From Sedimentibacter sp. MB31-C6 (lineage in GTDB: Bacteria > Bacillota > Clostridia > Tissierellales > Sedimentibacteraceae), in NCBI RefSeq assembly GCF_035934735.1, contig NZ_CP142396.1, positions 2,914,001-2,978,000 of the forward strand: 64,000 bases of DNA, read 5' to 3'. Position numbers and translations under genes: made by a program. The notes under the pieces were generated by a model. The model ran no database searches, had not been told where the DNA came from, and saw only the letters and a list, made by a program, of their open reading frames with translations. Numbering within the stretch: the stretch's first letter is position 1; the number at the start of each line of letters is the position of its first letter. This document shows, piece after piece, positions 1 to 64,000 of the stretch.

Positions 1-10
1 ATGATGATAA

Positions 11-781
11 ATGCAAATTAATATTAAAAATTTAAATATTAACTACATAGATGAAGGAATAGGTAAGCCAGTGTTATTGCTCCATGGTTGGGGTGGAAGC
101 ATACAAACTATGTTACCTATTTTTAATATTTTAAAAGATAGATGTAGAGTTATTGCATTGGATTTACCAGGGTTTGGTGAAAGTGATATACCAAAAATGC
201 CATGGAATTCTTATGATTATGCTGATTTTATAAAAAAATTTGTTAATGAAATAAATATTAAGGGTATTATATTAATTGGACATTCACATGGTGGAAGAAT
301 TTCTATAATATTATCAAGTAAATATGATAATTTAATAAAAAAATTAGTATTGATTGATAGTGCAGGTTTAATACCTAAAAGGAATATTAAGTATCATATT
401 AAAGTATATAGTTTTAAGATATTAAAATACGTATTTACTATATTTGTAAAAGGAAATAAAGAAGAAAGATTGGAAAAGTTCTATAAAAAATATGGCTCTG
501 CTGATTACAGAGATTCTCAGGGAACAATGCGAAAAACTTTAGTTAAAGTTGTTAATGATAACTTAATTGAATTATTACCTATGATAAAGGTACCAACACT
601 TTTAATATGGGGAGAGAATGATGAAGATACTCCACTATATATGGGTAAATTAATGGAGCAAAAAATTGAAGATAGCGGGTTAGTTATACTAAAAAATGCA
701 GGTCATTATTCATATATTGATTGTTATGACCAATTTAAAGCAGTAATTAATGTCTTCCTAAAAGAAGATTTCAACATATAG
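11..781 (+). CDS. alpha/beta hydrolase fold protein
   Basis: A 256-residue alpha/beta hydrolase, probably cytoplasmic since no signal peptide is visible. The nucleophile elbow is GHSHGG near residue 93, with an oxyanion-type LLHGWGG near residue 24. The acid is probably the Asp in WGENDEDTP, and the base is His in NAGHYSY near the C-terminus, so the catalytic triad is complete. The substrate cannot be told: these enzymes include esterases, lipases and haloperoxidase-like proteins. It sits 11 bp upstream of the membrane MurF-like gene and in the same direction as ddl, so a role in cell-envelope precursor metabolism is an inference from context. Its ribosome binding site would lie outside the window, so the start is the first in-frame ATG after three stacked stops. 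Confidence 0.85.
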   Translation: MQINIKNLNINYIDEGIGKPVLLLHGWGGSIQTMLPIFNILKDRCRVIALDLPGFGESDIPKMPWNSYDYADFIKKFVNEINIKGIILIGHSHGGRISIILSSKYDNLIKKLVLIDSAGLIPKRNIKYHIKVYSFKILKYVFTIFVKGNKEERLEKFYKKYGSADYRDSQGTMRKTLVKVVNDNLIELLPMIKVPTLLIWGENDEDTPLYMGKLMEQKIEDSGLVILKNAGHYSYIDCYDQFKAVINVFLKEDFNI

Positions 782-792
782 GGAGTGAAGAA

Positions 793-2439
793 ATGAAAAT
801 AGTAATTTTATTATTCGTCGTATTTTGGATGATTTTATGTGCATTAAAGTTGAAGTATAGTTTACATATGATTCAATTAGTTGGATATAAAAGCAACAAA
901 TATATAGAATGGATAAACAATAACAAGAATAAAATACATACTAAATATGATAAGATATATATATCGAATTTAATAATTTTTTCTGTTTTTCTATTATTTA
1001 AGTATTCTAGCGAGTATATTTTTGGTTATTCTTTGATGTATTTAATTAATATAATTATTTTATTAGTTATAAATGTTTGGTTAGAATTTTGGTCTAAATA
1101 TGATGTAAAGAAGCCACTTGTATTTACAGGAAGAGCTAAACGCTTGTTTGGAATTACTTTATTATTAGTTTTGATAGACTTAATAAGTACAACAATTTTA
1201 GTTTTATTAATAACAAAAAATTTAATATTGTATTTTATACTATTTGCTGGCTTATTATCCATAATCTATTATTTTTCTTCGTATTATATAATAGCTGCAA
1301 ATTATATAGCAAAACCTATAGAAAATAAGATTAATAATAAGTTTTACTCAGCTGCTTCAAGGAAAATTAGAGAAATGAAAAATATTACTTCTATCGGTAT
1401 AACAGGTAGTTATGGTAAAACAAGTACTAAATTTATTACTGCAACAATACTTAATGAAAAATATAAAGTATTAAATACTCCGGAAAGTTATAATACTCCT
1501 ATGGGAATTAGTAAAGTAATAAATAACGATTTAAATGGCGAGTATGATATATTCATTGCTGAATTAGGAGCTACTCAAATAGGAGATATAAAAGAAGTAG
1601 CAGAACTTTCTAATCCAACAATAGGGATAATAACTTCTATTGGGCCATGTCATTTAGAGACTTTTAAATCTATTGATAATATTATGCGAACTAAATATGA
1701 ACTTATAGAAGAATTACCTGATAACGGCATTGCTATTTTTAATTATGATAATGATTATGTCAAAAAATTAGGAGACAAAACATTTAAAGAAAAAATATTA
1801 TATGGTATAGACAATATTGAAGATACTGATGTATTTGCAACGGACATAAAAGTTAGCAACAAAGGTTCTACATTTACTTTATGTGTAAGTGGATTAGGCA
1901 ATATAGAATGTAAAACAAAACTTCTTGGAAGACACAATATTTTAAATATACTTGCAGGAGTTGCAACAGCAAAAGTATTAGGGTTATCTTTAGAAGAAAT
2001 ATCAAAAGGTATATCAAAGATAAAAAATATAGAACACAGACTACAACTCATAGATCCGGGTACCGGCGTTATAGTAATCGATGACGCATTTAATTCAAAT
2101 CCTGATGGAGCAAAAACTGCTTTAGAAGTAATAGATTCCTTTAACGATAAAAGAAAAATAATAGTAACACCGGGAATGGTAGAACTGGGAGAAGTAGAGG
2201 AATTAGAAAACGAAAAATTTGGAGAAAGTATTGCAAAGATTTGTGATATTGCAATATTAATTGGAGAAAGAAGAACAAAACCAATTTTCAAAGGATTACA
2301 AAAACATGATTTTAACATGAGTAATCTGTATGTTGTTAATTCATTAGATGAAGCTAGTAAGGTACTTAAATCTTTAACAAAATTCAATGACGTAGTTCTA
2401 TTTGAAAATGATTTACCTGATACATATAATGAAGTATAA
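793..2439 (+). CDS. Membrane-anchored Mur ligase (MurF-like)
   Basis: A 548-residue ATP-dependent Mur ligase. Roughly the first 180 residues are hydrophobic, with segments near residues 1-17, 59-77, 80-98, 118-141 and 145-170. A cytoplasmic ligase domain follows. Its P-loop is GSYGKTSTK near residue 205, with a Mur-type central motif (FIAELGATQIGDI) and a DDAFNSNPDG motif like the DAYNANP of MurF. MurF joins D-Ala-D-Ala to the UDP-MurNAc-tripeptide, and the adjacent ddl gene would make that dipeptide. Classical MurF is about 450 residues and soluble, so the membrane part is extra. CapB-type poly-glutamate synthases also combine a Mur fold with membrane segments, but the MurF-like motif and the ddl neighbour favour a peptidoglycan role. 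The start follows GGGAGTG. Confidence 0.8.
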   Translation: MKIVILLFVVFWMILCALKLKYSLHMIQLVGYKSNKYIEWINNNKNKIHTKYDKIYISNLIIFSVFLLFKYSSEYIFGYSLMYLINIIILLVINVWLEFWSKYDVKKPLVFTGRAKRLFGITLLLVLIDLISTTILVLLITKNLILYFILFAGLLSIIYYFSSYYIIAANYIAKPIENKINNKFYSAASRKIREMKNITSIGITGSYGKTSTKFITATILNEKYKVLNTPESYNTPMGISKVINNDLNGEYDIFIAELGATQIGDIKEVAELSNPTIGIITSIGPCHLETFKSIDNIMRTKYELIEELPDNGIAIFNYDNDYVKKLGDKTFKEKILYGIDNIEDTDVFATDIKVSNKGSTFTLCVSGLGNIECKTKLLGRHNILNILAGVATAKVLGLSLEEISKGISKIKNIEHRLQLIDPGTGVIVIDDAFNSNPDGAKTALEVIDSFNDKRKIIVTPGMVELGEVEELENEKFGESIAKICDIAILIGERRTKPIFKGLQKHDFNMSNLYVVNSLDEASKVLKSLTKFNDVVLFENDLPDTYNEV

Positions 2440-2471
2440 AAAGGTAAAAGTATTATAATATAGGAGGGAAT

Positions 2472-3629
2472 ATGAAAACATCAGTTGGTATAATAATAGG
2501 TGGAAAAACTGTAGAACATGAAGTATCAATAATAACTGGACTACAAGTATTAGACAATATTAATAAAGAAAAGTATGACCCTAGAATTATATATATTCAG
2601 AAAGACGGAAAATGGTTTATTGGTAACAGCTTACATGATATTAATAATTTTAAGAATAAGAAATTTGAAGATGCTTATGAGGTTTTATTAGGATTTGAAA
2701 ATGGAAAGTTAATTCTCTATCCTCATCCTAATATAAAGCAAGGGTTGTTTTGTAAAAAATATAATACCTATGAGATTGATGTAGTATTTCCTGCAGTTCA
2801 TGGAACAAATGTAGAAGATGGTGCACTTCATGGTATATTTCAAATGAATAAAGTACCATGTGCCTTTGGTTCTGTTTTGAGTTCAGCTGTTGGAATGGAT
2901 AAAGTTATTATGAAAAAAGTTTTCCAAAGTTATAATTTACCTGTTGTTAATTATACATGGTTCTATAGAAGTAGCTGGGAAAATGATAGAGAAAAAATAT
3001 TATCTGATATTGAAAAAATAGATTATCCGTTGATAGTTAAACCTGCTAATTTAGGCTCTAGCATCGGTATAAGTAAAGCTGCTAATAAGGAGGAACTTAT
3101 TAATTGTTTAGAAATTGCAATGGCATATGATAGAAAAGTAATTGTAGAAAAATGCATTGAGAATGCAAGAGAAATAAATTGTGCTGTTATGGGCTTTGAA
3201 AATGACTTAACTTCTTCCCTATGTGAAGAACCAATTGGATGGAAAGAATTTCTAACATATGAAGATAAATATGTAAATGAATCAAAAGGTGTGTCAGGAG
3301 ATAAAAGAAGAATTCCTGCAGACTTAGATAATGAAGTAACAGAAGAAATTAAAAATCTCGCTAAGATTGCTTTTAAATCAATAGATTGCTGTGGAAATGC
3401 AAGAATAGATTTTCTATATGATGGTAACAATATTTATGTAAATGAAATCAATACCATACCTGGATCCATAGCATTTTATTTATGGGAAGGAATGGGGGTA
3501 ACATTTACTCAAATGATAACAAAAATAATTGAGTTTGCCATAAAACAACAAGATCAAAGGGATATAAATACTGTTTCCTATGATATTGATTTATTAAATA
3601 AAATGGCTAGTAGTGGTAAACATAAGTAA
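2472..3629 (+). CDS. ddl: D-alanine--D-alanine ligase family protein
   Basis: A 385-residue ATP-grasp ligase expected to make the D-Ala-D-Ala dipeptide of peptidoglycan in the cytoplasm. The N-terminal GGKTVEHEVSI motif is the family signature. FPAVHGTNVEDGALHG, the DK of GMDKVIMKK, GSSIGISK (the Ser that orients the substrate) and the C-terminal NEINTIPGS metal-binding segment are all present. The omega-loop region reads YEDKY, keeping the Tyr typical of D-Ala-D-Ala ligases rather than the His of VanA/B D-lactate ligases. D-Ser specificity cannot be excluded by eye. It lies 32 bp downstream of the MurF-like gene, with a clear GGAGGG site, so the two are probably one operon. It is slightly longer than usual (about 300-370). 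Confidence 0.92.
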   Translation: MKTSVGIIIGGKTVEHEVSIITGLQVLDNINKEKYDPRIIYIQKDGKWFIGNSLHDINNFKNKKFEDAYEVLLGFENGKLILYPHPNIKQGLFCKKYNTYEIDVVFPAVHGTNVEDGALHGIFQMNKVPCAFGSVLSSAVGMDKVIMKKVFQSYNLPVVNYTWFYRSSWENDREKILSDIEKIDYPLIVKPANLGSSIGISKAANKEELINCLEIAMAYDRKVIVEKCIENAREINCAVMGFENDLTSSLCEEPIGWKEFLTYEDKYVNESKGVSGDKRRIPADLDNEVTEEIKNLAKIAFKSIDCCGNARIDFLYDGNNIYVNEINTIPGSIAFYLWEGMGVTFTQMITKIIEFAIKQQDQRDINTVSYDIDLLNKMASSGKHK

Positions 3630-3646
3630 AAATAGAGGAAGGTAAA

Positions 3647-5761
3647 ATGAACATAAAAGAAAAAATAGTAGCATTTATGAAAGAAGAAGCATATAAGCCT
3701 TTAACTTTGAATGAATTGTTAGAATCTATGGAAGTTGAAGGTAATATGAAAAAAGAATTATTAAAAACTTTGAATGAGTTAGAAGATGAAGGTAAAATAA
3801 TATTTACAAGATCTAAGAGATATGGCATACCAGAAAAAATGAATTTAGTATTAGGAACATTAGAAGGACATCAAAAAGGTTATGCTTTTTTAAGACCGGA
3901 TAATAAAGAACTACAAGATATCTTTATTTCTCCTACAGATATGAACGGAGCTATGAATGGAGATCGTGTTATTGTTCGACCTATGAAATCTTCAGAAGAT
4001 TTAAAAAGTCCCGAAGGAAAAGTAATTCGTATAATAGAAAGAGCAAATATCTTCGTTATAGGTACATTCCAAAAAAGCAAACATTTTGGTTTTGTAGTAC
4101 CAGATGATAAAAGAATTTCCTATGATATATTTATTCCAAGAGAAGAATTTAGAAATGCTCAATCAAATAATAAAGTTTCTGTAAAAATTACTGAATGGCC
4201 AGTAAATAGGAAAAATCCTGAAGGTAAAATAGTAGATATAATAGGAGATAACGAAGATACACTAACACATATAGAAGCTGTTTTATTAGCCAAAAAAGTT
4301 AGACAGAAATTTCCAGAAGAAGTAATTAAAGAAGCTAAAAGAGTATCTAGCGAAGGTATCCATGAAGAAGAATTAAAAAGAAGAAAAGATTTGAGAGACC
4401 TTAGTATTATAACCATAGATGGAATTGATGCAAAGGATTTAGATGATGCTGTTTATGCAGAAAAAACAAATGACAATGAATATAAACTAGGAGTATATAT
4501 AGCTGACGTTACCCATTATGTCAAAGAAGATAGGAAACTAGATAAAGAAGCTCTCAAAAGAGCTACTAGTATATATTTAAGCGACAGAGTTATACCTATG
4601 CTCCCAAAAGAATTGTCTAATGGAGTATGTAGTTTAAACCCTAATGAAGATAAGTTAGCATTATCAGTAGAAATGACAATAAACAACGAAGGTAAGGTAA
4701 CTGATTATGAAATTTTTGAAAGTATAATCAGAAACCATTATCGTATGACTTATTCAGATGTTTCAGAAATATTAGAAAATAATGATAAAGAATTAAGTGA
4801 TAAATATAGCAAAATAGTGCCTATGTTAAAAGTAATGGAAGAATTAAGCTTAATATTGAGAAGAAAAAGAGAAGTTAGAGGTAGCATAGATTTTGATTTT
4901 GATGAAACTAAGATAATAACAGATGAAAAAGGCAAGGCAATAGATGTAACAAAGTATGAAAGAAGAGTTTCAAATAAAATGATAGAAGAGTTTATGTTAG
5001 CATGCAATGAAACTATTGCAGAACATTACTTTTGGCTAAACATACCATTTGTATACAGAGTTCATGAAGAACCAAAAGAAGAGAAAATGTATGAATTCGA
5101 AAAGTTCGTACATAATTTAGGATATACATTAAAAGGAAGTCAAGATATTCATCCAAAGGAATTACAGCAACTTTTGTTAAAAATTAAAGGTACAAAAGAA
5201 GAATCCTTAATAAATACTATGATGTTAAGATCCTTGAGCAAGGCAATTTATGCGCCTCAAAGTTCTCCACACTTTGGGCTTGCTGCAAAATATTATTGCC
5301 ATTTTACTTCACCAATAAGAAGATATCCTGATTTGCAAATACATCGAATAATAAAAGATCAAATTAAGGGTAATATCACACAAAATGAGATAAATAGGCT
5401 CGCTGAAAGAACAGATGCAGTTGCAGAACAGTCTTCTAAGATGGAAAGAGTGGCAGATGAAGTAGAAAGAGAAACCAATAAAATAAAAATAGCTGAATAT
5501 ATGTCAGATAAAATCGGTGATGAGTATGAAGGGGTTATTTCTGGGGTAACAAGCTTTGGAATTTTTGTTGAATTATACAATACTGTAGAGGGATTGGTTC
5601 ATATTTCAAATATGATTGATGATTTTTATATATATGACAACGAAAAGAAAGAATTACTCGGACAAGGAAATAGAAAAATTTATAAAATTGGCGATAAAGT
5701 AAATATCAAAGTATCAAATGTCAGCATAGCTAAAGCAGAAATTGATTTTGTTTTAATATAA
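3647..5761 (+). CDS. rnr: Ribonuclease R
   Basis: A 704-residue 3'-5' exoribonuclease of the RNase II/RNB family that degrades structured RNA and, with SmpB-tmRNA, non-stop mRNAs. Domains in order are an N-terminal winged helix (about 1-62), two cold-shock/OB folds (about 65-210) and the RNB catalytic domain. The acidic active-site motif DGIDAKDLDDAV lies near residue 255, and HFTSPIRRYPDLQIHR lies near 545. A C-terminal S1 domain begins near 620 (GDEYEGVISGVTSFGIFVEL). The Lys-rich tail seen in many RNase R proteins is missing. It lies 17 bp after ddl and is followed by smpB and ssrA, the classical rnr-smpB-ssrA rescue block. The start has an AGGAAGG site. Confidence 0.96.
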   Translation: MNIKEKIVAFMKEEAYKPLTLNELLESMEVEGNMKKELLKTLNELEDEGKIIFTRSKRYGIPEKMNLVLGTLEGHQKGYAFLRPDNKELQDIFISPTDMNGAMNGDRVIVRPMKSSEDLKSPEGKVIRIIERANIFVIGTFQKSKHFGFVVPDDKRISYDIFIPREEFRNAQSNNKVSVKITEWPVNRKNPEGKIVDIIGDNEDTLTHIEAVLLAKKVRQKFPEEVIKEAKRVSSEGIHEEELKRRKDLRDLSIITIDGIDAKDLDDAVYAEKTNDNEYKLGVYIADVTHYVKEDRKLDKEALKRATSIYLSDRVIPMLPKELSNGVCSLNPNEDKLALSVEMTINNEGKVTDYEIFESIIRNHYRMTYSDVSEILENNDKELSDKYSKIVPMLKVMEELSLILRRKREVRGSIDFDFDETKIITDEKGKAIDVTKYERRVSNKMIEEFMLACNETIAEHYFWLNIPFVYRVHEEPKEEKMYEFEKFVHNLGYTLKGSQDIHPKELQQLLLKIKGTKEESLINTMMLRSLSKAIYAPQSSPHFGLAAKYYCHFTSPIRRYPDLQIHRIIKDQIKGNITQNEINRLAERTDAVAEQSSKMERVADEVERETNKIKIAEYMSDKIGDEYEGVISGVTSFGIFVELYNTVEGLVHISNMIDDFYIYDNEKKELLGQGNRKIYKIGDKVNIKVSNVSIAKAEIDFVLI

Positions 5762-5874
5762 TATTAAGGATATAATGCTAGAATATATTTGTAAATATAA
5801 ATATTGTATATATTTATCATGAATATGTACAATATTAATTTACAGATAAATGATAACTTCAAAAAAACTGGTAT

Positions 5875-5903
5875 TTGACATTAAAAAGATTTAATGCTAT
5901 AAT
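5875..5903 (+). promoter_or_regulatory. Sigma-A promoter of smpB
   Basis: TTGACA (5875-5880) and TATAAT (5898-5903) are separated by exactly 17 bp, and the -10 is extended by TGC. This is a near-consensus strong promoter 29 bp before the smpB start, so smpB (and possibly ssrA) is transcribed independently of rnr. Confidence 0.85.
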
Positions 5904-5931
5904 CATTCTACACTTTAGGGCAGGTGATTAT

Positions 5932-6381
5932 ATGGCTCAAAATAATAGAATTGCAGCAAAAAATAAAAAAGCATATCATGATTATTTTATAGAAGAAAAA
6001 TTAGAAGTAGGTCTTGTACTTGTAGGTACTGAAGTTAAATCTATAAGACAGGGTAAGGTTAACTTAAAGGATAGTTATGTAAACATAAAAAATGGTGAAG
6101 CATTTGTTCATAACATGCATATAAGTCCCTATGAAAAAGGTAACATATATAATGTAGATCCTTTAAGAGTCAGGAAACTTTTATTAAATAAGAGAGAATT
6201 GAGAAAACTTATTGGCCTAACTACTTTAAAAGGATATTCTTTGATACCTTTAAGTTTATATTTTAAAAATGGTCTTGTTAAAATGGAATTATCTGTAGCA
6301 AAAGGTAAGAAAAATTATGATAAACGTCAAGTTCTTGCTAAAAAAGATGCAGAAAGAAGAATGCAGAGACAAGATTATTAA
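5932..6381 (+). CDS. smpB: SsrA-binding protein SmpB
   Basis: A 149-residue small basic OB-fold RNA-binding protein that delivers tmRNA to stalled ribosomes. It starts [33 protein letters not shown], and the GTEVKS(I/L)R signature and C-terminal basic tail [12 protein letters not shown] are typical of the family. The start is the ATG preceded by CAGGTGAT. An in-frame extension of 19 residues upstream would run through the promoter -35/-10 and is rejected. ssrA, its RNA partner, begins 9 bp after the stop codon. Confidence 0.96.
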
Positions 6382-6390
6382 TAATATTAC

Positions 6391-6744
6391 GGGGGCGTAA
6401 ATGGTTTCGACGGGGATATAGAAGGAAGATAAGCGAGTCGTTGTCGCCAAACAACGAAAAAAGTGGCAACAAAATATAAACGCAAAAGAAAATAATAATT
6501 TAGCATTTGCAGCGTAAGCTGTAAATCTTGTTCCCTTTAGCCCTCCTGCCGGTTAAATGGGAGCATCATCTAATGCAGGGAACTGTATTAAGGGTTCTTC
6601 GACTTAATACTGAATAATTGGAGATAGCTGAACCTAAAGCTTGGCGGTAGGCGTTAGGTAAGGCGAATATTAAATTATCGTCTGCACTCGGAGAAAGTCT
6701 TGTGGAAATATTTTCGGACGTGGGTTCGACTCCCACCGCCTCCA
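6391..6744 (+). ncRNA. ssrA: Transfer-messenger RNA (tmRNA)
   Basis: Begins GGGGGCGTAAATGGTTTCGA and ends with the T-arm GTGGGTTCGACTCCCAC followed by CGCCTCC. The 7-bp acceptor stem is GGGGGCG (6391-6397) with CGCCTCC, then a discriminator A at 6744. The CCA end is not encoded, because TGG follows. The tag frame resumes at GCA 6482 and encodes AKENNNLAFAA, ending in TAA 6515-6517. The hydrophobic -LAFAA end resembles other tmRNA degradation tags that are recognised by ClpXP-type proteases. Pseudoknot-like GC-rich segments follow the tag. It lies 9 bp after smpB and is closed by a Rho-independent terminator. Confidence 0.97.
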
Positions 6745-6768
6745 TGGAAAATTATGTAAAAAATTAAA

Positions 6769-6796
6769 AACTCTTCAGATTTGAGGAGTTTTTTTT
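6769..6796 (+). terminator. Rho-independent terminator of ssrA
   Basis: Stem AACTCTTC (6769-6776) pairs with GAGGAGTT (6783-6790), with one G-U pair and loop AGATTT. It is followed by a run of eight T. Confidence 0.9.
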
Positions 6797-6823
6797 ATAG
6801 TGGATAAATTTTATTTCTAAAAT

Positions 6824-6852
6824 TTGCTATCTAGTTATTACTAAGTTATAAT
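6824..6852 (+). promoter_or_regulatory. Promoter of first GNAT gene (duplicated module)
   Basis: TTGCTA (6824-6829) and TATAAT (6847-6852) are 17 bp apart. The surrounding 43 bp (6814-6856) align without gaps to 12003-12045, the promoter of the second GNAT gene, at 36 identical positions by hand count. Confidence 0.75.
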
Positions 6853-6941
6853 TAAAAAGTGATACAGAATTGTAAGATTATATGACATACGATTTATTTA
6901 ATAAAAACCGACAAAAAGGAATTTGTAAAGGAGAAAGACAA

Positions 6942-7445
6942 TTGAAAAAAGTAGAATTTGATGTTGCAGAAGAAAAAAATCTACAAGAAATATTTAGTAT
7001 ATTTTTGGCTGCAATTGAAGAAATGAATAAACATAATATTCTACAATGGGATGAAGTATATCCAGATAAATATATACTTCAAAACGATATTAAAAAGAAA
7101 CAGCTTTATATTGGTAAGATTGACAATGAGATTGTTTGTGTGTATGTTTTGAACAGTGATTGCGATGAACAATATATTAATGGGAACTGGGAGTATCCAA
7201 ATGCAACATATAGTGTAATTCATAGAATGTGTGTAAATCCTAAATTCCAAAATCAAGGTATAGGAGCATTAACTTTAAATCATATTGAAGAGAACTTGAA
7301 AAGCGTAGGAGTAGAAACAATTCGGCTTGATGCTTTTTCGCTAAATCCATATGCTTTAAAAATGTATTATAAACAAGGATATATCAAAGTAGGAGAGGCA
7401 AATTGGAGAAAGGGTAAGTTTTATCTTATGGAAAAGAAATTATAG
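6942..7445 (+). CDS. GNAT family N-acetyltransferase
   Basis: A 167-residue single-domain acetyl-CoA-dependent acetyltransferase. The N-terminal half (VEFDVAEEKNLQEIFSIFLAAIEEMNKHNILQWDEVYPD) resembles the YjdJ/PaiA-like GNATs of Firmicutes. The acetyl-CoA pyrophosphate-binding motif is the NPKFQNQGIGALTL segment near residue 105, and NPYALKMYYKQGY gives the C-terminal motif B. The acceptor substrate is unknown. The start is TTG at 6942, seven bases after AAAGGAG. An in-frame ATG 60 bp upstream lacks a ribosome binding site. It is the first gene after ssrA and stands alone under its own promoter. Confidence 0.85.
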   Translation: MKKVEFDVAEEKNLQEIFSIFLAAIEEMNKHNILQWDEVYPDKYILQNDIKKKQLYIGKIDNEIVCVYVLNSDCDEQYINGNWEYPNATYSVIHRMCVNPKFQNQGIGALTLNHIEENLKSVGVETIRLDAFSLNPYALKMYYKQGYIKVGEANWRKGKFYLMEKKL

Positions 7446-7522
7446 ACAAGTATTTGTTTTGTTGCAATTTTATGCTTTGTAAAGCTTATTATCTAAATAT
7501 TAAGAAATTTTTAAGAACTTGC

Positions 7523-7551
7523 TTGACATTTAAAAACATTTGAATTATTAT
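7523..7551 (+). promoter_or_regulatory. Promoter of DUF1836-degV operon
   Basis: TTGACA (7523-7528), a 17-bp spacer and TATTAT (7546-7551). The -10 element abuts a long palindrome, described separately. Confidence 0.8.
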
Positions 7552-7552
7552 T

Positions 7553-7575
7553 TAAATAGTTATGATAACTATTTA
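7553..7575. promoter_or_regulatory. 23-bp perfect palindrome, probable operator
   Basis: Arms TAAATAGTTAT (7553-7563) and ATAACTATTTA (7565-7575) flank a single central G. The palindrome starts one base after the -10 box and spans the transcription start, an ideal position for a dimeric repressor. The DUF1836 product encoded just downstream is a candidate for binding it; that is inference. Confidence 0.7.
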
Positions 7576-7601
7576 TAATCGTTATTAATAAAGGGGAAGC
7601 A

Positions 7602-8180
7602 ATGATACATAATTTAGAATTATATGAATATAGCAAGATAATGAGTGAAGTAAAACTTACTTTGTGGGATAACTTACCAGATTTTGCAATTTATTGTGAC
7701 CAGTTGTTACAAATTGTTACTGATGAAATATCATTTATGCAAATTGACGATGAAAAACTTATCACTAAAAGCATGGTGAACAATTATGTAAAATGGGGAA
7801 TGATGCCGAAGCCAGTGAAGAAAAAATATGAAAAAATCCATATTGCATATGTTATCGTGATTACCATACTTAAACAGATACTCCCGATTTCTAAAATTAA
7901 AAATGGAATTCAATTGCAGGTTGCATTGCAAGGAAATGAAAAAACAGCTTACGATTCATTTTGCGAAGCATTTGAAGAATCTATGCGAAAAGTTTTTGTT
8001 CCTATTTTAGAAAAAAGTAGTCCTTATTTATTGGAGGAAAGAGAAATAAAATATGAAAAGCTTGCTATTTCTTCTATTACTACATCATTGTCGAATAAAT
8101 TGTTAACTGAAAAAATTATTGAAACAAAAATTAATAAGAATAATAATAAAGATAAATCAGAAGGAGAGTATCATGGATAA
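7602..8180 (+). CDS. DUF1836 domain protein, possible MerR-like regulator
   Basis: A 192-residue protein matching the DUF1836 family, which is common in Firmicutes. Residues about 50-80 (LITKSMVNNYVKWGMMPKP, then KKYEKIHIAYVIVI) look like a helix-turn-helix with a MerR-style wing. The C-terminal 80 residues are helical and end in a Lys/Asn-rich tail. No enzyme motif is seen. Its stop codon overlaps the DegV start by 8 bp, so the pair is translationally coupled. A palindrome sits at its promoter, which suggests autoregulation. The function of the family is not established. The start follows AAGGGGAAGCA. Confidence 0.75.
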   Translation: MIHNLELYEYSKIMSEVKLTLWDNLPDFAIYCDQLLQIVTDEISFMQIDDEKLITKSMVNNYVKWGMMPKPVKKKYEKIHIAYVIVITILKQILPISKIKNGIQLQVALQGNEKTAYDSFCEAFEESMRKVFVPILEKSSPYLLEEREIKYEKLAISSITTSLSNKLLTEKIIETKINKNNNKDKSEGEYHG

Positions 8181-9027
8181 AATTGCAATACTAACAGATT
8201 CTTGCTCAGATGTACCTCGAAATTTATTGGAAAGATTTAAAATTTATGAAATGGCACTTAGCATCAACTATAAAGATAAATCTTATCGTGATAGAATTGA
8301 TATTACACCAGAAGAAGTGTATGAAAATCTAAAAAATGAAATTCCTCATACTAGTTTGCCAACTGTTGGAGAAATGCATGAGAAATTAGAACAAATTATA
8401 GCAGATGGATACAATCAAATAATCATTCCTGTAATCTCTTCAGGTTTGAGCGGAACATGCAAAGCAATTGAAATGGTTTGTGAGGATTTTAAGAATATCA
8501 AAACAAAAGTAATTGATACAAAAAATATTGCGCTTGGTTCTGGATTCCTATCAATATATGCAGCTCAATTAGTTGAAAAAAATTTAAACTTTGAGGAAAT
8601 TGTTAAGAAAGTAGAAAATAAAATTGAAAACTCAAATATTTACTACAGTTTACAAACGCTACATTATCTTGTAAAGGGTGGAAGATTAGGCCGTGTAGAA
8701 GGAATGATAGGAAGTATTCTTCAAATCAAGCCTATCATTAGCTGTGACGAAGATGGTATTTATTATACAGTAGAAAAAGTACGAGGAAGAAAACAAAGTA
8801 TTAATAAGATAATAGAAATAGTACAGGATAAAATCAAGGATAAGAAAAATTATTATCTTACCATTTGTCATGGATATGCTCAAGAAGAAGCAGATAAAAT
8901 CAGAGAAAAAATGCAACCATATATAGATAAAGCAACAATATATATGGAAGGACAAATTTCTCCTGCCCTCGGTGTTCATACAGGACCAGGACTTATTGGT
9001 ATTGGATGTTTTAACTTTGACGACTGA
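8173..9027 (+). CDS. DegV family fatty-acid-binding protein
   Basis: A 284-residue DegV/EDD-fold protein. The start is ATGGATAAAATTGC after AAGGAGAG; an 18-residue upstream extension would lie inside the DUF1836 gene and is rejected. Family signatures are IAILTDSCSDVP at the N-terminus, PHTSLPTVGEM near residue 70, PVISSGLSGTC near 95 and YLVKGGRLGRVEG near 170. DegV proteins bind a fatty acid, and in Firmicutes several act as FakB subunits that present fatty acids to the kinase FakA. No fakA gene is visible here, so that role is an inference. Coupling to DUF1836 suggests lipid-linked regulation. Confidence 0.9.
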   Translation: MDKIAILTDSCSDVPRNLLERFKIYEMALSINYKDKSYRDRIDITPEEVYENLKNEIPHTSLPTVGEMHEKLEQIIADGYNQIIIPVISSGLSGTCKAIEMVCEDFKNIKTKVIDTKNIALGSGFLSIYAAQLVEKNLNFEEIVKKVENKIENSNIYYSLQTLHYLVKGGRLGRVEGMIGSILQIKPIISCDEDGIYYTVEKVRGRKQSINKIIEIVQDKIKDKKNYYLTICHGYAQEEADKIREKMQPYIDKATIYMEGQISPALGVHTGPGLIGIGCFNFDD

Positions 9028-9097
9028 TTAAAAAAATAACATTGTATTTAATGGGGCTACAGGTAAAATTAAAAATTATGGCAGAAATGATTTATAA

Positions 9098-9122
9098 AAG
9101 CACCAGCTATAAACTGGTGCTT
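9098..9122. terminator. Bidirectional terminator between convergent genes
   Basis: AAGCACCAG (9098-9106) pairs with CTGGTGCTT (9114-9122), loop CTATAAA. T-rich flanks on both strands fit its position between the convergent degV and phosphatase genes. Confidence 0.8.
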
Positions 9123-9137
9123 CTTTAAATACAATAT

Positions 9138-10532
9138 TTATTTAGTAGGAAGAAGCAATTTTTGACCTATGTTGATTAATTCAGGATTCTTGATTGTTTC
9201 TTTGTTAAGATTGTAAATTTCCATATAACGAGTGCCATTGTCAAGGTGGGTCTTAGCTATATTCCACAAGCAGTCTCCAGAAACAACTATATAGTAAGTA
9301 ACTTCAGAATCTGTTTCTTTAACTTCAGGTTCTTTAACAGGTTCTGTTATAATAGGTTCTTCTATTTTAGGCTCTTCAATTGCAGTTTCTTCAGGAACTA
9401 CAATCTCAACTGATAGCTTTACTTTAAGTGTATTAATTTCAGTTGAAGTCATACCTATTTTTAATAAGTAGTCTTCTGCAGCTTTAGAAAGGTCAACTTC
9501 TGAAATGTCAGAATCTTTTTCTAAGCCGCAAACAACTGTAGTTAAGGATGCTAAAATATTGCTTTCTGCTATTGATTTGTGTTGTTCGCTTCCTACTTCA
9601 ACCTTATAATAGTTTTCATATGTAGTCATGTAATCAGCAACAACTTCATCAAGAGTTGCGCCCATTAAACATTCTAATACCGCACTTACAAAGCCAGCAC
9701 GATCTTTGCCTTCAGTGCAGTGGATTAAATAAGGTCCATCATTATTATTTAAAAAACGTAATCCTTTTGTTAATTTTTTACCGAAATCTTCTCCTGCGAT
9801 ATCAACTCCCATATAAAGACTTATAACGTTGCCTTCATCATATAGAGATTTGTAATATTCAGAATTAAAGTTTTCTGATGCTATGTATCCGTTAATTTCT
9901 TCTTCTGAATCAGCTAAGTTTAGAACTGTATTTATTCCTACAGATTCAGCTAATTTATCAGCATAGGCCGCTCTTCCTAATTCATTGTTAATTGGGCTTG
10001 AGCTTCTGTATAATATTGATGGGTTAATTCCAGTTGTAGAAATATTACGGAAATTAGCAAATACAGAATCTGTTGAATAATCAGAACGAGTATTAGTACG
10101 TGTTAGTTGACGAAGAAGATATTCTCCGAGATAACCTTCCTTTTCAGATAAAGAGAACGTTAATGTATCGCCAACATTTACATTGTAAGTTGTTGAAAAG
10201 TCACCCATATTGATTGCAACAACTAATAAATCACCTTCTTTGTCGTCACGAACTACAAGACTTCCTGTATCAACATCACTATATGATGTACAGAAAGGTA
10301 TTTCTAAAACATGATCATCAATTGTAACTTCAAGAATATCCCCTAATTCATAACCAACATCATATAATGTCTTAGGCTGAATATCCATTGTAAGATTGCC
10401 GTACTTCTGCACCTCTTTAACAGTACCATTTACAACTGTAGAACCTTTTTCAGCAGCATTGGCAGTAATAGTAAGTGAAAATACCATAACAAAAACCAAA
10501 AGCAAAGAAATAATTTTTTTAGTTTGTTTCAT
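9138..10532 (-). CDS. Secreted tyrosine-type phosphatase with LysM domain
   Basis: A 464-residue exported protein. Residues 1-27 are a signal peptide ending TANAA. Residues about 30-150 (NGTVKEVQKYGNLTMDI and onward) look like the C-terminal beta-barrel domain of SAM hydroxide adenosyltransferases. Residues about 165-380 form a Y_phosphatase3-type domain with the CX5R loop HCTEGKDRAG, with the catalytic Cys near 272. An acidic Pro/Glu-rich linker follows (about 395-415). A single LysM domain (YIVVSGDCLWNIAKTH to GQKLLLP) ends the protein and would anchor it to peptidoglycan. It is probably cell-wall bound and may act on phosphoproteins or other phosphate esters. The RBS is AGGAGGAG. Confidence 0.85.
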   Translation of the reverse strand: MKQTKKIISLLLVFVMVFSLTITANAAEKGSTVVNGTVKEVQKYGNLTMDIQPKTLYDVGYELGDILEVTIDDHVLEIPFCTSYSDVDTGSLVVRDDKEGDLLVVAINMGDFSTTYNVNVGDTLTFSLSEKEGYLGEYLLRQLTRTNTRSDYSTDSVFANFRNISTTGINPSILYRSSSPINNELGRAAYADKLAESVGINTVLNLADSEEEINGYIASENFNSEYYKSLYDEGNVISLYMGVDIAGEDFGKKLTKGLRFLNNNDGPYLIHCTEGKDRAGFVSAVLECLMGATLDEVVADYMTTYENYYKVEVGSEQHKSIAESNILASLTTVVCGLEKDSDISEVDLSKAAEDYLLKIGMTSTEINTLKVKLSVEIVVPEETAIEEPKIEEPIITEPVKEPEVKETDSEVTYYIVVSGDCLWNIAKTHLDNGTRYMEIYNLNKETIKNPELINIGQKLLLPTK

Positions 10533-10558
10533 GTTCTCCTCCTATTATAAGAATTATC

Positions 10559-10591
10559 ATCAGCGATTAGCTGATAATTTATTTCATTATA
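10559..10591 (-). promoter_or_regulatory. Promoter -10 and 5' hairpin of phosphatase gene
   Basis: On the minus strand an extended -10 (TGCTATAAT, core at 10586-10591) has only a poor -35. A short inverted repeat (ATCAGC/GCTGAT at 10559-10575, 5-base loop) would lie at the very 5' end of the transcript. It could be an operator or an mRNA-stabilising hairpin. Confidence 0.4.
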
Positions 10592-10690
10592 GCACTTATT
10601 GAAAAATATTACCATATTAAACAAAAATAGTATAAATAAAGAAGCTGAGATTAAACACCTCAACCGCTTTAATATATCAAATTTTAAACG

Positions 10691-11875
10691 CTAATAATGA
10701 CATTTATTCTTACTATGTCTATCAGTGTCATCATAACAACATGAGTTAAAATAGCGTGGATTTACATATTTGCCACAAGGATAGTATTTTCCCATAACTT
10801 CTGGAGGAACAATTTGACCTTCAGGTATATTCTTTGCTGTATAAGAGAAATTTTGAGATACCTGATTATTTCTGTACATAAGGTATAGAGGAATTAATGG
10901 TAGATTACTAGCATCAATCCAATTAAATTCATTTTCAGCTGTTACGAAAGACGGACGTGGTGCACCAAAACTTATAACAAGGTTTACATAGCCGTTTTTA
11001 TCAATAACAGCCTGAAAATCGCTTATTGTGTAAAGTCCCAAAAGTCCTACTCGTGATACAAAAGATATACTCCAGTATCGCATATCTTCATTTCCTATGA
11101 GTCCGGTATTATGATAAGTGTCAGGGAATTTAGGTGCCTTCCATCTAATGAATAGCAACTCACATGAGTCTCTTTGTATTTGTTCAGAAATCATATATAT
11201 TGTATTTAAATCAGGTTGTAATAATCGTGTTGCGATAATTCCTATACGATTCCATGCTATATCACAATCTTGTCCTACTGTTTCACAACAACAACGCTTA
11301 ATTATAACTTCTTTATCATTAACACTTGTAGGGTTTAATGGATTATAAGGGTCAGTAGTATTAATAAACCTATTAATGTTTGTATTTTTGTAATCCTTTT
11401 TTGCAGTGCAGTAGGTTATTTTAGGAAGCCCAACACCACCTGTTTTATCATAGCCAATGCTTGGAACATAAATTCTAAGTCCAATAAGTCCAAAGCTGTT
11501 TTGTGTGCCATCTTTTAAAGTTCCAGCATAAAATACATTATTTCCTGCTTCTGGAACAAAATGCTCTGAACCCTGAGGAGGTGCAGTAGAACGAATTTTT
11601 ATAGTGTAATTACGATTGTCTGCATTCCAGTTAGCGCCAGGTAAAAAAGGATTGGTACTTCCAGGGTCAGGAATTAAAGCTTTATCAGATGCTGTGACTA
11701 TGACATTGTCTAACTGACCAGCTAAAGTAAATGACATATATCTTGCATAGGGGAATTGCCCTTTAATAATAATTTCAAGCTCTGGGTCCACTTCATAAGG
11801 AAAGGTATAGTAACTTGCATTAAAATCTCCTAACATCAGCAAAGAGTTATTAGGTTGCTGAATCCAATTTTGCAT
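10691..11875 (-). CDS. Unknown Cys-rich protein, possibly sporulation-linked
   Basis: A 394-residue protein of unrecognised family with no signal peptide and no membrane segment. It is rich in Asn, Pro, Tyr and Gly and looks beta-rich. Residues about 45-135 (YARYMSFTLAG, NRNYTIKIRS, LRIYVPS) faintly resemble the beta-sandwich of DUF1214-like proteins; this is weak. Cysteines cluster as CCCETVGQDC near residue 200 and in a C-terminal tail (CGKYVNPRYFNSCCYDD, ending KNKCHY), as in cross-linked coat or surface proteins. The start is the ATG seven bases after AGGAGT; a GTG three codons upstream overlaps that site. A sigma-K-like promoter precedes it. It stands alone between the phosphatase gene and a divergent GNAT. 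Confidence 0.7.
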   Translation of the reverse strand: MQNWIQQPNNSLLMLGDFNASYYTFPYEVDPELEIIIKGQFPYARYMSFTLAGQLDNVIVTASDKALIPDPGSTNPFLPGANWNADNRNYTIKIRSTAPPQGSEHFVPEAGNNVFYAGTLKDGTQNSFGLIGLRIYVPSIGYDKTGGVGLPKITYCTAKKDYKNTNINRFINTTDPYNPLNPTSVNDKEVIIKRCCCETVGQDCDIAWNRIGIIATRLLQPDLNTIYMISEQIQRDSCELLFIRWKAPKFPDTYHNTGLIGNEDMRYWSISFVSRVGLLGLYTISDFQAVIDKNGYVNLVISFGAPRPSFVTAENEFNWIDASNLPLIPLYLMYRNNQVSQNFSYTAKNIPEGQIVPPEVMGKYYPCGKYVNPRYFNSCCYDDTDRHSKNKCHY

Positions 11876-11904
11876 GAAAAACACTCCTATATATTTTTTT
11901 AGTT

Positions 11905-11932
11905 TATTATATGTAAGGCTTGACCATGCGTG
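11905..11932 (-). promoter_or_regulatory. Sigma-K-like promoter
   Basis: On the minus strand CAC (11930-11932), 16 bp, then CATATAATA (11905-11913) fits the mother-cell sigma-K pattern AC-N16/17-CATAnnnTA, about 30 bp before the start codon. The same bases contain TATAAT without a good -35, so a vegetative promoter is an alternative. Confidence 0.45.
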
Positions 11933-12012
11933 ATTGTAAAATTACTATTTTTAAAGTAAAATACTAAAATACAAATGATTGCTCAAATTTAAAGATTTTT
12001 CGTTTCTAAAGT

Positions 12013-12041
12013 TTGCCATTTAATTGTTAATTAGTTATAAT
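12013..12041 (+). promoter_or_regulatory. Promoter of second GNAT gene (duplicated module)
   Basis: TTGCCA (12013-12018), 17 bp, TATAAT (12036-12041). It is embedded in a 43-bp segment homologous to the promoter at 6814-6856. Confidence 0.75.
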
Positions 12042-12060
12042 TAAATAGGAGGTGTAGACA

Positions 12061-12594
12061 ATGAAGTATTATAGAAAATTAGTGGGGAAAAAAGTATATT
12101 TATCACCAATGAATGCGGAGGATGTTGAGGTTTACATTAAGTGGCTTAATGATTTTGCTGTGACTGACGGATTAGGAACTTCTAATAAGATAGTTTCATT
12201 GGAAGATGAAAAAGAATGGATTTCTCAAAATTCAAATCAATATCAATTCGCAATAGTTAGATTAGAAGATGATCAATTAATTGGTAATTGTGGGTTTCAT
12301 GCGATTGATCATCTAAGACAATGCTCTGATGTAGGTTTATTTATTGGAGATGAGGAAAACCGAAATAAAGGCTATGGGAAGGAAGTTCTTAATTTATTGC
12401 TAGACTATGGTTTTTATTATATGAATTTAAACAATATAATGCTAAAGGTATTTTCATTTAATGAAAGGGCTATTAATTGTTATAAAAATGTTGGTTTTAA
12501 AGAAATAGGAAGAAGAAGGCAGTCTTATTATTTAAAAGGTAAATTTTATGATGAAGTTTTTATGGATAAATTAAGAGATGAGCATTTTATGTAA
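12061..12594 (+). CDS. GNAT acetyltransferase, RimJ/RimL-like
   Basis: A 177-residue acetyltransferase of the RimJ/RimL (Acetyltransf_3) branch. It begins with the typical LVGKKVYLSPMNAEDVEVYIKW strand. The acetyl-CoA-binding loop is ENRNKGYGKEVL near residue 105. NERAINCYKNVGFKEIGRRRQSYYLKGKFYDEVFMDKL is the usual C-terminal end. Members acetylate protein N-termini, aminoglycosides or polyamines; the substrate here is unknown. It is preceded by AGGAGGTG and the duplicated promoter, and followed 39 bp later by a P-loop protein, with which it may be cotranscribed. Confidence 0.88.
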   Translation: MKYYRKLVGKKVYLSPMNAEDVEVYIKWLNDFAVTDGLGTSNKIVSLEDEKEWISQNSNQYQFAIVRLEDDQLIGNCGFHAIDHLRQCSDVGLFIGDEENRNKGYGKEVLNLLLDYGFYYMNLNNIMLKVFSFNERAINCYKNVGFKEIGRRRQSYYLKGKFYDEVFMDKLRDEHFM

Positions 12595-12633
12595 ATTTGT
12601 ATTAATTCAATATACTTATTATTAGAGGTAGAA

Positions 12634-13149
12634 ATGAAAATTGCAATAATCGGTTACAGTGGTTCTGGGAAGTCAACTTTAGCAAGATTATTAGGAGACT
12701 TTTATAACTATCCTGTTTTATATTTGGATAAAATTCAATTTAAAGCAAATTGGATAGAACGAGATGAAGAAACAGCCAAAATCAAGGTTAAAGAGTTTAT
12801 GGACAATAATGATAACTGGATTATTGACGGTAATTATACAAAGCTCCTCAGGGAGCAAAGGCTGGAAGAAGCAGATATCATTATATTTATGTGCTTTTCA
12901 AGGTTGATTTGTTTGTGTCAGGCATATAATAGATATAAGAAGTATAAGGGGAAAACCCGTGAAAGTATGGCTGCTGGTTGTAACGAAAAATTTGATTATG
13001 AATTTATCAAATGGATTTTATTAAATGGAAGATCGAAAAATAAGAAAAAACAATACACCGAAACAATTCAGAAGTATAATAATAAAATTGTAATACTAAA
13101 AAACAAGAAAGAAGTAGCTTTATTTTTAGAGGAATTAAAGTATGAATAA
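12634..13149 (+). CDS. P-loop kinase-like protein (FlaR/topology modulation family)
   Basis: A 171-residue adenylate-kinase-like P-loop protein. Walker A is GYSGSGKSTLA at residues 7-17. DKIQFKANWIERDEE and NDNWIIDGNYTK match the family labelled DNA topology modulation protein FlaR, as does ADIIIFMCFSRLICLCQAYNRY. The label is historical and the real substrate of these small NTP-binding proteins is unclear; nucleotide or small-molecule kinase activity is the usual guess. It follows the second GNAT gene closely (AGAGGTAG site). Confidence 0.8.
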   Translation: MKIAIIGYSGSGKSTLARLLGDFYNYPVLYLDKIQFKANWIERDEETAKIKVKEFMDNNDNWIIDGNYTKLLREQRLEEADIIIFMCFSRLICLCQAYNRYKKYKGKTRESMAAGCNEKFDYEFIKWILLNGRSKNKKKQYTETIQKYNNKIVILKNKKEVALFLEELKYE

Positions 13150-13162
13150 TTATAGCACCATA

Positions 13163-13191
13163 TTGTTCCAATGAAGTGTTTGTGATATAAT
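13163..13191 (+). promoter_or_regulatory. Promoter of AAA ATPase gene
   Basis: TTGTTC (13163-13168), 17 bp, TATAAT (13186-13191), 25 bp before the start codon at 13217. Confidence 0.65.
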
Positions 13192-13216
13192 AAACTAAAA
13201 AGATTAGGAAGAACAT

Positions 13217-14074
13217 ATGATTTATTTGAAAGCTTTTAAATTTCCAAATGAAGATTTGGAATTCAATTTTTTTATGGGAATAAGAAGAACATGTTATGAC
13301 TCGTTTTATCCTTTTAAGATATTATCGAAAAATGGTTTTGAAAAAATCGATTTTGAACCAGTTACTATTTTATATGGTGGCAATGGTTCAGGAAAAACAA
13401 CAGCATTAAATGTAATAGCTGAAAAAGCAGGAATCAATCGTGATTCTGTTTATAATAAATCTAATTTTTTTGTTGATTATGTTAATATGTGTGATATGAA
13501 AGTTTCCGGTAGTAAAATACCTGATCACAGCAGTATTATTACAAGTGATGATGTGTTCGACTATTTATTAAATATTCGAAACCTTAACGAAGGAATTGAT
13601 TTAAAAAGAGAAGAACTTTTTGATGAATATTTGCATTCAAAATATTCAGAATTTCAACTTAAGTCAATGGAGGATTATGAGCAATTAAAAAAAGTAAATA
13701 ATGCTAGAAGTAAAACTCAATCACGCTTTGTAAGAAACGAACTCATGAATAATGTTCGAGAGTATTCTAATGGAGAAAGTGCCTTTAAATATTTTACTGA
13801 AAAAATCGAAGAAAATGGTCTTTATTTATTAGACGAACCTGAAAACAGCTTGTCACCAAAACGGCAGTTGGAATTAATGAAATTTATTGAAGATTCTGCA
13901 AGGTTTATGGGATGTCAATTTATAATTTCAACACACTCACCATTTCTTCTTTCCATGCATGGTGCTAAAATATATGACCTTGATGAAAATCCTGTTGATG
14001 TTAAGCATTGGACAGAGTTAGAAAATGTACGAATATATTATGAGTTTTTCAAAAGGTTTGAGAATGAATTTTAA
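13217..14074 (+). CDS. AAA-type ABC/SMC-like ATPase
   Basis: A 285-residue ATPase of the AAA_21/AAA_15 type. Walker A is GGNGSGKTTAL near residue 54, the signature-like segment is EYSNGESAFKYF near 175, Walker B is GLYLLDEPENSLSP near 203, and the switch is IISTHSPFLLSM near 240. It lacks membrane segments and a partner permease, so it is not a transporter subunit. Similar single-domain ATPases occur as stand-alone genes and in defence modules, but no nuclease or effector gene lies next to it. The function is unknown. The next gene starts 50 bp downstream with its own strong RBS. Confidence 0.85.
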   Translation: MIYLKAFKFPNEDLEFNFFMGIRRTCYDSFYPFKILSKNGFEKIDFEPVTILYGGNGSGKTTALNVIAEKAGINRDSVYNKSNFFVDYVNMCDMKVSGSKIPDHSSIITSDDVFDYLLNIRNLNEGIDLKREELFDEYLHSKYSEFQLKSMEDYEQLKKVNNARSKTQSRFVRNELMNNVREYSNGESAFKYFTEKIEENGLYLLDEPENSLSPKRQLELMKFIEDSARFMGCQFIISTHSPFLLSMHGAKIYDLDENPVDVKHWTELENVRIYYEFFKRFENEF

Positions 14075-14124
14075 TAGAGTTTTGTACTTATAATGATGTA
14101 ACAGAATATTGAGGAGGCAACAAA

Positions 14125-15567
14125 ATGAGTAGTATTAAAAGTATTTTAAACAACAAGAAACCATCATTTTGGATATTTGCAGCAGTAATTGTTATTGTAG
14201 TCAGTATTGCTATTTCACTAGGAACAAATCCGATAATGGTTGAAGAATATCAATTTCCATTAACAGTTGAGGATATAGAAAAAGTATTAACTGAACAAAA
14301 ATTAGACTGGTATATCAAAGAGCATAATGGTGATGACACAAGAGATATTTTCACATTAACTAATGATGATAATATAACTTTTGGCATTAATTCTTATATT
14401 AGAGAAAACAAAAAAGTTTTAAATTTGTCATGGTATTTACCTAGTAATCTTACAGCTGATGAAGTTGAAAATTTTTATTATAATGAATTATCAAGAAATT
14501 TTAAATTGCCTGGTATCATTTATGGCAATAAAAAGAAAATGGATAAAGCCTTAAGTAAACTATTGGATTATTATCTTAATGAAGAAAATTATGAGAATGG
14601 TTTATATTGGAATAAACGAGTAGGAGATGATCATTTAAGAGTTTCAATTAATAATGAAAATAGAATCGTATCATTGCAGATTATACCTAACGAGTTATAT
14701 GAGGATTATTTAAGAGCATTAAATGATTCTTGGAAAAGAACTGCTGAAGTTGATAATATAAAAATATTTAACAGTACGGTAGCAGATATGAAAGAAGGCA
14801 TTCCGCCTGTTAATGATATTGATATTTTTTCTAAACATTTTATTATACACGGTAATTTAGAAGATATTAACGAATTAAAAAAAGTTCCAGAATCATTGAA
14901 AAATATAAAGTCTAAGTTTTTAATGCCGAATAAAGATAAATATTTGAATGCTAAATTGGTTGACAATACAGGCAGTGTTAATGTATTCTTACAAATGAAT
15001 TCATTAAACTCGGAAGAATTAAATTCAAAACGTAATCACCATGTTGCAATGTTTTATTATAACAATGAACCATTTTATGTTGTTCGTTTTAGTGTACTGT
15101 ATTCTGAAGAAATGAGAGCTGAAGAAATAGCAAAAGATTTTATTATGGATTTGTATACTGTAGATGCAAAAGAAACTGATAATTATGAATCTATATTAAA
15201 TATGAATACTGTAGATGCTAAAGCTTTAACTGAAGCAACACAGATTAACGATGAGGTTTTGAAATCATTAATGACAGTTGATGCATATGATACTCTATTA
15301 AATAACAGAGAGAATTTATTGTTTGCTCAAGCATGTTATAAGGGGAATTATACAATGCGAGTCGCAGAAATACAACTGTCAGAAAATAAAAATAATATTG
15401 AAAACAATGAATCAGGCTATAATTTTGAAGTATTATTAAATATTATTTTAAATGATGGTACAGTGCGTAAAAATACAGCAAAAGGATTAATAGAACTTGA
15501 TAATATTGATGATATCTGGAAAGTAACAGGATACAGAAATATAATTCCAGATTTTATCATGGATTAG
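14125..15567 (+). CDS. Orphan BlaR1-like sensor tail, membrane anchored
   Basis: A 480-residue protein with one N-terminal membrane helix (about 13-33) and a large, probably extracytoplasmic, domain. The opening IKSILNNKKPSFWIFAAVIV closely resembles the last transmembrane segment of clostridial BlaR1/M56 metallopeptidase proteins (consensus LNYKKPxFWxxxxAVI), but the upstream four-helix M56 protease part with HEXXH is absent. The last ~130 residues form a DUF4829-like fold (LNIILNDGTVRKNTAKGLIELDNIDDIWKVTGY). A good GGAGG site precedes its own ATG, so it is expressed as it stands. No adjacent BlaI-type regulator is seen. A signal-sensing or lipoprotein-like role is inference. Confidence 0.65.
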   Translation: MSSIKSILNNKKPSFWIFAAVIVIVVSIAISLGTNPIMVEEYQFPLTVEDIEKVLTEQKLDWYIKEHNGDDTRDIFTLTNDDNITFGINSYIRENKKVLNLSWYLPSNLTADEVENFYYNELSRNFKLPGIIYGNKKKMDKALSKLLDYYLNEENYENGLYWNKRVGDDHLRVSINNENRIVSLQIIPNELYEDYLRALNDSWKRTAEVDNIKIFNSTVADMKEGIPPVNDIDIFSKHFIIHGNLEDINELKKVPESLKNIKSKFLMPNKDKYLNAKLVDNTGSVNVFLQMNSLNSEELNSKRNHHVAMFYYNNEPFYVVRFSVLYSEEMRAEEIAKDFIMDLYTVDAKETDNYESILNMNTVDAKALTEATQINDEVLKSLMTVDAYDTLLNNRENLLFAQACYKGNYTMRVAEIQLSENKNNIENNESGYNFEVLLNIILNDGTVRKNTAKGLIELDNIDDIWKVTGYRNIIPDFIMD

Positions 15568-15582
15568 AAAGGAAGTAAATAC

Positions 15583-16629
15583 TTGAATACAGTGATATAT
15601 ACAGACGCTAGGGATGATTTTTTTTTCATAGATGTTAGAAGTCCCTCAGAATATAAAGAAGATACAATAAAGGGTGCAATTAACATACCACTTTTAAATG
15701 ATGACGAAAGAAAACAAGTTGGGACTACTTATGTTCAGTTAGGAAAAACTAAAGCTAAAAGACTTGGGGTCAATTTAATTTCACCAAAGTTACCTGATAT
15801 ATTTGAACAGGTATTAGAATTAAAATATAAATACGGTAAAATAGCAGCCTTTTGTGCAAGAGGAGGTTACAGGAGTACATTTTTTGCTTCTATTTTCAGT
15901 TCAATAGGAATTCCAATTTATCAGCTTGAAGGTGGATATAAAAGTTATCGCAGGGAAGTTATAAATGCTCTTCCTAATCTGAATGAAAAAATTAATTATA
16001 TAGTTCTTAACGGAAATACAGGAGTTGGAAAAACAGATATACTAAAAAATTTAGAAAAACTTGGATGTTCGGTATTAGATTTAGAAGGAGCTGCTAATCA
16101 TAGAGGTTCAATTCTTGGAGGCATAGGTTTAGGAAAAAGCAATTCACAAAAGAAATTTGAAACAAATATATATGAACAGTTGAGAAAAGCAAAGAATGGC
16201 TATGTATTTGTTGAAGCTGAGAGTAATAAAATTGGCCGAGTTACAGTACCAAAATTCATCTCTGATAAATTGAGGCAGGGTATACAGGTTTTCATCGATG
16301 CGGATATAGAGCATAGAATTGAAAACTTGAAAAAAGATTATATTTTAAATGAAAATTGGAAAGAAGAATCTATTAGTGCCATAGATAAGCTTAATAAATA
16401 TATATCAAAAGAAAAAATTGAAATATTGAAGCAAGAAATTGTGTTGGGTAATTTTGATTTTGTTTCAAACGAACTGATGAAAAAGTATTATGATCCTATG
16501 TATAATTTTAAGTCTGACAAAATAAAATATTCGAGAAAATTCAAGGTAAAAACAAACAGTGATGAAATTTCAAAGGATATATTAAAATGGTACAATGATT
16601 ATGTAGAGAACCCTAATAAAGAAGGTTAA
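15583..16629 (+). CDS. mnmH: tRNA 2-selenouridine synthase MnmH/SelU
   Basis: A 348-residue enzyme that converts 2-thiouridine at tRNA wobble position 34 to 2-selenouridine with selenophosphate. An N-terminal rhodanese domain begins FIDVRSPSEYKEDTIKGAINIP, and its active-site loop FCARGGYRS places the catalytic Cys at residue 91. A C-terminal P-loop domain has GNTGVGKTDIL near 144, followed by LDLEGAANHRGSILGGIG. Length and domain order match the family. The start is TTG at 15583, seven bases after AAAGGAAG; no nearby ATG fits. The gene implies selenophosphate synthesis (selD) elsewhere in the genome. It lies 15 bp after the BlaR1-like gene. Confidence 0.95.
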   Translation: MNTVIYTDARDDFFFIDVRSPSEYKEDTIKGAINIPLLNDDERKQVGTTYVQLGKTKAKRLGVNLISPKLPDIFEQVLELKYKYGKIAAFCARGGYRSTFFASIFSSIGIPIYQLEGGYKSYRREVINALPNLNEKINYIVLNGNTGVGKTDILKNLEKLGCSVLDLEGAANHRGSILGGIGLGKSNSQKKFETNIYEQLRKAKNGYVFVEAESNKIGRVTVPKFISDKLRQGIQVFIDADIEHRIENLKKDYILNENWKEESISAIDKLNKYISKEKIEILKQEIVLGNFDFVSNELMKKYYDPMYNFKSDKIKYSRKFKVKTNSDEISKDILKWYNDYVENPNKEG

Positions 16630-16665
16630 TCGGCTTTGTAAAATATATCTAAAAAGGTGAACTTG

Positions 16666-17568
16666 ATGATGACTAATAATAACTATTATGATGAATTTGA
16701 TGAAATTGAAAATATCATATCTAAAAATATAGAAAGTAGAGGACTAGACAAAGCATATTTAAGAGGACAACTAAAATTATGTGTAAATTCTTTAAACGAT
16801 AGTGAAACTATAGTTATTGTAACAGGTTTTGTAGTAAAGTCTGCGAAAATTGGTGAAACTGACGGACCACCAGGTGCTTTGGCTTTGGCTTATGCTCTTG
16901 AAAATTTAAATAAAAAAGTAATAATCGTAACTGATAAATATTCTGAAGAGTTTTTGAGGATAGGAGTTAAATTATTAAATCTTAATGCAATTATATATAT
17001 TTTTAAAGAAAATAGAGAAAACGAGCAAGCTGAAGAAATAATTAATAAATATAAACCTGATCATATAATAGGAATTGAACGTCCAGGCAGAAATATAGAA
17101 AATAGATGTTATTCAATGCATGGAGAAGATATAACAAGTTTTTGTCCAAATACAGACTTGCTATTTATTAAAGCAAAAGAGAATAACATAACTACGTCAG
17201 CAGTTGGTGACGGAGGAAATGAAGTTGGTATGGGTAAAGTTATGAATTTCATACAAAAGTATGTGAATAAAGGAAATATTATATGTGCTCAGTTAGAAAC
17301 AGATAATCTTATTATAGCAGGAGTATCCAATTGGGGCTCTTTTGGCATCTGTGCAGGTCTATGTATTACAAACGATAAAATGGTTATGTATGGTGAAGAT
17401 ATATATGAAAATATATTAAAAGAAATCGTAAAAGCAGGCGCAGTCGATGGTTGTAGTAAAAAAAAGATAGAAACTGTTGATGGCATAACTTATGAAGAAA
17501 ATTTAGAAGTTTTTACAAAATTAAGAGCATTAACTAATAAAGGTTTAGGTTTGGAATTGTTAGCGTAA
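16666..17568 (+). CDS. DUF4392 (glutamate cyclase-like) protein
   Basis: A 300-residue protein matching the DUF4392 family. Signatures are GFVVKSAKIGETDGPPGALALAYAL near residue 50, IIGIERPGRN near 140, and AVGDGGNEVGMGKV near 185. The same domain in vertebrate mitochondria has D-glutamate cyclase activity, so a role in D-glutamate or related amino-acid metabolism is possible. Bacterial members are otherwise uncharacterised. The start is taken at ATG 16666, six bases after AAGGTG; an upstream in-frame GTG overlaps that site. It is followed by a strong terminator. Confidence 0.85.
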   Translation: MMTNNNYYDEFDEIENIISKNIESRGLDKAYLRGQLKLCVNSLNDSETIVIVTGFVVKSAKIGETDGPPGALALAYALENLNKKVIIVTDKYSEEFLRIGVKLLNLNAIIYIFKENRENEQAEEIINKYKPDHIIGIERPGRNIENRCYSMHGEDITSFCPNTDLLFIKAKENNITTSAVGDGGNEVGMGKVMNFIQKYVNKGNIICAQLETDNLIIAGVSNWGSFGICAGLCITNDKMVMYGEDIYENILKEIVKAGAVDGCSKKKIETVDGITYEENLEVFTKLRALTNKGLGLELLA

Positions 17569-17571
17569 ACT

Positions 17572-17618
17572 AAAATCAGCTATATCTTTTATTGTATTTA
17601 ATGATATAGCTGATTTTT
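17572..17618. terminator. Terminator between convergent DUF4392 and ArsA genes
   Basis: AAAATCAGCTATATC (17572-17586) pairs with GATATAGCTGATTTTT (17603-17618). The long GC-anchored stem followed by T serves the plus strand, and probably also the minus-strand ArsA gene. Confidence 0.85.
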
Positions 17619-17641
17619 ATATATTAATTAAAGAATAAATT

Positions 17642-18574
17642 TTAAAATTCAGAGAATTTATTTGCAATAATTTCTATATTATTAGCTTTCATATCTTCTT
17701 GAATAAGAGGTAGTGTGAATATTTTCTTACCTTCAAATGTTTTTGTGATAATATCTAGATACTTCTGTTCTTGTTCCTTTTTTCTTATCCAAAATTCATC
17801 TTGCATATTTTCTGGAAGTATCTTATTTACTATTAATCCATCTACTAATATATTATATTTCTCTAATATATTTATAGCTTTAACTGTTTCATCTATAGGT
17901 AATTTTTCTGCATTTATTACGAAAACAAAAGATAAGAGTTTCTCATTCATCATTATATTTTTTGCCAGATTAATTTTGTCATATCGTTTTTTTAAAATTT
18001 TAATAACTTCATCTTTTTCATTTTCCTTATTATTAGCATTTCCATTATTATTAGCCATAGACATAAGGGAAATGGATTTACTTCTTTTCTTTATAAGAGT
18101 TTCTATCCAAGCTCCTAAAAGTTCCGGTAAGGTTAAAAGTCTCACAGTATGTCCAGTTGGTGCAGTATCAAAAATAATTCTATCATATTCATTATTTTTT
18201 TCAGTTATAATTTCTATCATTTTATCAAATAAAGCTGCTTCTTCAGTTCCAGGTGATATTGAAGCAGCATCAATTTGTTTATTTATTTCTTCTATAATAA
18301 TAGGGCTAACAACCTGCTTTAAGCTAGCTCTTACTTTATCCATGTATAATTTACTTTCTTTTTCACCATTTATTTCTATAGCATCTAAGTTTGGTAAAAT
18401 ATTAGTTATATTATCCTCAATTTTTTTTTCAAAAATATCTGAAGTTGAGTGAGCTGGATCAGTAGAAACTAAAAGTGTTTTTAAACCACTTTTTGCTGAA
18501 TATACGGCATATGAAGCACTACATGTAGTTTTACCTACTCCGCCTTTACCACTAAAAAATATTAGTTTATTCAT
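17642..18574 (-). CDS. ArsA/Get3-family ATPase
   Basis: A 310-residue deviant-Walker-A ATPase of the SIMIBI class. The P-loop is GKGGVGKTTCSASYA at residues 9-23, switch I is STDPAHSTSD, and the ArsA signature is DTAPTGHTVRLLTLPELLGAW near residue 140. Only one copy of the ATPase domain is present. The metalloid-binding cysteines of true ArsA are not seen, and no arsB/arsR genes are nearby, so arsenite pumping is unlikely. The Get3-type CxxC zinc motif is also missing. It forms an operon with a 97-residue unknown protein 11 bp upstream, which may be its client or regulator. The role is unknown. Confidence 0.85.
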   Translation of the reverse strand: MNKLIFFSGKGGVGKTTCSASYAVYSAKSGLKTLLVSTDPAHSTSDIFEKKIEDNITNILPNLDAIEINGEKESKLYMDKVRASLKQVVSPIIIEEINKQIDAASISPGTEEAALFDKMIEIITEKNNEYDRIIFDTAPTGHTVRLLTLPELLGAWIETLIKKRSKSISLMSMANNNGNANNKENEKDEVIKILKKRYDKINLAKNIMMNEKLLSFVFVINAEKLPIDETVKAINILEKYNILVDGLIVNKILPENMQDEFWIRKKEQEQKYLDIITKTFEGKKIFTLPLIQEDMKANNIEIIANKFSEF

Positions 18575-18585
18575 TAATTTCCTCC

Positions 18586-18879
18586 TTAAGCATCAAAGCC
18601 ATAATCTCCCCATTTTTCTTCCCATATATTCAATCTATTACCCATTCTAAACTGCCAACTTTCTAAATCTTCAGCAATTAAGGGAAGTAATTCTAATGAA
18701 TAATAACTTGTAGGAATAGGAATCCCTAAAGAATCGCCAAAACATAAAAGTAAAAATTCATCCATTTCATTGTGAGATTCTTTTACAAGAAGAGATCTTG
18801 ATTTTCTATTATAATCTGTAGCCGCTTGAAAAAATAATTTAAAATTTTCTAAAACTTCTCGTAATTTTTCTTTATCCAA
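18586..18879 (-). CDS. Small unknown protein linked to ArsA-type ATPase
   Basis: A 97-residue acidic, helical, soluble protein of unrecognised family. It begins EKLREVLENFKLFFQAA and has no Cys pair, membrane segment or enzyme motif. A conserved-looking central stretch is CFGDSLGIPIPTSYYSLELLPL, and the end is Trp-rich (WEEKWGDYGFDA). The start is TTG at 18879, seven bases after AGGAGG. It is the first gene of a two-gene operon with the ArsA-type ATPase, suggesting that it works with that ATPase. Confidence 0.7.
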   Translation of the reverse strand: MDKEKLREVLENFKLFFQAATDYNRKSRSLLVKESHNEMDEFLLLCFGDSLGIPIPTSYYSLELLPLIAEDLESWQFRMGNRLNIWEEKWGDYGFDA

Positions 18880-18967
18880 TTTGCCGCCTCCTAATTAGTT
18901 ATAACTGTTAGTAAGTGTTATTGATATTGTTATAATTCAATGAGATATAACTTGCTATTTTACATAA

Positions 18968-18996
18968 ATTATATTTCGTTTGTTAATAAATGTCAA
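18968..18996 (-). promoter_or_regulatory. Promoter of the small-protein/ArsA operon
   Basis: On the minus strand, TTGACA (18991-18996), 17 bp, TATAAT (18968-18973): a consensus sigma-A promoter about 90 bp before the TTG start. Confidence 0.85.
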
Positions 18997-19031
18997 TGAA
19001 TTAAACTTATAACATAAAGAATAAATTATCT

Positions 19032-20705
19032 TTATCGATTATTTATTTGTTTAGCTATTTGATTTGCAGCTGATTTACCAGTTTGTAATGCTCCTTGCAT
19101 CCAAGCTTGTTTAGTCGACACATGCTTACCTGCAAATAGCACCCTATTATTATATTCTGGTTGTAGCATTGAATAAGAAAAATTGACTTTTTGTCCAGGA
19201 TAATTTGCTGCAAAGGCTCCTCTAAACCAATATTCTGTGTTCCAATTAACGGTAGCATATTTTTCAATAAGAGTATCCAAAAATCCATAAGGAAGACCAT
19301 GAACCTCTTCTACATTTCGCTTTATTATATTAAAACGTCGTAGTGTATTTTGATTACTAAGTCTAGTGGAATCAAGTCCCAAGTTATAACTTGCAATCAA
19401 TACTCCTGGATCAGTGAAAGAGCATTCTTCAGTCTCTTCACACCGTAAATGATCTGGAGGGTAAACAATAGATTGAATAGGTAAGTCAGTAAAGGATATG
19501 CCACCATTAATATTTCCATAAGACCTATTTGCCTCCCAAAATCGTATTTTACATAGAAATAATGTCTTTTGAGCCTCTATATAGTTTATTTCTTTAATTG
19601 CTTGCATTTTTTGATTGCTAAAATATGGACTTATATTTAAATCTCTTAATGTAGAAAAGGGAATTGTGCATATTACATAATCGAAAGATTCAATGAAATT
19701 TTCATTATTACAATTATTATAATGTAGATTAACTTCGTCAGAGTGTATAGATTTTGAAATACCATTTACAATACATCCTAATCTGATATCTACTTTTCCT
19801 AAAAAACTTGATGGAAGTTTAAATTCATGTGGATTGTCATCAATAAGAGAGTTATAGAAAGCTAAAGGTAAATTAACCATACCACCACTAATTCTATAAG
19901 TATTGAGAAAATCTAGTGAATAATTGCTACTCATTGTTTCATCATGACTTATATTTAATAATGCACCTGTAAATGGTTCCACTGCTGCTAACAAATTTAT
20001 AGCTTCTTGACTTAATCCAAGCATTTCAAAAACCTGTCGATTAGTTAATTTAGTAATTGAAGCGTATTCTTCCGAGTATTCAGGCAAAATTTTCAATATT
20101 TCAGTACGTACTTGAGGGGATAAACTTTTCAACATAGTATCAGTTGCATAGCTGTTCAATTCATTCCATGGAATATTTCTTTCTATTTCAGATAAATTAT
20201 AATAGGGGTATATTAATTCAGTAATTTTCTGGCTACTATGTTCACGTCTTATTCTTATATTATGAGTATATAGAAAATTATTTGATTGTGTTGATAAGGA
20301 TTCAGTATCTAAATTAAATACGTTTATATAATGCCATGTTGTTTCATGCGATACAGGTATTCTCATTGCGCCAAATTCTCCAAAATATTTTTTGAGTTTA
20401 TCAAAATATAAAGTATATACTCGCCCTCCGATTCTTTTTTTTTCTGCATCAAAAATTGTAATATTTGCACCTAATTTTCTAAGTTCATATGCTGAGGCCA
20501 GACCAGCAAGACCGCCTCCAATAATTCCTATTCGCATATTTTTTAATGCTAATGGAGAAGCAAATTGATAAATGCTAGGTGGGGGACTTAATAACTCTAA
20601 TATATTTTCATAATCCTCAAATCTGCCAACTCGTGTTAAGGAATTCAGTAATAATTGATGTCTTTGCTCGTTAGTGGGGTTGTAATATAAATCTTGGTTA
20701 TTCAT
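19032..20705 (-). CDS. Flavin monoamine oxidase family protein
   Basis: A 557-residue FAD-dependent amine or L-amino-acid oxidase. An N-terminal helix-rich region (1-55) precedes the dinucleotide-binding fold IGIIGGGLAGLASAYELRK and the GGR motif (RIGGRVYTL). The mid region has FGEFGAMRIPVSHETTWHY. The C-terminal FAD motif is VLFAGKHVSTKQAWMQGALQTGKSAANQI. Family members oxidatively deaminate amines or amino acids with oxygen, which is odd in an anaerobe, so another electron acceptor or an oxygen-detoxifying use is possible. No signal peptide is seen. The RBS is GGGAGG, with slightly long spacing. It stands alone with no partner gene, and its promoter is not obvious. Confidence 0.88.
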   Translation of the reverse strand: MNNQDLYYNPTNEQRHQLLLNSLTRVGRFEDYENILELLSPPPSIYQFASPLALKNMRIGIIGGGLAGLASAYELRKLGANITIFDAEKKRIGGRVYTLYFDKLKKYFGEFGAMRIPVSHETTWHYINVFNLDTESLSTQSNNFLYTHNIRIRREHSSQKITELIYPYYNLSEIERNIPWNELNSYATDTMLKSLSPQVRTEILKILPEYSEEYASITKLTNRQVFEMLGLSQEAINLLAAVEPFTGALLNISHDETMSSNYSLDFLNTYRISGGMVNLPLAFYNSLIDDNPHEFKLPSSFLGKVDIRLGCIVNGISKSIHSDEVNLHYNNCNNENFIESFDYVICTIPFSTLRDLNISPYFSNQKMQAIKEINYIEAQKTLFLCKIRFWEANRSYGNINGGISFTDLPIQSIVYPPDHLRCEETEECSFTDPGVLIASYNLGLDSTRLSNQNTLRRFNIIKRNVEEVHGLPYGFLDTLIEKYATVNWNTEYWFRGAFAANYPGQKVNFSYSMLQPEYNNRVLFAGKHVSTKQAWMQGALQTGKSAANQIAKQINNR

Positions 20706-21064
20706 ATAAAAATATCCTCCCTTAAATACAACAAAAAAATGTAATAAGTAATTAACTTAATGGTATAAATATATTATTAAAAAGGAACTTTTATGATAGA
20801 ATTAAACCTCATATATATATGATAAAAATATTACATTCATTGATTGATTGATATTCATTTATCTTTAAGTTTTTTATGTCAACTTGAAACTAATTATTTA
20901 CACCCGTGACATAATGTGCTAATATATTGAATAATATCTTATTAAGGAAAAAAATGAACGGAAATTTTTGTAAATTCAGGTTTGACAAAGTACGTTAATT
21001 ATATTATTATGTAATTAGGTTTACGTTTTCATTTTTTTTAATGTTTAAAGGAGGGATTTTTTTA
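20706..21064. other. Intergenic region between divergent genes
   Basis: This AT-rich stretch holds the NSS transporter promoter. It also has TGAT-type short repeats near 20837-20850 and the palindrome CATATATATATG near 20813. No clear promoter for the minus-strand oxidase and no coding potential is visible. Confidence 0.6.
20982..21010 (+). promoter_or_regulatory. Promoter of NSS transporter gene
   Basis: TTGACA (20982-20987), 17 bp, TATTAT (21005-21010). Confidence 0.75.
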
Positions 21065-22483
21065 ATGGAGAAAACAGGAAATGGAAAAAGAGAGAATTGG
21101 GGCTCGAAATTTGGTTTTATCATGGCAGCTGCAGGCTCAGCAGTTGGACTTGGTAATATATGGAGATTCCCATATTTAACCGGTGAAAACGGTGGTGGAG
21201 CATTTATAGTAATTTACTTGGCTTGTGTATTAATAATTGGACTTAGTATTATGGTGGCAGAATTTACTGTAGGTAGAAGAACTAGTCTTGCTGCTGTAGG
21301 AGCTTACAAAACAACTGATAGAAGATGGACTTTTGCTGGAGTTTTAGGTGTTCTTAGCGCATTCTTTATAATGGGATTTTATCCAGTAGTTGGTGGTTGG
21401 TCAGCAGCTTATATCTTTAAATCAGCTACAGGGTTACTCAGTGATCCAGCAGCAATTGTAGATACATTTAGTGCTTTTACAGCTAATCCGATTGAGCCAA
21501 TCTTGTGGATGTTAGGTTATTTGGTAGTAAATGTTATTATTGTTTCAAAGGGAGTTAAAGGTGGTATTGAGGCAGCGGGTAAAGTTCTTATGCCGACTCT
21601 TTTTGTATTATTAATCTTTATTTCTATTAGAAATGTTATGTTACCAGGAGCTGGAGCAGGAATGGAATTTTTATTTAAACCTGATTGGACAAAAGTTTCC
21701 GGAGGAACTTTTTTAGCAGCATTAGGTCAGGCCTTTTTCTCACTTAGTTTAGGTATGGGTTGTATGATAACTTATGGTAGTTATCTTAATAAAAAAGAAA
21801 GTCTTCCAAGTAGTGCTTTACAAGTAACTATTATGGATACAGGTGTTGCAATATTAGCAGGAGTTGCAATATTTCCTGCATTGTTTGCATATGGAATGGA
21901 ACCAGCAGCAGGACCTAGTTTAATATTTATGGTTTTACCAACTGTTTTTGCTGAAATGGGAGGTTTTGGTGTATTTCTTTCTATTATATTCTTTATTGCA
22001 TTTACAGTTGCTGCATTAACTTCATCAGTATCATTATTGGAAGTTGTAGTAGCTTACTTGATTGATGAAAGAAAAATGGAAAGAAAGAAAGCAGTTTATG
22101 GAACTGCGGCTATAATGGTATGCACAGGTATTTTATCATCATTATCTATGGGACTTATGTCAGAATTCAAAATATTAGGTGTTGTTGTATTTGATTTCTT
22201 CGATATATTAACTGATAAAATTTTCTTAGCTATTGGTGGTATGTTTATAGCTATATTTGTTGGATGGTTTATGAAGAAGGAAGACCTTAAAGATGAACTT
22301 ACTAATGGTGGAACAATTAAATTTGGGTTGTTTGAAATTTGGTATAATTTAATTAAATTTGTTATTCCTTTGGCTATTGCTGTAGTAGCATTTGTAGGAA
22401 TAACATCAATTGAACAAACTAGCTTAATGATTTTTGGTTTGGCTATTATAGTAGTTCTTGCTATATTCTCTAAAAAACTATAA
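21065..22483 (+). CDS. Sodium-dependent transporter, NSS/SNF family
   Basis: A 472-residue membrane symporter of the neurotransmitter:sodium family, which imports amino acids or related compounds with Na+. TM1 carries the sodium-site signature GFIMAAAGSAVGLGNIWRFPYL, followed by the unwound-helix segment ENGGGAFIVIYL of TM2. The TM6-7 region GQAFFSLSLGMGCMITYGSYL and the TM8 Ser-rich segment TVAALTSSVSLLEVVVAYL are also typical. About eleven to twelve hydrophobic helices fit bacterial members such as LeuT and MhsT. The substrate cannot be fixed. The start is the ATG nine bases after AAAGGAGGG; eight upstream in-frame codons overlap that site. Confidence 0.93.
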   Translation: MEKTGNGKRENWGSKFGFIMAAAGSAVGLGNIWRFPYLTGENGGGAFIVIYLACVLIIGLSIMVAEFTVGRRTSLAAVGAYKTTDRRWTFAGVLGVLSAFFIMGFYPVVGGWSAAYIFKSATGLLSDPAAIVDTFSAFTANPIEPILWMLGYLVVNVIIVSKGVKGGIEAAGKVLMPTLFVLLIFISIRNVMLPGAGAGMEFLFKPDWTKVSGGTFLAALGQAFFSLSLGMGCMITYGSYLNKKESLPSSALQVTIMDTGVAILAGVAIFPALFAYGMEPAAGPSLIFMVLPTVFAEMGGFGVFLSIIFFIAFTVAALTSSVSLLEVVVAYLIDERKMERKKAVYGTAAIMVCTGILSSLSMGLMSEFKILGVVVFDFFDILTDKIFLAIGGMFIAIFVGWFMKKEDLKDELTNGGTIKFGLFEIWYNLIKFVIPLAIAVVAFVGITSIEQTSLMIFGLAIIVVLAIFSKKL

Positions 22484-22522
22484 TTGTTAAATGATGATTA
22501 ATCTATAAATATGTAAGACGCG

Positions 22523-22556
22523 AACACTTCCTATATATAATGTAGGAAGTGTTTTT
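22523..22556 (+). terminator. Terminator of NSS transporter gene
   Basis: AACACTTCCTA (22523-22533) pairs with TAGGAAGTGTT (22543-22553), followed by a T run. Confidence 0.9.
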
Positions 22557-22635
22557 GTAATAAAATTTTAAATTTTTTGTAAATTTCATCAAAAAAATTT
22601 TATCAAGTATAATTACTTTAATTATTATAAATAAT

Positions 22636-22660
22636 AATACTATGAAAGTATTATAGTATT
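22636..22660. repeat. Inverted repeat ahead of the DUF3787 gene
   Basis: AATACTAT (22636-22643) and ATAGTATT (22653-22660) form a perfect 8-bp inverted repeat with a 9-base loop, 12 bases before the RBS. It could be an operator or a leader hairpin. Confidence 0.5.
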
Positions 22661-22685
22661 TTCAAATGATTAAAGGAGAATTATC

Positions 22686-22853
22686 ATGGCAAAAAATAAG
22701 CATAAAGAAAAACAGATGTCAATGCCAATAGAAAACCATGATACTGCTGCATGGGCAAATAAAGCAACTTTAAAAGCAGTTTCAAAAGTTAATATTCCAG
22801 ATGAAGAACAAGTGCAAAATGCAAAAGAACATGTTGATTCAAATCAAAAATAA
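22686..22853 (+). CDS. DUF3787 small protein, spore-surface type
   Basis: A 55-residue basic, hydrophilic protein. It begins MAKNKHKEKQMSMPIENHD and continues TAAWANKATLKAVSKVNIP, then DEEQVQNAKEHVDSNQK. The ENHDTAAWAN and VNIP...V.NAKE.VD.NQK patterns match the DUF3787 family, whose C. difficile member is annotated as a spore surface protein. No signal peptide or membrane segment is seen. The start has AAAGGAG at good spacing. It is a single-gene unit, with an inverted repeat in its leader and a palindromic terminator starting at its stop codon. A spore-associated role is inferred from the family only. Confidence 0.75.
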   Translation: MAKNKHKEKQMSMPIENHDTAAWANKATLKAVSKVNIPDEEQVQNAKEHVDSNQK

Positions 22854-22877
22854 AAGAAAGCTCATATGAGCTTTCTT
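22854..22877. terminator. Palindromic bidirectional terminator
   Basis: AAGAAAGCTCAT (22854-22865) and ATGAGCTTTCTT (22866-22877) form a perfect 24-bp palindrome with T-rich flanks on both strands. It serves both the DUF3787 gene and the convergent nifJ. Confidence 0.85.
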
Positions 22878-22887
22878 AATTTTTATC

Positions 22888-25800
22888 CTAAAATACTTCA
22901 TGGTCTGCTAATGCTTTATATCTCCTGTACCTGTCTGAAGCATGTTCACTAGATATATTGTACATTTCATCAGCAATTTCAGGGAACACATTCATAAGTT
23001 GGGAATAACGAATTTCACCACGAATGAATTCTATATAATCCTGTGATGGTTCTTTTGAATCAAGTATAAAAGGATTTTTCCCTTGTTCTTTAAGTTCAGG
23101 ATTAAATCTGTATAAATGCCAATATCCTGAATCTACTGCCTTCTTTTCTTCCATCATACTAGTTCCCATACCAGATTTGATACCATGATTTATACATGGT
23201 GAATATGCAATTATCAATGATGGGCCCTTATAATTCTCAGCTTCTTTTATAGCTTTTATAGTTTGGTTCATGTCAGCTCCCATAGCTATTTGTGTTACAT
23301 ATACATAACCATATGTCATAGCGATAAGACCTAAGTCTTTTTTTCTTATTTTTTTACCACCAGCAGCAAATTTAGCAACAGCTGCTGCTGGAGTGGATTT
23401 TGAACATTGGCCTCCTGTATTAGAGTAAACTTCAGTATCCATAACTAATATATTTATATCTTCTCCTGAAGCAATAACATGATCTAAACCACCATATCCA
23501 ATATCATAAGCCCAACCATCACCTCCAAATGACCAAACTGATTTTTTAATCAATTGATCTTTTCGTTTTAATATCTCTTGAACTATTAGATTATCACTAT
23601 TACTATTATCTTTTATAGCATTTAAAATCATATTGGTTGCTTTTTTCGAGCCTTCTCCATCATTAAAATTGTCAATCCAATTTGAAAAAGCGCTTTTTAA
23701 ATTATCATCTATATTAGATTTAATTGATTCTTTCATAAGTAGTAATAGTTTTTCTCTATTTTGTTTAACACCAATTTGTAATCCTAATCCAAACTCTGCT
23801 GCATCTTCAAATAAAGGATTAATCCATGCAGGACCACGTCCCTCAGCATTTGTTGAATATGGCATCGATGGCGCCGAAGCTCCATAAATAGATGAACAAC
23901 CTGTTGCATTGGAAATCATCATTCTATCACCAAACAATTGTGTAATTAGTCTTATATACGGAGTTTCACCACAACCAGGGCAAGCTCCGCTAAATTCCAT
24001 AAGAGGTCTCAAAAATTGACTTCCTTTAACAGTAAATTTATCCATTACATCTTCCTTAGGTTTTACTGTCATTGCAAATTCCCAATTTTCAGACTCCATT
24101 TCAATTTCATGCTCTGCTGGTTTCATTATTAAAGCTTTACCTTTTGCTGGGCAAATATCAGCACAATTTGCACATCCTGTACAATCCATTGGTGATACCT
24201 GTATCCTCCAATGATAATTTTCCATGTTTTTACCGATTGGTTTAGTAGTTTTAAATGTATCAGGTTTTCTTTTTTCTTCATCATTATCTAACAAAAATGG
24301 TCTAATCGTAGCATGAGGGCAAACATATGAACATCTGCCACATTGAATACATTTATCAATTTGCCATTCTGGAATCATAGGTGCAATACCGCGTTTTTCA
24401 TATGAGGTAGTTCCATTAGGGAATGTTCCATCTTCCATACCTTTGAAGGTGCTTACGGGGAGTTCATCCCCTTCATCACGTGCCATTGGACGTTGAATAT
24501 TTTTAACAAAATCAGGCTCATCTTTAATTGGTAGTGAGTCATCTTTAGCATTTGCCCAAGAAGAAGGAACATCTACTTTAATTAAAGCTTCTATTGATTT
24601 ATCTACTGCCTTTTTATTCATCTCAACTATATCAGAGCCTTTTCTACCATACATTTCTTCAATGTTTTGTTTTAGATAATTAAGAGCTTCATCAACTGGA
24701 AGTACATTAGCAAGTTTGAAAAATACTGACTGCATTACCATGTTAATTCTATTTCCTAAACCAACCTTAGAAGAAATAGACATAGCATCAATAATGTAAA
24801 AATTAATATTATTTTTAGCAATATAATTTTTAATTGATGCTGGTATTTTTTCATCTAGTTCCTTAGTACTCCATGAGCAATTCAAAACAAATGTTCCGCC
24901 GTGTTTAAGTCCTTTGATTATATCATAGTGATATATGAAGGATTTATTATGACAAGCTATATAATCAGCGTTGAAAACCAGATATGGAGATCTAATTGGT
25001 TCTTTACCAAACCTTAAATGGGAGGTAGTAGTACCACCAGATTTTTTACTATCATAAGAGAAATACCCTTGAACATACATATTTGTATTGTCACCTATTA
25101 TTTTTATAGCCGTTTTGTTAGCACCGACAGTTCCATCTGAACCAAGTCCCCAAATACGGCATCGTATAGTACCTTCAGGTGCTGTTTCAATAATATCGCC
25201 TTCAGGTAGAGAAGTATTAGAAACATCATCAACTATTCCAATAGTAAAGTTATCTTTTGGCTCTGATTTTTTTAAATTTTCATATACGGAAATAATTTGA
25301 GAAGGTCTTGTATCTTTAGATGAAAGACCATATCTACCACCAACGATTAATGGTGGATTTTCATAATTTTTATAACATTTCACTATGTCTAAATACAAAG
25401 GTTCTCCAGTTGAACCAGGTTCTTTAGTTCTGTCTAATACAGCAATCTTTTTTACTGAACTAGGTATAGCCTCTAATAAATATTTTTCAGAAAATGGCCT
25501 ATAAAGGTGTACTTTTACTACACCTACTTTTTCACCTTTTGTTCTTAAATAATCAATAGTTTCTCTTATAGTATCTGTCACAGAGCCCATAGCTACAATT
25601 ATATATTCAGCTTCCTTATCTCCATAATAATCAAATAATTTATATTTTCTTCCTGTAATTTCACCAAGCTTATCCATATAATGCTGAACAATATCTGGCA
25701 CTTCCATAAAATATTGATTTTGACTTTCTCTTTGTTGAAAATATATATCAGGATTTTGTGCAGTACCTCTAGTAACAGGATGTTCTGGATTTAAAGCTCT

Positions 25801-26412
25801 ATTTTTAAAATCTTCTAAGGATTTATAATCAACAAGAGCTTTAATATCTTCATAATCTATTTTTTCTATTTTTTGAATTTCATGTGAAGTTCTAAAGCCA
25901 TCAAAAAAATGTATAAATGGTAATCTGGATTTAATTGCTGCTAAATGTGCAATAACGCCTAAATCCATAACTTCCTGAACATTTGAAGAAGCTAAAAGGG
26001 AAGCACCTGTCTGGCGACAAGCCATAACATCTTGATGATCCCCGTAAATTGATAATGCATGGGTTGCAATTGATCTTGCTGCAACATGCAAAACCCCTGG
26101 TAACAATTCACCTGCCATTTTATAAAGATTTGGTATCATTAGTAGAAGCCCCTGAGAAGCTGTATATGTAGATGCTAAAGAACCAGCTTGAAGTGCACCT
26201 CTCATTGTTCCTACAGCTCCAGCTTCTGACTGCATTTCTATTACCTTTACTGCTTGATTAAATATGTTTTTCTTTCCATGGGCTGACCATTCATCTACAC
26301 CTTCTGCCATTGGTGTAGATGGAGTAATAGGGAAGATAGAGGCTACCTCTGTTAGAGCATAGGAGGCATAAGCTGCAGCTTTATTCCCATCCATTGATTC
26401 GAATTGTTTCAT
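22888..26412 (-). CDS. nifJ: Pyruvate:ferredoxin (flavodoxin) oxidoreductase
   Basis: A 1174-residue single-chain homodimeric PFOR that converts pyruvate and CoA to acetyl-CoA and CO2, reducing ferredoxin, the core of clostridial fermentation. In order: an N-terminal alpha-type domain (MDGNKAAAYASYALTEVASIFPITPSTPMAE); the gamma domain (GLGSDGTVGANK near 430); a two-cluster ferredoxin domain with CIQCGRCSYVC and CTGCANCADIC (about 680-770); and the thiamine-diphosphate domain with GACPGCGETPY, NATGCSSIYGAS and the GDGWAYDIGYGGLDH magnesium site. Length is normal for the family. The start is the ATG six bases after GAGGAGA; ten upstream in-frame codons are rejected. It is monocistronic, between two terminator or regulatory regions. 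Confidence 0.97.
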   Translation of the reverse strand: MKQFESMDGNKAAAYASYALTEVASIFPITPSTPMAEGVDEWSAHGKKNIFNQAVKVIEMQSEAGAVGTMRGALQAGSLASTYTASQGLLLMIPNLYKMAGELLPGVLHVAARSIATHALSIYGDHQDVMACRQTGASLLASSNVQEVMDLGVIAHLAAIKSRLPFIHFFDGFRTSHEIQKIEKIDYEDIKALVDYKSLEDFKNRALNPEHPVTRGTAQNPDIYFQQRESQNQYFMEVPDIVQHYMDKLGEITGRKYKLFDYYGDKEAEYIIVAMGSVTDTIRETIDYLRTKGEKVGVVKVHLYRPFSEKYLLEAIPSSVKKIAVLDRTKEPGSTGEPLYLDIVKCYKNYENPPLIVGGRYGLSSKDTRPSQIISVYENLKKSEPKDNFTIGIVDDVSNTSLPEGDIIETAPEGTIRCRIWGLGSDGTVGANKTAIKIIGDNTNMYVQGYFSYDSKKSGGTTTSHLRFGKEPIRSPYLVFNADYIACHNKSFIYHYDIIKGLKHGGTFVLNCSWSTKELDEKIPASIKNYIAKNNINFYIIDAMSISSKVGLGNRINMVMQSVFFKLANVLPVDEALNYLKQNIEEMYGRKGSDIVEMNKKAVDKSIEALIKVDVPSSWANAKDDSLPIKDEPDFVKNIQRPMARDEGDELPVSTFKGMEDGTFPNGTTSYEKRGIAPMIPEWQIDKCIQCGRCSYVCPHATIRPFLLDNDEEKRKPDTFKTTKPIGKNMENYHWRIQVSPMDCTGCANCADICPAKGKALIMKPAEHEIEMESENWEFAMTVKPKEDVMDKFTVKGSQFLRPLMEFSGACPGCGETPYIRLITQLFGDRMMISNATGCSSIYGASAPSMPYSTNAEGRGPAWINPLFEDAAEFGLGLQIGVKQNREKLLLLMKESIKSNIDDNLKSAFSNWIDNFNDGEGSKKATNMILNAIKDNSNSDNLIVQEILKRKDQLIKKSVWSFGGDGWAYDIGYGGLDHVIASGEDINILVMDTEVYSNTGGQCSKSTPAAAVAKFAAGGKKIRKKDLGLIAMTYGYVYVTQIAMGADMNQTIKAIKEAENYKGPSLIIAYSPCINHGIKSGMGTSMMEEKKAVDSGYWHLYRFNPELKEQGKNPFILDSKEPSQDYIEFIRGEIRYSQLMNVFPEIADEMYNISSEHASDRYRRYKALADHEVF

Positions 26413-26530
26413 ATAATTTCTCCTCGTAATTTTTTTATACAATTGTCAAATTCATTAATCATAAAATATTTTTTCCTATATAGCATTAAATATTCAAATG
26501 TTTCCAATAAAATTGATATATAATAGTTAA

Positions 26531-26584
26531 TGAACATTAATGAAAATTAGGTGAAAATTAAAGGTGAAAATTAAATGAAAATTA
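26531..26584 (+). repeat. Five phased TGAA(A/C)ATTA iterons
   Basis: TGAACATTA at 26531 and TGAAAATTA at 26541, 26552, 26565 and 26576. Start spacing is 10, 11, 13 and 11 bp, about one helical turn each, ending two bases before the -35 of the permease promoter. This looks like a cooperative binding array in the divergent nifJ/permease intergenic region. Confidence 0.65.
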
Positions 26585-26586
26585 TA

Positions 26587-26616
26587 TTGACTTAAATATA
26601 ATAAATATGCTATAAT
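26587..26616 (+). promoter_or_regulatory. Promoter of uracil/xanthine permease gene
   Basis: TTGACT (26587-26592), 18 bp, TATAAT (26611-26616) with TGC extension. The leader is about 120 nt, which leaves room for the attenuator described next. Confidence 0.8.
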
Positions 26617-26637
26617 AGGAAAAATTAATCTTTAAAT

Positions 26638-26722
26638 CGGTACCGTGATGCCGTCAAGATTTGTGATATTTCTATGTTTATTGTACAATAATCCTGACGG
26701 TTGGTAGGATTATTTTTATTTT
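26638..26722 (+). promoter_or_regulatory. Transcription attenuator or riboswitch leader
   Basis: A terminator hairpin AATAATCCT (26687-26695) / AGGATTATT (26706-26714) is followed by a T run and lies before the RBS at 26731. The hairpin loop contains ACGG, and CCGTCA (26651-26656) can pair with TGACGG (26695-26700), overlapping the terminator. CGGTACCG (26638-26645) gives another pairing option. No PyrR-box or purine-riboswitch core was recognised. Control of the permease by premature termination is inferred. Confidence 0.6.
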
Positions 26723-26740
26723 CAATAAACGGAGGTATTT

Positions 26741-28099
26741 ATGTCAACAAAAAATGAAGAAATACATGGTTATTTGCCGGACGAACGTCCACCAGTCATA
26801 GGACTCATATTTTTTGCATTGCAACAAATTGTTGTAATGTTTCCCGCAACAGTACTAGTAGCACTTATCACAGGCTTTCATGTTTCAACAACAATTTTTG
26901 CAAGCGGATTAGCTACACTTGGATTTATATTAGTTACTGGTAGAAAAATTCCTTTATATTATGGTTCGAGTTTTTCATATATTTCAGCAATTGCCTCGAT
27001 TATGAGTGCAGAAGCTTTCACAAATTATACTCTTGACGACAAAATTGCAATTGCACAATTCGGTATAATTATGTCTGGTTTTGTATCAATAATAGCAGGA
27101 TATATAATTAAACGTTCAGGGAAAGATACAATAGATAAAGTATTACCACCGACAGTAACGGGAAGCATAGCGATAATTATAGGATTATCTCTAGCTGCTA
27201 ATGCAATGTTAGATGCATCAACTTATCCTGCAGTAGTATTAGAAAGTCAAGCTGAGTTTGCAGGAGGTATGGCATGGCTTATTGCTATAATCACACTTAT
27301 ATCAACAATATTATATTCTGTTTATTTAAAAGGAAAGTTAAGTCAACTTCCAATATTATTTGGACTATTAACCGGCTATTTATCAGCTATTATTATTGGA
27401 GGTATAACTGGTATACCTTTCATAACCTTTGATACTGTACAAACTGCTTCGATAATTTCTATTCCAAAATTTACTCTTCCTATTCCAAATTTAGCTGCAG
27501 TAATCGCAATTATGCCAATAGCTATTGCTACTATACCAGAATCAACAGCACATATTTATCAATTAGATATTTATGTAAATGATTTAGCAAGAAAGAAAGG
27601 CTCTGATAAAAAGTATAACATTGAAGATAAACTTGGATTAAATTTAATAGGTGACGGATTAGGAGACATTATTTCTGGTTTTATTGGTGGACCTGCAGGA
27701 ACAAATTATGGAGAAAATATTTCAGCAATGGCAATTTCTAAGAACTTCTCAGTATCAGTATTAATTCTAGCAGCTATATTTACGATGATTATTTCTTGCT
27801 TTACACCATTAATTAATGTTATATATTCGATTCCTAAATGTGTAATTGGTGGATTATCAATTTATTTATTTGGTGTAATTGCTGCTCAAGGTATTACTAT
27901 TATGATGGATAAAAAGGTTGATATGTTTAACTCTAAAAACTTAGCTGTTATAGCTGTTATATTAATTGTTGGTCTAGGAGGAAGTTTTGGATTCCCTGGA
28001 AGCATGATTCCTATGTTTGGGATTCAAATACCAGCAATTGCTACAGCGGCTATTGTAGGAATTATATTAAATTTATTACTTTCATTAGATAACAAATAA
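26741..28099 (+). CDS. Uracil/xanthine permease (NCS2 family)
   Basis: A 452-residue nucleobase transporter of the NCS2/UraA family with about 12-14 hydrophobic helices. The N-terminus LPDERPPVIGLIFFALQQIVVMFPATVLVALITGF matches uracil permeases. The substrate-site motif is ATIPESTAHIYQLD near residue 265 (the Glu lies where UraA has its uracil-binding Glu), and GGPAGTNYGENISAMAISK near 315 is the family signature. It probably imports uracil or xanthine with protons. It is monocistronic behind an attenuator-like leader and phased repeats. The RBS is GGAGG. Purine versus pyrimidine specificity cannot be settled. Confidence 0.9.
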   Translation: MSTKNEEIHGYLPDERPPVIGLIFFALQQIVVMFPATVLVALITGFHVSTTIFASGLATLGFILVTGRKIPLYYGSSFSYISAIASIMSAEAFTNYTLDDKIAIAQFGIIMSGFVSIIAGYIIKRSGKDTIDKVLPPTVTGSIAIIIGLSLAANAMLDASTYPAVVLESQAEFAGGMAWLIAIITLISTILYSVYLKGKLSQLPILFGLLTGYLSAIIIGGITGIPFITFDTVQTASIISIPKFTLPIPNLAAVIAIMPIAIATIPESTAHIYQLDIYVNDLARKKGSDKKYNIEDKLGLNLIGDGLGDIISGFIGGPAGTNYGENISAMAISKNFSVSVLILAAIFTMIISCFTPLINVIYSIPKCVIGGLSIYLFGVIAAQGITIMMDKKVDMFNSKNLAVIAVILIVGLGGSFGFPGSMIPMFGIQIPAIATAAIVGIILNLLLSLDNK

Positions 28100-28117
28100 A
28101 TATATATTATATAGAAT

Positions 28118-28193
28118 GCATTTTATGCTATATGAATTATACGAGACACATTTTATACTATAAGCATTGTAGGGGACGCATTTTATGCGTCCC
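28118..28193. repeat. Degenerate 30-bp tandem repeat ending in a hairpin
   Basis: The core (G/A)CATTTTAT(G/A)C recurs at 28118, 28148 and 28178, exactly 30 bp apart. Units one and two match at 23 of 30 positions. The last unit closes a strong hairpin, GGGACGCA (28173-28180) / TGCGTCCC (28186-28193), lying against the stop codon of the convergent yitT-like gene, where it may also terminate transcription. Confidence 0.7.
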
Positions 28194-28194
28194 G

Positions 28195-29043
28195 TTAAAA
28201 TTTAGAAAAACCAAATCCATAAACCTCTTGAATAGCCCTTACTGTTACAAAAACATTTGGATCAATATTTTTTAATTCATTTTTTAAAATATAATACTCA
28301 TTTCTGTCTAGTATAGTAACTATAATGTCTTTACTTTCCTTTGTATAACCACCTTCTGCTTTATAAACTGTTACACCTCTGTCTAATTCTTTAAATATAT
28401 ACTCTTTTATATCTTGAGGATTTTTCGAAATGATTACAACCTCATTTTTAACTGAAAATCCATCTATAAAATAATTTACAACTACTCCATTTAAAAACCA
28501 TCCAAAAGCACCAATTATGCCAGTTTCAATACCATATGTAAAAAAAGCAAATACTACTACTATAACATCTGCTGCCATTAACCCTTTTCCCATATCTAAA
28601 TTTAAATATTTATTGAATACTTTTGCTAATATATCTGTTCCACCTGTAGAAGCATTTTGATTAAATACTATAGATAGCCCCATTGCTGATATTACTATTC
28701 CGCATATAAGATTTAATAAAACTTCATCAGTGACTGGTTTTGTTGCTGGGTAAATTTGCTCCATTATAGACATGGATATTGAAAGAAAAAATACTGAGAA
28801 AATAGTTTTTCCACCGAATTCACGACCTAGTAATATAAAACCTATTATTAATAATATAAAATTTAATATGAAGTTTATAAGGGATATGGGAATTGTTACA
28901 TAATTATTAATTACTATTGCAAGACCCGAAACACCTCCAGATGCTAAATTCTCAGGTACCATGAAATAATAAACACCTAAAGCAACTATAAAGGTTCCTA
29001 TTGCAATTAATATATATTCTTTTATTGTTTGTTTATATGACAT
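28195..29043 (-). CDS. YitT family membrane protein
   Basis: A 282-residue integral membrane protein of the YitT (DUF161/UPF0750) family. There are about five to six N-terminal helices (to about residue 190), including MVPENLASGGVSGLAIVIN and FNQNASTGGTDILAKVFNKY, which are family signatures. The C-terminal DUF2179 cytoplasmic domain begins near KNEVVIISKNPQDIKEYIF and carries RGVTVYKAEGGYTKESKDIIVTIL. The function is unsettled; members are often annotated as possible transporters. The start is ATG 29043, preceded by GGAGG; two upstream codons (TTG, AAT) are too close to that site. Confidence 0.9.
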   Translation of the reverse strand: MSYKQTIKEYILIAIGTFIVALGVYYFMVPENLASGGVSGLAIVINNYVTIPISLINFILNFILLIIGFILLGREFGGKTIFSVFFLSISMSIMEQIYPATKPVTDEVLLNLICGIVISAMGLSIVFNQNASTGGTDILAKVFNKYLNLDMGKGLMAADVIVVVFAFFTYGIETGIIGAFGWFLNGVVVNYFIDGFSVKNEVVIISKNPQDIKEYIFKELDRGVTVYKAEGGYTKESKDIIVTILDRNEYYILKNELKNIDPNVFVTVRAIQEVYGFGFSKF

Positions 29044-29250
29044 ATTCAAAAGCCTCCAAATCTATATTTATAACATTCTAACTCATTAATATTTTATTAT
29101 CAAGTATATAAAATAACTCAAATGAAAATAATATTGCTAAAATCTACAGTAATTATAAGAAATTTGATGCTGCAAGTGGTAAATACATAATACAAACTTA
29201 TTTTTTAACCACAATTCAAGTATATAGCGTGAAATTTCTAAAATTTTAAT

Positions 29251-29279
29251 TTGCAGAGTGTAAAAAATAGTGATATACT
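29251..29279 (+). promoter_or_regulatory. Promoter of V/A-ATPase operon
   Basis: TTGCAG (29251-29256), 17 bp, TATACT (29274-29279), 35 bp before the first gene. CAGAGT/ACTCTG at its two ends forms a 6-bp inverted repeat. Confidence 0.7.
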
Positions 29280-29313
29280 CTGAAATGTTATGAAAAAAAT
29301 AAGGAGGTCTCTT

Positions 29314-29631
29314 TTGGAAAATATTATTGATCAAATAAGTCAAATTGACTCCTTTGCTTTTGAAAATAAAAAAAGAAATGAGAAAATTTTATTGAAGAAA
29401 AAGCAAGAGTATGAAGACATAATTTTAAGTTATAAAAAAGAAAAAATTGAAAATGCTAAAATTAGAGCACAAACAATGACTGAAGAAGCTGAGAAGTTTG
29501 TACTTGAAAATGAAAAAAAGCAAGAAGATAAAATTAAGAAAATTTCTTCTGAATTAGAAGTTAAGTATTTTAAAGCAGAAAAAAAATTGACTGAAGAAAT
29601 ATTTAATAAATTATTTGTATTGGAGGGTTAA
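29314..29631 (+). CDS. ntpF: V/A-ATPase subunit G/H (peripheral stalk coiled coil)
   Basis: A 105-residue, almost wholly alpha-helical, Lys/Glu-rich coiled coil with no globular domain. By position and character it is the short peripheral-stalk partner of subunit E (NtpF in Enterococcus, AhaH in archaea). Together they hold the catalytic head against rotation. The start is TTG 29314, seven bases after AAGGAGG; eight upstream in-frame codons overlap that site. It is the first gene of a nine-gene ATPase operon and the next gene starts 1 bp after its stop. Confidence 0.75.
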   Translation: MENIIDQISQIDSFAFENKKRNEKILLKKKQEYEDIILSYKKEKIENAKIRAQTMTEEAEKFVLENEKKQEDKIKKISSELEVKYFKAEKKLTEEIFNKLFVLEG

Positions 29632-29632
29632 T

Positions 29633-30664
29633 ATGAACCCTAACATGTCATATCACGCTGTAAGAACTAAGATAATTACAAAAAAAGGTCATTTTCTTAA
29701 TAAAAGCACGTGGGATAATATATTAAAGTGTAATTCTGTTGAGCAACTTAAAAATTATTTGTTAAACAATGTTGAATTTCAAAGACTATTAAATGATGTA
29801 CGAAATGTTAACATAAATAGAGATAGTTTAGAAGGAATACTTAGAAAAATTAAAAATATGGAAATCATAGATTTACTTCATTATTTTTCTGGTGATTATA
29901 AAGATTTCCTTAAAACTATATTGATAGAAGACGAATTAGCAGATTTAAACTTAATTTTAAGAAAAATTGCAAGAGATGAAACACTTGAAGATATAGAGAA
30001 AAGGTTTGTTCATTCTGATGAATTCACCAACTTACCCTTTAATGATCTATTAGTATCCAAGGATGTTGTTCAATTTATTGAAAGTTTAAGAGATACTCCA
30101 TATTATATGGAGTTGAAGAATTTAACTAAAGAAGATGCTGTAAAACGAGAGTTTCATATAGAAATGAAGTTATATGTAATATTTTATAAAACTCTTTTAG
30201 CAAAAGCAGAAAAATTGGATAAAGAAGATAAAGAAGTTGTGAAAGAAATAATTGGATATAAAATTGATTTATTAAACATCCAATGGATTTACAGAGCGTT
30301 AAGTTACTATAAAATTACACCTGAAGAAATATTAATTTATAGTTTAGAAGGTGGAAAGTCAATTAATTTCAAAACATTAAAAAAATTATGTTATTCAAAA
30401 TCACTAGTTGATTTTAGACAATTAGTTAATAAAACATTAAAATATAAATACTTTAATGATTATATTACTGATGAAGGTAGAACAATGGACTTTTATCTCT
30501 TTGAATATCTTAATAAAAAAAGTAATAAAAATATTGGAATAGCAATTTCATTTATATATATGTTAAATATTATTATTAATGATTTAACAACCATTATTGA
30601 AGGAATTAAATATAATATGCCAAAAGAAAAGTTAGAAAGTTACTTGGTATATAAAGTAAAGTGA
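29633..30664 (+). CDS. ntpC: V/A-ATPase subunit C
   Basis: A 343-residue helical subunit that caps the rotor, linking the central stalk (subunits D/F) to the membrane ring of K subunits. It starts NMSYHAVRTKIITKKGHFL, has LEGILRKIKNMEIIDLLHYFSGDYKDFL, and ends with IAISFIYMLNIIINDLTTIIEGIKYNMP, typical of the NtpC/AhaC family. The start is the ATG after GGAGGG. Placing C directly before I differs from the Enterococcus order (F-I-K-E-C-G-A-B-D), though subunit content is the same. No oddities in length. Confidence 0.9.
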   Translation: MNPNMSYHAVRTKIITKKGHFLNKSTWDNILKCNSVEQLKNYLLNNVEFQRLLNDVRNVNINRDSLEGILRKIKNMEIIDLLHYFSGDYKDFLKTILIEDELADLNLILRKIARDETLEDIEKRFVHSDEFTNLPFNDLLVSKDVVQFIESLRDTPYYMELKNLTKEDAVKREFHIEMKLYVIFYKTLLAKAEKLDKEDKEVVKEIIGYKIDLLNIQWIYRALSYYKITPEEILIYSLEGGKSINFKTLKKLCYSKSLVDFRQLVNKTLKYKYFNDYITDEGRTMDFYLFEYLNKKSNKNIGIAISFIYMLNIIINDLTTIIEGIKYNMPKEKLESYLVYKVK

Positions 30665-30679
30665 AGGGAGGATTAAATA

Positions 30680-32668
30680 ATGTCTATTGAGAAAATGGTC
30701 CTAGTAAAAATAGTTGGTTCTATGGAAGAAATGCCTACAATCTTAAAAGAATTAATAATTAATGATAATGTGCATTTGAATTTAAATATAGAACACAGTA
30801 ATGCATATGCGAATTACTATATTATTCATCAATATGAATCAGATTTAGTAAGTTCACATTTATTAGATATGGATCCAGACAATTTTATTCAGAGATGTAC
30901 TGATTGTTTGGACACAGTTAATGAATTGAGTAAGGGATTAGACATAGAATTAAAAGTAGATAGTAAGATTCTTTTAGATAGAAACTTTAGTTTGGAGGAA
31001 TCTAAAACTGAATTAAATAAAATAAAATCTTCAATTGGTGATAAGGTTAATAAAATTAATAATTATAGACAGCAAATTGAAGAATTATATATTTTTAAAG
31101 ATAAAATTGATTGTATTTCTGATAAAACTGTTGACTTGAATAAGGTGGCAGATTTAAATTATTTTGATTATGAAATAGGGACATTGTCAAATGAAAACAA
31201 AATACGTATTAAAAGAAACTACGAAAATTTAAGTGCAATAGTATTAAGAATAGGTATAATAAAATCTTCTGTTGAGGATATGTATATGATTATATATCCA
31301 AAACAATTTAAAGAGGAAACAAACAATCTTTTGAAATCTCTTAACTGGGATAAGTTAAATGTTCCAGATGGTATTGTAGGAACTCCTTCAGAAATGATTG
31401 TTCAAATTAACCAACGTATAGAAACTCTTCAAGAAAAAATTAAAGAATTATCTAATGAAATTGAGGGTGACAAAGAATTAAATACTAAAATATTAAATAA
31501 ATTGTTTAATATTTTTACTCTCGAGGAAAAAATTGCTGAAATTTCTGAAAATGCTGAATTTGGAGATAATATATTTGCTATTAATCTATGGATTCAGGAA
31601 AAAGATTTAAATAAACTTAAAGATTCAATATCTACTGTTTCTAATAAATATCTTTTAACAGAAAAAACTGCTGAAGAAATGGGAAATCAAGTAGTTCCTC
31701 CTACAAAATTAAAAAATAATTGGTTCACAAAACCTTTTGAAACAATAGTAAGAATGTATGGATTACCCGCCTATAATGAACTTGATCCGACTCCATTTTT
31801 AGCTATAACTTTTTGTTTGGCATTTGGTATTATGTTTGGTGATATAGGTCAAGGTTTAGTATATTTTCTAGCTGGTGTATTACTTCTTAAAAAAATGGAA
31901 TCAGCGGGTCAAATACTTATGCGTCTTGGAGGAAGTTCTATTTTATTTGGTTTTGTATATGGAAGTTTATTTGGATTAGAAAAACATGAGTTACCTTGGT
32001 TGCCTAGTTTAATTAATGGTGGTCCATTAAGCCCGGACAATATACCTAAGATACTAGTAGCAGGAATATTATTTGGAATAGCTGTTCTATCTGTATCTTA
32101 TGTTTATGGAGTAATAAACTCACTGAAAAATGGAAATATTGAAGAAGGTATTTTTGGTAAAAATGGGGTTACTGGTTATATATTCTTTATAAGTTTTATA
32201 TTAACTATTGTAACTTTAATAGGTATTATAAATTTACCTTTAAGTATTCCGCTGATTGTTCTTTTATTAAGTCTTGTTATTTTAATAATGAAAGAACCAA
32301 TTACTAACATTATATTAAAGAAAAAACCATTGTTTCATGATGGAGCAGGTTCATATTTAACTGAAAGTATTTTTGAAGCAGTAGAAACTATTTTAGGCGT
32401 ACTGAGCAATTCTATATCATTTGTTCGTGTTGGAGCCTTTGCACTGAATCATGCAGGATTATTTTTGGCATTTCTGGTAATATCAGAAATGGTAACTAAT
32501 CCATTGTTGAAAGTTTTAATACTTATTATCGGAAATATATTAATTTTAACACTTGAAGGTTTAATAGTATTTATTCAAGGTCTTCGTCTTCAATATTATG
32601 AATTATTCAGCAAGTATTTTAAAGGCGATGGAATAGAGTTTAAACCATTAAATGTAAATAATAAGTAA
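30680..32668 (+). CDS. ntpI: V/A-ATPase subunit I (a-subunit)
   Basis: A 662-residue stator subunit that forms the ion half-channels beside the rotor ring. The N-terminal ~360 residues are cytoplasmic with two long coiled-coil arms. The C-terminal ~300 residues hold about seven to eight membrane helices (TPFLAITFCLAFGIMFGDIGQGLVYF, then SNSISFVRVGAFALNHAGLFLA near 580). The Arg in SFVRVGAFALNHA is the conserved ion-path residue. Length is close to the usual 650-670. It is followed 55 bp downstream by subunit K. Confidence 0.95.
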   Translation: MSIEKMVLVKIVGSMEEMPTILKELIINDNVHLNLNIEHSNAYANYYIIHQYESDLVSSHLLDMDPDNFIQRCTDCLDTVNELSKGLDIELKVDSKILLDRNFSLEESKTELNKIKSSIGDKVNKINNYRQQIEELYIFKDKIDCISDKTVDLNKVADLNYFDYEIGTLSNENKIRIKRNYENLSAIVLRIGIIKSSVEDMYMIIYPKQFKEETNNLLKSLNWDKLNVPDGIVGTPSEMIVQINQRIETLQEKIKELSNEIEGDKELNTKILNKLFNIFTLEEKIAEISENAEFGDNIFAINLWIQEKDLNKLKDSISTVSNKYLLTEKTAEEMGNQVVPPTKLKNNWFTKPFETIVRMYGLPAYNELDPTPFLAITFCLAFGIMFGDIGQGLVYFLAGVLLLKKMESAGQILMRLGGSSILFGFVYGSLFGLEKHELPWLPSLINGGPLSPDNIPKILVAGILFGIAVLSVSYVYGVINSLKNGNIEEGIFGKNGVTGYIFFISFILTIVTLIGIINLPLSIPLIVLLLSLVILIMKEPITNIILKKKPLFHDGAGSYLTESIFEAVETILGVLSNSISFVRVGAFALNHAGLFLAFLVISEMVTNPLLKVLILIIGNILILTLEGLIVFIQGLRLQYYELFSKYFKGDGIEFKPLNVNNK

Positions 32669-32723
32669 AATAGTGAAAGAAAAAATTAACTAAATAATTA
32701 AAATCAGAAAGGAAGTAAAATAA

Positions 32724-33167
32724 ATGCAAATTATATTAATTTTATTAGCAGCATCAATTGCTGTAGGAACTATAATCTATGGATATAAAGCTATGAAAAA
32801 TGGTAAAAAGGGAAGTATTAAAAAAGCTATATTAACAACAGTATCTGCATTTGGACTAGTAATGGTTGGAGCTATAATTTCAACAATTTTTGGTGGAAAT
32901 GTATTCGCAGAAACTGAAGCAGTTGCTTCAGAAGCAGTTGCAGCTGGAAGTTCATTAGGAGATGGGTTAAAGTATTTTTCAGCAGCATTATCAACAGGTA
33001 TAGCAACAATAGGAACAGGATTAGCAGTTGGTTCAGTTGGTTCATCAGCAGTAGGTGCTATATCAGAGGATTCTTCTATTCTTGGTAAAACTTTAATTTT
33101 TGTTGGTATGGCCGAAGGTATTGCAATTTATGGTATGATTATTTCAATTTTAATTTTATTTGTTTAA
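32724..33167 (+). CDS. ntpK: V/A-ATPase subunit K (c-ring proteolipid)
   Basis: A 147-residue proteolipid with four helices in two hairpins (about 3-22, 36-58, 81-110, 122-147). The Gly-rich second hairpin (GIATIGTGLAVGSVGSSAVG) ends with the ion-carrying Glu131 in GMAEGIAIYGM. The first hairpin lacks an acidic residue and most of the Gly pattern, so each subunit carries one ion, as in other bacterial V-type rings. The inter-hairpin loop is unusually Ala/Glu-rich (AETEAVASEAVAAG). Whether H+ or Na+ is used cannot be told from these residues alone. Confidence 0.93.
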   Translation: MQIILILLAASIAVGTIIYGYKAMKNGKKGSIKKAILTTVSAFGLVMVGAIISTIFGGNVFAETEAVASEAVAAGSSLGDGLKYFSAALSTGIATIGTGLAVGSVGSSAVGAISEDSSILGKTLIFVGMAEGIAIYGMIISILILFV

Positions 33168-33193
33168 TAAAATCGAAATGAAAAGAGAATGAT

Positions 33194-33502
33194 ATGAAAT
33201 CTTTTTTAATATGTGATAGTAGAGATACATGGGTAGGATTGAGGTTAGCTGGCATTGATGGTGTCATTGTACATGACAGAGCCAACGCTTTGAGTACAAT
33301 GAAAAAGGTGTTACAGAATAGGGAAATTGGTATATTGATACTTACAGAAAAAATAGCTGATATGATTAGCGAAGAAGTAATGGAATATAAGATTAAGTCA
33401 AAAGTACCACTAATAATTGAAATTCCTGATAGACATGGTAGTATTCGAACATATGATGCTATAGAAAAATATATCAGTGATTCAGTTGGAATTCGTATAT
33501 GA
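33194..33502 (+). CDS. ntpG: V/A-ATPase subunit F
   Basis: A 102-residue Rossmann-like subunit of the central rotor stalk that binds subunit D. It shows the family pattern of an N-terminal strand FLICDSRDTWVGLRLAGIDGV, the middle GILILTEKIADMI, and PLIIEIPDRHGS. The normal length is about 100. It is separated from ntpE by 8 bp. Named NtpG in Enterococcus and AtpF in the A/V-type scheme. Confidence 0.88.
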   Translation: MKSFLICDSRDTWVGLRLAGIDGVIVHDRANALSTMKKVLQNREIGILILTEKIADMISEEVMEYKIKSKVPLIIEIPDRHGSIRTYDAIEKYISDSVGIRI

Positions 33503-33510
33503 GGTGAATT

Positions 33511-34149
33511 ATGGTTACTATAGAACAAAAATTATTACTTTTTTCTAAATTGCTCAATCAATCTATGGATAAAAAGTTCAATGAAGACTTTAAGGAAATT
33601 GAGAAACAAAATGAATTAAGAATACAAAAAAATAAAGAAGAAGTAGATAGAGAAGCAAAAGAAATTGAAGAGAAAGCTAAGAAAAAAGCTGAAACTAAAC
33701 GTATTGAAAGCTTGAGTAAATCAAAAGTAATTATAAAAAGAGAGATTATTGTATTAAAAGAAAATTATTACAATATTTTTATGGAAAATTTCAAAAATAA
33801 ATTACAAGAATTTATTAAGTCAAAAATATATAAAACATTTTTAGAAAAAGAAATATTAGAATTTCAAAAATATATAAAAAGTAGTGAAGATTGTAATTTA
33901 ATTATTTATTTGACAAAAAAAGATAATGATAATTATAGTAGTTTTTTAAAAGAAGAATTTAAAAAGTATCCGAAAATTGAAAACATATCTTTTATAATAA
34001 GGGAAGATATATTAGGTGGTTTAATAATTGAAATAGTAGATAAAAATGTTAAAGTAGATTTATCAATAGATGCTATTTTAGAAGAAAATAAATCTTATAT
34101 AATGCAAACAATATTTGAAGCTTTAGAGGCAGGTGATTACAATGATTAA
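33511..34149 (+). CDS. ntpE: V/A-ATPase subunit E
   Basis: A 212-residue peripheral-stalk subunit. The N-terminal ~85 residues are a charged coiled coil (KNKEEVDREAKEIEEKAKKKAETKR) that pairs with the G/H subunit, and the C-terminal part is a mixed alpha/beta head (IREDILGGLIIEIVDKNVKVDLSIDAIL) that contacts the catalytic hexamer. GGLIIE matches the conserved GG(V/L) strand of the family. Its end overlaps the subunit A start by 8 bp, coupling their translation. Confidence 0.88.
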   Translation: MVTIEQKLLLFSKLLNQSMDKKFNEDFKEIEKQNELRIQKNKEEVDREAKEIEEKAKKKAETKRIESLSKSKVIIKREIIVLKENYYNIFMENFKNKLQEFIKSKIYKTFLEKEILEFQKYIKSSEDCNLIIYLTKKDNDNYSSFLKEEFKKYPKIENISFIIREDILGGLIIEIVDKNVKVDLSIDAILEENKSYIMQTIFEALEAGDYND

Positions 34150-35911
34150 TATTGAGGGAATTGTAAGTGACATAAACGGACCTGTTGTAAAGGGACTAAA
34201 TATGGGCTCTTTTAAGGTTAATGAAATGGTTACAGTTGGTAATCAAAAACTTATAGGAGAAGTTGTTTCTATTGAAGGGACTATTGCTACTGTTCAAGTG
34301 TATGAGGAAACTGAAGGATTAAAAGCTGGAGAAAAAATCTTTTCAACTGGATCACCTTTATCAGTCTCTTTAGGGCCAGGAATGATAGGCAATATTTTTG
34401 ATGGCATTCAAAGGCCTCTTAATAGAATACAAAATATGTCCCAAGATTTTATTCCTGAAGGTATAGGATTGTTATCTCTTGATGAAAAAAAGAAATGGGA
34501 TGTTAAAATATTAGTAAAAAAAGGCGACAAGCTTAAAACAGGTGATGTTTATGCAACAGTACAGGAAACTGAAAGAATCCTGCATAAGCTTATAATTCCA
34601 TACAATGTTAATGGAACAGTTAATGATGTAAAACCAGATGGAAAATATACTTTGAATGATACTGTAGTTGTATTAGAAAATGAAAATAAAAGAAATTTAA
34701 ATCTTACATTATGTTTTAAATGGCCAGTAAGAAAGGCAAGACCTATAGAAGGAAGATTGCCTATTTACAAGCCACTTATAACTGGACAAAGGGTTATTGA
34801 TAGTTTTTTTCCAATTGCAAAGGGTGGTACCATAGCTCTTCCTGGTGGATTTGGTACAGGTAAAACCGTAACACAACATCAATTAGCAAAGTGGAGTGAT
34901 GCAGATATTATTGTATATATTGGTTGTGGTGAACGAGGAAATGAAATGACAGATGTATTGGAAGAATTCCCAAAGCTAATTGACCCTAGAACTAATAGAC
35001 CATTAATGGAAAGAACAATTTTAATTGCAAATACGTCAAACATGCCAGTTGCTGCTCGTGAAGCAAGTATATATACAGGTATAACAATGGCAGAATATTA
35101 TCGAGATATGGGCTATGATGTTGCAATAATGGCAGATTCTACTTCTAGATGGGCAGAAGCATTGAGAGAGATATCTGGTCGTTTGGAAGAAATGCCAGCA
35201 GAAGAAGGTTATCCTGCATACTTACCATCAAGACTTGCTGAATTTTATGAGAGAGCCGGTTGCGTAGAAAATCTAAGCAAAGAAGAAGCTTCAATAACGA
35301 TAATTGGTGCTGTTTCACCTCCCGGAGGTGACTTTTCTGAACCTGTTACAGAAAATACAAAAAGATTTGTTACAGCATTTTTAGCATTAGATAAAAAATT
35401 AGCATATGCAAGACATTATCCTGCTATCAACTATTTAACTAGTTATAGCGGTTATGTAAGTATGCTTGGAGACTGGTATGAAGAAAATATAGCATCAGAT
35501 ATGTTTAAATTGAGACAAAAAATGATATCTTTATTGCAAGAGGAAGAAAAATTGAACGAAATTGTTCAACTTGTTGGAGAAGATGTACTCCCTAATGACC
35601 AAGCATTAGTATTGGAAACAGCAAGAATTATTAAAAAGGGATTCCTACAGCAAAATGCCCTTCATCCACAGGATTCCTTTGTTGTATTGAAAAAGCAATA
35701 TTTGATGTTACAAGTAATAGATATATTTTACGAAAATGCTATGGAATGTGTTAAAATGGGAATACCTATTTCTGTAATTCGTAAGGAAGATGTTATACAA
35801 GATATTTTGAAAATGAAATATGATGTTCCAAATGATAAGTTAGAGATGTTAGATGATTTAATGAAAAAAATAATTGAAACATTCAAAAACTTAAAACAAA
35901 AGTATGAATAG
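34142..35911 (+). CDS. ntpA: V/A-ATPase catalytic subunit A
   Basis: A 589-residue catalytic subunit. An N-terminal beta-barrel (to about 70) is followed by the V/A-specific non-homologous insert (about 115-185). The P-loop is [17 protein letters not shown] near residue 235, [18 protein letters not shown] follows, and [11 protein letters not shown] with [13 protein letters not shown] marks the catalytic domain. A C-terminal helical domain ends the protein. The start is ATG 34142 after CAGGTGATTAC; a GTG three codons earlier overlaps the RBS. It overlaps ntpE by 8 bp. With B it forms the A3B3 ATP-making or ATP-hydrolysing head. Confidence 0.97.
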
Positions 35912-35922
35912 GGAGTGTTAAA

Positions 35923-37308
35923 ATGAGAAAAGAATATTTAAAATTACAAAAGATTGATGGTCCTTTAATAGTTCTTTCTGGTATTGAAGATGCTGCCTAT
36001 GGAGAAACGGTAAATATAAAAATTGACAATGAAGAAATAAGAAAAGGTAAAATTATAAAAATTGAAGGTGACAAAGTTATTGTTCAGGTCTTTGAAGGTA
36101 CAACAGGAATATCTACTGACAATACTTCAATAAAATTTATGGGCGAAGCCTTAACTATTCCTTTGTCTAAGGAAATGATGGGAAGAACCTTTAATGGAGT
36201 AGGTGAGCCTATTGATAAAGCTTATCAAGTTATATCTACTAATAGGCAAAATATAAATGGTAGGCCAATTAACCCTGTTGCTAGAAGATATCCTAGGAAC
36301 TTTATTCAAACAGGTATATCATCAATAGATGCTCTAATGACATTAATAAGAGGACAAAAATTACCTATTTTTTCTGGTAATGGTATGGCTCATAATGAAT
36401 TAGCTGCTCAAATTGTAAAGCAAGCTAAAATTAAAGGTGCTACAAAGGATAATTTTGCAGTTGTTTTTGGAGCAATGGGAGTTAGGCATGATGATGCTGA
36501 CTACTTTAGAAGAAGTTTTGAATCAGCAGGGGTATTAGATCATGTTGTTATGTATATAAATACAGCTGACGATCCAATTATCGAGAGAATTTCTACTCCA
36601 AGATGCGCTTTAACAGCAGCAGAATATTTAGCATTTGAGCAAAATATGCATGTTCTAGTAATATTAACAGATATGACTAGCTATGCTGAAGCATTACGTG
36701 AAATTTCATCAGCAAAAGAAGAAGTTCCTTCACGTAAAGGATATCCTGGCTATTTGTATAGTGACCTTTCAACTATTTATGAAAGAGCAGGTATGCTTAA
36801 AAGCAGTGAGGGTTCTATAACATTAATTCCAATACTTACAATGCCTAATGATGATATTACTCATCCCATACCTGATTTGACAGGTTTTATAACGGAAGGG
36901 CAGATTGTTTTAAATAGAGAATTAAATCAAAATGGAATATATCCGCCAATAGACATATTACCATCTTTGTCAAGATTAATGAAAGATGGTATTGGAGCTG
37001 ATTATACAAGAGAAGATCATGCTGACTTACAAAGTCAATTATTTGCTTCTTACTCTAAAGTTCAAGATATTAGAAGTTTATCACAAATAATTGGTGAAGA
37101 TGATTTAACTGATGTAGAAAAATTATATATGATATTTGGTCGTGAATTAGAAAACAAATTCATAGCACAAGAAAAAAATGAAAACAGAAGTATTAATGAA
37201 ACTTTAGATTTAGGATGGTATGTATTATCAATTCTACCAAAAACTGAACTGGATCGTATAGAATCAGAAATAGTAGAAAAATACTATGTTAGCAATAGGG
37301 AGCGATAG
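35923..37308 (+). CDS. ntpB: V/A-ATPase regulatory subunit B
   Basis: A 461-residue non-catalytic partner of subunit A. It has the family motifs [12 protein letters not shown] near residue 88, [45 protein letters not shown] (with a degenerate P-loop, GNGMAHN, as expected) and [31 protein letters not shown]. The start has GGGAGTG and lies 11 bp after ntpA. The 2-bp gap to ntpD indicates tight coupling. Confidence 0.97.
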
Positions 37309-37310
37309 TT

Positions 37311-37925
37311 ATGGCTGTATTAGTTGCACCTACTAAATCAAACCTTATTAAAGCTAAATCTTCTCTTGAACTGTCAAAAAAGGGATTCGAATTATTAGAT
37401 AAGAAGAGAAATATTCTTATTAAAGAGATTATGTCTTATGTCGATAAAGCAAGGACAATGCATAACGAAATATATGATGTTTTAAAAGAGGCATATGAGT
37501 CTATACAAGAAGCTAATATAACATTAGGGGTTAAAACAGTAGAAGACATGTCATACAGTGTGCCAGTTAATGAGCAATACGATATCATATTAAAAAGTGT
37601 GATGGGAGTCGATATTCCTTCTATAAAGTATATAGAAGACGATGGATATACACCAACATATGGATTTTATAGAACAAATGACGCATTAGATAAAGCAAGA
37701 CAAAAATTTAATGAAGTTAAATATAAAATTTATGAAATAACTGAGTTAGAAAGTTCAATATTTAAACTTGCTAAAGAGATAGAAAAAGTTAAAAAAAGAA
37801 CTAATGCATTAGAACATGTTCAAATACCAAAATTTGAAGCACAAGTTAAATATATTCAAAATGTATTAGAAGAAAAAGAAAGAGAAGACTTTTTTAGATT
37901 AAAAAGATTAAAGAACAAAAAATAA
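37311..37925 (+). CDS. ntpD: V/A-ATPase central stalk subunit D
   Basis: A 204-residue rotor shaft made of two long antiparallel helices. It begins VLVAPTKSNLIKAKSSLELSKKGFELLDKKRNILI, close to the family consensus (PTR..L..L...L..A..G..LLK.KRD.L), and ends with KVKKRTNALEHVQIPKFEAQVKYIQNVLEEKEREDFFRLKRLK. It transmits rotation between the head and the c-ring with subunits F and C. It is the last gene of the operon, closed by a strong hairpin terminator. Confidence 0.95.
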   Translation: MAVLVAPTKSNLIKAKSSLELSKKGFELLDKKRNILIKEIMSYVDKARTMHNEIYDVLKEAYESIQEANITLGVKTVEDMSYSVPVNEQYDIILKSVMGVDIPSIKYIEDDGYTPTYGFYRTNDALDKARQKFNEVKYKIYEITELESSIFKLAKEIEKVKKRTNALEHVQIPKFEAQVKYIQNVLEEKEREDFFRLKRLKNKK

Positions 37926-37959
37926 AAGTAGAGTGTGCCTTTAGTGCATACTCTACTTT
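37925..37959. terminator. Terminator of V/A-ATPase operon
   Basis: AAAGTAGAGTGTGC (37925-37938) pairs with GCATACTCTACTTT (37946-37959) apart from one internal G-U. It lies between the convergent ntpD and rnz genes and can act on both strands. Confidence 0.88.
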
Positions 37960-37964
37960 ATAAT

Positions 37965-38876
37965 TTAATCATTTGAATTTAAATTAGTAGTCATTAAATC
38001 ATAACCAGCTACAGTATTAGAAAATATATTTTTAGCAACATTTATAAATTCTTCTGGATTTTTTAAAGATGGACTATAATGAGTTAGCCATAATTCAGTT
38101 ACATTAGCATCAAGGGCAATTTTTGCTGCTTCAGAAAATAACATATGTTTTTTTTCAACAGCATTATCGTATTGTTCATCATTACCATACATACCTTCAC
38201 AAATAAATAAATCAGAATCTTTTACTATTTCTTTTATATGTTTAGTAGGTCTAGTATCTGTTACATATGATATTTTAATACTTTTTCTAGGTATTCCTAA
38301 AACCATTTCTGGTGTTATTTTATTATTATTAACTTGAACGCTATTACCATTATGAAGAATACTCCATAATTTTACAGGAATATTTAATTTTTTTGCCTTT
38401 TCAGGTTGAAAACGAGGCTTTAATTGTAATTTTAAACTATAACCTAAACAATTTATATGATGCTTTAATGGTATCGAAGTTATTTTAAGTCCTATTTGTT
38501 CAAATGTTTGAGGCTTTGTTTCGTGTAATTCTGTAATTATTACTTCATATGGAAGAAACCCACAAACTACTAATAATGTATTAATAATTTTATAACCACC
38601 TCTTGGTACTATAATATAAAGGGGCTCAATTCGTCCATTATTGCCTATACTCAATAAAAGCCCAGGAAGTCCTGTTATATGATCAGCATGACAATGGGTT
38701 ATTAAAATTGTTTCTATTTTTCTTATACTGAATTTACCTTTACTTAAAGAAACCTGAGTACCTTCACCACAATCAATCAATATGGATTTTCCATTATATT
38801 CAATTAAACAGGATGATAAAAATCTATTAGGTAAAGGAATCATCCCTCCTGTACCTATTAAAGTTACATCTATCAT
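37965..38876 (-). CDS. rnz: Ribonuclease Z
   Basis: A 303-residue metallo-beta-lactamase-fold endonuclease that removes tRNA 3' trailers, chiefly from tRNAs without an encoded CCA. The zinc motif is HCHADHITGLPGLL near residue 61; other ligands appear in KHHINCLGY, YVTDTRPT (Asp) and the LTHYSPS His near residue 263. The start is ATGATAGATG after AGGAGAT; a six-residue upstream extension overlaps that site. Its presence fits the CCA-less ssrA gene in this window. Confidence 0.95.
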   Translation of the reverse strand: MIDVTLIGTGGMIPLPNRFLSSCLIEYNGKSILIDCGEGTQVSLSKGKFSIRKIETILITHCHADHITGLPGLLLSIGNNGRIEPLYIIVPRGGYKIINTLLVVCGFLPYEVIITELHETKPQTFEQIGLKITSIPLKHHINCLGYSLKLQLKPRFQPEKAKKLNIPVKLWSILHNGNSVQVNNNKITPEMVLGIPRKSIKISYVTDTRPTKHIKEIVKDSDLFICEGMYGNDEQYDNAVEKKHMLFSEAAKIALDANVTELWLTHYSPSLKNPEEFINVAKNIFSNTVAGYDLMTTNLNSND

Positions 38877-38973
38877 AATATCTCCTAAATACAATTAATA
38901 TACAATCATTTATCTACTGTTTTTCTATTATTGATATTATACTTTTTTTTACAATTTTTATCAATATGTATAT

Positions 38974-39924
38974 TTAAATTATAATTAACATTAATGTACA
39001 AATAAAAGCAGATATGATACCAAAAATAAACTTACCTTTTAAGTACTTTTTAATATTAAAGTTGAATTCTGAAGTAATTGCAATTGTTTGAAATGTTACA
39101 GATATACCAGAAAAACTTATTAGAAAATTTATTATAATTAACTTAACTTCTAAAGGAAGTATCGATGAAGAAATTATACTACAACCATTTGTAATTTCCA
39201 ATATTCCTACAATAATAGCAAATATTAAGTCTCTAATATTTGTACCTAGTGACATAAATCCCTCAAAAGAAGATAATATATTTGTTAAAAATTGAGAAAA
39301 TATAGAGAAAATTACAATAACACCTCCAACAGATAATATACTTATTACTGATTTATATATTGATGAACTAAACACTTCATTAAATTGTATTGGTTTATAA
39401 TCTAATTTTTTATTAGTAGGTAAAACTATTTCATGGTTTTTATATAGAAAGCTTAGGATTATTGCTCCTAAAAAATGTGGAAAAGCAATATACATATATA
39501 AGTTAAAATTTCCAAGCATTGAAAAAGCAACTGCACCAGCAATAAATTGAAAACTGCAATTATTTGTGAATATAAGTAGATAATTAGCTTCTCTTTTGCT
39601 AATTCTTTTATTTTCAAAGAGTATATTAGTTACCAAACCTCCTGAAGGATAACCTGATATAAAGCTTATAAAATAAGGTATAAAAGCAAATTTGCTTTTA
39701 AATATTATTTTTGAAATAAATGAAAATCTTTCAAGAAGGCTATACATAAAATTATATTGAAGTAATATATTAGATAAAATAGACATAGGAAATAAATAAG
39801 GAATAATATTATTAACCCATATATTTAATCCAATAAAGGCACCTTCAGACACGGTTTTTGGCTGCATAAGAAATGCTAAAATTATTAATATTATAAAAAT
39901 CGGTATGATATTTCTTTTAAACAT
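38974..39924 (-). CDS. ylbJ: Sporulation integral membrane protein YlbJ
   Basis: A 316-residue integral membrane protein with about eight helices and the nucleoside-recognition/gate-like domain. The family motif is FISGYPSGGLVTNILFENKRISKREANYLLIFTNNCSFQFIAGAV. YlbJ is needed for spore cortex or germination properties in Bacillus, so it supports an endospore-forming host. The start is the ATG after GGAGGG; an upstream 11-residue extension reads through that site. Its RBS lies in the loop-proximal end of a long inverted repeat, described separately. tmcAL lies 56 bp upstream on the same strand. Confidence 0.88.
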   Translation of the reverse strand: MFKRNIIPIFIILIILAFLMQPKTVSEGAFIGLNIWVNNIIPYLFPMSILSNILLQYNFMYSLLERFSFISKIIFKSKFAFIPYFISFISGYPSGGLVTNILFENKRISKREANYLLIFTNNCSFQFIAGAVAFSMLGNFNLYMYIAFPHFLGAIILSFLYKNHEIVLPTNKKLDYKPIQFNEVFSSSIYKSVISILSVGGVIVIFSIFSQFLTNILSSFEGFMSLGTNIRDLIFAIIVGILEITNGCSIISSSILPLEVKLIIINFLISFSGISVTFQTIAITSEFNFNIKKYLKGKFIFGIISAFICTLMLIII

Positions 39925-39966
39925 AAAAAACCCTCCATATGATATTTTATTGTACAAGGGTTTTTT
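39925..39966 (-). promoter_or_regulatory. Hairpin enclosing the ylbJ ribosome binding site
   Basis: AAAAAACCCT and AGGGTTTTTT form a perfect 10-bp inverted repeat around a 22-base loop. On the minus strand the second arm contains the GGG of the ylbJ RBS and its T run touches the ATG. It can act as the tmcAL terminator and also mask ylbJ translation in read-through mRNA. Confidence 0.7.
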
Positions 39967-39980
39967 ATATGCTTGATTTT

Positions 39981-41213
39981 TTATTTTACATAAATTGCAT
40001 TTAAGTAATATTCTTCGTTAACTTTTGCATTGTTAAATGGGATATAATAAATATTAGTTGATTTATCTGTTAATTTGAAACAAGTAGAATTTTTAGTATT
40101 TATATTACTTTTTTTATAGTCAGCGTAGCGATTGATTATGTAAGTTCCATTATTTTTTGCTTCTTTTATTATTTTTCTACCAATATCATTAAATGCAAGG
40201 ACTTTAATATAATTAATTTTATTGTTATTATACAAATCTTGAGATATAAGACTTTTAATATCGCTTTTTTGAATTCCCAATAATATATTTAAAAGAATTC
40301 TTCTTAATTTAGAATAAGTATATCTTTTAGACTTCAATGACTTAATAAAATCATCAACAGTGACATATTTTAATACATTAGAAAATATCTTATTATTTAA
40401 TCCTTCTGACACTTCATAAATATTGTTTAATCCTTCTAACCCTAATATTAAAATTGTATAATATATATAATTTAAATAGTTATCAAGACTATTAAATTTA
40501 CCATACATTTCATAAAATTTATGTAAAGTCTCTATACTTACATCAGTCAAAGAATTAAGGTCTGTTTTCTTTTCATCCATAAGAATACTGCGTCTAATAG
40601 CTGAAGCACTATCATAATATCCAGTTATATTTAAATCATTATAACCTTTACCTATACGTTTTATTGGAGCAATTTCGCAGTTTAGGTTTATTTTTATGCA
40701 ACTTTTAATATATTCAATGCCAAGGATATTATTTGGAGATTTAATTATATTATTAATTTTCTCACCTAATAAGTGGTTTATTGCATTAGTAACAGCTGTA
40801 GGGTAGGAAATTCCTTTTGAAATTTCTTTTTTTAAAATTTGATTATACATTTTATTATTCATTTGAGTTTTTGCTATTTCTACTAATAATTTTGTATCAT
40901 CATTTTCACATCCAAAGCTTAACGTTGAAATAGAAAGTTTCTTTAACTCAGAAATTGCACCTAAAGCAAATAGTTCAGCATTTTGGCATGAATAGGGCAT
41001 GGGAAGTTCAATTACTAAATCAGCTCCACCATAGATTGCAGCTTCAGCTCTTTTGTATTTATCAATAATTGCTGGTTCACCTCTTTGAACGTAATTGCCA
41101 CTCATTACAACGGCTATTCCTTCGCATTTTGACTTTTCTCTGGCCTTACTTAATTGATATTCATGTCCTTTATGAAATGGATTATATTCTGCAACAATAC
41201 CTGTAATATTCAT
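39981..41213 (-). CDS. tmcAL: tRNA(Met) cytidine acetate ligase (TmcAL, YlbM)
   Basis: A 410-residue nucleotidyltransferase-fold enzyme that uses acetate and ATP to make N4-acetylcytidine at the wobble position of elongator tRNA-Met. It opens with GIVAEYNPFHKGHEYQLSKAR, the HxGH-type nucleotide-binding motif. MSGNYVQRGEPAIIDKYKRAEAAIYGGADLVIELPMPYSCQNAELFA is the family signature. The C-terminal half is helical. Length matches the family (about 400). The start follows GGAGAGT. ylbJ downstream is a common neighbour in Firmicutes. Confidence 0.93.
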   Translation of the reverse strand: MNITGIVAEYNPFHKGHEYQLSKAREKSKCEGIAVVMSGNYVQRGEPAIIDKYKRAEAAIYGGADLVIELPMPYSCQNAELFALGAISELKKLSISTLSFGCENDDTKLLVEIAKTQMNNKMYNQILKKEISKGISYPTAVTNAINHLLGEKINNIIKSPNNILGIEYIKSCIKINLNCEIAPIKRIGKGYNDLNITGYYDSASAIRRSILMDEKKTDLNSLTDVSIETLHKFYEMYGKFNSLDNYLNYIYYTILILGLEGLNNIYEVSEGLNNKIFSNVLKYVTVDDFIKSLKSKRYTYSKLRRILLNILLGIQKSDIKSLISQDLYNNNKINYIKVLAFNDIGRKIIKEAKNNGTYIINRYADYKKSNINTKNSTCFKLTDKSTNIYYIPFNNAKVNEEYYLNAIYVK

Positions 41214-41284
41214 TATTACTCTCCTTGCAATTTAATATAATTTTGATGATTTTCAATAAATATATATGATTTTCATTTTGGTAA

Positions 41285-41312
41285 TTGATTTTTTCTTAAT
41301 TAATGATATAAT
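41285..41312 (+). promoter_or_regulatory. Promoter of cobUSC operon
   Basis: TTGATT (41285-41290), 16 bp, TATAAT (41307-41312). Only about 40 nt of leader follow, too short for a cobalamin riboswitch. Confidence 0.65.
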
Positions 41313-41357
41313 AAATAAGGTTAAATGTAAATAAATATGATGTAAAGAGATGAAAAA

Positions 41358-41951
41358 ATGAGTGTAACTTTTGTAATAGGCGGTTCTAGAAGTGGAAAAA
41401 GTACTTTTGCAGAAAACAAAGCAAGAGAATATGGACATAAGGTTCTATACATAGCAACAGCTGTAGTAACAGACAAAGCAATGGCTGATCGTGTTAAAAA
41501 ACATCAAGAGCAAAGGCCAGCAGAATGGCAAACAATTGAGATGTATTCTAATTTCAACACCCTTATTAATTATAATGAATTTAATGAATCTGAAGTAATT
41601 CTAATAGACTGTATAACAACTATGATAGGTAATTTCATGGTTGACAGTAAAATTGATTTTGATAATTGCAATATTGAAGAAGTAAATAATTTAGAAAAAA
41701 AAATAATTAAGGAAGTACTTTCATTAATTAATATTTGTAATGATAAAAATAAAAAACTTATTATAGTTTCAAATGAAACTGGAATGGGAGTTGTTCCTTC
41801 ATATTATATGGGAAATTACTTTAGAGATATAAGCGGTAGAATCAATAATAGAATTGGGAAAAAGTCTGACTTTATGTATTTTATCTTTTCAGGAATTCCA
41901 ATCAAACTTAAACATAGAGGAGAAATGGTTAAATGGCCTCAGGATTTTTAG
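41358..41951 (+). CDS. cobU: Adenosylcobinamide kinase/guanylyltransferase CobU
   Basis: A 197-residue bifunctional enzyme that phosphorylates adenosylcobinamide and transfers GMP to it, activating it for the nucleotide loop of vitamin B12. The P-loop GGSRSGKSTFAENKA lies at residues 8-22. Further signatures are YIATAVVTDKAMADRVKKHQEQRPAEWQTIE (with the GMP-accepting His in KHQEQRP), LIDCITTMIGN and VSNETGMGVVPSYYMGNYFRDISGRINNRI. It overlaps cobS by 19 bp. Only the late salvage part of the pathway is in the window. Confidence 0.95.
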   Translation: MSVTFVIGGSRSGKSTFAENKAREYGHKVLYIATAVVTDKAMADRVKKHQEQRPAEWQTIEMYSNFNTLINYNEFNESEVILIDCITTMIGNFMVDSKIDFDNCNIEEVNNLEKKIIKEVLSLINICNDKNKKLIIVSNETGMGVVPSYYMGNYFRDISGRINNRIGKKSDFMYFIFSGIPIKLKHRGEMVKWPQDF

Positions 41952-42682
41952 TTCTTTTATCTTTTTTTACGCAGATTCCTATAGGTAAAAAAATTGAATA
42001 TAATGAAGAAAATCTTAAAAAGGCTTTGGGCTTATATTCCTTAATGGGAGCAGTAATTGGAATTATCTTGTTTATTATTGCATATATAAGTAATTTAGTT
42101 TTTGCAGACTATGTGAAAGGAATTGTATTAACGATTGGATATCTTATTGTAACAGGTGGAATTCATTTAGATGGATCTGCTGACTCTGCTGATGGATTAT
42201 TTTCAGGAAGGACAGGTAATAGAATTTTTGAAATAATGAGTGATTCTCATATAGGAGCTTTTGGTGTTTTGTGTTTGATAATTATAGTATTAACACAATC
42301 TATTTTGTTTTCCAATATTGATATTTTTACAATATTTTTAATGCCGATAGTAGGACGAACATCAGTTATTGTAAGTTCTTTTGATAAAAAGTATGCAAAA
42401 AAAACAAAGGGTATGGGTACTGTATTTATTGAAGGAATAACTACTGAAGTTTTTTTGATTAATCTTCTAATTTTAGCCATTTGTTGTATCATTGTTCCTA
42501 ATCGCTTGGTTGTTTTAATTTCGTCTTTTATTACATTGTTTATTGCGTATTTAATTTCTAATTGGATTGAAAACAAAATAGGCGGAATGACAGGAGATAC
42601 TTGTGGATTTATTACGGAAATAAGCCAACTGATATTTATGGTTATTGTGCTATTTATGAAAGGTTTGTTATGGTATATTTAG
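41933..42682 (+). CDS. cobS: Adenosylcobinamide-GDP ribazoletransferase CobS
   Basis: A 249-residue membrane enzyme that joins adenosylcobinamide-GDP and alpha-ribazole (phosphate) to finish cobalamin. It has about six hydrophobic helices. The CDP-alcohol-transferase-like acidic motif is GGIHLDGSADSADGLFSGR near residue 80, followed by RIFEIMSDSHIGAFGVL, and the end holds GGMTGDTCGFITEISQLIF. The start ATG lies within cobU, after GAGGAGA. Its last 13 bp overlap the phosphatase gene. The three-gene set is a compact nucleotide-loop operon. Confidence 0.95.
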   Translation: MASGFLVLLSFFTQIPIGKKIEYNEENLKKALGLYSLMGAVIGIILFIIAYISNLVFADYVKGIVLTIGYLIVTGGIHLDGSADSADGLFSGRTGNRIFEIMSDSHIGAFGVLCLIIIVLTQSILFSNIDIFTIFLMPIVGRTSVIVSSFDKKYAKKTKGMGTVFIEGITTEVFLINLLILAICCIIVPNRLVVLISSFITLFIAYLISNWIENKIGGMTGDTCGFITEISQLIFMVIVLFMKGLLWYI

Positions 42683-43245
42683 TTCGACATGGAGAATCAA
42701 CGGCTAATTTAAATAAAAGGTTTAGTGGAATAACTGACGTAGAGCTTTCGTCTTTAGGTAAAAAGCAAGCTCTAGTTGCAGGACTGAATTTAAAAGAATG
42801 TAATGTATCAAAGATATATTCTAGTCCATTGATACGTGCATTTGATACGGCTAAAATTATATCAAAAGAAATCTACTATGATATTAATACAATAGACATA
42901 GTAGATAATCTTATAGAAGTCAATTTTGGAATATTTGAAAATATGACTTGGGATGAAATGATTGTTGACTATAAAGAAGAAACTGACCAATGGATTAAGG
43001 ATGGAAATCGGTATAGGTTTCCTAAAGGCGAATCCTATGAGGATATCATTCAACGTATAGCACAATTTATGGACAAAGTGTCAGATGATTCAGTTATAGT
43101 TACTCATTTTGGTGTTATACAATCAATACTACTATATTATAAGATAACCGATTATACTAACTTATGGAAGTTTAATATTTCAAATTGTGATATTGTAGTA
43201 ATAAAAGACCAAAAATTTGAAAGAATAATAAAATGTGAAATTTAG
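42670..43245 (+). CDS. cobC: Histidine phosphatase, probable alpha-ribazole phosphatase CobC
   Basis: A 191-residue phosphoglycerate-mutase-like histidine phosphatase. It begins MVYLVRHGESTANL with the RHG phospho-histidine motif, has YSSPLIRAFDTAKII and EVNFGIFENMTWDEM, and ends with the second His in VTHFGVIQSI. Position directly after cobS suggests alpha-ribazole-5'-phosphate or cobalamin-5'-phosphate dephosphorylation, though the fold alone is not diagnostic. The start is ATG 42670, with AAAGG upstream and the RHGE motif right after it; a 23-residue upstream extension is within cobS. Confidence 0.88.
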   Translation: MVYLVRHGESTANLNKRFSGITDVELSSLGKKQALVAGLNLKECNVSKIYSSPLIRAFDTAKIISKEIYYDINTIDIVDNLIEVNFGIFENMTWDEMIVDYKEETDQWIKDGNRYRFPKGESYEDIIQRIAQFMDKVSDDSVIVTHFGVIQSILLYYKITDYTNLWKFNISNCDIVVIKDQKFERIIKCEI

Positions 43246-43258
43246 TAATGATAACACG

Positions 43259-43297
43259 ACTAATATTCATTAAAAATAATTATAAGTGAATATTAGT
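43259..43297. repeat. 11-bp perfect inverted repeat, terminator or leader hairpin
   Basis: ACTAATATTCA (43259-43269) and TGAATATTAGT (43287-43297) with a 17-base loop, between cobC and ackA. A weak T-rich tail follows. It is either the cob operon terminator or a regulatory element of ackA. Confidence 0.6.
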
Positions 43298-43332
43298 TGA
43301 TATAAAATTTTAAAAACCTATGGAGGAAAAAT

Positions 43333-44526
43333 ATGAATGTATTAATAATTAACTGTGGAAGTTCATCATTGAAATATCAATTAATAAATATGGATGATGA
43401 AAGCGTATTAGCAAAAGGATTAGCTGAAAGAATAGGTATCGAAGGCAGTGTTGTAAAACATGAAAAAACTGGACAAGATAAAGTAATAATTAACGATTCA
43501 ATGGCTAATCACAAGGATGCAATTAATATAGTTTTAAAAGCTTTAGTTGATTCAAAATATGGTGCAGTAAAATCATTAAAGGAAATTGATGCAGTAGGAC
43601 ATAGAGTTGTTCACGGTGGAGAAAAATTTGCAGGTTCAGTAGTAATTACTGATGAAGTTGTAAATACTATGAAAGAATGTACTGATTTAGCTCCATTGCA
43701 CAATCCTCCAAATATTATTGGAATTGAAGCTTGTAAAGAATTATTGCCAAACATTCCTATGGTAGGAGTATTTGATACAGCATTCCATCAAACAATGCCT
43801 GAAGAAGCTTACATCTATCCATTGCCTTATGAATTATATCAAGAACTCGGAATAAGAAGATACGGATTTCATGGAACTTCTCATAAATATGTTTCTGAAA
43901 GAGTCTCTGCTTTAACTGGCAAAAGTAACAAAGAGTTAAAAATTATAACATGCCATTTAGGAAATGGAGCTAGTTTAACAGCTATAAAAGACGGTCAATC
44001 TGTAGACACTAGTATGGGAATGACACCACTTGAAGGCCTTGTAATGGGTACTAGATGTGGAGACATAGATCCAGCTATAGTCACATTTTTAATGAATAAG
44101 AAAAATCTTTCAATTCAAGAAATTGATAATTTAATGAATAAAAAATCAGGAGTTCTTGGAATTTCTGGTGTTAGCAGCGATTTTAGAGATATTGAAGAAG
44201 CAGCTGATAAAGGTGATAAAAGAGCTCAGTTAGCTTTAGACAAATTTGCGTATACAGTAAAAAAATACATCGGTTCTTATGCAGCAGCTATGGGTGGAGT
44301 TGATGTATTGGTATTTACTGCTGGCTTAGGTGAGAATTCAGGACCAGCTAGAAAACAAATTTGTGAGGGATTAGAATTCTTAGGAATTGAAATTGATGAT
44401 GATAAAAACAATACTAGAGGAAAAGAAGTAGAAATATCTAAAAGCAGCTCAAAAGTAAAAGTTTTTGTTATTCCAACAAACGAAGAGTTAATGATTGCTA
44501 GAGATACTAAGACATTAGCAAAATAG
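43333..44526 (+). CDS. ackA: Acetate kinase
   Basis: A 397-residue ASKHA-fold enzyme that interconverts acetyl phosphate plus ADP with acetate plus ATP, the substrate-level phosphorylation step of acetogenic fermentation. It begins [17 protein letters not shown]. Signatures are [47 protein letters not shown] and the C-terminal [10 protein letters not shown] and [11 protein letters not shown]. Length is exactly typical. No pta gene is adjacent here, so phosphotransacetylase must be elsewhere. The RBS is GGAGG. Confidence 0.98.
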
Positions 44527-44547
44527 TAAAAGTGTAAAATAAACTAC

Positions 44548-44576
44548 TTGACAAAACTTTTTATTTCTCATATAAT
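44548..44576 (+). promoter_or_regulatory. Consensus promoter of yceD-rpmF
   Basis: TTGACA (44548-44553), exactly 17 bp, TATAAT (44571-44576): a perfect sigma-A promoter. Transcription should start near 44583, downstream of the first TTG of the long reading frame, which fixes the true yceD start further downstream. Confidence 0.92.
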
Positions 44577-44601
44577 TAACTCTGCGAATAAAGAGGGTGG
44601 T

Positions 44602-45108
44602 ATTATATTAATTAATTTAAGTAAATTTTTATCTTCGAATGATTTATCTTTAAATATCAACGAAATTTTTCAAATTGAAGATAAAAACTTTTTAGAAAAA
44701 ACACATCTTGATAATAATATATACTTTAAAGGTAGTTTTTTTAAAGTAGAAGACGATGTATTATTAAATGGTATAGTTAAATATACATATTCAGAAGAAT
44801 GTGCTAGATGTTTAACTGAATTTAACAATGCTATAGAAACTAAATTTGAAGCAGTTGTTGTTAATTATCTAGAAAATAAAGAAGCTTCAAATGAAATTAA
44901 ATTAGTTTTGAATGAGGGATGTGTTGAGTTAGAAGAAACAATAAAGCAGTTAATTTATTTGTCTATGCCTATGAAGGCCTTGTGCAAAGAAGACTGTAAA
45001 GGCATCTGTCCTACATGCGGAGCTAATTTAAATAATGAAAAATGTAAATGTGATAACAATTTAACAGATCCACGTTTTGATAAATTAAAAGACCTGTTAA
45101 ATGATTAA
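44602..45108 (+). CDS. yceD: YceD family protein (DUF177), non-AUG start likely
   Basis: About 165-168 residues of the YceD/DUF177 family, nearly always found before rpmF and linked in other organisms to 23S rRNA accumulation. Two Cys pairs are visible: CARC near residue 70, and a C-terminal CKEDCKGICPTCGANLN that probably binds zinc. The open frame has no ATG or GTG at the N-terminus; its only classical start (TTG 44548) is the -35 box of the promoter. AGAGGGTGG (44592-44600) is followed by in-frame ATT 44602, ATA 44605, TTA and ATT 44611, so an AUU or AUA start is most likely. 44602 is used here provisionally. Confidence 0.85.
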   Translation: MILINLSKFLSSNDLSLNINEIFQIEDKNFLEKTHLDNNIYFKGSFFKVEDDVLLNGIVKYTYSEECARCLTEFNNAIETKFEAVVVNYLENKEASNEIKLVLNEGCVELEETIKQLIYLSMPMKALCKEDCKGICPTCGANLNNEKCKCDNNLTDPRFDKLKDLLND

Positions 45109-45120
45109 GGAGGTGTTAGA

Positions 45121-45300
45121 ATGGCAGTACCAAAAAGAAAAACTTCCAAAGCTAGAAGAGATAGAAGAAGAACAGCTAAAGAAAGATTAACAATTCCAAA
45201 TGTTATGGAATGCCCTCAATGTCATGAACCAAAATTGCCTCATAGAGTATGTGGAGCATGCGGATATTATAACGGCAAAGAAGTTATGAGCGTAGAATAA
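45121..45300 (+). CDS. rpmF: 50S ribosomal protein L32
   Basis: A 59-residue ribosomal protein. It begins [17 protein letters not shown] and carries a zinc ribbon with CPQC and CGAC, so it is the zinc-binding (C+) form. The RBS is AGGAGGTG. It lies 12 bp after yceD and ends in a clear terminator. yceD-rpmF-plsX-acpP is a widely conserved order that links ribosome and lipid synthesis. Confidence 0.97.
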
Positions 45301-45301
45301 A

Positions 45302-45330
45302 AAATTAGTGCTTAAGGGCACTATTTTTTT
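45302..45330 (+). terminator. Terminator of rpmF
   Basis: TAGTGC (45306-45311) pairs with GCACTA (45318-45323), loop TTAAGG, followed by seven T. Confidence 0.85.
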
Positions 45331-45331
45331 A

Positions 45332-45383
45332 TTGCAATAAAAATACTTCTACGATATACTAATTAATGGGTAAAATATACTAA
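45332..45383 (+). promoter_or_regulatory. plsX promoter with 21-bp-spaced direct repeat
   Basis: TTGCAA (45332-45337), 17 bp, TATACT (45355-45360). The 9-mer ATATACTAA overlaps this -10 (45354-45362) and recurs at 45375-45383, two helical turns downstream near the transcription start. This could be a repressor site, for example a fatty-acid synthesis regulator. No FapR-like palindrome is seen. Confidence 0.6.
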
Positions 45384-45399
45384 AAACAGAGGTGTCCAT

Positions 45400-46398
45400 A
45401 TGAAAATTGTAATCGATGCCATGGGAGGGGATAATGCTCCAGAGGCAGTAGTTAAAGGAAGTATACTTGCTAGAGATGAATATAAGTTAAATATAATATT
45501 ATCTGGCAAAGAAAGACAAATTAAAAATATATTAGATAAATCTACGACAAACTATAAAAACATTGAAATAATAAATGCAGAAGAGGTCATAACAAACGAA
45601 GATAAACCAGTTATGGCAATTAGACGAAAAAAGGATTCTTCATTGGTTAAAGCTTTAAACCTTGTAAAAGATAATGAAGCAGACGCCATTGTATCAGCTG
45701 GTAGTACAGGAGCCTTGCTAAGTGGTGGTTTATTAGTTATAGGAAGAATAAATGGAATAGAAAGACCTGCTTTAGGCACTATGATTCCTAATATGAGAGG
45801 TGGTTTTGCTTTGCTTATCGATTCTGGAGCAAATGTAGATTGCAAACCAGAATTTTTATTTGACTTTGCTTTAATGGGAGATATTTATCTTAAAAAAGTT
45901 ATGAATATTTCTTCACCAAGAATTGCTTTAGCAAATATTGGAGCAGAAAAAAGTAAGGGAGATAAACTGACTCAAGAAACATATGAACTATTAGAAAATT
46001 CAAAATTACCACTTAATTTTATTGGCAATATTGAAGCAAGGGATGTTCTTCAAGGAAAGACAGATATAATAATATGTGATGGATTTGTAGGTAATATGAT
46101 TCTGAAGACATTAGAAGGCACAGTCTTAGAACTTATGAAAGGTATAAAGACAACATTGATGTCAAGTACAAAGTCCAAAATAGGTGGAATGTTAATAAAA
46201 CCTGCTTTAAATGACTTTAAAAACAAATTAGATTATAAAGAGCATGGAGGAGCGCCATTATTAGGTGTTAAAGCACCAGTAATTAAAGCACATGGTAGTT
46301 CAGATAGTATTGCCATTAAAAATGCAATACGACAGGCTAAAATATGTTGTGAAAGTAATATTAATAGTTTAATAGAAAAAAGTATAATAATGAGGTGA
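45400..46398 (+). CDS. plsX: Phosphate acyltransferase PlsX
   Basis: A 332-residue soluble enzyme that makes acyl phosphate from acyl-ACP, the first step of glycerophospholipid synthesis in most Gram-positive bacteria. It begins MKIVIDAMGGDNAPEAVVKG and has AIRRKKDSSL, AIVSAGSTGALL, GGFALLIDSGANVDCKP and a C-terminal EHGGAPLLGVKAPVIKAHGSSDSIAIKNAI. Length matches the family. It precedes acpP by 4 bp. RBS GAGGTG. Confidence 0.97.
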   Translation: MKIVIDAMGGDNAPEAVVKGSILARDEYKLNIILSGKERQIKNILDKSTTNYKNIEIINAEEVITNEDKPVMAIRRKKDSSLVKALNLVKDNEADAIVSAGSTGALLSGGLLVIGRINGIERPALGTMIPNMRGGFALLIDSGANVDCKPEFLFDFALMGDIYLKKVMNISSPRIALANIGAEKSKGDKLTQETYELLENSKLPLNFIGNIEARDVLQGKTDIIICDGFVGNMILKTLEGTVLELMKGIKTTLMSSTKSKIGGMLIKPALNDFKNKLDYKEHGGAPLLGVKAPVIKAHGSSDSIAIKNAIRQAKICCESNINSLIEKSIIMR

Positions 46399-46402
46399 TT
46401 GT

Positions 46403-46633
46403 ATGTTTGAAAAAATTAGAAGTTTAGTAGCAGAAAAATTAAATGTTGATATTGAAGATATTAAAATGGAAACCTCCTTTTCTGATGATTTAGAAGCAGA
46501 TTCTATTTCATTATTTGAACTAGTAATGTCAATCGAAGATGAGTTCGACATTGAAATTGATGATGACAATATTGAAAGTATTTCAACAGTAGGGGATATT
46601 GTACATTATTTAGAAGAAACTATAGGCAATTAA
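46403..46633 (+). CDS. acpP: Acyl carrier protein
   Basis: A 76-residue acidic four-helix ACP that carries fatty acyl chains on phosphopantetheine. The modified Ser lies in EADSISLFELVM (DSI in place of the usual DSL), near residue 36. The RBS is GAGGTGAT, overlapping the end of plsX. Between it and rnc lie a weak hairpin terminator and about 130 bp of AT-rich sequence. Confidence 0.95.
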   Translation: MFEKIRSLVAEKLNVDIEDIKMETSFSDDLEADSISLFELVMSIEDEFDIEIDDDNIESISTVGDIVHYLEETIGN

Positions 46634-46648
46634 TGATGCAGAATACTT

Positions 46649-46684
46649 GAAGAATCTACTTATAAATTAAAAAGGAGATTCTTC
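46649..46684 (+). terminator. Hairpin terminator after acpP
   Basis: GAAGAATCT (46649-46657) pairs with AGATTCTTC (46676-46684), followed by a broken T-rich tract. It is weak because of the 18-base loop. Confidence 0.6.
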
Positions 46685-46819
46685 TACTTTCTTTTGAATT
46701 TGTCGATAATTTGGAAAATAAAAATAATTAATACTGATATTATAATTTTTTATTAATTCTATGAAACTTTCATGGCTGTAATAAAAAATTATAACTTACA
46801 ATAGAAGATGGAGGTAGTT

Positions 46820-47533
46820 GTGATTATTAACTTAGAAGAACTTAATGAATTTGAAAAAATTTTAAAATATAAATTTAGTAATATAGAAGTATTAGAAAAA
46901 TCTTTAACCCATAGTTCCTATTCAAATGAGGATAAATCATATTTAAAGGTTAACAATGAAAGATTAGAGTTTTTAGGAGATTCCGTTTTAAGTATTGCTG
47001 TAAGTAGATTTATATTTGATAAATTTCCTGATTATCCAGAGGGAGATTTAACAAAGCTTAGGTCACAAGTTGTATGTGAAGATACCCTTAGTTTAGTTGC
47101 TGCAAATTTAAATGTAGGCACTTATCTGCTATTAGGTAAAGGAGAAGAAGCTTCAGGAGGAAGAGAACGTAAATCCATACTTGCGGATGCTGTAGAAGCA
47201 ATTATTGCTGCTATTTATGTAGATGGAGGCTATAAAGAAGCTGAAAAATTTGTTCTTGATAATTTAAGAAGATATATACAGCTTGCCGTAAAAGGAAAAA
47301 TTATTACTGATTTCAAATCAAATTTACAGGAATATTATCAAGGTATTAAACAAACATGTAAAATTAGGTATATCGTTACAAAGGAAGAAGGACCTGATCA
47401 TGAAAAAATGTTTCATGTTAGTGTTTTAGTGAATAAAAAGGTAGTTGGTAGTGGTGTTGGTAAAAGTAAAAAATTAGCAGAGCAAGATGCTGCCAAAAAC
47501 GCATTAATATCTGAAGGGCAATTAAATGAGTAA
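46820..47533 (+). CDS. rnc: Ribonuclease III
   Basis: A 237-residue double-strand-specific endoribonuclease that processes rRNA and structured mRNA. The catalytic signature NERLEFLGDSVLS is near residue 43, the second acidic site is in ILADAVEAIIAAIYVDGG near 120, and a C-terminal dsRNA-binding domain starts near 162 (DFKSNLQEYYQG) with GSGVGKSKKLAEQDAAKNAL. The start is GTG 46820, after GGAGGTAG; an ATG 12 bp upstream overlaps that site. The next gene begins 8 bp before its end. Confidence 0.96.
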   Translation: MIINLEELNEFEKILKYKFSNIEVLEKSLTHSSYSNEDKSYLKVNNERLEFLGDSVLSIAVSRFIFDKFPDYPEGDLTKLRSQVVCEDTLSLVAANLNVGTYLLLGKGEEASGGRERKSILADAVEAIIAAIYVDGGYKEAEKFVLDNLRRYIQLAVKGKIITDFKSNLQEYYQGIKQTCKIRYIVTKEEGPDHEKMFHVSVLVNKKVVGSGVGKSKKLAEQDAAKNALISEGQLNE

Positions 47534-48596
47534 AAAAATGAAAATAATTCCTGTTTTTGTTCCCCATATAGGATGTCCTAATGACTGTGTATTTTGTAAT
47601 CAAAGAAGAATTACTGGTAAAGATAATGTAATAGTTAACTCTACCTATGTTAAAAATATTATTGAAGAATATAGAAAAACTATTGATGAAAATACATATA
47701 CAGAACTTGCATTTTTTGGTGGAAGTTTTACAGCTATAGACTTAAGTTTACAAGAAGAACTATTAAAAGTAGGAAAATATTATAAAGATTCAGGTGTAGT
47801 TCATAAAATTAGATGTTCTACAAGACCTGATGCAATAAATGATGAAATATTATATTTACATAAAAAATATGGAATGAATATTATTGAACTTGGAATTCAA
47901 AGTTTGGATAATGAGGTGTTGAATTTATCTAACAGAGGACATAGTAAAAATGATGCAAAAAATGCTAGTTTGCTTATCAGAAAACATAATTTTATACTTG
48001 GACATCAGATTATGCCCGGTTTACCAGGAAGTACTAAGGAAAACGACATACAAACATGCAAAGAATCAATAGCTATGGAACCAGAAATAGTAAGAATATA
48101 TCCCACTTTAATAATCAAGGATACAGCCCTTGTTGATATGTACGACAAGGGCATTTACAACCCGCTTACCTTAGAAGAAGCAATTGATATATCAGCAAAA
48201 ATTTATTCCTTATATAAAGTAAAAAATATTAATGTAATCCGTATAGGTCTTCAAAATACAGAATCAATAAATTCAAATGAAGATGTTGTTGCAGGTCCTT
48301 TTCATCCTGCTTTTAGACAACTTGTAGAAGAAAAAATATATTTATCTTCATTAATTAAAATATTGAGTGATACAGAAATAAATAATCATTCTATACAAAT
48401 ATACGCTAATAAAAAAACTATAAATTATATCATTGGACATAAGAAATCAAATTTTATAAATATTAAAAAAATGTTTGGTATTAATAAAATCTCATTTAAA
48501 GAGACAAATAATGAAAATTTAATTGAAATATATAATGAATATAATAAGATAGGTAGTTTTGAAAATTCACAAATTTATAAAAACTACTTACGTTAA
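47526..48596 (+). CDS. Radical SAM protein, Elp3-like, between rnc and smc
   Basis: A 356-residue radical SAM enzyme. The iron-sulfur motif is CPNDCVFC near residue 17 (CX3CX2C), followed by ELAFFGGSFTAI, STRPDAI, ELGIQSLDNEVL, QIMPGLPGS and the TIM-barrel end. It matches the N-terminal half of Elp3-type proteins but lacks their C-terminal acetyltransferase domain, since the end is a short Lys/Asn-rich region. In Firmicutes such genes regularly sit between rnc and smc. The substrate is unknown; tRNA modification is a reasonable guess. It overlaps rnc by 8 bp. Confidence 0.9.
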   Translation: MSKKMKIIPVFVPHIGCPNDCVFCNQRRITGKDNVIVNSTYVKNIIEEYRKTIDENTYTELAFFGGSFTAIDLSLQEELLKVGKYYKDSGVVHKIRCSTRPDAINDEILYLHKKYGMNIIELGIQSLDNEVLNLSNRGHSKNDAKNASLLIRKHNFILGHQIMPGLPGSTKENDIQTCKESIAMEPEIVRIYPTLIIKDTALVDMYDKGIYNPLTLEEAIDISAKIYSLYKVKNINVIRIGLQNTESINSNEDVVAGPFHPAFRQLVEEKIYLSSLIKILSDTEINNHSIQIYANKKTINYIIGHKKSNFINIKKMFGINKISFKETNNENLIEIYNEYNKIGSFENSQIYKNYLR

Positions 48597-48609
48597 ATTA
48601 GGGGGCAAT

Positions 48610-51600
48610 ATGTTTTTAAAAAAAATATATGTAAATGGATTTAAATCCTTTGCCGAAAAAACTGATATAATGGTCGAAAAAGGTATAACTGCAATTGTTG
48701 GTCCTAACGGAAGTGGAAAAAGCAATATCTCAGATGCTATTAAATGGGTATTAGGTGAACAAAGTGCTAAATCTTTAAGAGGCGGAAAAATGGACGACGT
48801 AATTTTTGCTGGAACTCAAAAAAGAATGCCCTTAGGATATGCAGAGGTTAATTTAATTTTCAATAATGAATCAGGTATTATTCCAATTGAATATAAAGAA
48901 GTAAGTATAAAAAGAAAGCTTTATAAAACTGGAGAAAGCGAATATTATATAAATAAACAACAATGTAGACTTAAGGACATTAAAGAACTATTCATGGATA
49001 CAGGTATTGGGAGAGATGGTTATTCATTTATTGGACAAGGTAGGGTTGAAGATATTTTAAGTCCTAATTCCGATACTAGAAGAGAAGTGTTTGAAGAAGC
49101 TGCTGGTATCGTAAAATTCAAAACAAGGAAAGAAGAATCAAAAAGGAAACTTGAAAAAACAAATGACAATCTCGACAGAGTTGAAGATATAATACATGAA
49201 TTAGAAGAACGTTTAGAACCTTTAAAAGAACAAAGTAATATTGCACAAAAATATATTAATTTAAAAAGTGATTTGAAAAAATATGAATTAAATTACTTTG
49301 TGAGAGAATATGAAAAACATAATGAAGCTTTAAAATTGTTAGATAATCAAAAAAAACAGACTATAGAAGAAAAAGAGAAACTTCAAAAAAGAAGAGAAGC
49401 TTTTTCTGAAACTATAATGAATCAAAAAGAAAAAATTAATAGTCTTCAAGAAAAAATAAAAGAAGTTGAAGAAATTCTTTTAGCTAAAAATAAAGAATAT
49501 GAAAATTATTTAAGTTTAAGTCATGTGCATAGTGAAAAGAGTCTTTTATACAAAAATAATATCAATAATATTCAAGAAGAAATAGAATCTTTAATTAAAA
49601 GAAATCAAGAAATACAAAATTCCATTGAAGAATTAAAAATAGAAAAAGTTAAATATGAGGAAAGTTTAAAAAGCAATACTGATAAATTTAATTCTATGAA
49701 TTCTGAAATATTGGGATATAAAGCAGAAATAGATAAGATTGTTAATGCAATTGAAAAAGAAAGAAATGATTTATTTGAACTCAACAAAGAAATAAATAAA
49801 CTTAATAGTACAAAAAGCACAATTGAATCTTTTATGAATAATGATACAGAAAGAATACAACAACTTTCAAATGAAATCACTGAAGAAGAAACAGAAAATA
49901 ATAATAAAAATGATATAATAATAAAGATTAAAAATGAACAAAATGAAATAAAAGAAAAATTAACTTTAGAAAAACAAGAACTAAAAGAAGAAATTAATAA
50001 ATTTAAAATTTTTGAAGATAAAAAAAACAATTTAGAAGCAGAAATAAATAGATTAAGAGATGAATTAAGCAGCACAAAATCAAAACATAATATTTTGTCT
50101 AATATGGAAGCTTATTATGATGGTTATTTTAAAAGCATTAAAGTTCTAATGAATAAAAAAGATAATAATGCAATGCTTAAAAAAAACATATTAGGAACTG
50201 TTGGCGATATAATTAAAACAAAAAAAGAATATGAAACAGCTATTGAAATAGCATTAGGTTCAGCAATACAAAATATTATTGTCAAAGGTGAAAAAGAAGC
50301 TGAAGCCATCATAGACTATTTGAAAGAAAGCAAAATAGGAAGAGTAACATTTTTGCCAATTGATTCAATTCAAGAAAGAAGTTTGAATCAATTTGAAAAA
50401 GCTGTTTTATATGATCCTTGTGTAATTAATACTGGAGATAAGCTAGTTGAAACAGACACAAAATATAACAAGGTTATAAAACATTTATTAGGCAGAATCC
50501 TTATAGTAGATACCTTAAATAATGGATTTAAAATATCAAAAAAAATTGGTGGCTCTATTAAAATTGTAAGTTTACAAGGTGATGTTATTAATTCAGGAGG
50601 ATCTGTAACTGGTGGACATGTTGGGAGAAATCAAAACTTTTTAGGACGAAAAAGAGAAATTGAAGAATGTAAAATTTTAATTGAAAAGGATTCTAAGAAT
50701 TTGGAAATTAAAAATAATGAGTTAAGTAAACTTGTTAATGACTTAAAACTATGTAATGAGTCAATTAACAAAATTAATAATGACATTAGTGAAAAGAATA
50801 ATTTATATAATATGTCAGAATCTAAAAAGAACATGTTACAAGAACAGGTTGAAAAAACATCAGTTGTAATTAATAAATATTTAAAAGAATTAAATTATAT
50901 TGAGGAAGAAAAAGCAAAACGTGAAAAAGAAATTTTAGATATTGAAAATCAAAAAGAAATATGTAAAGAAAAAATAGACTTAAAAGAAAAGAATATTGAA
51001 AATATTGCTTTGCAAAATGACGATAATAAGAAAAAGTATGAAGAGTATAATTCTATTATATTGAAACAGAGAGATCAGGTCTCTCAGATTAATCAAGATA
51101 TAAAGCTTATTGAAGAAAAAATAAGTAATTTTGAATCTGAAATTCAAAGAAATAAAAATAATAAAAATTCAAAAATAGAAAATTTAGAAAATACTGAAAG
51201 AGAAATACAAAAGGCTACTGAATTAATAAATGAATATACTATAAAAATTGAAAAATTGAAAATAGAAATTAATGATATCAATATAAAATACAGTAATGAT
51301 AAAGAAAATTTATCAAAGATACAAAATGAAATTTATGAATTTCAAAATAAAATCAATGATGCAAACAAGGCTTTAACAGATGCATTAGATGATGAAAATT
51401 CAATGAATGTAAAAATTGAAAGAGAAAAGTCTCGTATTGAAGATATTTCAACAAAACTTTGGGAAGAATATGAATTGAATTATGCCATGGCTTTGAATTA
51501 TAAAGATGATAGTGTCAGTCAATCTAGACTTTATAATGATGTTAACAAATATAAGAAGGCTATAAAAGAGCTCGGTAATATTAATTTAAATGCAATTGAA

Positions 51601-52185
51601 GAATATAAAGAAGTAAAAGATAGATACCAATTCCTTACTAAACAAAAGAAAGATTTAATAGATGCTAAAGAACAACTTAATGATGTTATAAAAGAACTTG
51701 AATTGAAGATGAAAGATAGATTTTTAGAAGAATTTACAAATATTAGATTGAAATTTAATGAAGTTTTTACTAAACTATTTAATGGCGGAAAAGGAGATGT
51801 TTATTTAGAAGATGAGGCTGATGCATTAAACAGCAATATTGAAATTGCAATACAACCACCAGGAAAAAAATTAAGCAAGATTTCATTGCTTTCTGGTGGA
51901 GAAAAAGCTTTAACTGCTATTGCTTTATTATTTGCAATATTAAAGACAAAACCAACGCCATTCTGTATACTAGATGAAATCGAAGCAGCTTTAGATGATG
52001 TAAACATTGTTAGATTTTCTCAATATTTAAAAGAATTTTCAAAGGAAACACAATTTATTGTAATTACTCACAGAAAAGGAACTATGGAAAATTCTGATAT
52101 TCTATATGGTGTAACTATGGAGGAAAAAGGAGTAACTAAATTAGTATCATTAAAACTATCGGATGTTGATGATAAATTAATTTAG
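48610..52185 (+). CDS. smc: Chromosome segregation protein SMC
   Basis: A 1191-residue condensin ATPase that compacts and segregates the nucleoid with ScpA/B. Walker A GPNGSGKSN is at residues 31-39 of the N-terminal head. Long coiled coils (about 170-500 and 670-1000) flank a hinge near 510-650 that includes GGSVTGGHVG. The C-terminal head has the signature LSGGEKALTAIALLFA and Walker B CILDEIEAALDD, with the switch His in ITHRKGTM. The start is ATG after GGGGGCAAT; an in-frame extension of 17 codons overlaps the upstream gene. Length is normal. Confidence 0.98.
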   Translation: MFLKKIYVNGFKSFAEKTDIMVEKGITAIVGPNGSGKSNISDAIKWVLGEQSAKSLRGGKMDDVIFAGTQKRMPLGYAEVNLIFNNESGIIPIEYKEVSIKRKLYKTGESEYYINKQQCRLKDIKELFMDTGIGRDGYSFIGQGRVEDILSPNSDTRREVFEEAAGIVKFKTRKEESKRKLEKTNDNLDRVEDIIHELEERLEPLKEQSNIAQKYINLKSDLKKYELNYFVREYEKHNEALKLLDNQKKQTIEEKEKLQKRREAFSETIMNQKEKINSLQEKIKEVEEILLAKNKEYENYLSLSHVHSEKSLLYKNNINNIQEEIESLIKRNQEIQNSIEELKIEKVKYEESLKSNTDKFNSMNSEILGYKAEIDKIVNAIEKERNDLFELNKEINKLNSTKSTIESFMNNDTERIQQLSNEITEEETENNNKNDIIIKIKNEQNEIKEKLTLEKQELKEEINKFKIFEDKKNNLEAEINRLRDELSSTKSKHNILSNMEAYYDGYFKSIKVLMNKKDNNAMLKKNILGTVGDIIKTKKEYETAIEIALGSAIQNIIVKGEKEAEAIIDYLKESKIGRVTFLPIDSIQERSLNQFEKAVLYDPCVINTGDKLVETDTKYNKVIKHLLGRILIVDTLNNGFKISKKIGGSIKIVSLQGDVINSGGSVTGGHVGRNQNFLGRKREIEECKILIEKDSKNLEIKNNELSKLVNDLKLCNESINKINNDISEKNNLYNMSESKKNMLQEQVEKTSVVINKYLKELNYIEEEKAKREKEILDIENQKEICKEKIDLKEKNIENIALQNDDNKKKYEEYNSIILKQRDQVSQINQDIKLIEEKISNFESEIQRNKNNKNSKIENLENTEREIQKATELINEYTIKIEKLKIEINDINIKYSNDKENLSKIQNEIYEFQNKINDANKALTDALDDENSMNVKIEREKSRIEDISTKLWEEYELNYAMALNYKDDSVSQSRLYNDVNKYKKAIKELGNINLNAIEEYKEVKDRYQFLTKQKKDLIDAKEQLNDVIKELELKMKDRFLEEFTNIRLKFNEVFTKLFNGGKGDVYLEDEADALNSNIEIAIQPPGKKLSKISLLSGGEKALTAIALLFAILKTKPTPFCILDEIEAALDDVNIVRFSQYLKEFSKETQFIVITHRKGTMENSDILYGVTMEEKGVTKLVSLKLSDVDDKLI

Positions 52186-52226
52186 AGGATAGCAATTTGT
52201 ATTATATATATTTTTAGGAGGAAATA

Positions 52227-53150
52227 ATGAAACCAGAGAAAAAAGGATTTTTTGCTAAACTAAAAGAAGGTTTATCAAAAACAAAGAAAAATCTTACAGA
52301 ACAAATTGAGAACATTGTTTTTCAACATAAAAAAATAGATGAGGACTTCCTGGATGAGTTAGAAGAAATTCTTATTACATCTGATATGGGAGTTGAAACA
52401 ACTTTAGATATTATTGAATATATAAAAGGAGAAGTAAAGAAAAATAAAATCGAAGATACTACAGAAATTAAAAATATAATAAAACAATATTTAATTAATA
52501 TGTTAAAAAAACACGAAAAAAATGAAGATAATATAAAGCAACAAAGGGTAATATTAGTAGTTGGTGTAAATGGTGTAGGTAAAACAACTTCTATAGGTAA
52601 AATTGCATATAGATTAAAATCTTCAGGTAATAAAGTAATTGTAGCAGCTGCTGATACATTTAGAGCAGCAGCAGTTGAACAACTTAAAGAGTGGTGCAAT
52701 AGAGCAGATGTAGATATTATTGCATCAGAGCAAGGTTCAGATCCTGGATCAGTAATTTTTGATGCAATTCATGCTTCTAAAGCTCGTAATAGTGATGTTT
52801 TAATATGTGATACAGCTGGTAGATTGCATAATAAGAAAAATTTAATGAATGAATTAAGCAAAATATTTAAGATATTAGATAGAGAATTTTCAGAAGCCAA
52901 AATTGATGTTTACTTAGTAATAGATGCAACAACAGGTCAAAATGGTATTATTCAAGCTAAATTATTTAGAGAAACTTGCGATATAAATGGATTGATTTTA
53001 ACTAAACTAGATGGAACTGCCAAAGGTGGAATAGCCTTTCCTATCGTTAATGAATTACAAATTCCAATAAAATATATTGGTGTTGGAGAACAAATTGATG
53101 ACTTGCAAAATTTTGATGCAGAAAACTTTGTAAATGCAATTTTCGAATAA
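52227..53150 (+). CDS. ftsY: Signal recognition particle receptor FtsY
   Basis: A 307-residue SRP receptor GTPase at the inner face of the membrane that docks ribosome-SRP complexes to SecYEG. It has a short basic N-terminus without the long acidic A domain, then the N domain and G domain. GTPase motifs are GVNGVGKTTSIGK (G1) near residue 113, DTFRAAAVEQL, CDTAGR (G3) near 194, LTKLDGTAKGG (G4) near 258, and the end GVGEQIDDLQNFDAENFV. The RBS is AGGAGG. Together with ffh, two genes downstream, it completes the SRP pathway. Confidence 0.97.
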   Translation: MKPEKKGFFAKLKEGLSKTKKNLTEQIENIVFQHKKIDEDFLDELEEILITSDMGVETTLDIIEYIKGEVKKNKIEDTTEIKNIIKQYLINMLKKHEKNEDNIKQQRVILVVGVNGVGKTTSIGKIAYRLKSSGNKVIVAAADTFRAAAVEQLKEWCNRADVDIIASEQGSDPGSVIFDAIHASKARNSDVLICDTAGRLHNKKNLMNELSKIFKILDREFSEAKIDVYLVIDATTGQNGIIQAKLFRETCDINGLILTKLDGTAKGGIAFPIVNELQIPIKYIGVGEQIDDLQNFDAENFVNAIFE

Positions 53151-53184
53151 TTGTTATAACATAATAAAATATTTTAAAAAACTA

Positions 53185-53213
53185 TTGACAAAATCACTAT
53201 AATGCGGTAGAAT
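53185..53213 (+). promoter_or_regulatory. Promoter of ylxM-ffh
   Basis: TTGACA (53185-53190), 17 bp, TAGAAT (53208-53213). A small imperfect hairpin (ACTGT...ACAGT, 53217-53241) lies between it and the ylxM RBS. Confidence 0.75.
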
Positions 53214-53250
53214 TCACTGTCAAGTAAAAAACTTTACAGTAGGTGATTAT

Positions 53251-53598
53251 ATGTCAGAGAAAAATTTTATATATAGTATACTTTATGACTATTATAAAGA
53301 TTTATTGAAAGAAAATCAGGCAAATATAATTGACCTATATTATAATCAGGACTACAGCTTGTCTGAAATTGCTGAAAACATGAACATTAGCAGACAGGGT
53401 GTACATGATGCACTTAAGAGAGCTGAAAAGAGCTTGATAGAATATGAAAAGAAAATTAAATTACACTTCAAGTTTAAAAAATACTATAAGGTTGCAGAAA
53501 ATATAATAAGGCTTACTGCAAGTATAACTGATGAAAAATATAAAGATACAACAGATAATATAATTACAGAAGCGCGTAAAATAATAAATGAAGGGTAG
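53251..53598 (+). CDS. ylxM: YlxM/p13-like helix-turn-helix protein
   Basis: A 115-residue helical protein of the YlxM (UPF0122) family, almost always encoded just before ffh. Residues about 20-60 form a sigma-70 region-4-like helix-turn-helix (QANIIDLYYNQDYSLSEIAENMNISRQGVHDALKRAEKSLIEYE). In streptococci the homologue modulates SRP assembly or activity. The RBS is AGGTGAT. It is followed by ffh after 6 bp. Confidence 0.93.
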   Translation: MSEKNFIYSILYDYYKDLLKENQANIIDLYYNQDYSLSEIAENMNISRQGVHDALKRAEKSLIEYEKKIKLHFKFKKYYKVAENIIRLTASITDEKYKDTTDNIITEARKIINEG

Positions 53599-53604
53599 AA
53601 TTCA

Positions 53605-54960
53605 ATGTTTGAAAATTTATCTGATAAACTTCAAAATACATTAAAGAAATTAAGAGGTAAAGGCAAGCTTACAGAAAAAGACATAGATATAGCAATGAAA
53701 GAAGTTAAAATGTCATTGCTTGAAGCTGACGTTAACTATAAAGTAGTTAAAATGTTTGTAAACAATGTAAAAGAAAGAGCCTTGGGCCATGAAGTAATGG
53801 ATAGTCTATCCCCTGGACAACAAGTTGTTAAAATAGTTCACGATGAACTAGTTAATATAATGGGCGAAGGAGAAAGTAAGCTTAATTTTAGTCCAAATGA
53901 TATAACATATTTTATGATGTGTGGTCTTCAAGGTGCTGGTAAAACAACAGCAACAGGAAAACTTGCTAAAAAGTTAAAAAAAGAAGGTAAAAGGCCATTG
54001 CTTGTTGCTTGTGACATTTACAGACCTGCAGCTATAAAACAGTTAGAGGTCGTTGGTGGAAATGTAGATGTTCCTGTTTTTTCAATGGGTGATAAAACAA
54101 GTCCAGTAATTATTGCTCAAGAGGCAATGAAACATGCCTTAAAAAATGGTAATGATATTGTTATTATAGATACAGCTGGTCGTTTACATATAGACGAAGA
54201 GCTAATGGAAGAGCTAGTTCAAATTAAAGAAACTGTTAATCCAGAAGAAATTCTTTTGTTATTAGATGCAATGACTGGTCAAGATGCAGTAAAAGTTGCT
54301 GAAACATTCAATAAATACTTGGAAATTACAGGTGTAATATTAACAAAAGTAGATGGAGATGCAAGAGGCGGTGCTGCCCTTTCAATTAGAAATGTTGTAG
54401 ATAAACCTATAAAATTTTTGTCTGTGGGAGAAAAGATGGATCAAATAGAAACTTTTCATCCAGACAGAATGGCATCTAGAATACTTGGCATGGGAGATGT
54501 ATTATCAATTATTGAAAAGGCTCAAGATGCCTTTGATGAAAAACAAGCCATTGAACTACAAAAAAAATTAAAAACTCAAGAATTCAACTTAGAAGATTTT
54601 TTATCACAATTACAACAAATGAAAAACATGGGACCTTTAGACGAAATACTGGAAATGATACCAGGTTTAGGTGGCAATAAGAAACTTAAAGGCTTAAAGG
54701 TTGATGAAAAAGAACTAAAACATACTGAAGCTATAATTCAATCAATGACTAAAAAAGAACGCATGAGTCCATCATTAATAAATGGAAGCAGAAGAAAAAG
54801 AATTGCTGCTGGAAGTGGAACTTCAGTTCAAAAAGTAAATCAGTTATTAAAACAATATGAAGAAATGCGTAAAATGATGAAGAAGTTTTCTTCTATGGAA
54901 AAAATGGGTAAGAAAAAAGGTGGCTTAGGTGGACTTGGTAATTTCAAAATGCCATTTTAA
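53605..54960 (+). CDS. ffh: Signal recognition particle protein Ffh
   Basis: A 451-residue SRP54 GTPase that binds signal sequences and SRP RNA. N domain 1-85, then the G domain with GLQGAGKTTATGKLAKKL (G1) near residue 105, CDIYRPAAIKQL, IIDTAGRLHIDEEL (G3), LTKVDGDARGGAAL (G4) and SVGEKMDQIETFHPDRMASRILGMGD. The Met-rich M domain (about 300-440) includes MKNMGPLDEILEMIPG and the RNA-binding SRRKRIAAGSG. It ends in a Met/Lys/Gly-rich tail. A REP-like repeat separates it from rpsP. Confidence 0.98.
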   Translation: MFENLSDKLQNTLKKLRGKGKLTEKDIDIAMKEVKMSLLEADVNYKVVKMFVNNVKERALGHEVMDSLSPGQQVVKIVHDELVNIMGEGESKLNFSPNDITYFMMCGLQGAGKTTATGKLAKKLKKEGKRPLLVACDIYRPAAIKQLEVVGGNVDVPVFSMGDKTSPVIIAQEAMKHALKNGNDIVIIDTAGRLHIDEELMEELVQIKETVNPEEILLLLDAMTGQDAVKVAETFNKYLEITGVILTKVDGDARGGAALSIRNVVDKPIKFLSVGEKMDQIETFHPDRMASRILGMGDVLSIIEKAQDAFDEKQAIELQKKLKTQEFNLEDFLSQLQQMKNMGPLDEILEMIPGLGGNKKLKGLKVDEKELKHTEAIIQSMTKKERMSPSLINGSRRKRIAAGSGTSVQKVNQLLKQYEEMRKMMKKFSSMEKMGKKKGGLGGLGNFKMPF

Positions 54961-54962
54961 CT

Positions 54963-55089
54963 TGTAGGGTTTGCATATTTGTAAAACATAGGATGTATAC
55001 AATCGTCCCTACATGCTAAATTCATGTTATGACTGTAGGGTTTGCATTGTATGCAAACCGCAGGGCGTATTACAATGCGTCCTCCTACA
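54963..55089. repeat. REP/MITE-like inverted-repeat element between ffh and rpsP
   Basis: TGTAGGG (54963-54969) faces CCCTACA (55007-55013). A second unit has ends TGTAGG (55034-55039) and CCTACA (55084-55089). Inside it are two hairpins: GGTTTGCA/TGCAAACC (55039-55059), and GGGCGTATT/AATGCGTCC near 55064-55082 with two G-U pairs. It is not coding; an in-frame extension of rpsP through it is spurious. The GTAGGG and ATGCGTCC words recur in the repeat at 28118-28193. Confidence 0.7.
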
Positions 55090-55135
55090 TCACATATATA
55101 AACAAAAGCTTATATACTATAAGGAGGTGACAATA

Positions 55136-55399
55136 ATGTCAGTAAAAATCAGATTAAAAAGAATGGGTTCTAAGAAGAAACCTTTTTACAGAATAGTTGT
55201 AGCTGATTCTCGTTCTCCAAGAGATGGACGTTTTATAGAAGAAATCGGATATTACAACCCTGTAGTTGAACCAAAAGTAGTTAAAATTAACGATGAAAGT
55301 GCTATTAAATGGTTAAACGATGGAGCAAAACCTACAGATACAGTTAGTATGTTATTTAAAACTAATGGTATTTATGAAAAAAGAGATGAAAACAAATAA
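55136..55399 (+). CDS. rpsP: 30S ribosomal protein S16
   Basis: An 87-residue ribosomal protein. It begins [42 protein letters not shown], the family signature, and keeps PTDTV near residue 68. The start is set by AAGGAGGTGA (55121-55130), a perfect anti-SD match; longer upstream reading frames pass through the repeat element. It leads the rpsP-khpA-rimM-trmD-rplS group. Confidence 0.97.
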
Positions 55400-55411
55400 G
55401 AGGTGATATAA

Positions 55412-55642
55412 ATGGGTGAATTAGTAGAATATATAGCAAAATCACTAGTAGATAATCCGGATCTTGTAACAGTAACTGAAGTAGAAGGAAGTCAATCACT
55501 TATAATAGAATTAAAAGTCGCTCCTGATGATATGGGTAAAGTAATTGGTAAACAAGGTAGAATAGCTAAGGCAATAAGAACAGTAGTAAAAGCTGCTGCT
55601 ACAAAAGATAACAAAAGAGTTATAGTTGAAATTATTCAATAA
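55412..55642 (+). CDS. khpA: KH-domain RNA-binding protein KhpA
   Basis: A 76-residue single KH-domain protein (YlqC family). The GxxG loop is GKQGR in DMGKVIGKQGRIAKAIRTVVKAAA, near residue 48. In Firmicutes KhpA pairs with KhpB/Jag and affects cell division and RNA handling. Its place between rpsP and rimM is conserved. The RBS is AGAGGTGAT and lies at the end of rpsP. Confidence 0.95.
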   Translation: MGELVEYIAKSLVDNPDLVTVTEVEGSQSLIIELKVAPDDMGKVIGKQGRIAKAIRTVVKAAATKDNKRVIVEIIQ

Positions 55643-55699
55643 TGCCTACTCAAGGGATTAGAAAACTAATCCCTATATATTTTGACAACAGAGGTAAAT

Positions 55700-56200
55700 A
55701 TGAAAGATTATATAAAGGTAGGAAAAATAGTTAATACTCATGGTGTAAAAGGTTACTTGAAATGTATACCATTAACTGACGATTTAAATCGATTTGATGA
55801 ACTCGACTACATCTACACAGAAATGGATGATGTTAAAAGAAAAATCAAAGATGTTTGGTATAGAAAAGGCATGGTTTATATTTATTTAGAGAATATTGAA
55901 GATATGGATACTGCTGAAAGTTTTCGAGATACCTATATTTCTATATTGGAAGACCAGTTGAGAAAACTTCCAGAGAGTACATATTATTTATTTGACCTTG
56001 AAGGTCTTAAGGTGTACTCAACAGAAGGAAAGTATTTAGGTAATATAAGTACAATTTATCAAACTGGCGCTAATGATGTATATGAAGTGAAAAATAATAA
56101 TACTTCCTATTTAATACCTGCCATTAAAGATGTTGTTAAAGAAGTAAATTTAAAAAACAATATAATGATTATAAATGTTATAGAGGGGCTTTTGGAATGA
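55700..56200 (+). CDS. rimM: Ribosome maturation factor RimM
   Basis: A 166-residue 16S rRNA processing factor that binds S19 and helps mature the 30S head. The N-terminal domain begins IKVGKIVNTHGVKGYLKCIPLTDDLNRF, and the C-terminal PRC-barrel contains YYLFDLEGLKVYSTEGKYLGNISTIYQTGANDVYEV and LIPAIKDVVKEVN. The start is the ATG after AGAGGT; a TTG six codons earlier overlaps that site. It overlaps trmD by 4 bp (ATGA). Confidence 0.95.
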   Translation: MKDYIKVGKIVNTHGVKGYLKCIPLTDDLNRFDELDYIYTEMDDVKRKIKDVWYRKGMVYIYLENIEDMDTAESFRDTYISILEDQLRKLPESTYYLFDLEGLKVYSTEGKYLGNISTIYQTGANDVYEVKNNNTSYLIPAIKDVVKEVNLKNNIMIINVIEGLLE

Positions 56201-56913
56201 CATTTGATGTAATAACTTTATTTCCTGAGCTAATAGATGTTTATACTAAAAACGGAATTATTGGCAGAGCAATTGATAATAATACATTTAATTTGAAATA
56301 TGTTAATCTCAGAGAATATTCTGAAGATAAGCATAAAAAAGTGGATGATTATCCATATGGTGGAGGTCCAGGTATGCTGTTAAAACCTGAACCTATGTTT
56401 AATGCTTTGAATGCTATAAAACGAGACAATTCATATATTATTTATTTATCACCAAAAGGCAATTTGTTTACACAAAAAAAGGCCAAGGAGCTTTCTGCTA
56501 AAGAACATATAATACTTATCGCTGGACATTATGAAGGCATAGATCAAAGAATCATAGACAAATATGTGGATGAAGAAATTTCTATGGGAGATTATGTGAT
56601 GACAAGTGGAGAACTTCCAGCTCTTATGATTATTGATGCAGTAGGTAGATTAATACCAGGTGTATTAGGATCTGATGAATCTTCAATAGAAGAATCTCAT
56701 AGCAATAATTTACTGGAATACCCACAATATACTAGGCCTGAAAGCTACAAAAATATAAAAGTTCCAGATATTCTATTGTCTGGTCATCATAAAAAAATTA
56801 AAGAGTGGCGTCGTTTTAAAGCAATTGAAGTTACCCTCGATAGACGTCCAGATTTAATAAAAGATGAAAAAATTATAGAAGAATACAACAAATTAAAAAA
56901 AATATACAAATAA
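56197..56913 (+). CDS. trmD: tRNA (guanine-37-N1)-methyltransferase TrmD
   Basis: A 238-residue SPOUT-class methyltransferase that makes m1G37 and prevents +1 frameshifting. It begins MTFDVITLFPELID. The knot and SAM-binding motifs are YPYGGGPGMLLKPEP, LIAGHYEGIDQRIIDKYVDEEISMGDYVMTSGELPAL, and the C-terminal LLSGHHKKIKEWRR. Translation is coupled to rimM through an ATGA overlap. Length is standard. Confidence 0.98.
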   Translation: MTFDVITLFPELIDVYTKNGIIGRAIDNNTFNLKYVNLREYSEDKHKKVDDYPYGGGPGMLLKPEPMFNALNAIKRDNSYIIYLSPKGNLFTQKKAKELSAKEHIILIAGHYEGIDQRIIDKYVDEEISMGDYVMTSGELPALMIIDAVGRLIPGVLGSDESSIEESHSNNLLEYPQYTRPESYKNIKVPDILLSGHHKKIKEWRRFKAIEVTLDRRPDLIKDEKIIEEYNKLKKIYK

Positions 56914-56916
56914 TTG

Positions 56917-57018
56917 TTGTAAGCATTATAACAATTATGCTATAATGCATTAGAGTATACGGCGGTCCTCTATACGTTAAAAAGTATTAAGAACGCTTAA
57001 GCGAAGGGAGGTATACAA
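56917..57018 (+). promoter_or_regulatory. rplS promoter and probable L19 leader
   Basis: TTGTAA (56917-56922), 18 bp, TGC-extended TATAAT (56941-56946). The following leader has inverted GTATA/TATAC arms around GGCGGTCCTC, then CGCTTAAGCG, then the RBS GGGAGG and a final GTATAC. Firmicute rplS genes often carry an autoregulatory L19 leader; this one resembles it in place and layout, but I have not matched it to a model. Confidence 0.55.
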
Positions 57019-57366
57019 ATGGATTTAATAAAATCAATTGAATTAGAACAAGTTAAAAGTGAAGTTACACCTTTTAATGTGGGAGATACAATTAAAGTAC
57101 ACGTTAGAATAAAAGAAGGTAACAGAGAAAGAGTTCAGGTATTCGAAGGTATTGTAATTAAAAAACAAGGCGGAAGTAACCGAGCAACTTTTACCGTAAG
57201 AAAACTTTCTTACGGAGTAGGTGTTGAAAGAACTTTCCCAATTCATTCTCCTAAAATTGAAAAAATCGAAGTAGTAAGAAAAGGTAAAGTAAGACGAGCT
57301 AGATTGTTCTATCTAAGAGAAAGAACTGGTAAAGCAGCTAAAGTTAAAGAATTAAGGAATTATTAA
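57019..57366 (+). CDS. rplS: 50S ribosomal protein L19
   Basis: A 115-residue ribosomal protein at the 30S-50S interface. Typical segments are [34 protein letters not shown] and [53 protein letters not shown]. The RBS is AGGGAGG. A strong terminator follows 3 bp after the stop. Confidence 0.98.
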
Positions 57367-57369
57367 TCA

Positions 57370-57395
57370 ATTGAGGGCATCTGCCCTCAATTTTT
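57370..57395 (+). terminator. Terminator of rplS
   Basis: ATTGAGGGCA (57370-57379) and TGCCCTCAAT (57382-57391) with a two-base loop, then T4. Confidence 0.92.
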
Positions 57396-57402
57396 GTATG
57401 AC

Positions 57403-57645
57403 CTAACCCCATTTTTTCGACCGTAGGGAGAAAAAAATGGTTGGTAGGTCAACCGCAACGAACTCCCAATTTATGCGACCGTAGGGAGCAAATAAATTGG
57501 TGAGTGAGACTGCGTATACACTAACCCCATTTTTTCGACCGTAGGGAGAAAAAAATGGTTGGTAGGTCAACCGCAACGAACTCCCAATTTATGCGACCGT
57601 AGGGAGCAAATAAATTGGTGAGTGAGACTGCGTATACACTAACCC
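57403..57645. repeat. 118-bp perfect tandem repeat of paired hairpins
   Basis: Two identical 118-bp copies (57403-57520 and 57521-57638) and the first 7 bp of a third. Each copy holds two hairpins, CCATTTTTT/AAAAAATGG and CCAATTTAT/ATAAATTGG, and each hairpin loop carries GACCGTAGGGAG, giving four occurrences (57419, 57477, 57537, 57595). A degraded CAGTAGAGAGCG follows at 57650. It is non-coding and more GC-rich than its flanks. It fills most of the 353 bp between rplS and rbgA. Confidence 0.92.
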
Positions 57646-57719
57646 AAACAGTAGAGAGCGAAAAACAGGGTAGAAGAAAAAAATTACAGGTAATTTAGCC
57701 GTAATAGAAAGAGGTATAT

Positions 57720-58562
57720 ATGAATATAAATTGGTATCCAGGACATATGAAAAAAACAAAGGAACTGCTTCATGAAAATCTTAAGTTAGTAAATATTGTA
57801 ATAGAAGTTATTGATGCAAGAATTCCCATAAGTAGTAAAAATCCGGATTTTGATATTCTTTTTAAAGATAAAAAGAGATTAATTGTATTAAATAAATATG
57901 ATTTAGCTGATCCAGTTGCAAATAAAAATTGGGAAGAATATTATAAAAGTAAGGGATGGACAGTAGTATTATATAATTCTACTAATAATAAAGAACTTAG
58001 AAAACTCGAAATGGCCATAGCAGAAGCATCTAGGGAAATAATTGAAAGGTATAAAAAAAGAGGATTATTAAACAAAACAATTAAAGCAATGATAGTAGGA
58101 ATTCCTAATGTAGGAAAATCAACTCTTATAAATTCTATTGCAAAAAAGAAAAGCGCCAAAACAGGAAACATGCCAGGTGTTACTAAAGGTAAGCAATGGA
58201 TACGACTATCTGGTAATATTGATTTATTAGATACTCCAGGTATACTTTGGCCAAAATTTGATAACGAAGAAAGTGCATTAAACCTTGCTTTTACTGGAGC
58301 AATTAAAGATGAAGTTTTAGTTTTAGAAGAAATAGGATTGAAATTTATAGAAAAAATGCAACACTTAGGTAAAGAAAAAGCGATTATTGAAAAATATGGT
58401 GTGGAAAACAATGACAAAGCTCTAAATATAATGGAAAATATTGCTTTGAAGCGAAACTTATTATATAATAAAACTGAAATTGATTATTTAAGAGTTAGCA
58501 GTTTAATTTTAAATGATTTTAGAAGTGGAAAGCTAGGTAAAATCACTTTAGAAAAATCTTAA
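57720..58562 (+). CDS. rbgA: Ribosome biogenesis GTPase RbgA (YlqF)
   Basis: A 280-residue circularly permuted GTPase needed for late 50S assembly. It starts MNINWYPGHMKKTKELLHENLKLVNIVIEVIDARIP. The permuted motif order is G4 (LNKYDLADP near residue 60), G1 (GIPNVGKSTLIN near 125) and G3 (LLDTPGILWPKF near 170). The C-terminal domain is helical. The RBS is GAGGT. It precedes rnhB by 98 bp, as in Bacillus. Confidence 0.96.
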   Translation: MNINWYPGHMKKTKELLHENLKLVNIVIEVIDARIPISSKNPDFDILFKDKKRLIVLNKYDLADPVANKNWEEYYKSKGWTVVLYNSTNNKELRKLEMAIAEASREIIERYKKRGLLNKTIKAMIVGIPNVGKSTLINSIAKKKSAKTGNMPGVTKGKQWIRLSGNIDLLDTPGILWPKFDNEESALNLAFTGAIKDEVLVLEEIGLKFIEKMQHLGKEKAIIEKYGVENNDKALNIMENIALKRNLLYNKTEIDYLRVSSLILNDFRSGKLGKITLEKS

Positions 58563-58660
58563 TTCTCGATATAAAAATTTAGAAAATATAAACTATTATT
58601 TATTATTTTATAATTAAATAACTGAGTTATTGATAATAGTAATAGTAATTGGGGGTACAT

Positions 58661-59293
58661 ATGCTTAAAATAGAACAGGAACTTTGGGATAATGGTTATA
58701 AAAATATAGCTTGTATTGATGAAGTAGGAAGAGGATGTCTCGCAGGTAGTGTTGTTGCTTGTGCTATTATTATGCCTAGAAACTTACTAATCGACGGTGT
58801 GAATGACTCGAAAAAATTAACACCTAAAAAAAGAGATAAGCTCTTTGATATAATAAAACAATCAGCACTTGCCATTGGTATAGGTGAAATTAGTTGTAAT
58901 ACAGTTGATAAAATTAATATTAAAAATGCAACTAAACTTGCTATGAAACAAGCAATAGAAAACCTTAAAAATAAAGAAGGCAATAAGATAGTACCTGATT
59001 GTTTGTTAATCGATGCTGAAAAATTAGATTTACATATACCTCAGCATAATATTATAAAAGGTGATGAAAAATGTCATGGCATTGCCGCAGCTTCAATAAT
59101 TGCAAAAGTTACAAGAGATAGACAAATGACAGTATTAGATAAAACTTTTCCAGAATATAAATTTGCAAAAAATAAGGGTTATGGAACTAAAGACCATGTC
59201 CAAGCATTGCAAATTTACGGACCTACTGAAATACATAGAAAATCATTTCTTAAAAAAATATTAAACAGAAATGAACAGATAGAAATGTTATAA
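58661..59293 (+). CDS. rnhB: Ribonuclease HII
   Basis: A 210-residue RNase HII that cuts RNA in RNA-DNA hybrids and removes misincorporated ribonucleotides. The first active-site motif is CIDEVGRGCLAG near residue 19 (catalytic Asp-Glu), followed by DCLLIDAEKLD and the basic KGDEKCHGIAAASIIAKVTRDR. A GYGTKDHVQAL segment is near residue 175. The start is the ATG after GGGGGT; a TTG four codons upstream lies within that site. It ends the conserved translation block. Confidence 0.96.
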   Translation: MLKIEQELWDNGYKNIACIDEVGRGCLAGSVVACAIIMPRNLLIDGVNDSKKLTPKKRDKLFDIIKQSALAIGIGEISCNTVDKINIKNATKLAMKQAIENLKNKEGNKIVPDCLLIDAEKLDLHIPQHNIIKGDEKCHGIAAASIIAKVTRDRQMTVLDKTFPEYKFAKNKGYGTKDHVQALQIYGPTEIHRKSFLKKILNRNEQIEML

Positions 59294-59333
59294 AAGATAT
59301 TTTATTTATCGTTTATTATCAATTAAAGGCGCA

Positions 59334-59428
59334 AACACCTACTATTATATCTATTTTACCATTAAAGTAATATATTACAACATTTGGTAACTTAGAAAGT
59401 CAATAGATTGCTTAGGTGTTATTTTTTT
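59334..59428 (+). other. Nested-stem RNA element with a U-tract after rnhB
   Basis: AACACCTA (59334-59341) pairs with TAGGTGTT (59413-59420), followed by T7. Inside, ATCTATT (59349-59355) pairs with AATAGAT (59402-59408), TTACC (59356-59360) with GGTAA (59386-59390), and TAATATATTA (59368-59377) is self-complementary. It is either an elaborate rnhB terminator or a structured RNA. Confidence 0.55.
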
Positions 59429-59486
59429 GTTTTAAATTCGAGGTCATTTTATTCATAATGTATGTTAATACCTTTAATATCCACCA

Positions 59487-59515
59487 TTGAAATTAATTGT
59501 AAAATATTGTACAAT
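59487..59515 (+). promoter_or_regulatory. Promoter of agrA-agrC
   Basis: TTGAAA (59487-59492), 17 bp, TACAAT (59510-59515), 50 bp before the TTG start. Confidence 0.75.
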
Positions 59516-59564
59516 ACTGTAGAAAGTTTTTTACTTAAAATTTATTGAATCGGAGGTAAATAAA

Positions 59565-60290
59565 TTGTGTGATTATAAAATCGTAGTATGTGATGATGAA
59601 GAATTATGTCGAAGCGAATTAAAATTGCTGCTTGAGGAATATGAAGTAGATAATAACATAAACTTTGAAGTTGATTTTTATGAAAATGGCACAGAGCTAC
59701 TTAAGAAAAAAGTAAAGAATTATAATATATTTTTATTAGATATAGAAATGGAAGATATTAATGGAATTGAAATTGCAAAGCAAATAATAAAGGAATACCC
59801 TGATGCAATAATTATGTTTATCACAGGGTACGATAGTTATATTGATAATGCTTTTGATTTAAAAGTTATGAGATATTTAAATAAACCTGTAGATAAAAAA
59901 AGACTATATAGAGCATTAGATATAGCGATTTCCGATATAAATAGACAAAAACAATATGTTAATGTTCGTGATTATAGGGGAGAACATTGTAAAATTAAAA
60001 TTAATGATATTATAAGAATTTATATTGAAGGTAGAAAAGTTGCTTTAGAAGCATCTAAAGAAATATATGAAACAAATAAAACTTTTTCTGAATTCGAGAA
60101 ATTAGTTGAAAATTTCGATTTTGTTCATACATATAAAAAACGTCTGGTAAATCTTATGTATGTTTCTGGTTTTGAAGATGATAAATTATTGCTTATTAAA
60201 GGTAAAAATGAAATACAAGAATATATTAATCCTAGACTTATGAGCCATGTAAGAACAGAATGGCTTTTATATGGGAGGCGCTTCAGATGA
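59565..60290 (+). CDS. LytTR response regulator, AgrA-like
   Basis: A 241-residue two-component response regulator. The receiver domain (1-120) has the acidic pair CDDEE near residue 9, the phospho-acceptor Asp in IFLLDIEMEDINGIEIA near 57 and the Lys in YLNKPVDKKRLY near 103. A C-terminal LytTR DNA-binding domain (about 135-235) includes INDIIRIYIEGRKVALEA and FVHTYKKRLVNLMYV. It is expected to switch on the agr operon and target genes after phosphorylation by the next gene product. The start is TTG 59565, seven bases after CGGAGGT. Its stop overlaps the kinase start (ATGA). Confidence 0.9.
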   Translation: MCDYKIVVCDDEELCRSELKLLLEEYEVDNNINFEVDFYENGTELLKKKVKNYNIFLLDIEMEDINGIEIAKQIIKEYPDAIIMFITGYDSYIDNAFDLKVMRYLNKPVDKKRLYRALDIAISDINRQKQYVNVRDYRGEHCKIKINDIIRIYIEGRKVALEASKEIYETNKTFSEFEKLVENFDFVHTYKKRLVNLMYVSGFEDDKLLLIKGKNEIQEYINPRLMSHVRTEWLLYGRRFR

Positions 60291-61588
60291 TCGAATATAT
60301 ATATAACATTACTGTGTTAAGCACATATATATTTGAAGCATTAGTTGCACATATTTTATATTCATCAGCATTTAAACAAAACATAAATAACTATAAATAT
60401 TATACTTTGTTATTTGGAAGCTATTTTGTATTATCTATAATTCATTCTTTTAACAATACACTACTTAATTTAAGCTTGTTTGTTGTTATAAATATAATTC
60501 TCGCTTTAATTCTTTATGACGGGAAATTTAACACAAAAATTTATTATACTATCTTTTTTACTGTTGTTATGTTGGTAACTGAAGTGATATCTTTGTTTGT
60601 TTTGAAAATATACTTTAAAAATGATTTAATACTTTCTATGGCATCAAAAATTATTTTAGCTGTAATATCAAAGACTTTGTTATTTATTTTAATTAAAACC
60701 TTTTGCAATACTTTAAATAACAACTCTAACAAAATACCTACAAATAAATTTTTAGCTTTAATTCTAATTTCAGCAACTTTAGTTATGGTATTGTATGTTT
60801 TAATTGCTATTACTATTAACATCAAGATAAAAACAACAGAATTAATCACTGCTTTAATATGTGCAATAGGTCTTATGTTCTCAAGTATGATTATATTTTT
60901 TTTGTTTGAAGAAAGTATAAGAGAACAGACCGATTTAAAGGAATTCGCATTACTAAAGCAAAAATCTGAACTAGAACATAAACATTACAATATATTAAAA
61001 GAGAACTATGATAATATTAAAATAATAGAGCATGACATGAAAAAGCATTTATTGTTATTAAATGAGTATGCAAAACATGGAAGAAATAAAGAAATAATTA
61101 ATTATACGAGCAGTATTATTGATGATATTAAATATTCTACTTTTAAGCAAATTAGTTATAATAAAGCATTAGATGTAATACTTTATGAAAAAATTCAATC
61201 CGCTAAAAATAATAAAATAGCAATTTCAATTAATTCACAGAATGTTAAATTTGACTTTATTGAAGATATTGATATATGTATAATATTTTCTAATATACTA
61301 GATAATGCTATAGAAAGCTGTGAAAAAAGCTTAAATAAAGAAATACAACTAAACATTTTTATGGTAAATAACAAAATTATTACAATTGAAATGGAAAATA
61401 GCTGTGATGTAAAGCCAATTATTATAAACGAAGAACTAGTTACAAATAAATCTAATAAAGAAAATCATGGATTTGGAATGAAAAGTGTTAAAAAAACAAT
61501 AAAAAAATATAATGGACAAGTTATTTATTTATATAATGATTTAGAAAAAAAATTCATAACGAATATATCAATCTCTAATAATATATGA
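60287..61588 (+). CDS. Histidine kinase, AgrC-like peptide receptor
   Basis: A 433-residue membrane sensor kinase. About six N-terminal helices (1-205) form the peptide-sensing domain. A dimerisation helix follows with the phospho-acceptor His in IIEHDMKKHLLLLNEY near residue 250. The GHKL ATPase domain has the N box NILDNAIESCEKS near 335 and the G box HGFGMKSVKKTIKKYNG near 400. The HDxKKH motif places it in the AgrC/HPK10 group that detects cyclic peptides. The start is the ATG after GGGAGG; upstream codons lie within the regulator gene. The peptide gene follows in a separate transcription unit. Confidence 0.9.
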   Translation: MIEYIYNITVLSTYIFEALVAHILYSSAFKQNINNYKYYTLLFGSYFVLSIIHSFNNTLLNLSLFVVINIILALILYDGKFNTKIYYTIFFTVVMLVTEVISLFVLKIYFKNDLILSMASKIILAVISKTLLFILIKTFCNTLNNNSNKIPTNKFLALILISATLVMVLYVLIAITINIKIKTTELITALICAIGLMFSSMIIFFLFEESIREQTDLKEFALLKQKSELEHKHYNILKENYDNIKIIEHDMKKHLLLLNEYAKHGRNKEIINYTSSIIDDIKYSTFKQISYNKALDVILYEKIQSAKNNKIAISINSQNVKFDFIEDIDICIIFSNILDNAIESCEKSLNKEIQLNIFMVNNKIITIEMENSCDVKPIIINEELVTNKSNKENHGFGMKSVKKTIKKYNGQVIYLYNDLEKKFITNISISNNI

Positions 61589-61614
61589 AAAATTTTCCAA
61601 TTTATATTATTTTT

Positions 61615-61633
61615 ACATTAACAGAAGTAATGT
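61615..61633. promoter_or_regulatory. Inverted repeat upstream of agrD promoter
   Basis: ACATTA (61615-61620) and TAATGT (61628-61633) lie 12 bp before the -35 box. ATTAACA within it recurs inverted upstream of the agrA promoter (59464-59470). A candidate LytTR-regulator site; the consensus was not verified. Confidence 0.4.
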
Positions 61634-61645
61634 TTTCAAATTTTA

Positions 61646-61673
61646 TTGACAATTTACTACAAGATACTATAAT
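61646..61673 (+). promoter_or_regulatory. Promoter of agrD-agrB
   Basis: TTGACA (61646-61651), 16 bp, TATAAT (61668-61673). Confidence 0.82.
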
Positions 61674-61711
61674 TATACAACAAATGAAATTAATGTGAAA
61701 GGAGGTCTATT

Positions 61712-61858
61712 ATGAAAAATATAAAAACTATAATAGGGAAAACATTAACTAATGTTATGTTAAAAACAGCAGTAAATAATGCTAATACTACTTCTTGTTG
61801 CATTATGCATCAACCAAAAGTACCAACTGAATTGAAGAATCTTAGGAGAAATAAATGA
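61712..61858 (+). CDS. agrD: Cyclic (thio)lactone autoinducer peptide AgrD
   Basis: A 48-residue precursor with three parts. Residues 1-25 are an amphipathic leader (MKNIKTIIGKTLTNVMLKTA and on). The core is TTSCCIMH (26-33). The C-terminal recognition tail begins QPKVPTELKNL. The tail matches the (E/Q)PKxPxEL pattern of AgrD peptides. Processing by AgrB would give a small ring peptide: CCIMH as a five-residue thiolactone, or a ring closed by Ser28 if counted from the conserved HQP motif. The RBS is AAAGGAGGT. It overlaps agrB by 4 bp, so the two are translationally coupled. The mature form cannot be fixed from sequence. Confidence 0.9.
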   Translation: MKNIKTIIGKTLTNVMLKTAVNNANTTSCCIMHQPKVPTELKNLRRNK

Positions 61859-62439
61859 TTAAGTTTTTAAGTCAAAACTTAATGAATTGTGTTTTAAAAC
61901 TTAATTTAATTGAAAAGGAAGATGAAAATTTATATGCATATGGAGCAGAACTGGCTATATCTTATATATTGAATTTAATAGCTATTATTATAATAGGCGC
62001 TGTTATGGATATGATGTTTTATACAATTGCTTTTTTAATAATATTCATTCCATTGAAAAGCTATAGTGGAGGATATCATGCACCAAACTATTTAATATGT
62101 TTTATAATGTCTTGTATTACTGTTGCAGCAGTATTGTATATTACTAAATATGGTTATGAATATGTACCAAATAATATACTAATTTTAGTAATGGCCTTTA
62201 TGGGAATGATGATTTACATATTAGGACCGATTGAAGATAAAAATAAACCATTAACCGAAAGTGAATATACTCATTTTAAATATAAGATAAAGATTATATT
62301 AGTAGCTGAGTTTATTATAGCATTTGCTTCAAGTATTATTGGATTTGATAAAATGGTGTTCATCTTTTTCTGTAATTTCATTGTCACTCTAGGAGTGAGT
62401 AGTGCGGGTTTATTAAAAAATACTTTTGCTAACGTATAA
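61855..62439 (+). CDS. agrB: Accessory gene regulator protein B (AgrB)
   Basis: A 194-residue membrane cysteine endopeptidase that cleaves AgrD and forms the ring thioester or ester. The catalytic pair is His75 and Cys82 in SYSGGYHAPNYLICFIMSC, matching H77 and C84 of Staphylococcus aureus AgrB. About four to five hydrophobic helices surround it, and a charged loop (GPIEDKNKPLTESEYTHFKYK) matches the family. It is coupled to agrD through an ATGA overlap and followed by a terminator. Confidence 0.93.
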   Translation: MIKFLSQNLMNCVLKLNLIEKEDENLYAYGAELAISYILNLIAIIIIGAVMDMMFYTIAFLIIFIPLKSYSGGYHAPNYLICFIMSCITVAAVLYITKYGYEYVPNNILILVMAFMGMMIYILGPIEDKNKPLTESEYTHFKYKIKIILVAEFIIAFASSIIGFDKMVFIFFCNFIVTLGVSSAGLLKNTFANV

Positions 62440-62450
62440 AATCAAATAGA

Positions 62451-62481
62451 AAAGAGATTACAAATAGTGTAGTCTCTTTTT
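62451..62481 (+). terminator. Terminator of agrD-agrB
   Basis: AAAGAGATTAC (62451-62461) pairs with GTAGTCTCTTT (62469-62479) with one G-U, followed by T. Confidence 0.88.
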
Positions 62482-62554
62482 ATGAAAATTAATTTACTAA
62501 TTTTGCCATAATATGTTATTTTTACATTGTTTAAAGAAAAATGGTAATAGTCAA

Positions 62555-62710
62555 TTGACAAAATTGAATTAAGAAGTATAATTATTGTTACAGTGAAGCG
62601 AAACTTATAATGAATAGCATATTGGGTATTGTTTATTAAAAAGTCGGGGGGTTTTTTAATTCGCTATTTTACGTTTTATTTCAAAAGGCATCTATTATGA
62701 TGCTTTTTTG
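62555..62710 (+). ncRNA. Candidate small RNA transcription unit
   Basis: TTGACA (62555-62560), 16 bp, TATAAT (62577-62582) is followed about 100 nt later by a terminator-like hairpin, AAAAGGCATC (62683-62692) / GATGCTTTTTT (62699-62709), with a bulged G. Between them the only reading frame is nine codons without an RBS. AGCGAA near 62597 can pair with TTCGCT near 62660. A G6 run followed by T6 is notable. With the separate promoter downstream, this is most simply a ~120-nt RNA gene; a leader of the aminopeptidase gene is the alternative. Confidence 0.45.
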
Positions 62711-62727
62711 ATTTTTCGTGAATATAC

Positions 62728-62756
62728 TTGACAGCTCTTAATGTAATAGATATATT
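62728..62756 (+). promoter_or_regulatory. Promoter of M18 aminopeptidase gene
   Basis: TTGACA (62728-62733), 17 bp, TATATT (62751-62756). Confidence 0.75.
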
Positions 62757-62785
62757 TATTGTATAATATATTTATTGGAGGAATT

Positions 62786-64000
62786 ATGTATACTGAAGTA
62801 TCAAATAATTTATTAGAATTTATACAAAAAAGTCCCAGTGTTTTTCATGTTGTTAATAATATTAAGGAAGAATTAAAATTAAATGATTTCATTGAATTAT
62901 CAGAAGGAATAAAATGGAATATAGAATATGGTAAGAAATATTATGTTACAAGAAATTCTTCTTCTATAATAGCTTTTAAGGTAGGAAAAGATTTAGATGA
63001 CTATAGTTTTAATATTGTTGCATCTCATTGTGATTCACCAACCTTTAAAATAAAGGATAATTATAATATTGAAATAAATAAAAAATATATACAATTAAAT
63101 ATTGAAAAATATGGCGGAATGATTTATTCTACTTGGTTCGATAGACCACTTTCTGTTGCTGGAAGAATAATAGAAAAAAATAATAATCAATATGTATCTA
63201 AATTAATTAATATTGATAAAGATCTTTTATTAATACCAAATGTAGCTATACATTTGAAAAAAGATGTTAATTCTAATTCTAAATATAATGAACAAATCGA
63301 CTTGCTTCCTTTATATGGTACTCTAGAAAATAAAATTGATTTTATGGATATTGTGGCGGAGTATGGTGGAGTTGAAAAACATAATATTATAAGTAGTGAC
63401 TTATTTTTATATAATCGTATGAAACCTTCTATTTGGGGAATGTCTGGAGATTTTATTTCGTCACCAAAACTTGATAACTTGCAGTGTGTCTATTCAACAT
63501 TAAATGGATTTCTAACTGGTGAAAACTCCAAATCAATAAATGTTTACAGTTGTTTTGATAATGAAGAAGTAGGAAGCGGTACAAAACAAGGTGCAGCATC
63601 TACTTTTTTAGAAGATACTTTGAAAAGAATTAATGATTGCTTAGGAAAAACTAATGAAGAATATCTTTGTTCGCTTACTTCATCTTTTATGATTTCAGCT
63701 GATAATGCTCATGCTGTACATCCAAATCATCCTGAAATAAGTGATCCAACTAATCGTGTGTATATGAATCATGGCATCGTTATAAAACATAATGCTAATC
63801 AAAAATATACTACAGATGGAATAAGTTCTGCACTCTTTAAAGAATATTGCAATAAATCTGATATACCATATCAAAATTATACAAACCGTTCTGATGTCCC
63901 TGGTGGCAGTACTCTTGGTAATATAGCTTCTTCAAAAGTAAGTATAAAAATGGTTGATGTAGGGTTAGCTCAACTTGCAATGCATTCTTCTTATGAAACA
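62786..64000 (+). CDS. M18 family aminopeptidase (3' end beyond the window)
   Basis: The first 405 residues of a zinc aminopeptidase of the M18 family (aspartyl-aminopeptidase/ApeB type), open to the window edge. Visible metal and catalytic motifs are ASHCDSPTFKIK near residue 74 (HxD), the SSPKLDNL Asp near 230, FDNEEVGSGTKQGAAS near 253 (catalytic Glu and ligand) and SADNAHAVHPNHPE near 310. DVPGGSTLGNI follows, and the last His ligand is expected just after the end. It releases N-terminal residues from peptides in the cytoplasm. Family length is about 420-460, so only a short tail is missing. The RBS is GGAGGA. Confidence 0.93.
   Translation, partial: MYTEVSNNLLEFIQKSPSVFHVVNNIKEELKLNDFIELSEGIKWNIEYGKKYYVTRNSSSIIAFKVGKDLDDYSFNIVASHCDSPTFKIKDNYNIEINKKYIQLNIEKYGGMIYSTWFDRPLSVAGRIIEKNNNQYVSKLINIDKDLLLIPNVAIHLKKDVNSNSKYNEQIDLLPLYGTLENKIDFMDIVAEYGGVEKHNIISSDLFLYNRMKPSIWGMSGDFISSPKLDNLQCVYSTLNGFLTGENSKSINVYSCFDNEEVGSGTKQGAASTFLEDTLKRINDCLGKTNEEYLCSLTSSFMISADNAHAVHPNHPEISDPTNRVYMNHGIVIKHNANQKYTTDGISSALFKEYCNKSDIPYQNYTNRSDVPGGSTLGNIASSKVSIKMVDVGLAQLAMHSSYET

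Follow-up and report, generated by a model that had tools for sequence, protein, structure and literature searches.

A dispersed ~117-nt two-hairpin element of Sedimentibacter and its relatives, probably mobile, with an internal dinucleotide complementary to its left flank

The ~117-nt unit repeated in tandem between rplS and rbgA of Sedimentibacter sp. MB31-C6 belongs to a dispersed family that has a conserved, covarying structure, carries two internal bases complementary to the two bases on its left, and is present or absent at the same sites in different sequences. Two bases within the element appear to determine where it inserts, by pairing with the dinucleotide next to the site. We consider it probable that the family is a non-autonomous mobile element and that its copies travel as one folded DNA strand to sites selected by this guide.

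The repeat between rplS and rbgA and its family

The window is a 64,000-nt stretch of contig NZ_CP142396.1 (positions 2,914,001 to 2,978,000). Within it, Tandem Repeats Finder called a repeat at 57403-57645 with a period of 118, 2.1 copies, and 100% matches, bearing out the first-pass annotation, which had described a 118-bp tandem repeat with two perfect copies; a second repeat search gave 97% matches and a start 7 bases earlier. The location given there, after the rplS terminator and ahead of rbgA, also stands: the upstream gene is rplS (Ribosomal_L19 match), and the downstream frame matches MMR_HSR1 and is named rbgA from its position and resemblance. Positions 57398-57632 hold two tandem copies of the ~117-nt element, followed by a decayed third (Table 1), and the tandem pair probably arose when a single unit beside a decayed second one was duplicated locally. 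Each unit runs ATGMCCTAACCC, hairpin 1, GGTAGGTCA, a 2-nt guide, hairpin 2, and CTGCG; its left end can also be written ATGACCTAACCC. The fold of the repeat is better than those of 200 shuffles (z of −6.8), and a single unit folded as single-stranded DNA gave a z of −6.5.

Table 1. Features of the repeat region, in window coordinates.
Feature	Position	Strand	Basis
Intrinsic terminator of rplS, landing site	57369..57396	+	Stem-loop 57369-57392 and T-run; terminator-like, 10 pairs
GT, target dinucleotide left of first unit, context TTTTTGT	57396..57397	+	Pairs with guide AC at 57452-57453
First unit, ATGACCTAACC...CTGCG	57398..57514	+	R1 covariance model match 57395-57515, 137.9 bits
Hairpin 1, TGACCTA-a-CC ... 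GG-TAGGTCA, tip GACCGTAGGGAG at 57419-57430	57399..57451	+	Alignment A1, pair counts, fold
Guide dinucleotide AC, directly 5′ of hairpin 2 foot	57452..57453	+	A1 columns 60-61 covary with columns 3 and 2
Hairpin 2, foot CGCA/TGCG, tip GACCGTAGGGAG at 57477-57488	57454..57514	+	Alignment, pair counts, fold
Second unit, left end changed to ATACAC	57516..57632	+	R1 match 57516-57633, 113.8 bits
Tips of second unit; guide AC of second unit	57537-57548 and 57595-57606; 57570-57571	+	
Decayed start of third unit, ATACACTAACCC...CAGTAGAGAGCG...GGGTAG	57634..57673	+	Read from sequence; without model match

The 12-base sequence GACCGTAGGGAG had been annotated as a loop occurring four times, with a decayed fifth. 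The count is right: it is found exactly four times in the window, and still four times when up to two mismatches are allowed, against a chance expectation of 0.38 and a maximum of 2 in 100 shuffles. It is not a plain loop, however, but a hairpin tip that is a short stem itself, with tandem G·A mismatches, 1 to 2 pairs, and a loop of 3 to 4 bases. The supposed fifth loop is the start of the third unit, which is too decayed for the covariance model. On the minus strand, an arm of hairpin 1 makes a terminator-like stem with a T-run (GGTTGACCTACCAACC ATTTTTTTCT) at 57454-57439 and 57572-57557.

Further copies had been proposed to be sought in this genome and its relatives. An exact 13-mer search of the own genome met only the window (CGACCGTAGGGAG has four exact copies, all inside the repeat), and a search with mismatches remained at chance level (408 matches versus 688 for the reversed control). 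The resulting view that there were no other copies was overturned by the covariance model R1, which has 31 matches in the own genome. Copies were found by the model in 23 of 25 genomes of the genus (none in G002 and G015) and, with E-values that are rough, in 127 of 249 genomes and 42 of 92 genera of the order. An exact pattern scan of named genomes (CCTAACCC-N18..46-GGTAGGTCA-NN-CGCA) matched at least 120 stretches; the taxa among the matches listed were Sedimentibacter, Tissierella, metagenome-assembled genomes titled Tissierellia, Clostridiales, Firmicutes, and Bacillota, and one Eubacterium. A longer, autonomous version was sought at 100 of 120 named loci, where the longest model matches were ~166 to 276 nt, into which a transposase would not fit; a composite in G025 that had been taken for such a version was rejected as the region around 5S rRNA. 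In the portions of the literature available to us, no description of the element was found, and the 12-mer was met only in work on a Leuconostoc bacteriocin.

Structure and guide-flank complementarity

For the alignment A1, 88 units were aligned with MAFFT (3 of 91 reference units were left out). As many as 95.6% of structure cells (88 sequences, 39 pairs) form standard pairs in this alignment, which was not fitted to the structure, the structure itself coming partly from RNAalifold on the same alignment. Two-sided changes are seen in 25 of the 39 pairs (448 cells). None of 500 shuffles gave counts of such changes as high, and every slid control was far lower. The tandem G·A mismatches are retained in 87 and 85 of the 88 rows, and the pairs on either side of them covary. 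Tip loops begin with G in 59 units and with A in 23, both classes ending in A; the other 6 differ. The earlier suggestion of a recognition role for the shared tip is consistent with the tandem G·A kept amid covarying pairs, but the 12-mer as such is not invariant: it is replaced by other tips such as GACGNAAGGA and GAGCGNNAGCGA and is often absent from hairpin 1.

Folded as DNA, the given strand reaches −27.0 kcal/mol versus −24.0 kcal/mol for the opposite strand, and both fold well; folded as RNA, the two are about equal (−45.0 versus −44.9 kcal/mol). Neither an active strand nor RNA over DNA is singled out by the ratio of G·T to A·C pairs (43:30, p of 0.16).

Where the two bases immediately 5′ to the CGCA foot of hairpin 2 differ between units, the two bases to the left of the unit change with them; the first tabulation of left flank and guide gave TT/AA, AG/TT, and GT/AC. 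When antiparallel pairing was scored with G·T allowed, the guide paired with the left dinucleotide at 150 of 158 distinct sites and failed at 8. Sites were counted as distinct 16-base left flanks, units that follow another unit being left out. Shuffled guides paired at 50.0 of 158 sites (sd of 5.6, maximum of 69 in 3000 shuffles), a comparison that is not a strict probability, since the flanks share descent. With Watson-Crick pairs only, 101 of 158 sites paired, versus 33.4 (sd of 4.2) for shuffled guides; 49 of the 150 pairings thus need G·T. The dinucleotide one base further left paired at 102 sites and that three bases further left at 55. Parallel pairing, scored as a control, was found at 107 sites versus 41.6 when shuffled, a high value because TT/AA is the same in either direction. 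Rarer combinations also fit, among them GC/GC (four flanks) and TG/CA (one flank); a unit in a 16S-23S spacer of the own genome has ...TTGC on its left and the guide GC. Among later units of arrays, the guide pairs in only 12 of 22, and the linkers after guide-AA units end in the pairing dinucleotide in 2 of 32 cases.

Landing sites and alternative readings

Left trinucleotides follow the guide: TTT for AA (24 of 25), TGT for AC (19 of 19), and mostly AAG for TT (30, 33, and 34 of 35 by position). Guide-AA units lie in T-runs, mostly those of terminators, and guide-AC units lie after TGT, likewise mostly in terminator T-runs. Guide-TT units follow AAG, and 17 of 37 are at most 3 bases from a called stop codon or supply a TAA stop themselves. 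One rRNA region of the own genome has units before 16S, two in the 16S-23S spacer, one site between 23S and 5S, and three tandem units between tRNAs. At the element’s own landing place in the window, the rplS-rbgA gap, an unrelated repeat with GGGGACATTCC...GTGTCCC hairpins occupies the gap in other Sedimentibacter (L207, L211, L215, L219, L220, and L227); the gap therefore receives several repeat types. IS200-type copies of ~740 bp also stand directly in T-runs after stem-loops (L431, L443, and L450 in G196; L433 in G238), and the ends of the G196 copies have no visible motif in common with the element.

Differences in occupancy were read at several sites. At one point of the 16S-23S spacers, two of five are filled and three empty in the own genome, and in two spacers a unit accompanies a variant of the spacer that bears a tRNA. 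G021 has a unit at one point in two of its five spacers and in one of four 16S leaders. The cleanest junction is in a G021 spacer, where GAGAAG/ACATT becomes GAGAAG-ATGCC...CTGCGAG-ACATT. Behind the FMN-riboswitch terminator of a ribU-like gene, there is one unit in G021, two in G014, and one in G011, with traces in G004 and G009 and no unit in the other 17 of 22 regions read; in G007, the closest relative with an empty site, the sequence there is TTTTTGT. Of 19 regions read with sequence upstream of an activase-like gene, that of G020 alone is filled, and G008 has a degenerate copy. Among 21 rplS-rbgA gaps read, G004 has a unit, G013 a remnant, and G005 a possible one, and the gap of G009 has TTTTTTGT and then other sequence. 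Some empty sites are inexact: a spacer of the own genome reads GAGAA/CGACATT without the G, and the G021 16S leader lacks a T. Units nested in another repeat provide more empty sites, with one extra A gained. Target duplication is absent from the junctions read, and several empty sites differ by 1 to 6 nt. In every main class, therefore, the cleanest case shows native left bases, but three other cases do not show this exactly.

The nest repeat, TGTCATTCTGAG...CGAAGAATCTC, is itself dispersed and hosts several units (L092, L193, L135, L156, L190, L196, L159, and L202); its GAGCGNAGCGA-like tip also has GA..GNA..GA. In L176 and L184, flanks that are 99% and 95% alike enclose units only 77% alike, which suggests that one unit replaced another while the site stayed as it was. 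The guess that the element is small and mobile is supported by the dispersed family and by the differences in occupancy at the same sites. The phage link proposed alongside it fared poorly: no blastn match was found in phages or plasmids, and the viral collection gave a single match on a contig of 57 kb (L205, viral_contigs), where the unit is shortened and measures 79 nt in the pattern used.

A structured RNA element, such as a processing or stability signal at 3′ ends or in rRNA/tRNA spacers, with the left dinucleotide as an outer pair of hairpin 1, would account for the strong covariation and for units in transcribed spacers (before 16S, 16S-23S, 23S-5S, and between tRNAs), and the upstream ORF is co-oriented for 65 of the 81 units that have a called one. 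Yet the paired dinucleotide lies outside the unit wherever an empty site is readable (T-runs and GAGAAG/ACATT) and is often unpaired in later array units, three of the four units of L301 face neither flanking gene, and a search of Rfam with window positions 56900-57800 gave no match up to an E-value of 5. G·U pairs make up only 1.2% of cells, and tRNAs from these contigs have 5%; the argument is weak, and its controls are small. We regard this explanation as unlikely.

Group IIC-like introns land at terminators and pair with their flanks through IBS-EBS contacts. Landing right behind terminator T-runs and pairing between flank and interior would suit an RNA-level mover, a relic of such an intron or of another retroelement, in which the left-flank pairing is a contact of the IBS-EBS type; but 117 nt is below the size of a ribozyme core, and terminator-free targets (AAG, rRNA spacers) are common, which makes this origin very improbable. 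Still less credit is due to an attC-like integron recombination site: CCTAAC...GGTAGG resembles inverted attC core boxes, but the fully read clusters proved to be rRNA/tRNA operons and ordinary genes, with no cassette arrays in L300 and L301. Simple slippage or an assembly artefact is refuted for the unit: the local duplication, perfect over 118 bp, could be slippage, but the element recurs at many sites in many genomes, tandem units are common across the family, and the lack of other genomic copies that the first-pass annotation had linked to this reading does not hold.

Proposed movement and relation to known systems

In orientation, 92 of 108 sites in six genomes, among the 150 of 230 matches listed, are co-directional with the replication fork (G000, 11 of 12; G021, 13 of 13; G196, 29 of 31; G240, 16 of 22; G247, 14 of 16; G025, 9 of 14). 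This agrees with lagging-strand targeting, yet orientation also tracks gene direction: flanking genes mostly share the fork direction, and the strand bias is inseparable from gene orientation. Around the 5S rRNA of G025 (L462, L463, L464, and L467), a single unit stands after 23S, and beyond 5S there are as many as five in tandem that point the other way; fork orientation is therefore not strict.

In systems of REP sequences and IS200/IS605, the cleavage site is the one complementary to a guide just 5′ of the hairpin foot, and when GTAG was altered to GTAC in one REP system, cleavage shifted to GA and GT sites (PMC8266576, PMC6006769). Guide-directed target choice in IS200/IS605 and REP was demonstrated by laboratory changes of the guide (PMC8266576). 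The guide of hairpin 2 shares this geometry, and we therefore read the family as a non-autonomous element of single-stranded DNA. Its active form would be single-stranded DNA, acted on in trans by an HUH-type enzyme that may recognize the two hairpins through their tandem G·A tips. Beside the foot of hairpin 2, the guide dinucleotide would pair with two bases of the target strand and so direct insertion, with the element placed just 3′ of the paired dinucleotide. A change of guide would then change the target: AA would select TT (terminator T-runs), AC would select GT, TT would select AG (with one G·T pair), and GC would select GC.

The likeness to IS200/IS605 and PATE lies in subterminal hairpins, a mobile unit that needs no gene of its own, a guide that adjoins a hairpin foot on its 5′ side and is complementary to the left site, and insertion 3′ of that site. 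In contrast to IS200/IS605, the guide lies between the two hairpins, 54 nt inside the element, and has 2 nt rather than the tetranucleotide described in the papers; its two bases change together with the target inside a single family; and copies have no linked Y1 gene. With REP and TnpA-REP (RAYT), the element shares dispersed intergenic hairpins, stem mismatches, and the complementarity of the last two guide bases to the cleavage dinucleotide (PMC8266576). It differs from REP in its foot tetranucleotide, CANN (CAAA, CAAC, CATT, or CAGC before CGCA) instead of GTAG/GTRG, in an invariant GGTAG inside hairpin 1, and in having ~117 nt with two hairpins of the same orientation versus 20 to 65 nt.

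MITE-like bacterial repeats (BOX, RUP, and ERIC) are short, gene-free, dispersed, intergenic, and modular, and the element resembles them in all of this; unlike them, it has no evident terminal inverted repeats or target duplication, and its site choice is tied to an internal guide.

Y1 transposase loci (PF01797) were scanned with R1 in 30 of 41 genus matches and 30 of 31 matches in 16 other genomes. By motifs and model, linkage was seen at only 1 of the 60 loci, with a copy within 1.5 kb, beside a degenerate Y1 frame. No Y1 match was found in 7 of the 25 genus genomes, which have copies (G001, G004, G006, G007, G016, G017, and G022, several of them incomplete). Its apparent working places the element beside IS200/IS605 and REP but not among their members, because the search for a linked enzyme was negative and the element lacks the GTAG foot. 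More tentatively, and with the balance somewhat against it, the family might form a separate class of single-stranded DNA mobile elements, with two hairpins, a recognition tip of its own, a two-base guide naturally re-set at least four times (TT, GT, AG, and GC targets side by side in related genomes), and a mover other than a linked Y1 transposase.

The same kind of guide code has seemingly been rewritten in nature within one family, whose many natural guide-target pairs offer a ready test set for how guide-directed elements pick sites. The element accounts for repeat clutter in rRNA spacers and after terminators in much of an order, and it points to the existence of a mobilizing enzyme. Elsewhere in the window, at 59565-62439, ORFs resemble by eye a LytTR-type response regulator, a sensor kinase, and an AgrB-like protein.
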